From a virus, in IMG/VR virus record IMGVR_UViG_3300024431_000018, positions 1 through 36,803 of that record: DNA of 36,803 nt; one strand, written 5' to 3'. The notes under the pieces are model-generated. The model had not been told where the DNA came from and ran no database searches. It saw nothing but the letters and a program-made list of their open reading frames with translations. How positions within the stretch are numbered: position 1 is the first letter of the stretch; the number at the start of each line of letters is the position of its first letter. Made by a program: the position numbers and the translations under genes. Positions 1 through 36,803 of this stretch are shown here, piece by piece.

Positions 1-273
1 CAATTTGTCGAATCTTATAATAATAACTTTGCTAACTCTGTTGAAGGTAGAGGAATTATTAAACTTGAGAATATTACACCCGATAGAAAACGAGCTATTA
101 AAAAACTAATTGAGCATTCTAAAAAATTAGATATCGAGCATTGGAATAATTATTTTAAATACTGTGCTGGCGTACCTTTCCTGAATGGCTCTACTGATAA
201 ATACAAAGCAGATTTCGATATGTTAATCAGAGTCAAGAGTTATATTAAAAACACAGAGGGAGGCTACCAATGA
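1..273 (+). CDS. Phage replication protein, O/DnaT-like C-terminal domain
   Basis: The reading frame is open from base 1 to a TGA at 271-273 and has no start inside the window. The last three bases of the window are an ATG in phase with base 1, so on a circular molecule this is a complete 91-residue protein. The sequence FKYCAGVPFLNG, followed by KADFDMLI and a basic end reading YIKNTEGGY, matches the conserved C-terminal domain of phage replication initiators and helicase loaders of the lambda O / DnaT-like type. These proteins usually carry an additional N-terminal origin-binding domain, which is absent here. The TGA overlaps the ATG of the DnaB-like helicase (ATGA), which is the usual partner gene. 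I infer that it recruits the helicase to the phage origin. Confidence 0.7.
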   Translation, partial: QFVESYNNNFANSVEGRGIIKLENITPDRKRAIKKLIEHSKKLDIEHWNNYFKYCAGVPFLNGSTDKYKADFDMLIRVKSYIKNTEGGYQ

Positions 274-1601
274 GCAATGAAGCAGAAATCAATATAATTG
301 GGAACATGGTTAGAGACTCTAAACAGCTAATCGAGGTAGATTTAAAGCCCGAAGACTTCCTAAACCATAATCATTCATTACTTTGGGAAGGTTTGCTAAA
401 CATGCAAGCATCTAACCAATTTATCGACACAACCACATTCTTTGATTACATAACTAAACATCATCCTGAAAACACCATCATTTTTGATATATTAGTCGAA
501 ATCCTTAATAGCTACTTTTCAGCCTCTAACAGTGATATTTATGCCAAGGTAATACGTAGGGATAGCCTAAGTGCTGAATTAACCGCTATGGGGCAGGAAA
601 TAGCATTAATAGGCGAATCCTACGGTGACTTTGATGAGAAATTAGGAAAAGCCCAAAATTTGATAAATAAGTTCAATGAAAAGGGTGATTCTAAAGAGGT
701 AGGAATTAATGAGGAATTAGGCAGTTATCTTGATGAATTGCAGCGCAGAATGGATAACAAAGGGATTGATGGTTTATCGACTGGTTTTGATGATTTAGAT
801 GCAAGATTTTATGGTTTTAAACCTGCTGATTTAGTCATTTTAGCCGGAAGGCCAGCAATGGGTAAGACGACACTAGCTATTAATATAGCTGATCATAACG
901 CGATGATCGGCAAGAATGTTCTTGTATTTAGTATGGAAATGCCAAGGCAGCAATTATTAGACAAATCACTAGCCAGCCTGTCTAAAATTCATCTACAGAG
1001 ATTAAAAACTGGTGATTTACAAGAAGAGCACTGGTCCACTTTAACTCTTGCTATGAGCCAAATGAAGGACAAGAAAAGATTTATAGATGATAGTGGTTAT
1101 CAGACAGTTCAAACAATAACTGTTAAATGTAAACGCCATCAAATTAAACATGGTGCCATTGATTTAGTCGTTATTGATTATCTTCAGCTTATTTCTAGTA
1201 AGTCTAAAGAGGGTAGAACTAATCAAATAACCGAGATATCGAGAGGTTTAAAACTACTAGCTAAGGAATTGGGATGCCCTGTAATAGCTCTAAGCCAATT
1301 AAACAGAGGGTTAGAGGCTAGAAAGGATAAACGCCCTCTTATGTCTGATTTACGCGAATCGGGAGCAATTGAGCAGGATGCCGATATTATAGGATTTATA
1401 TATAGGGATGAGGTTTATTATCCTGACGGGTTTAATAACAAAGGCGTAGCTGAATTTAATACTGCTAAGTTTAGAAACGGTGAAACGGGTTCGGACTTGC
1501 TTTCTAGCCAGTTACACTTAAGCAGGTTCGACAATTTACTACCCAATACAAATTATGAGCCGCACAAAGAGCAATCAAATAGTGGAGGTTTTAACGGATG
1601 A
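270..1601 (+). CDS. dnaB: DnaB-like replicative DNA helicase
   Basis: This 443-residue protein has the DnaB architecture. A helical N-terminal domain covers about residues 1-110, followed by a linker and a RecA-like motor domain from about residue 165. The Walker A motif GRPAMGKTT is at about 193-201, the hydrophobic Walker B strand LVVIDYLQLI at about 298-307, and the SGAIEQDADII segment typical of DnaB at about 362. The family forms hexameric rings that unwind DNA 5' to 3' ahead of the replisome. The start overlaps the preceding replication gene and the stop overlaps the next ATG, so translation is probably coupled. It is a little shorter than bacterial DnaB (about 470 residues). The identification is firm. 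Confidence 0.95.
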   Translation: MSNEAEINIIGNMVRDSKQLIEVDLKPEDFLNHNHSLLWEGLLNMQASNQFIDTTTFFDYITKHHPENTIIFDILVEILNSYFSASNSDIYAKVIRRDSLSAELTAMGQEIALIGESYGDFDEKLGKAQNLINKFNEKGDSKEVGINEELGSYLDELQRRMDNKGIDGLSTGFDDLDARFYGFKPADLVILAGRPAMGKTTLAINIADHNAMIGKNVLVFSMEMPRQQLLDKSLASLSKIHLQRLKTGDLQEEHWSTLTLAMSQMKDKKRFIDDSGYQTVQTITVKCKRHQIKHGAIDLVVIDYLQLISSKSKEGRTNQITEISRGLKLLAKELGCPVIALSQLNRGLEARKDKRPLMSDLRESGAIEQDADIIGFIYRDEVYYPDGFNNKGVAEFNTAKFRNGETGSDLLSSQLHLSRFDNLLPNTNYEPHKEQSNSGGFNG

Positions 1602-1747
1602 GACAGCAAAAAATAGATATCCCTAATTTAACTAAAGAGCAAATGGCTAGAATTAGAGCGATCAAGGCTAGGCATAAGTGTATTAGAGAGCTTTATCAAT
1701 ACGGGCTTGTTAGTAAAGAGATGCTAGTGAGGCATTGTAAAATATGA
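1598..1747 (+). CDS. Small basic protein of unknown function, 49 residues
   Basis: A short frame whose ATG overlaps the helicase stop (ATGA) and whose stop overlaps the next ATG. It has many Arg and Lys residues, for example ARIRAIKARHKCIRELY, predicted to form a single amphipathic helix, and no membrane segment. The tight overlap on both sides is the main reason to call it a gene. I do not recognise a family. A DNA-binding or adaptor role next to the helicase would be a guess. Confidence 0.55.
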   Translation: MRQQKIDIPNLTKEQMARIRAIKARHKCIRELYQYGLVSKEMLVRHCKI

Positions 1748-1851
1748 TTGACAATCTACTAGAAGAGTATGAAGACCTAATAAGAGAAACGGTTATTTTA
1801 TTGAGTGATGTACAGGATTTTGTAAATGAAAGCAACATTCAAGAAAGCTAA
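1744..1851 (+). CDS. Small acidic protein of unknown function, 35 residues
   Basis: This very short frame starts in a 4-base overlap with the previous gene and ends 26 bases inside the DUF1367 gene. The product is acidic (MIDNLLEEYEDLIRET) and probably one helix. The start context is weak and only the overlapping arrangement supports it. It may simply serve to carry ribosomes to the DUF1367 start. Confidence 0.4.
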   Translation: MIDNLLEEYEDLIRETVILLSDVQDFVNESNIQES

Positions 1852-2248
1852 CGGGGGTTTATTCCCCGACTCACCAGAAGCAGAAAAGCTATTTAAAAAA
1901 ATAGAAACGGATGCAATGGTAGAGTGTATTAAGGGTAGGAATTATCGAAACTTGAAGCGATTCTTTGAGCTTAGAAATGTAACCTTTGATATTCAAGATT
2001 GCTTTGAATGCCCTGAAATATGGAGAAAGCACCTGATAATGCTAGGCGGTCACTTTGAAACGGTGATTATACCCGACAAGAAAGGGGGCGAACCTATTGT
2101 TCAATACTGGCCTAAAAGCATCAATTTTGAGGAAATGGAAGAATTAGAGTTTCAAGAGCTATTTAGCCGATGTGTAACCGCATTTCTAAGTAGATACGGT
2201 AGAGGCATGACAGAGCAAGATTTCCTTAAGGTATTGGAGTTTGATTAA
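1826..2248 (+). CDS. DUF1367 family phage protein
   Basis: The 140-residue product matches the DUF1367 pattern: an N-terminal KATFKKANGGLFPDSPEAEK, a central basic RNYRNLKRFFEL stretch, and a C-terminal PKSINFEEMEELEFQELFSR. The family is found in phages and prophages of gammaproteobacteria, typically beside NinB, NinG or RusA recombination genes. That is also the context here, with NinG about 0.8 kb downstream. The biochemical function is unknown; a role in recombination or DNA processing is inferred from context. The ATG lies 9 bases after CAGGA and overlaps the end of the preceding small frame. Confidence 0.8.
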   Translation: MKATFKKANGGLFPDSPEAEKLFKKIETDAMVECIKGRNYRNLKRFFELRNVTFDIQDCFECPEIWRKHLIMLGGHFETVIIPDKKGGEPIVQYWPKSINFEEMEELEFQELFSRCVTAFLSRYGRGMTEQDFLKVLEFD

Positions 2249-2266
2249 GCGTAGTGAGGTTGATTA

Positions 2267-3022
2267 ATGAAATTGCTTGACACATTCGCAGGAATTGGGG
2301 GGTTTAGCTTAGGTTTAGAAAGTTCCGGAATGGAAACTATAGCTTTTTGTGAGATAGAAGATTATCCAAGAAAGGTATTAGCTAAGAATTGGCCCGGTAT
2401 TCCAATTGCTAAAGATGTTACAAAACTTAACTATAAAGATGAGGTGCTTTATGACGATGGACAAGAAATCTACAGAGGACCAATTGACGTTATTTCAGGA
2501 GGATTCCCCTGCCAAGATATCAGTGTTGCAGGAAATCAAGCCGGTATTGAAGAGGGAACCAGGTCGGGCTTGTGGAGCGAGTGCGCCCGTCTACTTAGGG
2601 AGATTCAGCCCAAATATGCAATATATGAAAACGTCACAGCACTCCTTTCTGGAGACAGCGGAGGATGGTTTCAACGAGTTCTCTCAGACATTTCCGAGGT
2701 CGGGTATGATGCGGAATGGCACTGTATACAGCCTGACTTTGTTGGAATACCCACGATTAGAGACAGAGTATGGATATTGTCCTACCCCAAGGAAAAGCAT
2801 GTGGCGCAAGTGGTGGACTCGAGAAGATTATCACTCGAACATAGAAGAATGGGGGCCGACCATCTTTCCAGATTTGGATGGGCAGTGGATGGAAGCCAAA
2901 TGGGTAGAGATTCTAATGGGGTTCCCGATGTTACACACAGATTTGGATGCTTAGGTAATGCTGTTGTTCCTCAAATTCCAGAATTAATTGGCCGGGCGAT
3001 AATGGAATCACATAATGACTAA
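2267..3022 (+). CDS. dcm: DNA (cytosine-5) methyltransferase, compact form
   Basis: The ordered motifs of C5-cytosine methyltransferases are present in 251 residues. The S-adenosylmethionine loop LLDTFAGIGGFSLGL is at about 3-17. The catalytic loop GGFPCQDIS contains the nucleophile Cys82. YENV has its glutamate at 121, IRDRVWIL lies at about 164-171, and FGCLGNAVVPQ at about 225-235. The stretch between motif VIII and the C-terminal motifs, where the target recognition domain sits, is only about 40 residues, much shorter than in typical bacterial enzymes of 300-400 residues. GAGG lies 8 bases before the ATG. The probable role is self-modification of phage DNA against host restriction. No cognate restriction gene is visible. 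A second long frame occupies the middle of this gene. Confidence 0.93.
   Translation: MKLLDTFAGIGGFSLGLESSGMETIAFCEIEDYPRKVLAKNWPGIPIAKDVTKLNYKDEVLYDDGQEIYRGPIDVISGGFPCQDISVAGNQAGIEEGTRSGLWSECARLLREIQPKYAIYENVTALLSGDSGGWFQRVLSDISEVGYDAEWHCIQPDFVGIPTIRDRVWILSYPKEKHVAQVVDSRRLSLEHRRMGADHLSRFGWAVDGSQMGRDSNGVPDVTHRFGCLGNAVVPQIPELIGRAIMESHND
2451..2954 (+). CDS. Gene nested in the methyltransferase gene in another frame, LTLFQEDSPA-type protein
   Basis: A 167-residue frame lies entirely within the cytosine methyltransferase gene, one base out of phase. Its ATG (2451; alternatively 2457) follows its own GAGGTG at 2441-2446. The product begins DQLTLFQEDSPAKIS, which is the shifted reading of the methyltransferase PCQ loop. 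It continues with TFPRSGMMRNGTVY, CPTPRKSMW and ends with WVEILMGFPMLHTDL. I recall the same series (LTLF.eDSPA, WPRSGMM.NG, PTP, WVE.LMGFP.gWTdL) from phage and prophage proteins deposited beside cytosine methyltransferases, sometimes under the methyltransferase name. The length without a stop in AT-rich DNA argues for selection. Function is unknown, and expression is not shown. Confidence 0.6.
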   Translation: MTMDKKSTEDQLTLFQEDSPAKISVLQEIKPVLKREPGRACGASAPVYLGRFSPNMQYMKTSQHSFLETAEDGFNEFSQTFPRSGMMRNGTVYSLTLLEYPRLETEYGYCPTPRKSMWRKWWTREDYHSNIEEWGPTIFPDLDGQWMEAKWVEILMGFPMLHTDLDA

Positions 3023-3083
3023 AGAAATAATAATAGGCTTTACACTAATACTACTTTTTATCTTAGCGGGGGCTGATTGGTGA
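3015..3083 (+). CDS. 22-residue hydrophobic peptide
   Basis: A tiny frame overlapping the methyltransferase stop and the start of ninG. It would make MTKEIIIGFTLILLFILAG followed by ADW, that is, one transmembrane segment and almost nothing else. Short membrane peptides of this kind are common between phage genes, but a frame this short can also be chance. There is no clear ribosome binding site of its own, so translation would depend on coupling to the upstream gene. Confidence 0.35.
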   Translation: MTKEIIIGFTLILLFILAGADW

Positions 3084-3637
3084 AAGTTAAGCTTAAGAAG
3101 TGTGCTGTATGTAAAGCTAAGTTTCAGCCGTTTAACTCACTTACTAAAGTTTGCTCTCCTAAATGCGCCTTAGAATTAGTTAGCCAGAATAAGAAGAAGA
3201 AAGCGCGAAAGGATAAGCTAGAGTATCGCAAAGAGAATAAGAAAATATCAGAATGGATAGCTGAGGCTCAAGTAAGTATAAATACTTATGTACGCCTGAG
3301 AGACATTGATAATCCTTGTATAAGCTGTGACAAACCAGCTAACCAAGACCCAAATGAATGGGATGCTGGCCACTACAGGAGCAGAGGAAGCGCCCCACAC
3401 TTAAGATTTAACCTAGATAACAACCATAAGCAATGTAAGCACTGTAATCGTTACTTATCGGGAAATATCGTAGAATATAGACCTCGATTAATTAAGCGAA
3501 TAGGGCTAGAAAAGGTTGAGGCAATCGAGACTAACAACGCTTATAAAAAGTTTGATCGTGTTTACTGTGAAAGGGTAAAAAGGATATTTAACAAAAAAGC
3601 AAGGATATTAAAAAAGCGTCATGACTCCCGAAACTGA
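3080..3637 (+). CDS. ninG: NinG/Rap recombination nuclease
   Basis: The product is about 185 residues if read from GTG 3080, which follows a GGGGG run by 8 bases; TTG 3077 is an alternative. It shows the NinG (lambda Rap) layout. An N-terminal zinc-binding motif has C..C and C...C spacing (KKCAVCKAKF and VCSPKCA), followed by a Lys-rich helix. A core motif reads DNPCISCDKP, WDAGHYRSRGSAPHLRFN, NHKQCKHCNRYLSGN. Lambda Rap is a structure-specific endonuclease that cuts recombination intermediates such as D-loops and Holliday junctions. Here it sits at the end of the replication block, as in lambdoid nin regions, and would resolve branched phage DNA. Confidence 0.92.
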   Translation: MKVKLKKCAVCKAKFQPFNSLTKVCSPKCALELVSQNKKKKARKDKLEYRKENKKISEWIAEAQVSINTYVRLRDIDNPCISCDKPANQDPNEWDAGHYRSRGSAPHLRFNLDNNHKQCKHCNRYLSGNIVEYRPRLIKRIGLEKVEAIETNNAYKKFDRVYCERVKRIFNKKARILKKRHDSRN

Positions 3638-3797
3638 GAATAAGTATAAAAAAGTATTAGCTGAAGGCTATTCGATAGGGCAGGTAAAAGGAGTTTTGTA
3701 TCATGTATTTAGCCCTACAGCCAAGCCGCTAGGAATGTTTAGCTCCGAGTCTGAAGCTATCAAGAATGCTTATAACCATTTCATAGGCAGAAAGTAG
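3621..3797 (+). CDS. Small phage protein of unknown function, 58 residues
   Basis: The ATG lies 17 bases inside the end of ninG, and the gene closes the replication block. The product (MTPETENKYKKVLAEGYSIG at the start, then SSESEAIKNAYNHFIGRK) looks like a small soluble alpha/beta domain. No family is recognised. The overlap with ninG and the clean coding pattern up to a promoter-like gap make it a likely real gene. Confidence 0.6.
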   Translation: MTPETENKYKKVLAEGYSIGQVKGVLYHVFSPTAKPLGMFSSESEAIKNAYNHFIGRK

Positions 3798-3823
3798 TTT
3801 TTATAAGATATTGGTATATAGTT

Positions 3824-3854
3824 TGTGTGTACAAATACTATAATGTGCGTACAA
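3824..3854 (+). promoter_or_regulatory. Promoter-like region with paired direct repeats
   Basis: In the 88-base gap before the accessory genes, the 11-base sequence TGTGTGTACAA at 3824-3834 is repeated as TGTGCGTACAA at 3844-3854, exactly 20 bases apart. A perfect TATAAT at 3839-3844 lies between and touches the second copy. No good -35 box is seen at the right distance, so activator or repressor control is likely. The leader that follows (CAAAGGGGAAAACA) resembles that of the early gene at 36688 on the other strand. Confidence 0.5.
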
Positions 3855-3885
3855 TAGGAACCATACAAACAAAGGGGAAAACAAA

Positions 3886-4116
3886 ATGGATGATTTAAAA
3901 AGCAAAATTATAGATCTAGGTGGAAAAGAATGGGTTAAAAACGACATGGAGCGAGTATATATTAGCAACGAAATTTTGAACATTTTGCAAGAAGAAAAAA
4001 ATCTTATGAAATCAAATTTCGGGGAAAACAACAATAAAATATTTTTAGATGTCAAAAAAAACGCAGTAATGAGAAGTTACAAAAACAAAAAACCTGCGGT
4101 TGAAATTCAGTATTAA
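3886..4116 (+). CDS. Accessory protein of unknown function, 76 residues
   Basis: First gene of the accessory region, directly after the TATAAT box and a strong ribosome binding site (AAAGGGG, 8 bases before ATG). The product is charged and soluble, with no membrane segment. It starts MDDLKSKIIDLGGKEWVKND and ends KNKKPAVEIQY. The N-terminal part looks like a small helical domain with an YISNEIL helix. Its position next to paired operator-like repeats would suit a regulator, but I see no defined DNA-binding motif. Confidence 0.7.
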   Translation: MDDLKSKIIDLGGKEWVKNDMERVYISNEILNILQEEKNLMKSNFGENNNKIFLDVKKNAVMRSYKNKKPAVEIQY

Positions 4117-4186
4117 ACTAAAACTAAATAAAGTAAGCAATTACCTTATTTAAAAAAAGTATGACACGAAAATAAAAGAGGTATTA

Positions 4187-4357
4187 ATGAAAGTATCAGA
4201 AGAAGAAAGAGCCGTTAAAATGGACGTAAGAGCGCCTAGGAGCTTGATACTTAAAGTTAAGGCGCTAGCACGTAAAACAGGTAAAACCTTCTCGCAGCTT
4301 GTTAGAGAAGGAATGGTGATGGTATTAGGAGAATACAATGATAAAGATAACAGCTAG
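4187..4357 (+). CDS. Ribbon-helix-helix (Arc/CopG-like) DNA-binding protein
   Basis: A 56-residue protein with the Arc/CopG pattern: a short strand VKMDVRAPRSL, then helix LILKVKALARKTGKTFSQLV and helix REGMVMVLGEYN. In this family two chains form a dimer whose paired strands enter the DNA major groove. The ATG lies 6 bases after AGAGGT. The gene overlaps the next frame by 20 bases. In phages such proteins repress early or accessory promoters; the direct repeats at 3824-3854 or the operator-like sites near 36.74 kb are possible targets, which is inference only. Confidence 0.8.
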   Translation: MKVSEEERAVKMDVRAPRSLILKVKALARKTGKTFSQLVREGMVMVLGEYNDKDNS

Positions 4358-4463
4358 TTCATATCGAGAACTAAGAGAAAAGCTCATAGCTCAAGGTTTA
4401 TACAGTGCTAAAGGTACTTTTAAGTGTAGAGGCTCATTAATGATATTTACTATTTATAAATAA
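4338..4463 (+). CDS. Small basic protein of unknown function, 41 residues
   Basis: This frame starts 20 bases inside the ribbon-helix-helix gene after GGAGAA, a usable ribosome binding site. The product (MIKITASSYRELREKLIAQG, then YSAKGTFKCRGSLMIFTIYK) is small and basic and resembles a beta-alpha-beta fragment. No family is recognised. Overlap with the preceding gene and the good start site support it. Confidence 0.55.
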   Translation: MIKITASSYRELREKLIAQGLYSAKGTFKCRGSLMIFTIYK

Positions 4464-4477
4464 AAAAGGGGTACACA

Positions 4478-4630
4478 ATGAATATTGATGATTTAACAAT
4501 CGGACAAGCAATCGGACAAGCAAGAGAACTATCTGAACTATTTGGCAACAAACAAACAAGCAGTAATCTTGCTTCTAGGTATGTTGGTAAATATGTAATT
4601 GTTAGAAGCATTAATAAGAGGGTGTTGTAA
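4478..4630 (+). CDS. Small phage protein with DLTIGQA..LSELFG N-terminus, 50 residues
   Basis: The ATG follows AAAAAAGGGG by 7 bases. The N-terminus (MNIDDLTIGQAIGQARELSE, then LFG) and the core GKYVIVRSIN resemble small phage proteins in which a helix is followed by a short beta domain beginning IGKYVIVRS. Those proteins usually continue further; this one stops after NKRVL, so it may be a shortened form. A 12-base direct duplication encodes IGQAIGQA. Function is unknown. Confidence 0.55.
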   Translation: MNIDDLTIGQAIGQARELSELFGNKQTSSNLASRYVGKYVIVRSINKRVL

Positions 4631-4668
4631 GGGGAAACGTAGAACTAAATCAACCTAAAAGGTAATGT

Positions 4669-5328
4669 ATGAAAACTAAAATTTATGAAAACTATAAAGA
4701 CTTCTTAAAAAGAGAAGATAGAAACGAAAATGGTGTTAGTAAGGAGTTTGCAGAATTGCACCCGAACTTTGAAAAGGACAACTTAACAAATAAAGCTTGC
4801 TGGAACTGCTATGGCTGCTATGGCTGCTCTGACTGCTTTGACTGCTATGGCTGCTATGACTGCTCTGACTGCTCTCACTGCTCTGACTGCTCTGACTGCT
4901 CTGACTGCTCTCACTGCTCTGACTGCTTTGACTGCTCTGACTGCTTTGACTGCTCTGACTGCTTTGACTGCTTTGACTGCTATCGCTGCTCTGGCCAAAC
5001 AGGCGACAAAAAAGCAGGAATGAAAATCCCAAAAATAGAAAATATCCATAACCAAGTATTAGAGGTTGTATCACAAGATAACGCCTTGGATATGTCCACA
5101 TGGCATACATGTGAAACCACGCATTGCCGAGCAGGATGGGTGGTTAATTTAGCAGGGAGAGAAGGTAAGGAATTAGAACGTAAAACTTCTACTGGATTTG
5201 CTGCCTTGCAAATTTATAACGCATCATCTGAGATAAAAGTTTCACCCCCAAGGTTTTTTGAAACCGATGAAAAGGCTATGGAAGATATTAAAAGGTGCGC
5301 TAAAGAAGAGTTAACCCCTACACCATAA
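4669..5328 (+). CDS. Cysteine tripeptide-repeat protein with HTC..THCRAGW C-terminal domain
   Basis: A 219-residue protein in three parts. Residues 1-43 are charged and helical. Residues 44-107 carry a cysteine at exactly every third position (22 in all), built from SDC, FDC, YGC, YDC and SHC units. Residues of about 118-214 form a separate domain with the motif WHTCETTHCRAGWVVNLAG and a C-terminal helix, ending DEKAMEDIKRCAKEE. I recall phage and bacterial proteins with the same domain pair, but know of no proven function. The repeat could form a regular solenoid or bind many metal ions. The start shares a 16-base leader with the next gene. The repeat keeps other frames open, producing spurious ORFs on both strands. 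Confidence 0.8.
   Translation: MKTKIYENYKDFLKREDRNENGVSKEFAELHPNFEKDNLTNKACWNCYGCYGCSDCFDCYGCYDCSDCSHCSDCSDCSDCSHCSDCFDCSDCFDCSDCFDCFDCYRCSGQTGDKKAGMKIPKIENIHNQVLEVVSQDNALDMSTWHTCETTHCRAGWVVNLAGREGKELERKTSTGFAALQIYNASSEIKVSPPRFFETDEKAMEDIKRCAKEELTPTP
4798..4989 (+). repeat. 9-base tandem repeat encoding the cysteine triplets
   Basis: About 21 copies of a 9-base unit close to TGCTCTGAC, with TTT, TAT and CAC variants in the non-cysteine codons. Every cysteine codon is TGC. The regular unit suggests growth by slippage or unequal crossing over, so copy number may vary between relatives. Confidence 0.9.
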
Positions 5329-5344
5329 CAAGTAAAGGTAATGT

Positions 5345-5464
5345 ATGAAGAACTTAATAATACTTGCGGCAATATCTCCCGCCTTAATTGTCCTAGCTAT
5401 GACAGAAGCACCGGAAAAGCCGGATAATGTATTGCAGTTTAAAAGAGTGGAACCACACGCTTAA
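5345..5464 (+). CDS. Small secreted or membrane-anchored peptide, 39 residues
   Basis: The product begins MKNLIILAAISPALIVLAMT, a typical signal peptide or single membrane segment, followed by about 20 polar residues. There is no lipobox cysteine. AAAGGT lies before the ATG. An overlapping ATG at 5341 would give a different short frame of 28 codons. The 16-base leader is shared with the cysteine-repeat gene, so the two may be co-regulated at translation. A periplasmic or inner-membrane role is inferred. Confidence 0.55.
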   Translation: MKNLIILAAISPALIVLAMTEAPEKPDNVLQFKRVEPHA

Positions 5465-5483
5465 CAGATAAGGTGAATTGATT

Positions 5484-5693
5484 ATGAAAAAGCCACCAAA
5501 CGAACATGATTCATTGTGGAATGAATTGCCGATTGACGAGCGAGAGAGATTAATGCCGTATCAAATGGAAAGCCAAATACGGCATATATGGCAGTGCAAG
5601 CATAAAGCCATCAAAGCACATAAGCAGCATATGAAGCAGTTAGATGATTGGATGGCAAACATTGAGCGAGAACTAAAAAGGCTTAACAGATAA
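5484..5693 (+). CDS. Accessory protein of unknown function, 69 residues
   Basis: Start chosen at ATG 5484, 11 bases after AAGGTG in the shared leader; the in-frame TTG two codons upstream lies inside the leader. The product is His- and Lys-rich with long helices (PYQMESQIRHIWQCKHKAIK), then a C-terminal helix KQLDDWMANIERELKRLNR. There is no membrane segment. The stop falls inside the next copy of the leader repeat. No family is recognised. Confidence 0.65.
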   Translation: MKKPPNEHDSLWNELPIDERERLMPYQMESQIRHIWQCKHKAIKAHKQHMKQLDDWMANIERELKRLNR

Positions 5694-5702
5694 GGAGAAT
5701 GA

Positions 5703-5957
5703 ATGATGAGCACATTAAAAATTGAGACTATACAAGAAGGTATAGCTGACTACCATTTTCTCAAAAAGCGAATCATAAGAGATGCAACACCTAAAAAGAA
5801 AAGTGGTGTATCTGATTATTGGATAGAGGCTTATATGTGGATGGGGGATAAAAAGTTTTGCGCTGTAATTTATGCTTACTGGTTCACTGAAACAATAAAA
5901 GAATTTGACGATATAAGAAAGGCAAGTGATTTTATCAAGAAATACTTATACACATAA
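5703..5957 (+). CDS. Accessory protein of unknown function, 84 residues
   Basis: Two adjacent in-frame ATGs (5703, 5706) follow AAGGAG of the leader repeat. The product has an alpha/beta look with strands around YWIEAYMWMGDKKFCAVIYA, and ends in a helix FDDIRKASDFIKKYLYT. Aromatic residues are frequent. No family is recognised. It is the second member of the leader-repeat series. Confidence 0.65.
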   Translation: MMSTLKIETIQEGIADYHFLKKRIIRDATPKKKSGVSDYWIEAYMWMGDKKFCAVIYAYWFTETIKEFDDIRKASDFIKKYLYT

Positions 5958-5976
5958 AAGATAAGGTGAATTAATT

Positions 5977-6195
5977 ATGAATAAATACGTAACTTTAGTT
6001 TTTAAAATCGACACACCAGAAAGCCTAAAAGCCATGAGAGGTGCGGCTCAAAGTGATTATTGTAGGGCATGGTCTTTGGATCACGAGATTTTTAGGCTTG
6101 AGCTGATTGAGCAGGCGCTAGACGAAAACGACATTGAAAAAGCTAAAGGCTATTTTGGTGGGTTTAAGGTTCTACAAAATTCATGGATAGATTGA
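5977..6195 (+). CDS. Accessory protein of unknown function, 72 residues
   Basis: Starts at an ATG after the third leader copy. The sequence opens with a strand (KYVTLVFKIDTPESLKAMRG), followed by a helical region with LDHEIFRLELIEQALDENDI and a C-terminal FGGFKVLQNSWID. This looks like a compact alpha/beta domain. Function is unknown. The stop TGA lies just before the next leader. Confidence 0.65.
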   Translation: MNKYVTLVFKIDTPESLKAMRGAAQSDYCRAWSLDHEIFRLELIEQALDENDIEKAKGYFGGFKVLQNSWID

Positions 6196-6221
6196 GCGCT
6201 TAACAAATAAGGTGAATGATT

Positions 6222-6488
6222 ATGGTTGATATATACCACAATGGAGAAATGTATACTCCTAAAAAAGAGTTAGAGCAGTTACAGAAAAAAGTAAAAGAGG
6301 TTTTAAAACAGGCTGTATTAGTTTGCGAGTATAGAGCTGGTGATGTTTGTACTGAAGATGGCAGCTTTGCAACCACCGACACTGACTCAATTATACGGCT
6401 AGAAGAGGCTTTGTGTGATGCGCTTGATTCGCCTTACGATCACATAAGAATGCTGGATGTAATGCAAAACATAGATAAGGAGAATTAA
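6222..6488 (+). CDS. Accessory protein of unknown function, 88 residues
   Basis: Start set at ATG 6222 because the leader's AAGGTG is then 7 bases away; ATG 6216 would be only one base from it. The product has an N-terminal helix KKELEQLQKKVKEVLKQAV, a middle part with CEYRAGDVCTEDGSF, and an acidic C-terminal helix. Two cysteines seven residues apart could bind metal, but there is no clear motif. No family is recognised. Confidence 0.65.
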   Translation: MVDIYHNGEMYTPKKELEQLQKKVKEVLKQAVLVCEYRAGDVCTEDGSFATTDTDSIIRLEEALCDALDSPYDHIRMLDVMQNIDKEN

Positions 6489-6490
6489 TT

Positions 6491-6694
6491 ATGCAGACAG
6501 AAATAGAAAAACTTCACGATACTCTTAATAAAACTCGTGATAAAGCTAATGATGCTCTTGATGCTCGTGATAAAGCTCGTGCTGATTATGATAAAGCTGA
6601 TCATGCTCTTGATGAAGCTTGTGATAAAGTTCTTGATGCTCGTAATGCTCTTGATGAAGCTCTTTATGCTAGTTATGCTCTTGATTTTTTATAA
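6491..6694 (+). CDS. Repetitive Ala/Asp coiled-coil protein, 67 residues
   Basis: Fifth gene of the leader-repeat series. Almost the whole chain is one repetitive helix with DKANDALDARDKARADYDKA and further ALDEA units, predicted to form a coiled coil. The DNA is a degenerate repeat of GATAAAGCT and GCTCTTGATG blocks (about 6530-6690), so the gene has probably grown by internal duplication. The next frame reads as a long hydrophobic stretch, which is a by-product of the repeat. Function is unknown. Confidence 0.65.
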   Translation: MQTEIEKLHDTLNKTRDKANDALDARDKARADYDKADHALDEACDKVLDARNALDEALYASYALDFL

Positions 6695-6786
6695 AACAAA
6701 AAAAACAAAAGAGGTGGTCGATTAAATATATAATATTATATTTATTATTGTTACAATTATATAAATCAATCATAAGGAGATGTTAA

Positions 6787-6873
6787 ATGTCAATGAATAA
6801 TGGCAAGAAAGCACCAAGAAAGAGCAAGAAAACTAAAAAAACCGCTAAATCTAGCAAGTCAAAAAGGAAATAA
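6787..6873 (+). CDS. Very basic 28-residue peptide
   Basis: Begins after AAGGAG in a degenerate copy of the leader, following an AT-rich 92-base gap with no other gene. The product consists mainly of Lys, Ser and Arg (GKKAPRKSKKTKKTAKSSKS), so it would bind nucleic acid or other polyanions without a fixed fold. Its stop overlaps the next ATG (TAATG). The arrangement supports a real gene, although it is very short. Confidence 0.5.
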   Translation: MSMNNGKKAPRKSKKTKKTAKSSKSKRK

Positions 6874-7349
6874 TGCTCTTATTTGCCTCTATTTTTTTTA
6901 TTCTTTTTATTATCAACTCTAACGATGAAAGAAAGGCAGATATAGCCTCCCTCTTTTTTTGGGTGAATTTACTCAACTGTTTTACTGATTTTCAAGGAAT
7001 AAACTTCTACCTTATGGCAATTATTCCCCCCGCCATAATAATCCTTGTTTGCTTGCAAAATTCACAAAGGAATTGGTCTATGGTAATATGTGGCATTATG
7101 ACATCATGTATATTTATCAACATCTTAGGTATGATCAATTTTAGTTATTTAGAAATTGATTCAGGCTTTGATTTATACGAACGTGCAACATATCTCACAA
7201 CGATAGCTGAGATAACCGTACTGTTAGCAATGCCTACAAGGTTGCTTGATGGATATGTCACAGATAATTTTAAGCGAATTAGGGAATATCTCTCTAGGCA
7301 TTTATTTATTCGCTTCAATAACTATCCACATCTACAGAGGGTTTTTTAA
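6873..7349 (+). CDS. Multi-pass membrane protein of unknown function, 158 residues
   Basis: Overlaps the stop of the Lys-rich peptide (TAATG). Four hydrophobic stretches can be seen, at about residues 1-15, 46-65, 70-90 and 105-122, separated by short polar loops, with a basic C-terminal tail (FKRIREYLSRHLFIRFNNYP). It is expected in the inner membrane with the basic tail in the cytoplasm. It lies close to the lysis genes but on the opposite strand. A role in lysis control or superinfection exclusion is possible but not shown. Confidence 0.65.
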   Translation: MLLFASIFFILFIINSNDERKADIASLFFWVNLLNCFTDFQGINFYLMAIIPPAIIILVCLQNSQRNWSMVICGIMTSCIFINILGMINFSYLEIDSGFDLYERATYLTTIAEITVLLAMPTRLLDGYVTDNFKRIREYLSRHLFIRFNNYPHLQRVF

Positions 7350-7351
7350 AC

Positions 7352-7552
7352 ATGGACCATCAAAACGCAATCGAAGGGACAGCGACCCTTAAAGGTTTGG
7401 CTGTAGGATCGGGACCAGCCTCAGCCATTTACGTTACATCTCAAAGTTGCGCCGTTGATTATACCTCTCTGCATGTATTTATGCCGCTAATTGTCTCTAC
7501 ATTAGCCGGAATATATACATTGATACTTATTAGAGAAAAGCTAAAAGGCTAA
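7352..7552 (+). CDS. Single-pass membrane protein, 66 residues
   Basis: Two bases downstream of the multi-pass membrane gene. The N-terminal 40 residues are polar and small (AIEGTATLKGLAVGSGPASA). A single membrane segment FMPLIVSTLAGIYTLILI at about 44-61 is followed by the basic end REKLKG. It might be a holin or antiholin for the neighbouring lysis genes, but one membrane segment and the opposite strand make that uncertain. Its TAA overlaps the stop codon of the convergent Rz1 gene. Confidence 0.55.
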   Translation: MDHQNAIEGTATLKGLAVGSGPASAIYVTSQSCAVDYTSLHVFMPLIVSTLAGIYTLILIREKLKG

Positions 7553-7863
7553 TCATTGCATTGCTTAATGTCTTCTTGAGCCATCAAAAGCAAAGATTTA
7601 CACTCATAATAACTAGAAGCATTTTCAATAAATGCACTTCCATCATCCGTCCAATCAACTAAATCCTTACACACACGCCCCTCAGTCCTTGATAGACATT
7701 GAATTAGCAGCTCGGTTGGCTTCGTTGTACACCCGCTTGAATTCATCAACAGAGCAATTATTAATAGTATTAACCCGAGGAATAGCGCGAATCGACCGCT
7801 CAAACTCTCTCTCCATTTTTGCAATTGTTTCTGAATGTTTCGCCAGTGTGATGATATCCTCAT
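7549..7863 (-). CDS. Rz1: Rz1-like outer-membrane spanin subunit
   Basis: Lies mostly inside the Rz gene in another frame, as is classic for Rz/Rz1. A hydrophobic stretch (FALFLGLILLIIALLMN) is followed by SSGCTTKP, where the Cys would be lipidated; the lipobox is not perfect. The mature part is longer than in lambda Rz1 and has four more cysteines. Start set at ATG 7863; an in-frame TTG at 7884 is an alternative. It pairs with the inner-membrane spanin to disrupt the outer membrane in the last step of lysis. Its stop overlaps the convergent plus-strand gene. Confidence 0.75.
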   Translation of the reverse strand: MRISSHWRNIQKQLQKWRESLSGRFALFLGLILLIIALLMNSSGCTTKPTELLIQCLSRTEGRVCKDLVDWTDDGSAFIENASSYYECKSLLLMAQEDIKQCND

Positions 7864-8008
7864 TGTGATTATCAACCTTTTCAATTATTACTTGAATTTC
7901 CTTTTTAGCGTTTTTCCCTGATTGTACTTGATACGTTGCCCAAGCTGTAAATAAGTTTGATGCCGCAAATGCACCAAGCAATATATATATCTTGTATTGA
8001 TTAAACAT
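7682..8008 (-). CDS. Rz: Rz-like inner-membrane spanin subunit
   Basis: A 108-residue protein with one N-terminal membrane segment (YILLGAFAASNLFTAWATYQ, about 8-27) and a periplasmic part rich in charged helix (KKEIQVIIEKVDNHNEDIIT). It ends with a region containing one cysteine (NNCSVDEFKRVYNEANRAA). This matches class II spanin Rz proteins, which dimerise in the inner membrane and bridge to Rz1. It is directly downstream of the holin candidate, with an 8-base overlap. Confidence 0.8.
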   Translation of the reverse strand: MFNQYKIYILLGAFAASNLFTAWATYQVQSGKNAKKEIQVIIEKVDNHNEDIITLAKHSETIAKMEREFERSIRAIPRVNTINNCSVDEFKRVYNEANRAANSMSIKD

Positions 8009-8207
8009 TTTTCTTATGTTCGTGGCTGTTCGCCTGGTTTGCTGTCATATGACCACCGCCAAGAATGCCGAAAATAACCATCAAAACAGTAGATGAGGGC
8101 TCTAATTTTAGATGAGCCATCACAAATATATAAGCAAGCGTCAATATAGAAACGCAAGAATATGATATACCCATCATTATGATTTTTCTTTTTCCTGTGA
8201 TGTCCAT
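8001..8207 (-). CDS. Small holin candidate with two membrane segments
   Basis: A 68-residue protein with two predicted membrane segments, IIMMGISYSCVSILTLAYIF (about 9-28) and a second at about 38-52 (TVLMVIFGILGGGHM), and a polar His/Lys-rich tail. Size, topology and position just before the spanin genes fit a class II holin, which would let the endolysin reach the peptidoglycan. No endolysin lies in this cassette; the M15 peptidase at 32969-33361 is the candidate partner. Confidence 0.65.
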   Translation of the reverse strand: MDITGKRKIIMMGISYSCVSILTLAYIFVMAHLKLEPSSTVLMVIFGILGGGHMTANQANSHEHKKNV

Positions 8208-8214
8208 ATAAAAC

Positions 8215-8538
8215 CTATTTTTTTAAAAAATCGATAGCCGTTTCTAAACCCTTGATATCTTCTTTCGCCGTTTCCAGCTTATCTTGAATAGTACCAAGCC
8301 ATTTTTTATTTGATGAATCTTTTTCATCCAGATCTTTATCCAAGTCTTCAAGCTTAATATCTGTATAATTCTGATTAGACTTTTTAACGCTCTCTAACCC
8401 CTCTGACAGCTCCGTTTTTGTAGCCATACCTTGATTCATGTTTTTCTTTAAATACGCCACAACACCACCCAAGGCAGTCATTGAAGCGACAAAGGCTATT
8501 AAAGGGGCTATTAGCTCATTTAAAGCATCAAAACTCAT
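8215..8538 (-). CDS. Membrane-anchored coiled-coil protein of the lysis region
   Basis: A 107-residue protein with one N-terminal membrane segment (ELIAPLIAFVASMTALGGVV, about 8-27). A long charged helix follows to the end (SEGLESVKKSNQNYTDIKLE and onwards), predicted to be a coiled coil. The gene begins in a 4-base overlap with the preceding small gene and lies 7 bases before the holin candidate. It could modulate the holin or be a second pore component. No family is firmly recognised. Confidence 0.6.
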   Translation of the reverse strand: MSFDALNELIAPLIAFVASMTALGGVVAYLKKNMNQGMATKTELSEGLESVKKSNQNYTDIKLEDLDKDLDEKDSSNKKWLGTIQDKLETAKEDIKGLETAIDFLKK

Positions 8539-8684
8539 AATATCTCATATTTGTCTTTGTAATTTTCTGGATCGTCAAAAACTCGTATGGCCAAAGAGTT
8601 ATCTTTTGGTCTTCCATCCTCTTCAAGTATAGGTATAGCGATTTCTAAAGGGTATTCTTTAGTTTTTTTTATAATTAAAATCAT
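8535..8684 (-). CDS. Small protein after the tail fibre gene, 49 residues
   Basis: Overlaps both neighbours by 4 bases (ATGA type), a strong sign of a real coupled gene. The product starts MILIIKKTKEYPLEIAIPIL and ends FDDPENYKDKYEIL, a small soluble alpha/beta chain. No family is recognised. Being between the fibre and the lysis cassette, it might be a small fibre-assembly factor, which is only a positional guess. Confidence 0.55.
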   Translation of the reverse strand: MILIIKKTKEYPLEIAIPILEEDGRPKDNSLAIRVFDDPENYKDKYEIL

Positions 8685-10786
8685 ATGGTGTTTCCTAAAA
8701 TATCAACAGCTCCGGCTGTTAGTGCTGCTTTAACTGTCGCGTTCATATCTGTGTTTAAGTTTTGATTTTCTAATACACAAAACTCACCTATCTGTAAGTC
8801 TTCTACCCCTCCGGCGGGTAGATAAAGTGTCTTAGCTTCGCCGCCAGTCCCGTCATAACTGACCGCAGCAGTAGAATGGACAGTTACACCATCAAAATAT
8901 ATTCCTTTTGCAGTAAGTGCAACGGTATCAAGCTCAAGACTCACGACATCACCGCTACTGAATGATGTAGAAGAGGCTATAACTGTGTCAGTCGTTGTGT
9001 TATGTATTCTTATGCTTAGTATTATATCTGTACCGTCACTGACTATTCTTATATGACCTACTTCTATTGTTGAATTACCTAGCCCAGTCAGCTTAAATTC
9101 TGGTGCTGTTCCTGACGCATCGGCTGTTGTTATACCCATCATAGCAGCAACCACACCAGTATTAGGTTTAATTCCTGATGAGCATGTAGCTCTAGCCTGA
9201 ATCATAACAGCAGTTGAGCTAGTGCATGTTAATGTTTTTCCACCTCCGCTGACTATTGCGGTCATTCCCGCTGTGTTGTGATTTACATTAAATGTAAGAT
9301 CATACCAAGTTGCTACTCTCGTATATGGTGAAACTTTGCTTGGCATTGGGTCGCCTTCGTAATCTACAGAGCCGGACCGATAATTAGAAAAACTGTAATC
9401 AGCTTCTTTGCCATTGAAAGTCATGCTCAGATCATTAGATATTGCCTCCGGAAAACCCCCTGTTCTTGCAGCAGCGAATGTAAATTTATCAATAGCTCTT
9501 GCGCTAAAGGTATCAAGCACAAAAGGAGTGCCGCCAGAAGGGGCAAACACAAAGCCGATATCTGAAGCCGCCGCGCCGTTATCAAAAACTTGCATAGCAA
9601 CCACGTCCCCCGCTGCTATAGGCGTAGTCATTAATAAACCGCCATCTATGCTCATGTGGTATTTATCGTTTGATGTATCAGAAAATGCCATGATGTGTTG
9701 AGTACTTAATACAGTTTGAGATGTTACTAATAACAACAAAGAACCTATGCTCGTAGTGTTTTGATTTACTTCAAATTCAAAAGTATTGCCGTTTGGGTTT
9801 TCTTGTGTGATGGGTATAAGCGAAACGGGCCAACCAGCAGAATAAAAATAATCAGAATCGTTGATATTGTCACTAACAACATTTATTGTTCGATCTGAAT
9901 TGCTTAATGAAACCGTTAAATCTGGCGGGTTTACTTCAAATAATTTATATTCAGGTACTTGAACCACTGGCGTTAAATTACACCAAGTTTCTGCGGTAGG
10001 GTCTGTCAGCGGCAAAGGCATTGCCTCAGAGCCGCCATTTAATGTAAGTTCTACTGAACCTCCAGCCGTAGCAGGGGCATCACCAAACGTACTTAGGGCT
10101 GATGTTATACCTGTAAATGAGCCGGAACTACTGAGTGACCCTGATTGCCCGTTGTTATCAGAGTATGTTGCGCTTCCGTCTTCGTGTACTTCAATTTGAA
10201 GTTTGTATTTAGGGGTCGTTGGATAAGCTATATTAGCAGCACTTATGGGCGTTCCGTTAGGGTCTTTAAACTGACCATTTGAACCTGTGCCAAAATGGAA
10301 AGAAATACCTTGGATCACAGTGAACCCAACTGAATCAAATATAGCTAAACCGCAAGCACCACCATCATTTAAGACACTAGGCATAGGACAACTAACAGAG
10401 AAAACAACAGGAACCGAGCCAGTAAGATCAAACGTATTTACAACATCCGCACCAAAAGCAGAAGAAGCCCCTCCCGCTGCTATGCGTGTGATTGACATTC
10501 TATTCGTATTCGGCGCAGGGTCATAGACCACAGTTGCATTGGTTGGAGGTGGCCCAGCGTTCGCCAAGTCTAGCATTGTGCATAGAATAGCGGCATCCCA
10601 AGAGCCATTAATATAACCTTGCAGGGTATTTGTATCTGAATTGTATATTTTCATACCATCAACAGCAGATAAAGAATCTCTCTCTGTCTCGGGTATGGGC
10701 TGATATTGCTTAACGATTAGCTCAATATCTGAACTTGTTTCATTTGTTCCTACTATCCCAAGCTTTGTAAAGTTAGTCCTAGGCAT
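8681..10786 (-). CDS. Tail fibre or receptor-binding protein with three beta-sandwich repeats
   Basis: Start set at ATG 10786 (MPRTNFTKLG), which follows GGGGGG and overlaps the upstream stop; the longer TTG start is unlikely. The product is 701 residues. Residues of about 1-65 form a small module with ERDSLSAVDGMKIYNSDTN, similar to the whole of the preceding 70-residue protein. The rest looks like three successive domains of about 200 residues, rich in Ser, Thr, Gly and Ala with few charges, joined by linkers containing TAETWCNLTP and VATWYDLTFN. That suggests lectin-like beta-sandwich domains for host binding. It is the last virion gene before lysis, the usual position of an adsorption protein. 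Confidence 0.7.
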   Translation of the reverse strand: MPRTNFTKLGIVGTNETSSDIELIVKQYQPIPETERDSLSAVDGMKIYNSDTNTLQGYINGSWDAAILCTMLDLANAGPPPTNATVVYDPAPNTNRMSITRIAAGGASSAFGADVVNTFDLTGSVPVVFSVSCPMPSVLNDGGACGLAIFDSVGFTVIQGISFHFGTGSNGQFKDPNGTPISAANIAYPTTPKYKLQIEVHEDGSATYSDNNGQSGSLSSSGSFTGITSALSTFGDAPATAGGSVELTLNGGSEAMPLPLTDPTAETWCNLTPVVQVPEYKLFEVNPPDLTVSLSNSDRTINVVSDNINDSDYFYSAGWPVSLIPITQENPNGNTFEFEVNQNTTSIGSLLLLVTSQTVLSTQHIMAFSDTSNDKYHMSIDGGLLMTTPIAAGDVVAMQVFDNGAAASDIGFVFAPSGGTPFVLDTFSARAIDKFTFAAARTGGFPEAISNDLSMTFNGKEADYSFSNYRSGSVDYEGDPMPSKVSPYTRVATWYDLTFNVNHNTAGMTAIVSGGGKTLTCTSSTAVMIQARATCSSGIKPNTGVVAAMMGITTADASGTAPEFKLTGLGNSTIEVGHIRIVSDGTDIILSIRIHNTTTDTVIASSTSFSSGDVVSLELDTVALTAKGIYFDGVTVHSTAAVSYDGTGGEAKTLYLPAGGVEDLQIGEFCVLENQNLNTDMNATVKAALTAGAVDILGNTI

Positions 10787-10998
10787 TAAGAAGCCCCCCA
10801 AACAGTACCATTATAAAATTCAAATTGATTAGAATCTGAATTATATATTTCCATGCCAGCTTCAGCCGTTAAAGCATCTCTCTGAACCGTAGTTATAGGC
10901 GTATTTCTAAAAACTTTACACTCAATATCTGATTCAGTTTCAGGAGCAGAATTATAATCTTCTCCAACATATAATTTTGTGTAATTTGATCGTGCCAT
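10786..10998 (-). CDS. Small virion module related to the fibre N-terminus, 70 residues
   Basis: The product contains TTVQRDALTAEAGMEIYNSD followed by NGTVWGAS. The adjacent fibre protein has PETERDSLSAVDGMKIYNSD and NGSWDAA in the same order near its N-terminus, so the two are paralogous modules. This R..L.A..GM.IYNSD and YNG..W pattern is common in phage tail appendage proteins. The stop overlaps the fibre start by one base. It could be a fibre connector, or what remains after a longer fibre lost its distal part. Confidence 0.65.
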   Translation of the reverse strand: MARSNYTKLYVGEDYNSAPETESDIECKVFRNTPITTVQRDALTAEAGMEIYNSDSNQFEFYNGTVWGAS

Positions 10999-11034
10999 TT
11001 TAATACTCCTAAGAATCTAAATTATTTATAATTA

Positions 11035-12630
11035 TTAAGCCAAGCCAATTGCTAAATAATAAATTGGTCTAAGAGATACGCTTGCGCTTGCAGTTCCAAA
11101 ACCTGTAGTAGTCACTGTGTCCGTCATAATGTTATCGCCAGAGCCTAATAATTGAAACATCACTATAGGTACAGCCCCGAAAGTTGTTGGGAAATTTACA
11201 GTGTCAGTTAAATTGATATCTTGATGACCTCCCGATATCCTAATACTAACTGAATCCGTTATTGGTATAACAATATTTATAGACTCCGCTGCTACTGATC
11301 CAGAAACACCAAGAAAAGTTAATATATTCTGAAGAGTCAATTCACTAACAATACCACCTGCTCCAGCTACATTTCCTAAAATCCTTTGATCATTAACTAC
11401 ATTTTGAATCTTGTCATAAGTTATAGCATCACTATTAACCATGTTTGTCTGAAGCAGAAGCTCTGTAACGGACCCAGCAGAATTTCTACCTAACACCCCC
11501 GGTCCAGTAAGATTAACTAATTTTTCATAATTAATATTATTATTAACAAGGTCTGTATTTACAATAGTAGTTTTAGTTGATGGGGCAAAGGGGCCAAGTC
11601 CAGAAACATCCCCGGCTGTTATATTTAACGCAGATTTGAAAGTTGTTAAAGGTTCATCGCTAGGTACGGCTGAGCCTCCTGATAAATTTGCTTTAACTGT
11701 AGATGCGCCCATATTATCTAATTTTAAATTTGTGGCCGCTCCATTTGTTAATTGTAATGTATCAACGGTCTGATTTACCAACTTATCAGCATTAATTGAA
11801 TTTACTAGAAATTGGCCATCAATATTAATGTAAGGATTTAAAAAGGTATAAGCCGATTCGTTAGTCCTTAGTTTTAAAATCATCTCATAACCTGACGGAC
11901 CAGTATCCCCAATCTGAAGTACTGCAACATCATGCCTTCTTAAGTTTTTAGCAGCCGATGTTCCTACTTGGAAAGTCGGAGAGCTTAAAGTATTTGGCCC
12001 TAAGCTCCGCACAAAATAAACCCTTGATCCATCTAAATCGATTACTCCCGGCGTAGGTGCTATTGTAAATACATCTGTTGTTCCCGATGCATCTTGGCTA
12101 TAAATTGAATTATGAGCATTATTTTGTAAAAGCCAGCGTCCACCACCTACATCAGGCTCTATAATATCAACTCCATTATCTGATTCTGTTGAAGTTGAAC
12201 TAAAATAGAAATGCCCCTGACCACCATCACCTATTACTGTTGTACCTAAAACATAAACCGATTGGAAATCTGTAGTATCTATTGGCTTTAAATCAGCCGC
12301 TAAATCTACAACCTGAGAAGGAACTCCCTCTGCATCAGTCGGGCCAGACACATTATCAACCTCATCTAACTGATTTCCTTCAGAATCACGAATTACTGTA
12401 TTATAACTGCCTAAAAGAAATATAGGGTTGATACTCCGACCAAAACCATCTAAAGGAACTGGATTAGGGTTTGGAATGGTTAATGCTGGATCAGAATAAG
12501 TATCCTTCCTATTACCAATACCAGTATTCCCAACCGTGAAAAACTCGACCTCACCATCTGCGGCTGGCGCAAAACTACCATTTACAAAGACGGTAAATTG
12601 TGGATGTGTATCTGTGTATTTTCCTGCCAT
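11035..12630 (-). CDS. Tailspike or tail appendage protein with P22-like N-terminal region
   Basis: A 531-residue protein. The N-terminal 110 residues (HPQFTVFVNGSFAPAADGEV, YSDPALTIPNPNPVPLDGFG, GSYNTVIRDSEGN) resemble the particle-binding region of phage tailspikes of the P22 type. Residues of about 110-180 look like the start of a pectate-lyase-like segment (VLGTTVIGDGGQGHFYF). The remainder is rich in Asn, Thr and Leu with repeated KLDNMGAS, YEKLVNLTG and YDKIQNVVN units, as in trimeric fibre shafts. The C-terminal 70 residues form a beta-rich tip. It probably attaches to the portal or tail and carries the receptor-binding tip; no enzymatic motif is evident. Confidence 0.75.
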   Translation of the reverse strand: MAGKYTDTHPQFTVFVNGSFAPAADGEVEFFTVGNTGIGNRKDTYSDPALTIPNPNPVPLDGFGRSINPIFLLGSYNTVIRDSEGNQLDEVDNVSGPTDAEGVPSQVVDLAADLKPIDTTDFQSVYVLGTTVIGDGGQGHFYFSSTSTESDNGVDIIEPDVGGGRWLLQNNAHNSIYSQDASGTTDVFTIAPTPGVIDLDGSRVYFVRSLGPNTLSSPTFQVGTSAAKNLRRHDVAVLQIGDTGPSGYEMILKLRTNESAYTFLNPYINIDGQFLVNSINADKLVNQTVDTLQLTNGAATNLKLDNMGASTVKANLSGGSAVPSDEPLTTFKSALNITAGDVSGLGPFAPSTKTTIVNTDLVNNNINYEKLVNLTGPGVLGRNSAGSVTELLLQTNMVNSDAITYDKIQNVVNDQRILGNVAGAGGIVSELTLQNILTFLGVSGSVAAESINIVIPITDSVSIRISGGHQDINLTDTVNFPTTFGAVPIVMFQLLGSGDNIMTDTVTTTGFGTASASVSLRPIYYLAIGLA

Positions 12631-12664
12631 TTTACTTACTCTATTTTATGGTTATACTTCGTTA

Positions 12665-12847
12665 ATGGATAAAATATTCAACTCAATAATACTCTCAACT
12701 CTATTCTGTCTAGCTGTGGCCTTTTACCATGAAAACTTCTACATGATGCTAGCTTTTTGGGTGCTTTGTATGGCCTGCATTGCCCAAGATTATTACTATT
12801 TATCCTCTGCATTAAGTCGTCGTGATTCCTCTAAAATCAAAGGCTGA
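12665..12847 (+). CDS. Possible antisense membrane protein in the late region, 60 residues
   Basis: A plus-strand frame fills the 165-base gap between two minus-strand virion genes and overlaps the end of the downstream one by 52 bases. The product has two hydrophobic segments (FNSIILSTLFCLAVAFY, then MMLAFWVLCMACIA) and ends with a polar, basic tail. The gap contains no minus-strand frame of note. No clear ribosome binding site is present, although TATACT lies just upstream. It may be a small inserted gene with its own promoter, or chance. Confidence 0.35.
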   Translation: MDKIFNSIILSTLFCLAVAFYHENFYMMLAFWVLCMACIAQDYYYLSSALSRRDSSKIKG

Positions 12848-14811
12848 AGCTTTCTAATCAATTTCTCTTTACCTTCTTTAGAACTAGTCTGCCCTAATTT
12901 AATCATTAAATCTCTAACTGTCGGGCTTTCAAATATTCTTGCACCACCCGCTATGGTACCCAAAACTGGAGCCGAAACTGGAGCAGAAACACCCAGCAAA
13001 ATACCAGTAGCAGGAGCCAATAATTCTTGACCTGTTGGCGTTAATGTACCAGCCTGTTGAGCTCTTTTAGTTGAGTTCAAAAACAATTTTAAACCTTCAA
13101 GCTCTTTCCCGGCATTGCCCTTAAAGAATACCTTAGTGGCTTTCCTGTTATTTTTACGGTTTAGCTCATTGATGAATATAGTAGGATTTACTTCCTCCAC
13201 ACCACCTTTTGTGGCTTTATCGAGGGCATCACGAATAATAGTTTGCCTAACCGCTTGTTTGCCGCCAGCATCTAGATTCGTGTTAAGTCGGTTAAGGTCC
13301 GAAACCTTACCACCACGAATAGTCGTCAAAACAACCTCGGGAGTTGCTTCACCTTTAGATAGAACCTTTTTAAGCTGGGTATCTTTGGCCTTTTGAAAAC
13401 CATCTGCAAAAATACGGTTTGATGCATTCCATTTAGATAGTGCCTTGGCACCTAATTTATCACCCTCTTCTCTGGCTTGTTTAGAAAAATCACCAGCAAA
13501 GCTTTTCATATCAGAAGTAATAGCACTTCTAACATTATTCAATATGGCTTCCGCAGACGATGGAAGCACATTATTAGGCTTGTTTATATCAGAAATCTCA
13601 TTGTGAATAGTCGTTCTAATATCACCAATACGCTTAAAATCACCAGATAATTCTTTCTCAATCGATTCTAGAGATTTAATCAAAGGTTGACTTGCTCTAT
13701 CACCTAAACCTTTTTGCTTGGCTATCTCATCAGCAACAACCGCTTTGGCGTTATTAACATCAACTTCCCCACCCTTAACAAGCTCTTTAACAGCATCTTT
13801 TCTAAAGGTTTTAGCCCTTTTTTGAGCGCCTTCAAATACCTTAGTCGCAGATGATATAATGTCTTCTTCAAATGATGAGTCAATATCAACATCAAACTCA
13901 CCAGCCAAATCTCTTACAGCTTGCACCCTTTCATTCTGTTGAATGCTTCTAATAGGCCCTGTCCCAATAACAGGTATTTTTTCAGCCAATCTCTGTAAAT
14001 TAGCACCAAGAAAGCTATCAGGCTCAAATAAATCAGAAGTAAATACAAGCCCTTTATCCAAAGCATTAGCAACCTGTTCAGGGATCGCTTGTTTTGAAGC
14101 TTCTACCAATCGTTTACCACCAGTAACGGCAGCTGTCCCTAATTCTGCCACAGGTCCTAATCCAGCAGCCGTGGCAATCTGGACTTTATCAATTTCTTGT
14201 TCGCTACCTAATGCTTTAGAAGCTCCTTGCAAGGCAGCCTCTGTAGCTCCAGAAGTAACAGCGCCTAAACCTACTCTTTGTGCTAAATTTCTACCTAAAG
14301 CTCCTATCCTTCCAGCTGGGCTAAATGCTAAAACCTGAGCAATACCGCTAACAATATCTGATTGACTTAAGCCGGGGGCATTTAAAACCGCTTGCTGGCC
14401 ATTAGGAAGTTTAACGACAGTAGTATCATTTACCTGCTCAAACTCAACACCGGGAACAGCATCACGGATAATATCCATTCTTGCTTTAGGGTCGAAACTT
14501 GTTAAAAGTCCAGCAGCAATTTGAATATCACTACCAAACTCACCAGTGGAAACAGGGCTTGTTAAGCTACCTAGTTCTGGTAATTGTTGAACATCTTCAG
14601 GAAGTGCCGCTTGCCTTTGGGAGCCAGTGACGCTTTCTTGAAGTGATTCAAAAAAACCAGCCTCTGGTTGTGGAGCAGGAGCAACAACAGGAGCAGCGTC
14701 TGGAATAGCAATACCTCTTCTTTCCAACTCAGCACGAGCAGCATCAGGGTTTATACCCTTTCTTCTAGCTAATTCAGCTCGTGCCGCTTCTGGGGATATA
14801 CCATTAGCCAT
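12796..14811 (-). CDS. DNA ejection protein, gp16-like position (large internal virion protein)
   Basis: A 671-residue protein with a repetitive N-terminus (ISPEAARAELARRKG, then NPDAARAELERRG) and a Pro/Ala linker at about 35-50. Two or three hydrophobic Gly/Ala-rich stretches lie at about 150-230 and 600-625, and long charged helices at about 330-580. This composition, and its place as the third of three consecutive ejection-type genes, corresponds to P22 gp16. Such proteins leave the particle with the DNA and help it cross the cell envelope. Direct sequence similarity to gp16 is not obvious to me, so the assignment rests on order and composition. Confidence 0.65.
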   Translation of the reverse strand: MANGISPEAARAELARRKGINPDAARAELERRGIAIPDAAPVVAPAPQPEAGFFESLQESVTGSQRQAALPEDVQQLPELGSLTSPVSTGEFGSDIQIAAGLLTSFDPKARMDIIRDAVPGVEFEQVNDTTVVKLPNGQQAVLNAPGLSQSDIVSGIAQVLAFSPAGRIGALGRNLAQRVGLGAVTSGATEAALQGASKALGSEQEIDKVQIATAAGLGPVAELGTAAVTGGKRLVEASKQAIPEQVANALDKGLVFTSDLFEPDSFLGANLQRLAEKIPVIGTGPIRSIQQNERVQAVRDLAGEFDVDIDSSFEEDIISSATKVFEGAQKRAKTFRKDAVKELVKGGEVDVNNAKAVVADEIAKQKGLGDRASQPLIKSLESIEKELSGDFKRIGDIRTTIHNEISDINKPNNVLPSSAEAILNNVRSAITSDMKSFAGDFSKQAREEGDKLGAKALSKWNASNRIFADGFQKAKDTQLKKVLSKGEATPEVVLTTIRGGKVSDLNRLNTNLDAGGKQAVRQTIIRDALDKATKGGVEEVNPTIFINELNRKNNRKATKVFFKGNAGKELEGLKLFLNSTKRAQQAGTLTPTGQELLAPATGILLGVSAPVSAPVLGTIAGGARIFESPTVRDLMIKLGQTSSKEGKEKLIRKLQPLILEESRRLNAEDK

Positions 14812-14813
14812 GA

Positions 14814-15935
14814 TTAACCACCTTGAGCCGCTTTAATTAATTCTTCTTCAGATACACTAGAAAGATCATCAACTGTCTCGAATATCTGATCTTGTGGAAG
14901 CCCAAAAGCTTCAGCGCTATTTCTAAACCTTTTCAAATCTTTATCATTTTGAGTTTTAGCTTTACCGAATAAACCAGTAGCCTGAGACCTTAGACCAGCC
15001 CTTTGAGCTTCGGTTAATCGAGTACCTTTCAAGGCGTTATTATAAAAGTTAATAAGCTTCTCATCAGCACCACCAGTATTGGCAGCAGTCGCAAATTCAC
15101 CCTCTCGAACTGTTGAACCTGGATCAAGCATCTTCATAAAGTTAAATATCAGAGCCATATCACCAAAAGCCTCTGTGCTATCGGTTAAGTCCTTAATAGC
15201 GTTAGGATTAGACCTAGCTAATGCAGCAAAATCAGCAGATATTTTAGGATTTTTATTTGTATCAAAAATAGCCTCGATTCTGTTGTTAGCATCTCTAACT
15301 TTAGTAAACTCCTTACTTATTGAAAGTACTCCCTTTCTTAACTTATCAATTTTATCGAAATCATCTTTAGACTTCTTAATGTCGTTATCTAATTCTTTTT
15401 GGCTTTGATCAACCAGTGATTTAGCTTTCTTCTCACCACTAGCAATAACTTGCTCGATATCACGAGATTGAGTAGTTAAAGCCTCTAATCTCGGCCTAAG
15501 CTCTTCTGGTGGTAATTGAGAGAGCTGCAAGGCCCTATTAGCAGAATCTTCATCACCTGAATTAGCAAAGGCTCTAGCCGCCTGTAAAGTAGCTGCATTT
15601 AACTGGCTATCATCAAATTGCAACAAATTAGAACCTGCTAAACCTATTTTACTGTTTCTCTCTTTGGTTAATTCCTGATCTCGGGTAGTTAATGAGCTAA
15701 AGCTATCAAAGAATTTTTTAGAACCTACTGGATCAGCAGATAATAATTCAAGTGATGCTTGTTGTTGTTGTTGAGGTGTAGCACCACCCAATCCTAAAGA
15801 CTGCCTACGCAGTCCTCCTAATAGCTCTTGCTGTTGAGCGCCTAGCCTTTGCTGCTGCCTTTGAGATGCCATTTGACCTAAGCCCTGACCTAATCTAAGC
15901 CCCGCTCCCAATTCACCTGTTAAACTTGCTACCAT
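14814..15935 (-). CDS. DNA ejection protein, gp20-like position
   Basis: A 373-residue protein with a Gln/Gly/Leu-rich N-terminal 60 residues, followed by long helices. The C-terminal half contains MALIFNFMKMLDPGSTVREG followed by EFATAANTGG and NNALKGTRLTEAQR. I recognise that motif from internal and ejection proteins of many phages. It sits between the Gln-rich protein and the large internal protein, matching the P22 order gp7-gp20-gp16. The gene starts 21 bases after the Gln-rich protein ends and finishes 2 bases before the next start. It is probably packed in the head and ejected with the DNA. Confidence 0.75.
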   Translation of the reverse strand: MVASLTGELGAGLRLGQGLGQMASQRQQQRLGAQQQELLGGLRRQSLGLGGATPQQQQQASLELLSADPVGSKKFFDSFSSLTTRDQELTKERNSKIGLAGSNLLQFDDSQLNAATLQAARAFANSGDEDSANRALQLSQLPPEELRPRLEALTTQSRDIEQVIASGEKKAKSLVDQSQKELDNDIKKSKDDFDKIDKLRKGVLSISKEFTKVRDANNRIEAIFDTNKNPKISADFAALARSNPNAIKDLTDSTEAFGDMALIFNFMKMLDPGSTVREGEFATAANTGGADEKLINFYNNALKGTRLTEAQRAGLRSQATGLFGKAKTQNDKDLKRFRNSAEAFGLPQDQIFETVDDLSSVSEEELIKAAQGG

Positions 15936-15956
15936 GATAAACCTCTATGCAAAACT

Positions 15957-17051
15957 TTAATTTGTGTTTGCTTGTGGATTAATTGCAAACGGGTTAGATG
16001 GTGGTTGAAATAGATTAGAGCCAACTCCTGCAAACGGGTTAGATGGTGGTTGAAATAGATTAGGGCCAACTCCAACACCTAAGCCCGATGGTACACCACT
16101 CGCAGCCGCCGCTCCTAATGGGCCTCCCATTGCAAAACCTAGAGCCGTTCCACCTAAGCCTATGACATTGCCTAAACCTGCTTGAGCGTTTGCTGCATTT
16201 TGTTGGGCAATAGCAAAATTAGCTCTATCAACATCCATTTGATTTCCAACATTCTGCAAATCAATCCCCTGCTGTCCTAAATTGAATTGATTCTCAAACG
16301 CTTGTTGCTGTGCTTGTTGTGTATGTTGATTTTGAAGGGCTGCAAATTGCTGTAACTGCTCCTGACTTAATGCGCCTGCGGCCCCTGTAAGCGCCTCTGA
16401 GCCTACTTGTCCTTGCTGTGCTAGTGCATTGGCAATATTAGAAGAAACCCCTAGCCCTTGTTGAGCTAAGTTCTGTCCTAATCCTGCCTGTTGACCTAGA
16501 AAGTTCTGCCCAGCTTGAGATACTTGCCCCAATCTATTAAATTGATTCTCTAAATCTTGCATCCCAAAACCAATAGCCTGCTCCTGCAATCCTAGAGCCG
16601 TTCGACCTCCACCCAAATCACCCCGCGCCGCTGCGGTTCTTTGTAGAGCTTTTTGGGCTCGATCTCTTAAAAATTGCTGTCCGGGGGAAACCTGAATATT
16701 AGAAACGGCTTGTTGCTGGGCCTGTGGACCTAAAGCCCCACTTAAAGCCGCTTGCTCTTGAAATGCCGATGTACCACCAGAAATAAAAGGATCAAACTGG
16801 GCCTGTGTCTGGCCAAATATGTCTTGAGCCCCTTGAAATCCTGCCTGCTGTTGAGCTATTGCATCTTGTAAAGCTTGCCCTTGAAGTTGAGCCCCTTCTC
16901 CTATAGCCGTTGCAATACCTTGACCACCAAAACTTTCAGGAATTGCAGTAGGCGCTATTTGACCGCCAAACTCTTGTAACTCAACTTGCCTAGCTGGACC
17001 TAAACTAGGGATATCGGGACCACCTGTAAAAATATCTGCTATGCCGCCCAT
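15957..17051 (-). CDS. Gln/Gly/Ala-rich ejection protein, gp7-like position
   Basis: A 364-residue protein dominated by Gln, Ala and Gly (AFQEQAALSGALGPQAQQQA), with a more conserved centre (GQQFLRDRAQKALQRTAAAR, then GDLGGGRTALGLQEQ). A hydrophobic Gly-rich segment lies near residue 290 (VIGLGGTALGFAMGGPLGAA). The centre and the hydrophobic segment are typical of a phage family annotated as DNA transfer or virion proteins. The C-terminus carries a duplicated 15-residue unit. The start overlaps the gp14-like gene by 13 bases. It is the first of three genes in P22-like ejection-gene order. Confidence 0.7.
   Translation of the reverse strand: MGGIADIFTGGPDIPSLGPARQVELQEFGGQIAPTAIPESFGGQGIATAIGEGAQLQGQALQDAIAQQQAGFQGAQDIFGQTQAQFDPFISGGTSAFQEQAALSGALGPQAQQQAVSNIQVSPGQQFLRDRAQKALQRTAAARGDLGGGRTALGLQEQAIGFGMQDLENQFNRLGQVSQAGQNFLGQQAGLGQNLAQQGLGVSSNIANALAQQGQVGSEALTGAAGALSQEQLQQFAALQNQHTQQAQQQAFENQFNLGQQGIDLQNVGNQMDVDRANFAIAQQNAANAQAGLGNVIGLGGTALGFAMGGPLGAAAASGVPSGLGVGVGPNLFQPPSNPFAGVGSNLFQPPSNPFAINPQANTN
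15985..16074. repeat. 45-base tandem duplication in the ejection gene
   Basis: Two consecutive 45-base units (15985-16029 and 16030-16074) differ at only a few positions. They encode the 15-residue unit GVGPNLFQPPSNPFA and its copy with Ser for Pro. The near identity points to a recent in-frame duplication at the C-terminus. Confidence 0.9.
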
Positions 17052-17491
17052 TTTTCTAACCTCAAAATTTGCAAATCTAAATAATTGCCATTCTTTAAAA
17101 TCCCATTCTTTCTAATACCTAAATCTTTAAAATTAAGATGTTTTGCTAAATTAATAGTTGATTTATGGCTTATAGGTATTTCAGCTCCTAAAGAATCATT
17201 ATCTGTATTGTCGAAAAACCACTTAATACCATTACTGAAAAACTCCCTTCCATAATCTTTTCTGTAAGGTTTTAATAACATAGGGTGATAAAGAACACCA
17301 TTTTTATAACTTGTGAACATATGCAATCCTATCACATCACTAACAAATGCCGCTAAAAATATGATATTTGCAGGTATTTCAGGATTAAAATCAGACTTTT
17401 CTACATTATCAATACTGATTTTTGACCAAATATCACTATCAGTCATAACTTTTTTGATGATCTCTGAATCTCTAGTGATTTCTAAATTCAT
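17039..17491 (-). CDS. P22 gp14-like assembly protein (DUF2824, GNAT-like)
   Basis: A 150-residue protein with the layout of small GNAT-fold proteins. It has a central strand pair (NIIFLAAFVSDVIGLHMFTS), a segment YHPMLLKPYRKDYGREFFSN, and a C-terminal IPISHKSTINLAKHLNFKDL resembling the last helix and strand of acetyltransferases. This pattern matches DUF2824, which includes P22 gp14, an assembly factor encoded between head completion and ejection genes. The position here is identical. Whether it acetylates anything is unknown. Confidence 0.75.
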   Translation of the reverse strand: MNLEITRDSEIIKKVMTDSDIWSKISIDNVEKSDFNPEIPANIIFLAAFVSDVIGLHMFTSYKNGVLYHPMLLKPYRKDYGREFFSNGIKWFFDNTDNDSLGAEIPISHKSTINLAKHLNFKDLGIRKNGILKNGNYLDLQILRLEKWAA

Positions 17492-17928
17492 CTTCTCTCA
17501 GTTCCCGATGCATAAAAAACTATGGTGTTACCTGCTCCAGCCTGCACAAATATAGAATCACCTGGCATAACTAATTGATTTATTAGTGAGCTTGGCGCTA
17601 TACCATTAGCTGGGGCTGTTTCGCCTTCTATTACTTTAGTTGTGCTATCAGCGACCGAACCTATATAAACGTCATATACTTCAGCGCCCAAGGGATCAGT
17701 TGCACTAAATTGCGTTATAATTGTTCCCCTACCCCCCTCTTGAGATGTTGGTGATGTATAAACTTTTGTAATAGCGGCATCAACTGGCCTTATCGCTATT
17801 AGTTTTGCATTAGTTGTCATGCTTCCCACTTCCCTTATTAATTCTTCTATTAATTCGGCAAATCTGTCTGTTGGTGTCCCATCTTCTTTTAGCCAACGCT
17901 CTCCACGCTGCATGAAATTAAGAGGCAT
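17488..17928 (-). CDS. Small structural protein of the neck region, 146 residues
   Basis: The start lies 11 bases inside the end of the gp10-like gene and the stop overlaps the gp14-like start. The N-terminus (LNFMQRGERWLKEDGTPTDR followed by FAELIEELIREV) is an amphipathic helix seen in phage structural proteins. Residues from about 45 form a beta-rich domain with a QEGGRGTIITQFSATDPLGA stretch and a GDSIFVQAGAG turn. It is probably a tail or neck accessory protein; no exact P22 counterpart is recognised. Confidence 0.6.
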   Translation of the reverse strand: MPLNFMQRGERWLKEDGTPTDRFAELIEELIREVGSMTTNAKLIAIRPVDAAITKVYTSPTSQEGGRGTIITQFSATDPLGAEVYDVYIGSVADSTTKVIEGETAPANGIAPSSLINQLVMPGDSIFVQAGAGNTIVFYASGTERR

Positions 17929-19333
17929 TTTTAACCTTAGCCTCTAATCTAAAGAATGTTGTCTCAACGGGCTCATGTGTTTGGAACTTTAAAACTCTGT
18001 TCCTCTCGATTTTGCCCATTCTTTGCCATACTATTCTCCGGCCATAATTACCAACCTCACCCATTTCTCTAGGTAGAGTTGGCGTGAAATTTAAACCGTT
18101 TCCTGAATATGAATGCTGAACTACTGGATTAGTGCTTAAAGCATTACCAACACCCGAAGCCATAACCATTTCATATTCATTTACAAAAACTGGCGCGCCT
18201 TCAAAATTGAAGGGCTGTGTTGTAAACTCTCTTGTCAATGTGTCGCCATACTCTGTATATATATTTGGGTCTATAATTCCTATTTTTCCTGTTCGCTCAT
18301 CTCCTACATATATTTGATTGAACGCTCTGACAACTGTATTAGCTCTCCATCTTGTTCCTTCTGTTTGCCTCTCATGCCAGATAGACCTCCCTTTTCTTTG
18401 TGAAGCCGTTACTTGATATACAAAGGTTCTATTTGAAAATGTAAAGCCTACATACTCCTCGCCCTCAGTTTGATAGCTCCAAGCAAATACTCCTTTTATT
18501 TCTGTATCTCCCAAATCTTGCATAAAATGATCAATTGCTGGCGTAGAAACCTTAATTGCTCCATTTCCAGTAAATTGCCAAATAGACACCTCTTGTTGAT
18601 CGCCACCACCCATAAAATAAAAAGTATTATTAGCTTTGACAACTCCAAACCGAGCCGCCAACCCTCTCTCAACCGTTCCTGTGGGGATGGTAGCAAATGG
18701 GAATCCTGAACCGCCAACAGTTTGATAAGGTTGAATTGTCTCAGTTCCTAAAGCATATAGCTGCCCATTACTAACCTCTAATGCATTTATTATATCTGGG
18801 TCTACTTCTGCAGTTCCAAAATCGGTCGGTGTAAAAGTTATACCATCTAAATTTGCATTAAAAATTATGCTTTCAGTGCAAAATACAAAGAAACTATCTT
18901 TAAATTTAACATCAATTGCAGGGCCTAAAAAATTAGGGTCTAAGTTTAAATTTAGTGTGCTAGTAGATATATCAAAATAATAAGAATTACCATCTGGAAC
19001 AACTATCCATATGATAGTTCTACTTGCTGCCATCTTAACCCGACCGCTGCCTGTAATAGTTCCATAATTAGTAACAATTCCCAATGAATCAACGCTAATA
19101 AATGAATTTTCTTGCACGAAATATGGCAAGCCTTGGGCCTCTATAGCGCCTCTACTAGTATCTAATAAAGTGTCAACTTCCTCTCTTATTCCATCCGTTG
19201 AACGCAATGCTGTAGGGCTATAAGCTGGAGATTCAGGCACTACAGGACGCAAATTAACACAAACTAAATCTGCCAACTGTGGAGAAAATGATTCATACCA
19301 TCCATTTGCTATATCTACCGATATTCTAGCCAT
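17918..19333 (-). CDS. P22 gp10-like tail hub / packaged DNA stabilisation protein
   Basis: A 471-residue beta-rich protein with the features of P22 gp10: an N-terminal ESPAYSPTALRSTDGIREEV region, a series of propeller-like strands (IYVGDERTGKIGIIDPNIYT), and a C-terminal YGRRIVWQRMGKIERNRVLK that ends in a strand pair. In P22, gp10 binds under gp4 and closes the head after packaging, forming the hub of the short tail. The gene follows the gp4-like gene with a one-base overlap, exactly the P22 order. Confidence 0.85.
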   Translation of the reverse strand: MARISVDIANGWYESFSPQLADLVCVNLRPVVPESPAYSPTALRSTDGIREEVDTLLDTSRGAIEAQGLPYFVQENSFISVDSLGIVTNYGTITGSGRVKMAASRTIIWIVVPDGNSYYFDISTSTLNLNLDPNFLGPAIDVKFKDSFFVFCTESIIFNANLDGITFTPTDFGTAEVDPDIINALEVSNGQLYALGTETIQPYQTVGGSGFPFATIPTGTVERGLAARFGVVKANNTFYFMGGGDQQEVSIWQFTGNGAIKVSTPAIDHFMQDLGDTEIKGVFAWSYQTEGEEYVGFTFSNRTFVYQVTASQRKGRSIWHERQTEGTRWRANTVVRAFNQIYVGDERTGKIGIIDPNIYTEYGDTLTREFTTQPFNFEGAPVFVNEYEMVMASGVGNALSTNPVVQHSYSGNGLNFTPTLPREMGEVGNYGRRIVWQRMGKIERNRVLKFQTHEPVETTFFRLEAKVKNAS

Positions 19334-20283
19334 TAAGAGCCTCTAAAATTTGGCTGTATATTTAAACTTGTTATCTCTTCATCCCAACCTAATATATCTT
19401 CTAAAAATTTAGCCGCCTTAACATCTATTCTATCTAACTTATCCAATGGCGCGTCATATTCTGGCCCAATCATTGAAGCCAAACCCCATATCAAAGGTTG
19501 AGCCCATTCAATAGGGAAATCAGGGGTATTTGATGTCGTATCAAAATCCTCTATAGTTTGCTGAAATGTGAACTTTAAAACCTGCCTCACACTATCGGAT
19601 GTCTGCCATATGTAAATTTGGCCATTTTCTAATGTTGGCTGATAATAAAAGTTAGTCGGCGTTCCTTGAGATGTTTTATTTGTTTGAGCAAAATATTCTT
19701 GCCTTGCCCATTTGTTTAATGGAACCTCAGTATTAGAATCTAATCTTGTTCGCCTTGCATCCTCTATTCTTAGGGGTCTTTCTAAAATAGTTGTATATGT
19801 AAATATACTATTATCAATTGCCGCCGAATCTGTTAATGGGTCTGTAATAGTTAATCCAGTAGGTGAATCAACAGTTACTATAGTTGTCCATTGTCTTGTC
19901 CCATCATCCAGCTCAATCCCTATAAAATCACCCGCTGTCATGTTAGCTGTATTCGCAACCACTAAAACAGTATCCGTTGCTATTGCCAATGAATTTAATT
20001 CAGTGTTAATAAAATCGTCTTCTAAAGTAGCCTCCGCTCCATCTGGTCCTAACAAATATGAAGAAATGCCGGCATCTAAAAATAACACCCCCTCTGCTCT
20101 TTTCCATAAATGCAGCCCTTGAGATTGCCAATTTTTAACCATTATATTAAGCGATTCTAACCCGTCTGATATCTCGTTGTTTGTCAGAGGTATTTCTGCC
20201 GCTCGTTCTGCAATCAGAGCTAAAGCCTTACGAATTATTTTATCCGCTGTAATATTGAAATCTATAGAGCCGCTTGTAGCCAT
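19333..20283 (-). CDS. P22 gp4-like head completion / tail accessory protein
   Basis: A 316-residue protein. The N-terminus (ADKIIRKALALIAERAAEIP followed by a DGLESLNIMVKNWQSQGLHL stretch) and the C-terminus (FPIEWAQPLIWGLASMIGPE, then DRIDVKAAKFLEDILGWDEE) match the P22 gp4 family, which forms the first ring under the portal. P22 gp4 has about 166 residues; this one has an insertion of roughly 150 in the middle, with a beta-rich part containing ERPLRIEDARRTR, as in many related phages. No lysozyme motif is visible. Confidence 0.85.
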   Translation of the reverse strand: MATSGSIDFNITADKIIRKALALIAERAAEIPLTNNEISDGLESLNIMVKNWQSQGLHLWKRAEGVLFLDAGISSYLLGPDGAEATLEDDFINTELNSLAIATDTVLVVANTANMTAGDFIGIELDDGTRQWTTIVTVDSPTGLTITDPLTDSAAIDNSIFTYTTILERPLRIEDARRTRLDSNTEVPLNKWARQEYFAQTNKTSQGTPTNFYYQPTLENGQIYIWQTSDSVRQVLKFTFQQTIEDFDTTSNTPDFPIEWAQPLIWGLASMIGPEYDAPLDKLDRIDVKAAKFLEDILGWDEEITSLNIQPNFRGS

Positions 20284-20540
20284 TATATTTTTCCGTTTAA
20301 ACTATTAGGGTCTACTGAAGTAACAAATTTAACTTTGGGCCTTACTCTTGTAGGCTTTACGCCAATCCTCTCAGATCGAGCCCTTAGCTCTAACTGTGGA
20401 TGTTTAGGGTCCCAATCCAAATTATCAGTTACAATCCCATCCCAAGTAATCCTAACCTTATCTGATCGTATTTTACGACCTCCAACATCATCAATTAATT
20501 GATGTAGTCCAGGCTGTGGTTTTAATAATCCAGCAGTCAT
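20283..20540 (-). CDS. Small phage structural-region protein with DWDPKHPQ motif, 85 residues
   Basis: A basic 85-residue protein with GLHQLIDDVGGRKIRSDKVR and a WDPKHPQLELR motif that I have seen in small proteins next to head-tail connector genes of other phages. Its stop overlaps the gp4-like start by one base, so the two are probably translated together. The biochemical role is unknown; a connector-associated role is inferred from position. Confidence 0.65.
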   Translation of the reverse strand: MTAGLLKPQPGLHQLIDDVGGRKIRSDKVRITWDGIVTDNLDWDPKHPQLELRARSERIGVKPTRVRPKVKFVTSVDPNSLNGKI

Positions 20541-20543
20541 AAT

Positions 20544-20690
20544 TTATACCTCATCAGAAGAAGTTTTTATTTTCCTTACAATATTGCAAATATGTATAAA
20601 TGCTTCTTCATTATCAACACCTATAGTTTTAGATGCCTCATTTAATAAGTTTATGATCGTTTGTTTTTCGTTTTCTTCTAAATCTAACAT
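20544..20690 (-). CDS. Small acidic protein of unknown function, 48 residues
   Basis: This frame occupies the gap between two larger genes almost completely. The product (MLDLEENEKQTIINLLNEAS, then VDNEEAFIHICNIVRKIKTS) is predicted to be two helices. A GG-containing sequence lies 10 bases before the ATG. No family is recognised. Confidence 0.5.
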   Translation of the reverse strand: MLDLEENEKQTIINLLNEASKTIGVDNEEAFIHICNIVRKIKTSSDEV

Positions 20691-20694
20691 TCTA

Positions 20695-20988
20695 TTAACC
20701 TATTAATTTATAAACAATTGCTGTTGAACGAACCAGCAAAAAGCCAAAAATTGATGCTATCCATGCAACACTCGATCCCTGTTGTTCTTTTGCTTCTTCA
20801 TAAACACTCAAAGCAAACTTTATATCATCTTTAGTATTGGGGCCATTATCCCAATCGATATCATGGTTTTGACAAGACTTTTCAAAATTTAGCCCCATCC
20901 ATTTTAAAACTTTTCCCATCATCCACGAAAAAAACTGTGATATAACTCCATCCCCTGCGGGACCACAGAAGCTTTCGCGGCGATACAT
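20695..20988 (-). CDS. Small membrane protein with phospholipase A2-like CxxHD motif
   Basis: A 97-residue protein. The N-terminal half has FCGPAGDGVISQFFSWMMGK and then FEKSCQNHDIDWDNGP, in which Cys39-x-x-His42-Asp43 follows the pattern of the catalytic CxxHD helix of secreted phospholipase A2. A second acidic helix (TKDDIKFALSVYEEAKEQ) follows. The C-terminal segment IASIFGFLLVRSTAIVYKLI is one membrane span. I recall small phage proteins with the same FCGP...CxxHD layout. Lipase activity is inferred, not shown. It is encoded among head genes, so it could be a virion component acting on host membranes. Confidence 0.55.
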   Translation of the reverse strand: MYRRESFCGPAGDGVISQFFSWMMGKVLKWMGLNFEKSCQNHDIDWDNGPNTKDDIKFALSVYEEAKEQQGSSVAWIASIFGFLLVRSTAIVYKLIG

Positions 20989-21006
20989 TAGAATTCACCA
21001 TTTTTA

Positions 21007-21633
21007 TTATGGTAGCGCATTTGTCCATTCTCCCGAATAGTCATAATTATTAATAGATTCCGCATCTTCTAAAAGAGAAACCATATCCTTATGATATCTA
21101 CAAGTTTTGTAAATATTCCTTACAGGCTCAGATAATGTAAGCCTAAGTCCTTTTAATTGGCTCAAAGTAAAATTATGTTCAATATTATCTACTGACCACC
21201 ACTCATGAGTAAAACTACCGGGACCGTTAATTTCCTCCACATCTTTTCCGTTTGATATAACAGTTCCCAAATCGGTTCTTGTTTCTCTATCGGCTTGATA
21301 ATATAGCTCCGATGGTAGAGGCGGTGAATTATAAGGAAGACCAGATACAAGAATCGAATCCCTGTAGTCATTAAGTTCTTGTTTCTTATCTTTTTTGGCA
21401 ACTTTAATATAGTAAGGGCTGCCTATATGTACATTCATTAACTCTTCTAAAGAATCATTTATAGCTTGAGAAAAAACAGTTTCATTCGGGAATAAAAAAC
21501 AAATAGAATCCGCGCTTTTTTTAAAATGAAACCCTTGGCAATCTAAAGGCGATTCATCAATATCTTGTTGCAGCGCATTATAATTAATGCCGTTTGAAAA
21601 ATGATTGGAATATGTAAAAGGGTATTTAAACAT
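21007..21633 (-). CDS. DUF4376-like fibre-associated protein, 208 residues
   Basis: The C-terminal half (LNDYRDSILVSGLPYNSPPL, EWWSVDNIEHNFTLSQLKGL) resembles DUF4376 and other short-chaperone domains found next to phage fibre genes. In those, an RD....G...NG segment is followed by helices that read W...DN. The gene overlaps the end of the long repeat fibre gene by 8 bases, so it is likely its companion. The N-terminal 90 residues are specific to this phage. An assembly or capping role for the fibre is inferred. Confidence 0.6.
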   Translation of the reverse strand: MFKYPFTYSNHFSNGINYNALQQDIDESPLDCQGFHFKKSADSICFLFPNETVFSQAINDSLEELMNVHIGSPYYIKVAKKDKKQELNDYRDSILVSGLPYNSPPLPSELYYQADRETRTDLGTVISNGKDVEEINGPGSFTHEWWSVDNIEHNFTLSQLKGLRLTLSEPVRNIYKTCRYHKDMVSLLEDAESINNYDYSGEWTNALP

Positions 21634-23470
21634 TTTCTACTTTCTCCAGCGTTATTGATGTGTTCCACATAGCCGCTTCAACTCCACCAGAACTAGCCGC
21701 AAAAGAAAAAACAACGTCTATATCACCGTCAGCGGCAAGGGTGAAAGGATATGATTGCTTGAATATATGTTTTTGACTTGTCCCTCTTCCGTCCCCGTCA
21801 TTGCCTCCTGAATCCTGCGGCTCCATTCTAAAAACTTCATTGCTTGTACCTTGAAGGGTTCCATCTATCTCCGCTCTAAATATAATACTTGAGTTTGTGG
21901 AATCGTAGGATTGGTTTGTTTCAAAATGTATTCGATAATCACCCGCTTTATTTCCCACAAAAGTATCATTTATTTTGTCTGAAAAACTTGTTGTTGTATT
22001 AACATCAATAGCGTTATCACTTAAAACTTTTGGTAGAATCTGATTAATTATTGGATTGCTTGGATTGGTGTTATCGACTGATATATTTTCACCTTCCGAA
22101 ACACTAGATACAAAAGCTACATAAGTTCCTGCTCCCGTTAATGCGTTTGCTGCCCCCGCTCCAGTTGTTAAAGCAACGCTGTTAAAACTTGTTCCTGTCC
22201 AAGTGCTGATACTTGTTACAGGTCCGGTGATCGCGCCCCCACTCAAATTTAACTTTGCATCTAATGCTGTTTGTAAATCGGTTTGACTAGATAAAGTCCC
22301 TGTAATTGATCCCCATGCCGAAGATGTTGATACCGGATTGTAGTTTCCTTGCTCATCGAGAAAATTAGTGGCTGAACCTCCAGTTGTTAAAGCTACACCA
22401 TTAAAAGATGTTCCTGTCCAACTGCTAACGCTTGTAACTGGGCCAGTCATTGCGCCGCCTGATAAATTCAGCTTTAGATTTAAAGCGGTTTGCTGGGCTG
22501 TGCTTACTGGTTTATTTGCATCACTTGTATTGTCAACATTGCCCAAGCCGATATCACTGGGAACAGGAAAGCTCATCACCGGATTAACAGCAGTACCACC
22601 AACACCATCACCCGTAACGCTATCAACAGCCCCACCTAAAACAGTATTTCCCTCTAAAACCGTTCCCGCGCTAGTGCCAAAGTTCTTATTAAATGCTGTA
22701 TTTTCTGCAAAATCATTCTTTTTAGCATCTAGCTCAACCTGTAAATCAATTTGATTAGATAATGTTCCTGAAATCTCTCCCCACGCCAAAGGATTATATG
22801 TACCATCCTCTCTAAGCAAATTAACAACGCTCCCGCCATTGGTTAAAGCAACACTGTTAAATGTTGTACCTATCACCGCTCCTGTTATTGAAAGCGTAAA
22901 ACCATCCCAAGTAAAATTGGCATCTGCTCCTAATGTTCCAGCATCATTATATTGTACTTGAGTATTTGCACCAGCAGGACCAGCAGTGGCCGGAGAATAA
23001 GAACCAGAATCATCTAAATAGTTATTTCCTGCACCACCATTTGTCAAAGCTATACTATTGAATGTAGTGGCTGTAATTCCACCCGTCACAGCTAATACAA
23101 GCCCGTCCCAAGTGAGATTGGCCGAACCTGCCAAAGAGCCAGAGTTGTTAAATTGTAGCTGTGTATCGGCTCCTGCTGTGATTGTTTGATATGTGCCATC
23201 GCCTCTAAGCGAATCATCTACAGAGCCGCCAGTTGTTAAAGATATTCCGTTAATTGATGTGGCTGTAATGGATCCAATTACTGATAAAACTTTACCAGTA
23301 TTATCCCACTTAAAAGAAGCGTCACCAGTGAAATTTCCACTTAAGTTAAATTGTACCGAATCATTTGGACCCGCCGCCGCTCCTCCCGCTACCGGTGAGC
23401 CATTAACCAATAATCTATCAACTGATAAATTAGTTAATACCGTATAAGGATCGCCATTTATATCAGTCAT
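21626..23470 (-). CDS. Long repeat-built fibre protein encoded in the head gene block
   Basis: A 614-residue protein made mostly of repeats. The unit TxFNxVALTxGG, followed by a leucine-containing turn and GxYxP, occurs five times. It alternates with NFTWDGFTLSITG units and with WGxIxGTLSxQxDLQxxLDAK segments known from many trimeric phage fibres. The last 130 residues lack repeats and look like a beta-sandwich tip (NKAGDYRIHFETNQSYDSTN). A fibre in the capsid block, rather than the tail block, suggests a head fibre or an extra adsorption fibre. The gene is followed by its DUF4376-like companion. Confidence 0.7.
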   Translation of the reverse strand: MTDINGDPYTVLTNLSVDRLLVNGSPVAGGAAAGPNDSVQFNLSGNFTGDASFKWDNTGKVLSVIGSITATSINGISLTTGGSVDDSLRGDGTYQTITAGADTQLQFNNSGSLAGSANLTWDGLVLAVTGGITATTFNSIALTNGGAGNNYLDDSGSYSPATAGPAGANTQVQYNDAGTLGADANFTWDGFTLSITGAVIGTTFNSVALTNGGSVVNLLREDGTYNPLAWGEISGTLSNQIDLQVELDAKKNDFAENTAFNKNFGTSAGTVLEGNTVLGGAVDSVTGDGVGGTAVNPVMSFPVPSDIGLGNVDNTSDANKPVSTAQQTALNLKLNLSGGAMTGPVTSVSSWTGTSFNGVALTTGGSATNFLDEQGNYNPVSTSSAWGSITGTLSSQTDLQTALDAKLNLSGGAITGPVTSISTWTGTSFNSVALTTGAGAANALTGAGTYVAFVSSVSEGENISVDNTNPSNPIINQILPKVLSDNAIDVNTTTSFSDKINDTFVGNKAGDYRIHFETNQSYDSTNSSIIFRAEIDGTLQGTSNEVFRMEPQDSGGNDGDGRGTSQKHIFKQSYPFTLAADGDIDVVFSFAASSGGVEAAMWNTSITLEKVENV

Positions 23471-23484
23471 TATTGACCCCTATT

Positions 23485-23790
23485 TTAACCGCCAGTTTGC
23501 ATAACTCGGCCAACTGTAGCGCCTGTTGCAGTAATGCGGATTGCCTCTAAGGGGCTGTTTTGAATATCGACTATACCGCTCGTTACTGCTGTTAATGCAG
23601 TTCCGGCTGTATCGTCTAAAGTAAACCAAACTGGAGTCTCACCTCTGTTCTCTCGTTGAAGTGTACCCTCAACCAAAGCACTTCCCGCGCTTACTTGGGC
23701 AGAATAAGAAGGATAACCCCACCTATTTAAGATTATAGTTTTTGTCCCTGCATTTGCTAGATCAAAATCAACATTTACTGGAGTTGCCAT
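23485..23790 (-). CDS. Small beta-rich capsid-region protein, 101 residues
   Basis: A soluble, low-charge protein with alternating hydrophobic residues (TKTIILNRWGYPSYSAQVSA, WFTLDDTAGTALTAVTSGIV), consistent with a beta-barrel decoration or fibre-base protein. It lies 12 bases after the 131-residue gene and 14 bases before the long fibre gene. It is probably a virion component, perhaps the attachment base for the fibre. No family is recognised. Confidence 0.6.
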   Translation of the reverse strand: MATPVNVDFDLANAGTKTIILNRWGYPSYSAQVSAGSALVEGTLQRENRGETPVWFTLDDTAGTALTAVTSGIVDIQNSPLEAIRITATGATVGRVMQTGG

Positions 23791-23802
23791 TTAATACTCT
23801 CC

Positions 23803-24198
23803 TTACGGTTCTTTAGTCCAAACACCACGAACATCAACTACCTGCCAAGCTACAACACCATCCAAAGATGCAAGAGTGACATAATCGCCAGTATTTGAGG
23901 TGGATTTAGTTAGTATTAAATCTTTATCGTCAGTACTATCATTAATGTAAGTTATCCCATCTGATGCATCAGGGCTTATTGTTAAATCTGCTTGGCCATA
24001 AGGAGCCGTATTGATAAATGTGATTGTATTTCCAATTTCGATTCCAGGAAGCGTAAAAACTACTCCATCAGTCTCGCCATTTGTAAAAGTTTTTCCTGAA
24101 TCAGTTGTAATAACTACTGTATAAGCTGAATTTTTAGCCTCTGCATCATTATCAACAAGAAAGGACTCTATGCCATTTGGGTATTTAGTTGTTCTCAT
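23803..24198 (-). CDS. Beta-rich virion protein, 131 residues
   Basis: Start set at ATG 24198, which has GGAG 8 bases upstream; the longer frame would run back into a structured untranslated stretch. The product (MRTTKYPNGIESFLVDNDAE, then TFINTAPYGQADLTISPDAS) reads like a short beta-helix or beta-sandwich fibre domain. Similar sequences with an N-terminal PNGI motif occur in phage appendage proteins. It is the first gene after the capsid terminator, so it may have its own transcript. Confidence 0.6.
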   Translation of the reverse strand: MRTTKYPNGIESFLVDNDAEAKNSAYTVVITTDSGKTFTNGETDGVVFTLPGIEIGNTITFINTAPYGQADLTISPDASDGITYINDSTDDKDLILTKSTSNTGDYVTLASLDGVVAWQVVDVRGVWTKEP

Positions 24199-24219
24199 TA
24201 TATTGCTCCAATGCCTAAC

Positions 24220-24243
24220 GGAATCGAACCGAAACTGACCAAC
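24220..24243 (-). other. tRNA-elbow-like element downstream of the capsid gene
   Basis: On the minus strand the gap after the capsid gene contains GTTGGTCAG (24243-24235), four bases, then GGTTCGATTCC (24230-24220). The second part equals a tRNA T-arm, with CGG/CCG closing a TTCGATT loop; the first resembles a D-loop. No anticodon arm or acceptor partner is found, so this is not a complete tRNA. A TATAAT (24256-24251, minus) lies just upstream. A related element lies at 25884-25909. Confidence 0.4.
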
Positions 24244-24264
24244 CAAGGACATTATAAAATAAAG

Positions 24265-24285
24265 AAAAAGGGGGCCGAAGCCCCC
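24265..24285 (-). terminator. Rho-independent terminator after the major capsid gene
   Basis: On the minus strand, a perfect six-base-pair GGGGGC/GCCCCC stem closed by a TTCG tetraloop is followed by TTTTT and a further T-rich stretch. It begins 5 bases after the capsid stop codon. It probably limits transcription downstream of the capsid gene and protects the 3' end of its mRNA. Confidence 0.9.
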
Positions 24286-24290
24286 AGTTT

Positions 24291-25211
24291 TTATGCGCCT
24301 GGAGTCCCGTACATTCCTCGGGCATCTGTCCAACCGTAGCTATAACGCTCAGTAGATTTAAATGCCATATTGGAAGTTCCGAAATCCATATCTTGCTCAA
24401 ACTTAGCCGCTCTACGTGTGAAATACTTCATGCCTTCACGAGCGTTAGTTTTTACATACCAACCATCGTTATCAGTCAAAAAGTTATTTGTAGTAAAACC
24501 GCCGGGTAAAGACTGCATAGTCTTCATAGCGTTGATTGCATTGTTTGCGGTATCATTTTGCAAAGTAGAGCCTAAAATTCTCTCTGCCTCAAACATCAAC
24601 GAAGGAGGAACTACCAAACGGGTTCCAGCCAATGCAATTCTTAGCCCTCGGGTATCGGTTGCTTCGTTAATCTGAATCAACATATCCTCTAAAGCTGTTT
24701 CTGTTAAGTCTGAATCAACAGTCAAACGGTTAGAATAAGTACCTGCATCTGTAGGACCATTCGGATGAACCAAACTAAATAAAGCTAGTCCATCACCGTC
24801 TTGCATAGTGAATGCAGGATTAAAGCCGTTATTTAGCACGTTAGCACCTACAACCTCTTTAGTCTGATTCATTGAAAAAGCTAATGCGCCTGCTTTACGA
24901 TTGAAAACACCATAAAGATTATCTTCTCTCGCTTCTTCAGTAACAATAAAACCCTTACCATAAGTAAGCGCAGGATATTTTGGAGAAATACCCTCTGTTT
25001 GAGTGTCATAAGCAATAGAATCACCTTCTGGCTTGACCGGGGCAAGCGCGAAGCCTTCCCATTGTTGATCTTGCTCAAAAGCTTTTTTACTGTCGTATGT
25101 ATCAAAGATTTTATCATATTGCTTTACGTGCGAATCATACTCATCACCCCAAACGGCATTTAAGCCCTCTTGGAGCATACGCGCTTCATTACCAGTAGTT
25201 ATAACTGTCAT
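24291..25211 (-). CDS. Major capsid protein
   Basis: A 306-residue protein with an acidic-aromatic N-terminal region (WGDEYDSHVKQYDKIFDTYD), a central helix-rich part (TYGKGFIVTEEAREDNLYGV), and the C-terminal FKSTERYSYGWTDARGMYGT. I recognise that ending as the signature of a capsid family of phages with HK97-fold heads. Its order after scaffold and decoration-like genes and before a strong terminator supports the call. It would form the icosahedral shell. The N-terminus lacks a long cleavable scaffold, consistent with the separate scaffold gene. Confidence 0.88.
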   Translation of the reverse strand: MTVITTGNEARMLQEGLNAVWGDEYDSHVKQYDKIFDTYDSKKAFEQDQQWEGFALAPVKPEGDSIAYDTQTEGISPKYPALTYGKGFIVTEEAREDNLYGVFNRKAGALAFSMNQTKEVVGANVLNNGFNPAFTMQDGDGLALFSLVHPNGPTDAGTYSNRLTVDSDLTETALEDMLIQINEATDTRGLRIALAGTRLVVPPSLMFEAERILGSTLQNDTANNAINAMKTMQSLPGGFTTNNFLTDNDGWYVKTNAREGMKYFTRRAAKFEQDMDFGTSNMAFKSTERYSYGWTDARGMYGTPGA

Positions 25212-25213
25212 GA

Positions 25214-25762
25214 CTATACTCCTGTTAAGTTAGTTTGTTGTGAACGGATTATGCTAAATAACCCAAGATTACCAACAGCGCCTAAAGCTGTGCCATCAGT
25301 AGGGGGTATTAAGTCAATCAGTCTAAGTGGACCCGCTGCATCTGCCGCACCTGATACCATCGCGGAGGTAACAGAATTACCCGAAACGGTTGGAGCATTT
25401 GCAGTAAGTAAGAAATTTGCACCTACATCGGTGACAGCTAAAACTGAACCAATTTCAATTTCATAAAGTGCATTTGGATCAACTTGAACTTGTGATAATC
25501 GATCTGTTGATGCAGTCCGACCTTTAAGCTCTAAGTTTGATAGATCGGGAGCAAAACCAGCAATTACGCCTGTTACCGCAGTTCCCGTTGAACCTGCTGC
25601 GCGTGTTATAGCCGCAACGCCATCAGCATTAGCAGTACCAGAAACGATAACCGCATCACCAACAGCCATTTGATTTGCATCAGCAGCTAGGAAGGCAAAT
25701 GTTTGTACCTTTCCTGTATACCCTGAAGCGCCTTGTGTTTTAGTAAGCCGTAAGCCAGCCAT
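25214..25762 (-). CDS. Capsid decoration or head-associated protein, 182 residues
   Basis: Start set at ATG 25762 with GGAG 8 bases upstream; a GTG three codons earlier would overlap this site. The product is rich in Ala, Gly, Val and Thr with few charges (VGDAVIVSGTANADGVAAIT, then GSVLAVTDVGANFLLTANAP), typical of beta-barrel head decoration proteins. It ends two bases before the capsid start, so the two are translated as a pair. The function is inferred from position and composition. Confidence 0.65.
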   Translation of the reverse strand: MAGLRLTKTQGASGYTGKVQTFAFLAADANQMAVGDAVIVSGTANADGVAAITRAAGSTGTAVTGVIAGFAPDLSNLELKGRTASTDRLSQVQVDPNALYEIEIGSVLAVTDVGANFLLTANAPTVSGNSVTSAMVSGAADAAGPLRLIDLIPPTDGTALGAVGNLGLFSIIRSQQTNLTGV

Positions 25763-25883
25763 AATAAACACTCCTATAGTTATAATTTAAAATAAAAAAA
25801 CAAATGCAATTTAATCAACCTTTACGGCTAATCTATTGCTTCTATTTTCCCACCCTAAACAGTTTTCTAACTATCGGCGCGAA

Positions 25884-25909
25884 GGATTCAAACCCTTGTT
25901 CTGACTAAC
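25884..25909 (-). other. tRNA-elbow-like element upstream of the capsid gene pair
   Basis: On the minus strand, GTTAGTCAG (25909-25901) is followed after six bases by GGTTTGAATCC (25894-25884), a near-consensus tRNA T-arm sequence. Flanking GCG and CGC can pair, giving a stem of GCG/CGC plus AAGG/CCTT around the GTTTGAAT loop, with the D-loop-like part bulged out. No anticodon arm is present. The arrangement repeats that at 24220-24243. It lies 12 bases beyond a stop codon and about 120 bases before the next gene. Confidence 0.4.
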
Positions 25910-25921
25910 TCGCTGGCTAGA

Positions 25922-26362
25922 CTATGATAAACCGTCTGTTGTTATTACGTTCGACTGTTTACCCGGTATATAATCAGGTACAGCACCACCTTTAATAGAT
26001 GCGTGTTCTGCCCTTGCTTTTGCATTAGTATCAATGACTTTTTGCTGTTTTGCAAGCTGATCCTCTAAATAAAGATCCATAGGTATTCTCATTAACCATC
26101 GTTTATGGCCCCCAGGATATACTATTTTATCATTAGTACCCTCATGGCAAACATATTCATACCCAGCATCAAGGTATTGTTGGATTTTACCTTTGCCATA
26201 ATCCGCACATTTCCTATAGTGAAAGTTTTTATCACGCGCTTCAATTGGAGTAGTATCCCCTCCTTGCGTTGAATTCATAGGAACACGCTTCTTCCTTGGG
26301 CTTGGGCTTGGTGTTTTTTTTGTAATATCTTTTTTAACTGTATTTTTAACTGTCTTTTTCAT
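25922..26362 (-). CDS. Conserved-type phage head-region protein, 146 residues
   Basis: The N-terminal 30 residues are strongly basic (KNTVKKDITKKTPSPSPRKK). The core has NFHYRKCADYGKGKIQQYLD, AGYEYVCHEG, PGGHKRWLMRIPMDLYLEDQ. The HYR..D.GKG.I..Y..AGYE.V and LM.IP...Y.ED pattern matches small proteins encoded between scaffold and capsid genes in other phages. Function is unknown; the basic tail might contact DNA or the acidic scaffold. It is followed by a 159-base untranslated stretch holding a tRNA-like element. Confidence 0.65.
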   Translation of the reverse strand: MKKTVKNTVKKDITKKTPSPSPRKKRVPMNSTQGGDTTPIEARDKNFHYRKCADYGKGKIQQYLDAGYEYVCHEGTNDKIVYPGGHKRWLMRIPMDLYLEDQLAKQQKVIDTNAKARAEHASIKGGAVPDYIPGKQSNVITTDGLS

Positions 26363-26364
26363 AA

Positions 26365-27213
26365 TTAAACTCCTTTCCTGCTATTTTCAATGGCCTTCAA
26401 AAATACCTTATCTCCTGACTCTCCATCAGGGAAAGCCGCTCTCATGTGCATTTCTTTAGGAGTGACATCATTCATTGTTATTTTCCGAGCTTTTGTTCCA
26501 CGGTTCCCGCCCCCTGTACTGGTAGCTGTATCAGAAGGATTTAATCTGTTTTGATTAATCTTAGGCTTGCCCGACATCTTTGACACCCTATCATCGACCG
26601 CTGCAAAGGCTTCTTCTGGAGTTCCACCTTTTCTAATAGCTAAATCATAGGCTGAATGAGCCGCCGCTACCCTTGGATCATTTTGGTCAAAAAACCATTG
26701 GTTTTCAGCTTCCCATTCTAATCGCATAATCTCAACATCATTAGCCCCTGCATCAGTTTGAACATTCTCTAACTTGTTCTTTTGAATGTTTAACTCTGAT
26801 TGTTTTTCTGCCAAAGCTGTAGCCGCTGTTGTATCACCATCATCAATAGCCGTTACTAATTGAGCTTTAACCTCTGCAAGCTGCCTTTCTGTATCAGCTT
26901 TGTGCAATATGTTTTGATTAACAATTTGATCTTCATAGCTTTTTTTCTGGTGGGTCATTTGATTTTTAATTGTTTTTATACTTCCTTTCATATCTCCCCA
27001 TTCCACATAATGCTTTGCGCTTTTATGATCGTCGGGATTTCCTTTAAATTCATTCTTAGGTAGCCAGCCTTGGTCCCTAGCTTGTCTCTCAACATCAGGC
27101 ATTTGGTCGCCTAGGTCTAAATCTTCATTATTATCAAGACCATCATTTTCAAGTAGGGTAGCCTCACCCTCACCCAAGCCGCCTAATTCCTCTGTTTTCT
27201 CTGCTTCTGCCAT
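26365..27213 (-). CDS. Scaffolding protein
   Basis: Start set at ATG 27213 (MAEAEKTEEL) because GGAG lies 7 bases upstream; the longer frame would begin at a TTG inside the preceding gene. The 282-residue product is highly charged. It has an acidic N-terminus (LGEGEATLLENDGLDNNEDL), a central coiled coil (KADTERQLAEVKAQLVTAID) and a basic C-terminal part (GNRGTKARKITMN). Charge, helix content and position directly before the head proteins fit an internal scaffold that guides capsid assembly and then leaves. A conserved RDQGWLPKNEF segment is typical for such phage proteins. Confidence 0.8.
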   Translation of the reverse strand: MAEAEKTEELGGLGEGEATLLENDGLDNNEDLDLGDQMPDVERQARDQGWLPKNEFKGNPDDHKSAKHYVEWGDMKGSIKTIKNQMTHQKKSYEDQIVNQNILHKADTERQLAEVKAQLVTAIDDGDTTAATALAEKQSELNIQKNKLENVQTDAGANDVEIMRLEWEAENQWFFDQNDPRVAAAHSAYDLAIRKGGTPEEAFAAVDDRVSKMSGKPKINQNRLNPSDTATSTGGGNRGTKARKITMNDVTPKEMHMRAAFPDGESGDKVFLKAIENSRKGV

Positions 27214-27214
27214 T

Positions 27215-27553
27215 TTATTTCTCCAGTTTGCCAATGATGCAATTGCTAGGTATTAATCTATGATTTTTATACTCATCTAAAGCTATTTGTAAGCCGTCAT
27301 ATCTATGAAATACAACAGTATCACCAACATTTACGCCATAATTATTGCAACGCGCCTGCAAGGTATCGTCTAAATCATCCCATTCCCATTCTGAGAATGC
27401 AAATGGCCCTATTTCCTCAACTTTTGCTATAAATTGGCCAGCCTGCTCCCTGTTTAACTCGTTAGGAGTTCCCATTATAATCCCACCCGCTGATTTTTCC
27501 TCGACCTCAACTAGCTTGACTAAAATGTGATCTCCTTTAGGTATCAAGTTCAT
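27215..27553 (-). CDS. GroES-like co-chaperonin
   Basis: A 112-residue protein with the GroES fold signature. The first strand is LIPKGDHILVKLVEVEEKSA, the mobile loop AGGIIMGTPNELNREQ, then GQFIAKVEEIG, GVNVGDTVVFHRYDG and a C-terminal SNCIIGKLEK. The mobile-loop GGIIM equivalent is the part that binds GroEL. No GroEL gene is present, so it would replace host GroES on host GroEL to help fold phage proteins, as T4 gp31 does for its capsid protein. Its place between the portal and scaffold genes fits a capsid-folding role. It ends one base before the scaffold start. Confidence 0.85.
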   Translation of the reverse strand: MNLIPKGDHILVKLVEVEEKSAGGIIMGTPNELNREQAGQFIAKVEEIGPFAFSEWEWDDLDDTLQARCNNYGVNVGDTVVFHRYDGLQIALDEYKNHRLIPSNCIIGKLEK

Positions 27554-27785
27554 CTATCATCTCCCCTTTTAAATTTATAATTTCCTCGAAGGCTTCAATT
27601 GCTCCTTGGATATGTGCATTTTCTAACGCGCAAGCGGTCGCGGTTATAATATTTCCATTGATATCGCGGGGAATGTAGCGGGGTTTTGATTTGTAGGATT
27701 CAATTGCGTCCTTGACTGTATCGAAATAGTACTTTGATACGGGACTACTAAACCATTCCTGTATTTGGCTCTGGGTTATTTCCAT
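27537..27785 (-). CDS. Small protein between portal and co-chaperonin genes, 82 residues
   Basis: Start set at ATG 27785, with AGAGG upstream at suitable spacing; it lies inside the last codons of the portal gene and the stop lies inside the GroES-like gene. The product (SQIQEWFSSPVSKYYFDTVK, then TACALENAHIQGAIEAFEEI) is a helical soluble protein. I recall proteins of similar pattern beside phage portal genes, but no function is known. The overlaps on both sides support it. Confidence 0.65.
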   Translation of the reverse strand: MEITQSQIQEWFSSPVSKYYFDTVKDAIESYKSKPRYIPRDINGNIITATACALENAHIQGAIEAFEEIINLKGEMIDELDT

Positions 27786-29892
27786 TATTTTGACCTCTGT
27801 CAATATTTACTAGCTCAGCCTCGCGCTTTGCTTTCTCTATATCTAACTCTGTTCCCACAATACTTGTGGCGTTCTTAGTGGCTTCTGTCTCTGCCTTTTC
27901 TATAGTCAGCTCTGTTTTAGCTCTCTCTGTTCCTGTTTTGGCTATAGTCAGCCCTGTTTCTGCCTGTGTCTTCATTAGATTAGCCTGAGCCTCTAGCACT
28001 CTAGCTTTAGCCTTTAGCTCCTCTGCACGACCTAGCGCCGCCTGAGCCTCTAAAGGAACTACAACTTGCATTTCTTGTAGTTGTTTTTGTCGTTCTTGCT
28101 CTTTCTGAGCTGCTACTTGCTGCTCTTCTGTAAGCTCTGGATAAATCTGCTCTAAATTCTCACTACCAATAGCCTCTAAATACGACTCTACAACCTCTTT
28201 AGCATTGCCTCCGGTTTGTTCTATTTGAGGCATGACGGATAATTCTGCTTGGGCCTTTTGTATTCTTTGTATTTTGCTGCTGTTCCTTGGGTTTGCGCTC
28301 GGTACAATATCCATATCTTGAGTATTGAAATCGACAAAAGGATTTGCTTCTTGGTCATCAACCAAAATCATATATTGCTCTGGGTCCATAAATTTTGCAT
28401 TTAAACGATACCAAATGGCAAATTCCTTGCACATCGAGCGATACATTCTAAGAATTATAGCCCCAACCGATTGCTGTTGTTCATGCACTAAGCTTAGTGT
28501 AGTAGCCGCCGGCGTATTAGTGCCAAGAACTGAGCCTAGATCAGTAGTTGATGATAATCTTTGAGCCTCATTCATTAAACCTTGATTTAGATTTAACAGC
28601 GTTCCCGAAGGTTCTTTGAAAGGAACAGGTAAAATCCCAGTTTGCAACTCTTGGGCGCTTAAATTGGTTTGATGCCAAGTACCTGGCCCCATCTTCATAT
28701 CGCCCATTTTTTTTCTAAATCCCTTGGCAAGCCAACCTGTCTGCAAGTTTGCTAATGTTCCAGCGTCAAGTAGTTGGTTTGTGGTGGTATTTATTCCTTG
28801 AGCATAAGAGCCTAAAAGATGGAAATAACCAACGCTCAAAAACTCTGATTGTGGGTTAGTTAAGAATGAATAACTGACTAGATTCTCATCTCTTGAAATT
28901 TTAACTATGATTCGTTTCTTTTCTGGTTCAATTAATTGTATTTCTTCATTTTCATCAAGTACAAAATCACCATTCTCATCTTTTAAAATGAGCTTATCGA
29001 CTGATAAAGTTACCCCATCATCATCACGAACAAATATACCATCTAATGATATTTGCGATTTAATCCTCATTACAGTGCCAGATGCCGCGTGTACAGTTAC
29101 AATATAGGGCTCTTGATAACCATCACCATCAAGATCAAGCAATGTTTGCTGTTCAAAGAATTCTGTTAAATCATCTTCTGATGCTGTTTTTTCTATACTA
29201 TCGTCATTAGAAGTGGACAAAGCCCCAAACTCTATATCTATATCCCGCCAAATACCGGAATTGATCATTTCTACAATCTCATTCGGCGTTTTAAATACTT
29301 TTTGAGTAAACCTTAATGCACTATCTAATGTTTTTGTTGCTTGATTGATAGCAAAGTTAGGATAGCTTATTACCTCTGATACATTATGACCTAGCGAGGC
29401 ATCAAATAGCGTTTTCTTAAAAATATGTCCTTGGTCTGCTACGTTGTAAAGTAGCTTTTCTTGCTCTTCTACCCAACTTGCAGCTTCTACAGTTAATTGC
29501 CAATTCATTACTGTTTCGACACGCTCCACCCTATCAGCTTTGGCATCATCTGGGTCTTTTCCTATTACTTTAGCTTTAACTAGATTGCTAGTAGCAAGCA
29601 ACTCTTCCGATGCTCTATCACCAAATTTAATTCTTGCCTCGATTAGCAATGGTGTTTTATGATTCGCTGCTCCTTGCCACGGCTCACTCCTTGAACCTTT
29701 CGCAGGTTTGATTAACTCTAAACCTTTATCAATATCCTCTTTCCATTCATCCATTGAAGCCCAATCAACATCAAATCCCTTTATGACATCTTGACCGATC
29801 ATCATTAGCTCATTCTCACCGCCCTGCTTTTTAGCGATGGTATCAGCTATATTGACTGTCTTGATTAGTTTTAGGAGTTTTTTAATAGCCAT
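27748..29892 (-). CDS. Portal protein
   Basis: A 714-residue protein with features of P22-type portals. An N-terminal region contains SEPWQGAANHKTPLLIEARI and WVEEQEKLLYNVADQGHIFK, and the core has a FTQKVFKTPNEIVEM stem region and PVPFKEPSGTLLNLNQGLMN. A long C-terminal Gln/Glu/Ala coiled coil (AQAALGRAEELKAKARVLEA) would form the barrel. It forms a 12-fold ring at one capsid vertex through which DNA is packaged and ejected. It follows the large terminase with one small gene between them. Confidence 0.9.
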   Translation of the reverse strand: MAIKKLLKLIKTVNIADTIAKKQGGENELMMIGQDVIKGFDVDWASMDEWKEDIDKGLELIKPAKGSRSEPWQGAANHKTPLLIEARIKFGDRASEELLATSNLVKAKVIGKDPDDAKADRVERVETVMNWQLTVEAASWVEEQEKLLYNVADQGHIFKKTLFDASLGHNVSEVISYPNFAINQATKTLDSALRFTQKVFKTPNEIVEMINSGIWRDIDIEFGALSTSNDDSIEKTASEDDLTEFFEQQTLLDLDGDGYQEPYIVTVHAASGTVMRIKSQISLDGIFVRDDDGVTLSVDKLILKDENGDFVLDENEEIQLIEPEKKRIIVKISRDENLVSYSFLTNPQSEFLSVGYFHLLGSYAQGINTTTNQLLDAGTLANLQTGWLAKGFRKKMGDMKMGPGTWHQTNLSAQELQTGILPVPFKEPSGTLLNLNQGLMNEAQRLSSTTDLGSVLGTNTPAATTLSLVHEQQQSVGAIILRMYRSMCKEFAIWYRLNAKFMDPEQYMILVDDQEANPFVDFNTQDMDIVPSANPRNSSKIQRIQKAQAELSVMPQIEQTGGNAKEVVESYLEAIGSENLEQIYPELTEEQQVAAQKEQERQKQLQEMQVVVPLEAQAALGRAEELKAKARVLEAQANLMKTQAETGLTIAKTGTERAKTELTIEKAETEATKNATSIVGTELDIEKAKREAELVNIDRGQNNGNNPEPNTGMV

Positions 29893-30284
29893 TATGCAGC
29901 TTGAACCACCTTATTGTAGAGAGTGTCAAACAACTCTTCAGTAATTACATTTCCAGAATCAATCATTTCTCTTTCTTGCTCGGTTAACGGCTCCATTAAT
30001 TCAATCAGTCGCAGCATTTTATTCTTTTCATCTTCAGTAAGGGCGTTCCCAATTAGTTTGCTTTCTTTGTCATAATCACCAGCTAATAATGAAGATTTGC
30101 AATATTCAAGATGGCCATCCTCGTAATTACCATCTTCTAAAATAATATGCAAAGCCGATCCGTTGAGAAATTCTTTGTTCACCCATTTTATAAGTGAGCG
30201 CAATTCAGACAGCCCTATTATCTTATCGATATCATTAAAAATATTATCATTTAAAAATTTAGTTAACGATTTTGTCTTATCCAT
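29892..30284 (-). CDS. Protein of unknown function between terminase and portal, 130 residues
   Basis: Overlaps the terminase stop and the portal start by one base each, so it is translated as part of the packaging operon. The product is helical and acidic (EDEKNKMLRLIELMEPLTEQ) with an N-terminal basic helix (LSELRSLIKWVNKEFLNGSA). No family is recognised. A role in packaging is suggested by position only. Confidence 0.6.
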   Translation of the reverse strand: MDKTKSLTKFLNDNIFNDIDKIIGLSELRSLIKWVNKEFLNGSALHIILEDGNYEDGHLEYCKSSLLAGDYDKESKLIGNALTEDEKNKMLRLIELMEPLTEQEREMIDSGNVITEELFDTLYNKVVQAA

Positions 30285-31723
30285 TAATAGCCGCCCGAAT
30301 TAGATTCTCTATAATCATCTTGGTGTTCTTCTTCTGAATCAATATCACATTTCATAATTGCATGTCTTCGCATCATATACGCATATCGTGTAGCACTCAA
30401 CAAATCATCTTGAATTTTAACGATTTTTCCATTGTCGTCACGATGATAATTAAGCTTTTCAGCAAACCATTCATGCAAATAATCAAATACTCTAAACTTT
30501 CCAAGCTCCATAAGTCGGTAAATTTCAACTATGCCAGCCTCTACCCCATTTCCCCCATCTGGCCATGTCGCGTGATCATGCAGCATTTCCCAACCAGCCT
30601 CCTCATAATAAGCCCTTTGCTCTTTGCCTGATCCTTTTTCAGTTTGCAAACCATCATGAGGCCATGCGGTAGGTACGCCAGCAGCCCATTCTTTAGTTGC
30701 TCCCCAAGCAACTTCAGGAATAGCTTTTGATTTCTTCCAAGCTCTAGCTAATACGAAAGTATCCGTATCCTTATCCCACCATAACTGAATGTGGGCCTGT
30801 GGATGATCCCATCCAAAATCCATCCCGTTGATAACATACCAGTGAGCAGGGCATTCAAAAGGATTGCACTTGATTGAATTATCACCAATATCAAAGATAA
30901 GCCCCGCCCCCATTAACGGTAAGCCTTTAGTTCTCATATCCCGTTGCCATTCTGGGTAAATAGATAGTAAAGCCTCTTTCATGTCATCCGTTAAATGTGG
31001 AGCATCATCCCAAGTAGCCCTTTGCATATACTCATACTCGGTAGGATTGTCCATAAACTTAACAACTACCTCTGTTCGTCCATTCTCTGGGGTAAATGTC
31101 ATAATACCTCTACCACCCAAACCACCATCACCATTAGCTGTTCGGGTTTGGACCTGTGGAATAATATTTTTATCTTTGGGCTCTTCGTCAATGTGATACC
31201 AATCAATAACATCTCCCATTAGGGCATGTTGCCCCTGAGAATATGACCAAAATTTTACAGTGGATACCTTGCCTGTAGAGTGTTTTACCCGGACCTCTCT
31301 CATTGCTCCCGTAGTTCCTGACATGGTTTTATGATCTACAATCCTTGACGATGGTATTAATCCCCCCTCAAATGATCCGTTTACAAACCTACCAAACAAT
31401 GGATTTTGCAATAAATCTCTAGTCTTCTCACCTGAAAAGCCCAATATCCATATAACAGGGGCCTTTTCAAATATATGCCCATCCCAATCTTCGGGATAAT
31501 CACCAAGAGCATGAAAGGCATCAATGGTGGTTCCTGTTCGGGTCTTTCCTACTTGGTTTGCCGCCATAAGCAAGCAAGCTCTAAACGTGGCTGTAGCAGC
31601 ATTAAAACGGTGCTGCCAATCATAAAGGGTATTGTATTGGGTTAGGTAGGCTATTTCCTTGGCTCTCTTATCTTTCTCTCTGAGCAGCTCTATCTTTCTT
31701 ATCTTCTGCTCTCTAGTTATCAA
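30284..31723 (-). CDS. terL: Terminase large subunit
   Basis: A 479-residue protein with both terminase domains. The ATPase part has Walker A ANQVGKT at 55-61 and Walker B with catalytic glutamates (VIDWYHIDEE, 172-181). The nuclease part has a first catalytic aspartate in MDFGWDHPQA (about 301-310) and a second acidic site in AWPHDG (about 353-358). This is the P22 gp2 type. It pumps and cuts phage DNA at the portal. No ATG precedes the conserved region after an in-frame TAG, so a TTG at 31723 is the likely start, with GGAG 10 bases upstream. Confidence 0.93.
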   Translation of the reverse strand: MITREQKIRKIELLREKDKRAKEIAYLTQYNTLYDWQHRFNAATATFRACLLMAANQVGKTRTGTTIDAFHALGDYPEDWDGHIFEKAPVIWILGFSGEKTRDLLQNPLFGRFVNGSFEGGLIPSSRIVDHKTMSGTTGAMREVRVKHSTGKVSTVKFWSYSQGQHALMGDVIDWYHIDEEPKDKNIIPQVQTRTANGDGGLGGRGIMTFTPENGRTEVVVKFMDNPTEYEYMQRATWDDAPHLTDDMKEALLSIYPEWQRDMRTKGLPLMGAGLIFDIGDNSIKCNPFECPAHWYVINGMDFGWDHPQAHIQLWWDKDTDTFVLARAWKKSKAIPEVAWGATKEWAAGVPTAWPHDGLQTEKGSGKEQRAYYEEAGWEMLHDHATWPDGGNGVEAGIVEIYRLMELGKFRVFDYLHEWFAEKLNYHRDDNGKIVKIQDDLLSATRYAYMMRRHAIMKCDIDSEEEHQDDYRESNSGGY

Positions 31724-32138
31724 GACTAGCTAGCTCCGCATCTAAATCCTCATCCGACATATCAGTAAGTTTTATATCCGCTGATACTTTTAAGTTATTA
31801 TTAAAACAATCTACGCTTATATGCTTTCCAATTAACTCTAGAGATTTATTAGCCGCTGCTAAGTTTGAGCATTCTCCATTATCATCTTCTTCAAGAGATT
31901 TATCGTTTATCCTTAAAGCTCTTTTAAGTACCCATTCAGCATCAATTCCAAGCTTTTCCTCTCTAGGCTTCTTAAGTTCTTGAATATACTCTTGAATGTT
32001 AGGTTTGGTTAGGTTTTCACACCCTTGCTCTTTAGCACTGTTTTCTTTATAACCCGCACGAATAGCGGCTTGTTTGGCATTCAGATCAATTAGGTATTCT
32101 CTACAAAACATTTCTTGCTTTGCTGTTAGCTTAGGCAT
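31713..32138 (-). CDS. terS: Terminase small subunit
   Basis: Start set at ATG 32138 (MPKLTAKQEMFCREYLIDLN). This opening and the following AKQAAIRAGYKENSAKEQGC are typical of small terminase subunits with an N-terminal helix-turn-helix. Such proteins form a ring that recognises the packaging site and activates the large subunit. The C-terminal part is acidic, ending DEDLDAELASLDN, and probably contacts the large subunit. The stop lies 11 bases inside the terL gene. An upstream extension in the same frame overlaps the preceding gene and is less likely. Confidence 0.9.
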   Translation of the reverse strand: MPKLTAKQEMFCREYLIDLNAKQAAIRAGYKENSAKEQGCENLTKPNIQEYIQELKKPREEKLGIDAEWVLKRALRINDKSLEEDDNGECSNLAAANKSLELIGKHISVDCFNNNLKVSADIKLTDMSDEDLDAELASLDN

Positions 32139-32140
32139 CT

Positions 32141-32359
32141 CTATTTTGCCTCTCTCTCGCAGTACGAGCATTGCATTCTTTTTTGCTTACGCTTCTTGTA
32201 AACATCCGTTATTTTATATTTATGGCCGCATTCTAATACAATGCATTGAGTAGTTTTTCTTCTTATTGTCTGTGATTTTGTATTTTTAGTTGTAGACTCT
32301 TTTAATATAACTTCTTCTACTACAAAATCCTCACCGACTACTTTTTTTAAATCAGGCAT
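32141..32359 (-). CDS. Small zinc-finger protein upstream of terminase, 72 residues
   Basis: The C-terminal half has CIVLECGHKYKI, then a basic stretch KKRKQKRMQCSYCERE, giving a C(x4)CGH...C(x2)C zinc-binding pattern. The N-terminal half is acidic and then basic, without a clear fold. AAAGG lies before the ATG. It begins the terminase operon, just after a promoter-like site, so it could be a DNA-binding regulator or a packaging accessory; neither is shown. Confidence 0.65.
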   Translation of the reverse strand: MPDLKKVVGEDFVVEEVILKESTTKNTKSQTIRRKTTQCIVLECGHKYKITDVYKKRKQKRMQCSYCEREAK

Positions 32360-32414
32360 CTCTATACCTTTTGTTTGATTACCCTCTAAGGGTTTAGGGC
32401 TTATCCCTATGTTT

Positions 32415-32442
32415 ATTCTAGCACGTTTTGATAAAAGTTAAA
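32415..32442 (-). promoter_or_regulatory. Probable late promoter with extended -10 box
   Basis: On the minus strand, TTTAAC (32442-32437) is followed by a 16-base spacer and TAGAAT (32420-32415), preceded by TGC to give an extended -10 (TGCTAGAAT). Two short hairpins (AGGG/CCCT and ACCCT/AGGGT pairs) lie in the leader before the 72-residue gene. This is the largest gap before the virion genes and a natural start for late transcription. Confidence 0.45.
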
Positions 32443-32608
32443 CATTCACTATTATTAAGCTCCCTTGTTTTTTGCAATTCGGGCAAATAGTTTTATTTTG
32501 ATAGGTCACATTGCCAAAGTCTTTAGTGTGGCCATATCGGTTAGTTGTTATCTTAACCTGGCATCTTGAGCATGTTAGTTTCAATATTTGTTTTTTTTTC
32601 GTGGTCAT
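32438..32608 (-). CDS. Small zinc-ribbon protein, 56 residues
   Basis: A short frame with a clear zinc ribbon: LTCSRCQVKI, a beta-rich middle, then TICPNCKKQG, i.e. two CxxC knuckles 24 residues apart. The ATG lies inside the end of the DUF1289 gene, one base out of its frame, just upstream of a run of nine A residues. Gain or loss of an A there would fuse both proteins. The first residues are basic (MTTKKKQILK). It is probably a nucleic-acid-binding protein; no specific family is recognised. Confidence 0.6.
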   Translation of the reverse strand: MTTKKKQILKLTCSRCQVKITTNRYGHTKDFGNVTYQNKTICPNCKKQGSLIIVNV

Positions 32609-32768
32609 TGTTAGCCTTGCTTATCCTACGTTTTTTAGAATCGCTATAAGATGCCCATTCTAGGCGCTCTAGCTCGTTTCTACCGCACCCTAAGCACGTT
32701 TTAAGGTTAGGGCAGCACTTGTTTATGCAAGGGTTAAGCTCCTTGTCTATTGGTTTAAGTAGGCTCAC
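32553..32768 (-). CDS. DUF1289-like cysteine-rich protein, 71 residues
   Basis: Starts at GTG 32768, with AAGGGG five bases upstream. The core NPCINKCCPNLKTCLGCGRN, followed by ELERLEWASYSDSKKRRI, follows the DUF1289 pattern (PC...C......C.GCGRt..E...W..ys...r). The spaced cysteines probably bind zinc or an iron-sulfur cluster. The C-terminal 20 residues overlap the zinc-ribbon frame. Function of the family is unknown. Confidence 0.7.
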   Translation of the reverse strand: MSLLKPIDKELNPCINKCCPNLKTCLGCGRNELERLEWASYSDSKKRRISKANNDHEKKTNIETNMLKMPG

Positions 32769-32813
32769 TGATACCCCTTAATTAAAAAGGTAGTGTATTA
32801 ATTAAATCTATTA

Positions 32814-32972
32814 TTACACTATCTTAGTTATATAATCATTTAGAGCCTTTTCAAATAATAGCTCTAGTTCTTCTTCTGTTATTACTGCTATATCACCAAA
32901 CTCATTTGTTATAAGATAATCTTCTTTTAGAGGCTCCACTGTTACCCCTTTAAATTCTAGTTTATCCATCAT
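32814..32972 (-). CDS. Small acidic protein, 52 residues
   Basis: Two successive in-frame ATGs; the first overlaps the endolysin stop by 4 bases. The product (MMDKLEFKGVTVEPLKEDYL, then TEEELELLFEKALNDYITKI) is acidic and likely a beta hairpin followed by a helix. No family is recognised. Overlap with the endolysin gene suggests coupling. Confidence 0.55.
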   Translation of the reverse strand: MMDKLEFKGVTVEPLKEDYLITNEFGDIAVITEEELELLFEKALNDYITKIV

Positions 32973-33361
32973 TTAATAAGCTCGATATGCGGCCAATCCA
33001 TAAAGCTTTGATCTGTGATATCTCCGTCACCATCCCAATCAAATCCACATCGTATTTTAATACCTTTGCTATGCGCTATTCCTTTGATAATCCCGCCTAA
33101 TTGAGCAAATCTCTCTATATTATTCCAATCAATCGGATAGGGAGCTACATCTACAGCTATGCTAGGCATTGAATTATGCTTGGAATCTGGATATTGAACC
33201 TTTGACCTACCCGCATGAAAATGGTCATTTTGCTCCTTCTGGCCTCTATGACCGCATAAAACTGTAAAATCTATTATTTGTATGGCTTCGTTTAAAACCT
33301 CCTGTATGTCGTTGTGACAGGTATTTAGTTTTTGTTGTGACCTTGCACCGAATTTATACAT
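32969..33361 (-). CDS. Endolysin, M15 family L-alanyl-D-glutamate / VanY-like peptidase
   Basis: A 130-residue protein with the metal-binding pattern of M15 peptidases: FTVLCGHRGQKEQNDHF near the start, a zinc-ligand region SKHNSMPSIAVDVAPYP (His62, Asp71), and the final DWPHIEL with His125. Phage T5 endolysin and Listeria phage enzymes of this family cut the peptide cross-links of peptidoglycan. No signal peptide is present, so a holin is needed. The gene lies more than 24 kb from the holin and spanin genes, in the operon with SSB. Confidence 0.88.
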   Translation of the reverse strand: MYKFGARSQQKLNTCHNDIQEVLNEAIQIIDFTVLCGHRGQKEQNDHFHAGRSKVQYPDSKHNSMPSIAVDVAPYPIDWNNIERFAQLGGIIKGIAHSKGIKIRCGFDWDGDGDITDQSFMDWPHIELIK

Positions 33362-33362
33362 G

Positions 33363-33575
33363 TTAACCCTCGTAAGTTTTTATTATCTTTCTAGCTGTCA
33401 TGCTTGAAAGCTTGTTTTCTTTCAAAAGTTTAAGCCGCGTTTGATGCGATATCCCCACTTTTTTGCAACCTTTTTTTATGGACCCTTCCCGCTTAATAAC
33501 TATTGCCAAAAGCTTTTTAAAACTATCTAAGCTATTAGGCGGCATCATTTTTATTGGGCTCGTTTCAGGCTTCAT
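33363..33575 (-). CDS. Small helix-turn-helix-like regulator, 70 residues
   Basis: After a short polar N-terminus, the chain reads LLAIVIKREGSIKKGCKKVG followed by ISHQTRLKLLKENKLSSMTA. This suggests two helices around a turn, then another helix (RKIIKTYEG), as in small helix-turn-helix proteins. It is strongly basic. The gene ends just before the endolysin start and follows a structured 100-base gap, so it could regulate this operon. The DNA-binding role is inferred from the pattern only. Confidence 0.55.
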   Translation of the reverse strand: MKPETSPIKMMPPNSLDSFKKLLAIVIKREGSIKKGCKKVGISHQTRLKLLKENKLSSMTARKIIKTYEG

Positions 33576-33675
33576 GTTTTCCTCTTAAATTAATTGCCCC
33601 ACTTTACACAATGGCAGGGGCCTCCACTGGGTAGACGGTGAAAGGCCGCCTATGTGTTCTTTAAAATGATAGCCA
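33576..33675 (-). other. Structured untranslated gap between ssb and the small regulator
   Basis: This 100-base stretch has no frame but folds well: GGC (33613-33615) with GCC (33648-33650), GGCCT (33619-33623) with AGGCC (33643-33647), and CAC (33625-33627) with GTG (33638-33640), around a loop containing GGGTAGA. It is more GC-rich than its surroundings and lacks the T-tract of a terminator. It may be a regulatory RNA element or an attenuator-like stem. Confidence 0.4.
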
Positions 33676-34125
33676 TCAAAAAGGGATGTCGTCGTCAAAG
33701 TCATCTAAATTATTATTTACCTGAATTACATTGTCGCCAACAGTTACACCGCTAGAATTATTGACAGATACTTTGGGTTTTGAGCTTTCCCCTTTACCCT
33801 CTAACATCTGCATTTGATTAGCTATTATCTCTGTTGAATAGCAGGTTTTACCGTCTTTATCGAGATATTTATTAGTCCTCATTTTACCATTTATATACAC
33901 TAAATCCCCCTTTTTTAAGTACTCTTGCATGATTTCTGCAAGCTTATCAAAGGCGGCAATTTTTACCCATTCAGTCTTTTCTACTTGCTGTCCTGTGTTC
34001 TTATCTTTGTACTTTTCACTGATAGCAATACTTATATTTGTTACTGCTTTTCCTGATTGAGTAAACCTAGTTTCAGGTTCGTTTCCCAATCGCCCTATAA
34101 AATTACACTGATTTAAATTGCTCAT
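33676..34125 (-). CDS. ssb: Single-stranded DNA-binding protein
   Basis: A 149-residue OB-fold protein with the SSB pattern: MSNLNQCNFIGRLGNEPETR, TEWVKIAAFDKLAEIMQEYL, GDLVYINGKMRTNKYLDKDG. The disordered tail ends DDDIPF, the conserved acidic tip that binds partner proteins in bacterial SSBs. It probably protects single strands at the phage fork and during recombination by the YqaJ exonuclease system encoded upstream. It lies two bases after the preceding gene. Confidence 0.95.
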   Translation of the reverse strand: MSNLNQCNFIGRLGNEPETRFTQSGKAVTNISIAISEKYKDKNTGQQVEKTEWVKIAAFDKLAEIMQEYLKKGDLVYINGKMRTNKYLDKDGKTCYSTEIIANQMQMLEGKGESSKPKVSVNNSSGVTVGDNVIQVNNNLDDFDDDIPF

Positions 34126-34126
34126 C

Positions 34127-34474
34127 TTATGCCGCCCTCTGATCTCTAGTGTGAAATAACCCTTTCAGCTCTGGAAACATCAACATGCTAACTTTAGCAA
34201 GCAATGGAGCTATATTATTATTTATTTTAAAATCTAAATTGTTGTCATGTATCGCAGTTTCATGCCTTAAAAACTCTATAATCGTTCTAGCACTGTAATG
34301 ATGCCGGCCTTTAGATTTAATCCTATGGGCTTCTATTGCAAACTGAGTGTATAAATTTATGTTTATCGATAAAGTTTCAATATCGTTTTTATGTATTTTG
34401 TTCTCAGTTGAAACCAAAACTATACTAAACTCTTTAGCTTCTTGAGCTAGCCCAAGCCACTCTATTATCTTCAT
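34127..34474 (-). CDS. Phage early protein of unknown function (YSAR..IE.LRHET type), 115 residues
   Basis: The segment LYTQFAIEAHRIKSKGRHHY followed by SARTIIEFLRHETAIHD and FKINNNIAPLLAKVSMLMFP, then GLFHTRDQRAA, fits a widespread phage family whose pattern is FA..A...GR..YSAR.I.E..R.ET....DF..NNN..P..AR. No function is established. It is encoded next to SSB and recombination genes, so a role in DNA metabolism is plausible. Confidence 0.65.
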   Translation of the reverse strand: MKIIEWLGLAQEAKEFSIVLVSTENKIHKNDIETLSININLYTQFAIEAHRIKSKGRHHYSARTIIEFLRHETAIHDNNLDFKINNNIAPLLAKVSMLMFPELKGLFHTRDQRAA

Positions 34475-34487
34475 TTTATACCCCTAA

Positions 34488-35174
34488 TTAATATTTAATT
34501 TGTACGTTTTTAATGTTCCCTTTGTGAATAGCTAAAACAACCTCTTTTGCTATCTCCTCAGATAAACCGCAAGCTATCAAGCAATCCTTAGCCTCTCTTC
34601 TTATTTTTCCAATATGCTTCTTATTAGATTCTCTTTTAGCTACCTCCTCAGCTTCCTTAGCGGCTTGTTCCTTAGCATCCTCAGCATCATTTTCTTCTTT
34701 TTCTTTTCTTGACTGCATCTTATTTAATGTTTTCAAAGCATCTTCAACGGCCTGTTTTGCGCCAGTAGTAAATTCCTCAAAGTCAAAATCAGAATCTTTA
34801 TTCAAATTTTCTATAATATTTATAATATCAGTCTTATCCCTTATATTTGATTTCCTATCTTCCTCACGCTGCTTTTTAAGATTGTCTAACTCCTTGTAAG
34901 CCTCTTTATGAGGTATTTGTATTTCTTCTAATTTAGCAACTATTGACTTAGCTTGTATATCAACTTGTCTGCCACCTTCAATAAAATGGGCCTTCTGCTC
35001 CTTTCTAGTTTTTTCTAAGGCTGTTAGTAACTTGCCAATATCTAAAGATACCCTCTTGGATTTCTGATACCCCTCATCCGTTGACACATCGGGCAAAAAG
35101 TTTGCTGTCTCCTTAACCGTATCTATTTGACTGCTAATCTCATCATATTCAACTATACTAATTGATGTACTCAT
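34488..35174 (-). CDS. Coiled-coil recombination-region protein, 228 residues
   Basis: A mostly helical protein: an N-terminal part (YDEISSQIDTVKETANFLPD), a Lys/Glu-rich long helix (EKTRKEQKAHFIEGGRQVDI), and a very charged segment (RKEKEENDAEDAKEQAAKEA). It ends with a small globular domain (LIACGLSEEIAKEVVLAIHK). Proteins of this layout are found in early phage operons beside exonucleases. The function is unknown; it might be an accessory or inhibitor of host nucleases, comparable in position to lambda Gam, but no sequence similarity to Gam is evident. Confidence 0.6.
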   Translation of the reverse strand: MSTSISIVEYDEISSQIDTVKETANFLPDVSTDEGYQKSKRVSLDIGKLLTALEKTRKEQKAHFIEGGRQVDIQAKSIVAKLEEIQIPHKEAYKELDNLKKQREEDRKSNIRDKTDIINIIENLNKDSDFDFEEFTTGAKQAVEDALKTLNKMQSRKEKEENDAEDAKEQAAKEAEEVAKRESNKKHIGKIRREAKDCLIACGLSEEIAKEVVLAIHKGNIKNVQIKY

Positions 35175-35221
35175 AACCTACCCCTTATTCATTGATTTCA
35201 TTTTAGTTAATATTTCTTTAT

Positions 35222-35863
35222 CTAGCCTTGATTAATATAATTAGTATCTAATATCTTGCTTTTTGTCTCACATACTAAAAGTTTAAATTCAGCTATCCGA
35301 GAATCTATCATTTTAAATTCATCCTCTAAATCACCAGCATTTAAACGATATATAAACAGCCTGTTAGCTTCTGGGAAGTCTGCACAATAGCTAACAAAAT
35401 CTATCCATTTTCTGCCAGTGAACTTAACATTTCCTACACATTGCCACTTATAGGCAGGGTCCACATTCATTCTTTTAATATTGGAAAACATCACGGAGCC
35501 TATTACACATTTAATCTCTATAACTCCATCTTCAGAAACCAGTCCGTCTGGGCTACACCCTACAAAATCACTGCCAAAAAACCCACCGTTTGAAACATCA
35601 CAAAATGTTTCTTGCTCATAAAGCATTCTAGCTATTGGCTCTTGTTCATGGCCTCTTTGCATATGCTCATTTGTGTAATTAGAAGCTATGGCTTGCCCTG
35701 TTATCTGCTCAATTGCTATATCTACAGCGTACTTTTTAGCAGGTTCGCCAAAGGCTTTGCCATAGTTAGCCATAATTTTTCCAAGGTTTGAGCTTGTTAG
35801 CTTGCCCCCTCTTAGCTGATACCATTCATCTGTGTTCTGCTCAACATCATGGAAATCAAACAT
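35222..35863 (-). CDS. YqaJ / lambda-exonuclease family recombination nuclease
   Basis: A 213-residue protein with the YqaJ nuclease motifs: an N-terminal EWYQLRGGKLTSSNLGKIM, MQRGHEQEPIARMLYE, and the catalytic pair GCSPDGLV (Asp106) and GVIEIKC (Glu116, Lys118). The family includes lambda exonuclease, which degrades one strand from duplex ends to make 3' overhangs for annealing. It overlaps the preceding gene by 8 bases. No known annealing protein (Bet, RecT, Erf, Sak) is recognised, so its partner must be an unfamiliar type. Confidence 0.92.
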   Translation of the reverse strand: MFDFHDVEQNTDEWYQLRGGKLTSSNLGKIMANYGKAFGEPAKKYAVDIAIEQITGQAIASNYTNEHMQRGHEQEPIARMLYEQETFCDVSNGGFFGSDFVGCSPDGLVSEDGVIEIKCVIGSVMFSNIKRMNVDPAYKWQCVGNVKFTGRKWIDFVSYCADFPEANRLFIYRLNAGDLEDEFKMIDSRIAEFKLLVCETKSKILDTNYINQG

Positions 35864-36362
35864 TAGCGCATTCCTTTATAATTAAATCTTGATTTTCCTT
35901 TGTAATATCAGCCCTTTCTAATACAGCGTTAAAATTCCCATCTCTAACATAAGCATTTATTGCGTTCTGCCATAGCTTAGGGTTCTCTTGGGTGATTGTG
36001 ATCTTCTGCTTAGGCGGGTTTGGGCTAATTCTTACTCCACCAGTTACCTCACCAGCAAAAGATGCTTTGGGGTCAATATAGAGCTGTATAAGCAACCCTT
36101 TCCAGTCTTCAATAAATGAAGAGCCCCCTGCTAGCTTTTTAACTACCTTTGAGTTACCAGCATTTAAAACCAAGGGCTTAATACTCTCATTAAAGTAAGC
36201 TATGTTAAAATTACCCTTCTTTCCTGCTACCCTTACACCGTTTTCCTGTTTAACCTCTCGAATTGTGAAAATCATGTTTGATTTAGTTTCTATTAAATCC
36301 TCTAAATCAGCTACTCCTAAATGATCGCTTTTAAATACTTTTCGATAATGTGTCTTTTCCAT
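35856..36362 (-). CDS. Phage recombination-region protein (HYRKVFKSDHLG type), candidate annealing partner
   Basis: A 168-residue protein beginning EKTHYRKVFKSDHLGVADLE, followed by a beta-rich region (FTIREVKQENGVRVAGKKGN, IEDWKGLLIQLYIDPKASFA) and a C-terminal helical part. I recall relatives with this N-terminus directly beside YqaJ exonucleases in several phages. The beta region resembles an OB-like barrel, which would suit binding of single strands. The gene overlaps both neighbours. The role as a single-strand annealing or binding protein is inferred from the partnership, not from homology. Confidence 0.6.
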   Translation of the reverse strand: MEKTHYRKVFKSDHLGVADLEDLIETKSNMIFTIREVKQENGVRVAGKKGNFNIAYFNESIKPLVLNAGNSKVVKKLAGGSSFIEDWKGLLIQLYIDPKASFAGEVTGGVRISPNPPKQKITITQENPKLWQNAINAYVRDGNFNAVLERADITKENQDLIIKECANV

Positions 36363-36688
36363 TACAGTTTCCCCTCTGCTATATCTCTAATATGGTCACA
36401 TTCTACATAAGTTATCTTGATAAGATTCCAGGCATTACGCTCTACTTTTGACGCTCCAAAAGTCATAGGAACGCCGTTTTTCATAGGCAGCGATTGATAT
36501 AAATCAACTACTGCTTGAGCCTCATCTATGCTTAACTCTGTATGACAAGATAATTCCCTGGCATCCGTTAAGATGTTCTCTAATATATAACCAGTTACCC
36601 GGCTTTGAAACTCTAGCTCTTCGCTTACTTCCCAGTTTTGAGCTTTTATATAAGCGTTTGTTTCTTCTGATACTCTGCATTTTTTCAT
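36362..36688 (-). CDS. First gene of the leftward early operon, 108 residues, unknown function
   Basis: The first gene after the early promoter, with a leader CAAAGGGGAAAA before the ATG. The product (CRVSEETNAYIKAQNWEVSE, then SCHTELSIDEAQAVVDLYQS) is a helical soluble protein without recognised motifs. Its stop overlaps the next start by one base. Being expressed first, it could be a host-takeover or regulatory factor, which is inference only. Confidence 0.65.
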   Translation of the reverse strand: MKKCRVSEETNAYIKAQNWEVSEELEFQSRVTGYILENILTDARELSCHTELSIDEAQAVVDLYQSLPMKNGVPMTFGASKVERNAWNLIKITYVECDHIRDIAEGKL

Positions 36689-36712
36689 TGTTTTTCCCCT
36701 TTGTTAGATTAC

Positions 36713-36742
36713 ATCTTAACATGTCTTTGAAATTATTTGCAA
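36713..36742 (-). promoter_or_regulatory. Leftward early promoter
   Basis: On the minus strand, TTGCAA (36742-36737) and TAAGAT (36718-36713) are separated by 18 bases; TTAAGA one base earlier gives a 17-base spacer. Transcription would begin just before the CAAAGGGG leader of the 108-residue gene. The -35 box sits in the centre of a 16-base near-palindrome, so a repressor bound there would block it. Confidence 0.6.
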
Positions 36743-36765
36743 CTAATTATTGAATTATTTTGCAA
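36731..36765. promoter_or_regulatory. Operator-like palindrome and direct repeat
   Basis: ATTATTTGCAACTAAT (36732-36747) is a 16-base palindrome apart from one non-complementary pair. The core AATTATTTGCAA (36731-36742) returns as AATTATTTTGCAA at 36753-36765, two turns of the helix away. A separate 8-base palindrome TTGTACAA lies at 36774-36781 and shares its GTACAA part with the repeats at 3824-3854. These are candidate binding sites for a phage or host regulator. Confidence 0.5.
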
Positions 36766-36777
36766 TGCTGTTATTGT
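36750..36777 (+). promoter_or_regulatory. Possible rightward early promoter
   Basis: TTGAAT (36750-36755), a 16-base spacer and TATTGT (36772-36777) give a weak promoter for the replication operon, with a leader of about 17 bases before the ATG at 36801. Both boxes differ from consensus at two positions, so the call is tentative. Confidence 0.35.
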
Positions 36778-36800
36778 ACAAACTCAACTGAGGATAAAAC

Positions 36801-36803
36801 ATG
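36801..36803 (+). CDS. Start codon of the replication protein that continues at base 1
   Basis: The window ends with ATG, six bases after the end of a TGAGGA ribosome binding site. Read on a circular molecule, this ATG is in phase with the open frame that begins at base 1 and ends at 273, giving one 91-residue protein. Only this codon is visible here. Confidence 0.6.

Follow-up and report, generated by a model that had tools for sequence, protein, structure and literature searches.

The methyltransferase gene of the phage DNA analysed here (the window: the whole stretch of 36,803 nucleotides of IMG/VR virus record IMGVR_UViG_3300024431_000018) contains a second gene, nested entirely within it and one base out of phase, that is real and under selection. 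The outer gene, alpha (2267–3022, plus strand, as are all features below), encodes the 251-aa catalytic subunit of a C5 cytosine methyltransferase (C5-MTase) with motifs I–VIII and X; the target-recognition domain and motif IX are absent from its frame. The inner gene, beta (2451–2954), lies in the +1 frame, encodes 167 aa plus a stop codon and is identified by stop counts, synonymous constraint, dN/dS ratios and a match to PHROG_1008. Such a nested pair was found in all 59 non-redundant relatives selected by their methyltransferase. The locus is probably a nested heterodimeric C5-MTase of the M.EcoHK31I type, phage-borne and widespread. A two-frame layout of this kind was reported for a bacterial methyltransferase in the 1990s. 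Literature searches, with most subscription journals outside their coverage, returned no report of the present family as an overlapping gene and, as far as can be told, what is new here is the evidence for selection and the breadth of the family.

Alpha matches PF00145 in a Pfam search (E 2e-43; 149 bits against a gathering cut-off of 22) over only positions 1–168 of the 324 in the profile, with the catalytic motifs I, IV, VI and VIII present. Its profile aligns to residues 13–186 of HhaI and then, weakly, to residues 293–318, skipping 187–292, the part of HhaI that holds the target-recognition domain and motif IX. The AlphaFold2 model of alpha (mean pLDDT 82.5, pTM 0.81) has the large-domain fold of HhaI (Z 23.7 over 221 residues) and is confident except at residues about 181–230, mostly at pLDDT 50–60, which form a low-confidence linker at the position occupied in HhaI by the target-recognition domain and motif IX. 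The single-chain enzymes M.HhaI and M.HaeIII carry both elements in the same chain as the catalytic motifs, whereas alpha lacks this half of a C5-MTase. The catalytic PCQ loop of motif IV lies at 2507–2515, where the beta frame reads SPAK, and motif X (LGNAVVP) at 2951–2971, its first residue overlapping the beta stop codon.

Selection on the second frame was assessed in relatives picked from IMG/VR by the methyltransferase protein alone, using fully degenerate patterns, and the second frame therefore had no influence on their choice. Synonymous codons were shuffled within each gene, and stops were counted from shortly upstream of the PCQ motif to shortly upstream of motif X. The 59 relatives together hold 3 stops in the +1 frame where 204 are expected; the +2 frame of the same genes, taken as a control, holds 682 against 553 expected. 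For the window gene alone there are no +1-frame stops against 4.4 expected, an outcome reached by a fraction of 0.003 of shuffles. The first-pass annotation had argued that so long an open frame is very unlikely by chance, and both this and the scarcity of stops in relatives are borne out. The +1 frame ends just upstream of the GNAV motif in nearly all relatives, whatever the length of the gene.

Third bases of four-fold degenerate alpha codons, compared over pairs that are 35–75% identical in protein, are identical at 27–31% of sites outside the overlap and at 45–95% inside it, with peaks over the beta motifs FPRSGMMRNG (0.95) and WVEWLMGFP (0.92). Single changes, classed as silent or not in each frame, give dN/dS ratios of about 0.09 for alpha and about 0.21 for beta across the overlap; these are given without p-values because the pairs are non-independent. 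Alpha is the tighter frame over the catalytic part (0.06–0.09 vs 0.26–0.41 for beta), and after motif VIII beta is far the tighter in the group to which the window belongs (0.04 vs 0.28–0.31 for alpha). Among the single-change classes, no change creating a stop in beta was seen within the overlap. Both measures show a strong excess of constraint at positions that are synonymous in the methyltransferase, the test that the first-pass annotation had proposed. In relatives that share a cassette between the PTP motif and motif IX, identity over it is 88% for the beta frame against 55% for the alpha frame, and it is higher for beta in each of the 113 pairs.

Counted from stop to stop, the +1 frame spans 190 codons, running from 2385 as far as the TAG at 2952–2954. 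The ATG at 2451 has a Shine-Dalgarno-like GAGGTG (2441–2446) 4 nt upstream; alternative starts are an ATG at 2457 and a TTG at 2406. The coordinates, phase and motifs given in the first-pass annotation all hold. The start ATG is kept in 55 of the 59 loci where 39 are expected, mostly with a Shine-Dalgarno-like sequence upstream. Most of the listed relatives have GGAG or GAGGTG 4–6 nt before the beta ATG, which supports initiation there only moderately, because the neighbouring alpha codons are common to the relatives. The first beta motif, LTLFQEDSPA, is a shifted reading of the PCQ loop and the two products evolve together over that catalytic loop, as had been proposed; TFPRSGMMRNG (2688–2720), with nearly invariant columns in beta, is likewise the shifted reading of ISEVGYDAEW of alpha, which it overlaps. 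Then follow the PTP cassette (2781–2888), which the identity by frame and the dN/dS ratios after motif VIII mark as the probable target-recognition segment, and a motif IX-like helix, AKWVEILMGFPMLHTDL (2889–2951), which contains WVEILMGFP and in which the M, G, P and T columns are invariant. Modelled alone with AlphaFold2, beta is poor (pLDDT 60.6, pTM 0.26), the helix of residues 149–156 (motif IX) being the sole part above pLDDT 80. This would be expected if beta folds on its partner, and a shallow alignment could account for it as well; a fold search with the model was dropped as the model is too weak.

The reading that we favor is that one C5-MTase is made as two polypeptides from the same bases. 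Alpha, in frame 1, would bind S-adenosylmethionine and provide the catalytic motifs PCQ and ENV, together with motif VIII and the closing helix of motif X. Initiating within alpha at its own ATG, beta would supply the PTP cassette for target recognition and motif IX from its C-terminal half and would probably bind alpha through its N-terminal half. Methylation of cytosine by the heterodimer, in a short site, would protect phage DNA from host restriction, which is the usual role of phage C5-MTases. We infer that beta is translated, that the heterodimer forms and is active, and that it has a sequence specificity and protects the phage. The first-pass annotation had suggested an antirestriction or modification gene pair; two gene products from one stretch of DNA stand, but beta is most likely the subunit with target recognition and motif IX and not an antirestriction protein.

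A heterodimer appears to be the most economical reading and fits the published partition of motifs in M.EcoHK31I, the heterodimeric C5-MTase of YGGCCR. Lee, Kam and Shaw are said to have described in 1995 an M.EcoHK31I beta polypeptide of 176 aa encoded in another frame inside the gene for a 309-aa alpha, and both polypeptides were reportedly needed in vitro. The likeness to the window pair lies in this nesting and in the motif layout, with motifs I–VIII and X in the large subunit and motif IX alone in the small polypeptide (PMC3404938). The pairs differ in that ours is phage-borne and outside any identified restriction-modification locus. They differ also in the target-recognition domain, which for M.EcoHK31I was placed in the large subunit, an assignment that is itself a prediction (PMC3404938), whereas the corresponding segment in the window is far more constrained in the frame of the small subunit. 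M.AquI, the split C5-MTase of CYCGRG, likewise consists of a catalytic alpha and a C-terminal beta as two polypeptides, but its beta holds motifs IX and X, whereas the window has motif X in alpha and a beta that is nested along its entire length. The M.AquI layout is shared by the actinophage relatives Refuge (82/81), RedBird (71/72) and ArV1 (067a/067b); in these and in Kingsley the C-terminal part with motifs IX and X is encoded by a gene of its own that overlaps in the +1 frame.

Homology links the C-terminal half of beta with that of single-chain C5-MTases. PHROG_1008, labelled 'DNA methyltransferase' in PHROGs, is the beta family: it is matched by all 31 aligned beta proteins (the window beta at E 4e-12, over residues 4–121 only) and also, downstream of the catalytic domain, by Batiatus gp66 (168–437, E 4e-72), McProf gp6 (258–447, E 1e-49) and locus L151 (262–296, E 3e-9). 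In Batiatus gp66, from an actinophage, the catalytic domain is joined to the PTP cassette, motif IX and motif X in one chain. In L151, from an alphaproteobacterial genome bin, one frame runs from the catalytic domain through LNPDWVEWLMGFPIGWT to LGNAVVP; the motif IX-like motif of beta here occurs in frame with the catalytic domain and in register with LHPRECARVMGYP of HhaI, and the alignment to HhaI LHPRECARVMGYPDSYK - FGNSVV is worth only 3 bits in that part. When the profile of beta was compared directly with those of Batiatus and Refuge, the alignment was confined to the PTP segment. Beta had no match in Pfam or NCBIfam, and sequence searches of the PDB gave one chance-level match only.

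The nested arrangement dominates among 232 loci: in 227 the two genes overlap at +1, in four the motifs of alpha and beta lie in one ORF and in one alpha is broken. The first-pass annotation had raised the prospect of stand-alone homologues of beta, and none occurs among these 232. Two candidates were rejected, namely AUR97051 of Vibrio phage 1.236.O, stand-alone by annotation, where alpha is open in the other frame, and L143, which is the same pair with alpha cut beside a transposase-like ORF. Of the four single-ORF cases, L151 and Batiatus gp66 are informative; L021 and L153 change frame partway through the gene and may reflect sequence errors or gene disruption. The family occurs in phages of Pseudomonadota, Bacillota, Bacteroidota, Actinomycetota and cyanobacteria as well as in bacterial genome bins; searches of E. 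coli and plasmids yielded related nested genes, including a pseudogene, none of which could be linked to M.EcoHK31I. Paenibacillus phage Lily, which is of the window type, has the same +1 nesting in g62/g63, with g63 annotated 'g62 internal gene', and so does Streptococcus phage MM1 in orf13/orf14, annotated 'C5 methyltransferase alpha/beta subunit'; in both, the N-terminal half of beta is homologous to that of the window beta (PHROG_16143 and PHROG_1008).

The MM1-type phages of Streptococcus differ from the window in that frame 1 of alpha already includes motifs IX and X; in the relative L242, PF00145 covers positions 1–322 of 324. Beta in this group is about 140 aa long, conserved and under synonymous constraint, its frame is open beyond the shuffles in almost every gene, and it ends in LSDILEE.VDEKYFLS in place of the PTP cassette and motif IX. 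That ending resembles the segment after motif VIII in frame 1 of phage IME-SA4. Nested pairs of the MM1 type were seen in L232-L310 and L108:1459-1884. The group contradicts the idea, which we discarded, that every beta is a motif IX donor: because alpha there has motif IX and beta is kept, supplying motif IX is not the sole role of the family. The heterodimer reading does not account for the retention of beta beside a complete alpha in MM1-type phages. Beta may therefore do something more, and its N-terminal half is the probable seat of that additional role. We think it possible, if on the unlikely side, that this half is a module born by overprinting of the catalytic domain, with a function of its own (clamp, activator or antirestriction factor), and kept wherever the nested pair occurs, MM1-type phages included; if so, a dual-coded gene would have tied two functions to each other in phages whose hosts belong to distant bacterial phyla.

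It is hardly credible that the +1 frame is open solely through codon or codon-pair constraint on the methyltransferase, with no second protein. The motifs of both frames do coincide on the DNA, but the synonymous shuffles and the +2-frame control contradict this account, as does synonymous divergence at background level outside the overlap in the same genes. Beyond the overlap, MM1-type genes have no constraint on the +1 frame (ratios 0.8 and 2.3) and changes that create stops occur, and not every related methyltransferase has an open +1 frame (L316, 27 codons downstream of PCQ). The by-product alternative in the first-pass annotation, that database entries of the second frame mirror conserved methyltransferase codons, predicts free alpha synonymous sites in the overlap; we reject it because these sites are constrained. 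A programmed +1 frameshift that joins both frames into a single alpha-beta chain would, if it took place after motif VIII, restore the target-recognition domain and motif IX, and actinophage genes do occur in either form, split at +1 or fused into a single ORF. The window beta, however, stops upstream of motif X, which the product would lack, and has its own conserved internal ATG with a Shine-Dalgarno-like sequence, and for these reasons we judge frameshifting very improbable; the N-terminal half of beta, moreover, is itself constrained yet would be absent from any frameshift product.

A somewhat better, though still distinctly unlikely, account makes beta a separate effector, an antirestriction protein or a regulator of the methyltransferase, overprinted on alpha, its likeness to motif IX being incidental or a relic. 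The retention of beta in MM1-type phages speaks for it, as does the N-terminal half, which is without a match in Pfam, NCBIfam or the PDB and holds one of the strongest peaks of constraint. An effector sits poorly, however, with the lack of a stand-alone copy among the 232 loci, with the presence of the beta C-terminal half in one chain with a catalytic domain and with the location of the strongest beta constraint in the window group, which falls on the target-recognition and motif IX segment; PADLOC models, too, gave nothing convincing for beta, only a chance-level match, although a missing match carries little weight.

Phage annotation usually overlooks the nested pair. Because gene callers tend to retain a single frame, the specificity-setting subunit is probably absent from the annotation of many phage C5-MTases; where it is missed, alpha cloned alone would yield an inactive enzyme. 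Double-stranded DNA phages have few long, fully nested same-strand gene pairs for which selection on both frames is strongly supported, and the family offers natural split enzymes and single-chain forms for studying the origin of overlapping genes and the exchange of recognition cassettes.

Several further observations concern the relatives. In the closely related mycobacteriophages Kingsley (L320:1329-2646), Batiatus and Shauna1 (L109 and L319) the methyltransferase occurs as one ORF or in two frames, a natural fusion-splitting series. In Vibrio, Pseudomonas and Leptospira relatives (L114 from 1312, L313 from 1501 and L317 from 1308) beta spans almost the entire alpha gene, its ATG standing 4 nt downstream of the alpha start codon (ATGAATGAG or TTGAATGAG), so that a single ribosome binding site could serve both frames. 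A 100% identical beta lies on a contig binned as a Betaproteobacteria genome (L115:967-1467), which may point to the host or to an error in binning. Immediately upstream of the nested pair, two bacterial loci (L132:2830-3780 and L147:2373-3326) have another methyltransferase-like gene of a different kind (YYNE.DP.AA.W..., HFFAG.G). In the window itself, the gene after the methyltransferase (3077–3637) resembles, by eye, a NinG-type protein with a cysteine cluster and an HNH-like motif, and a 219-aa ORF at 4669–5328 has in its middle about 19 copies of a 9-nt unit that encode (C-x-D/G-C-x) cysteine repeats, the other frames also being open throughout the repeat.
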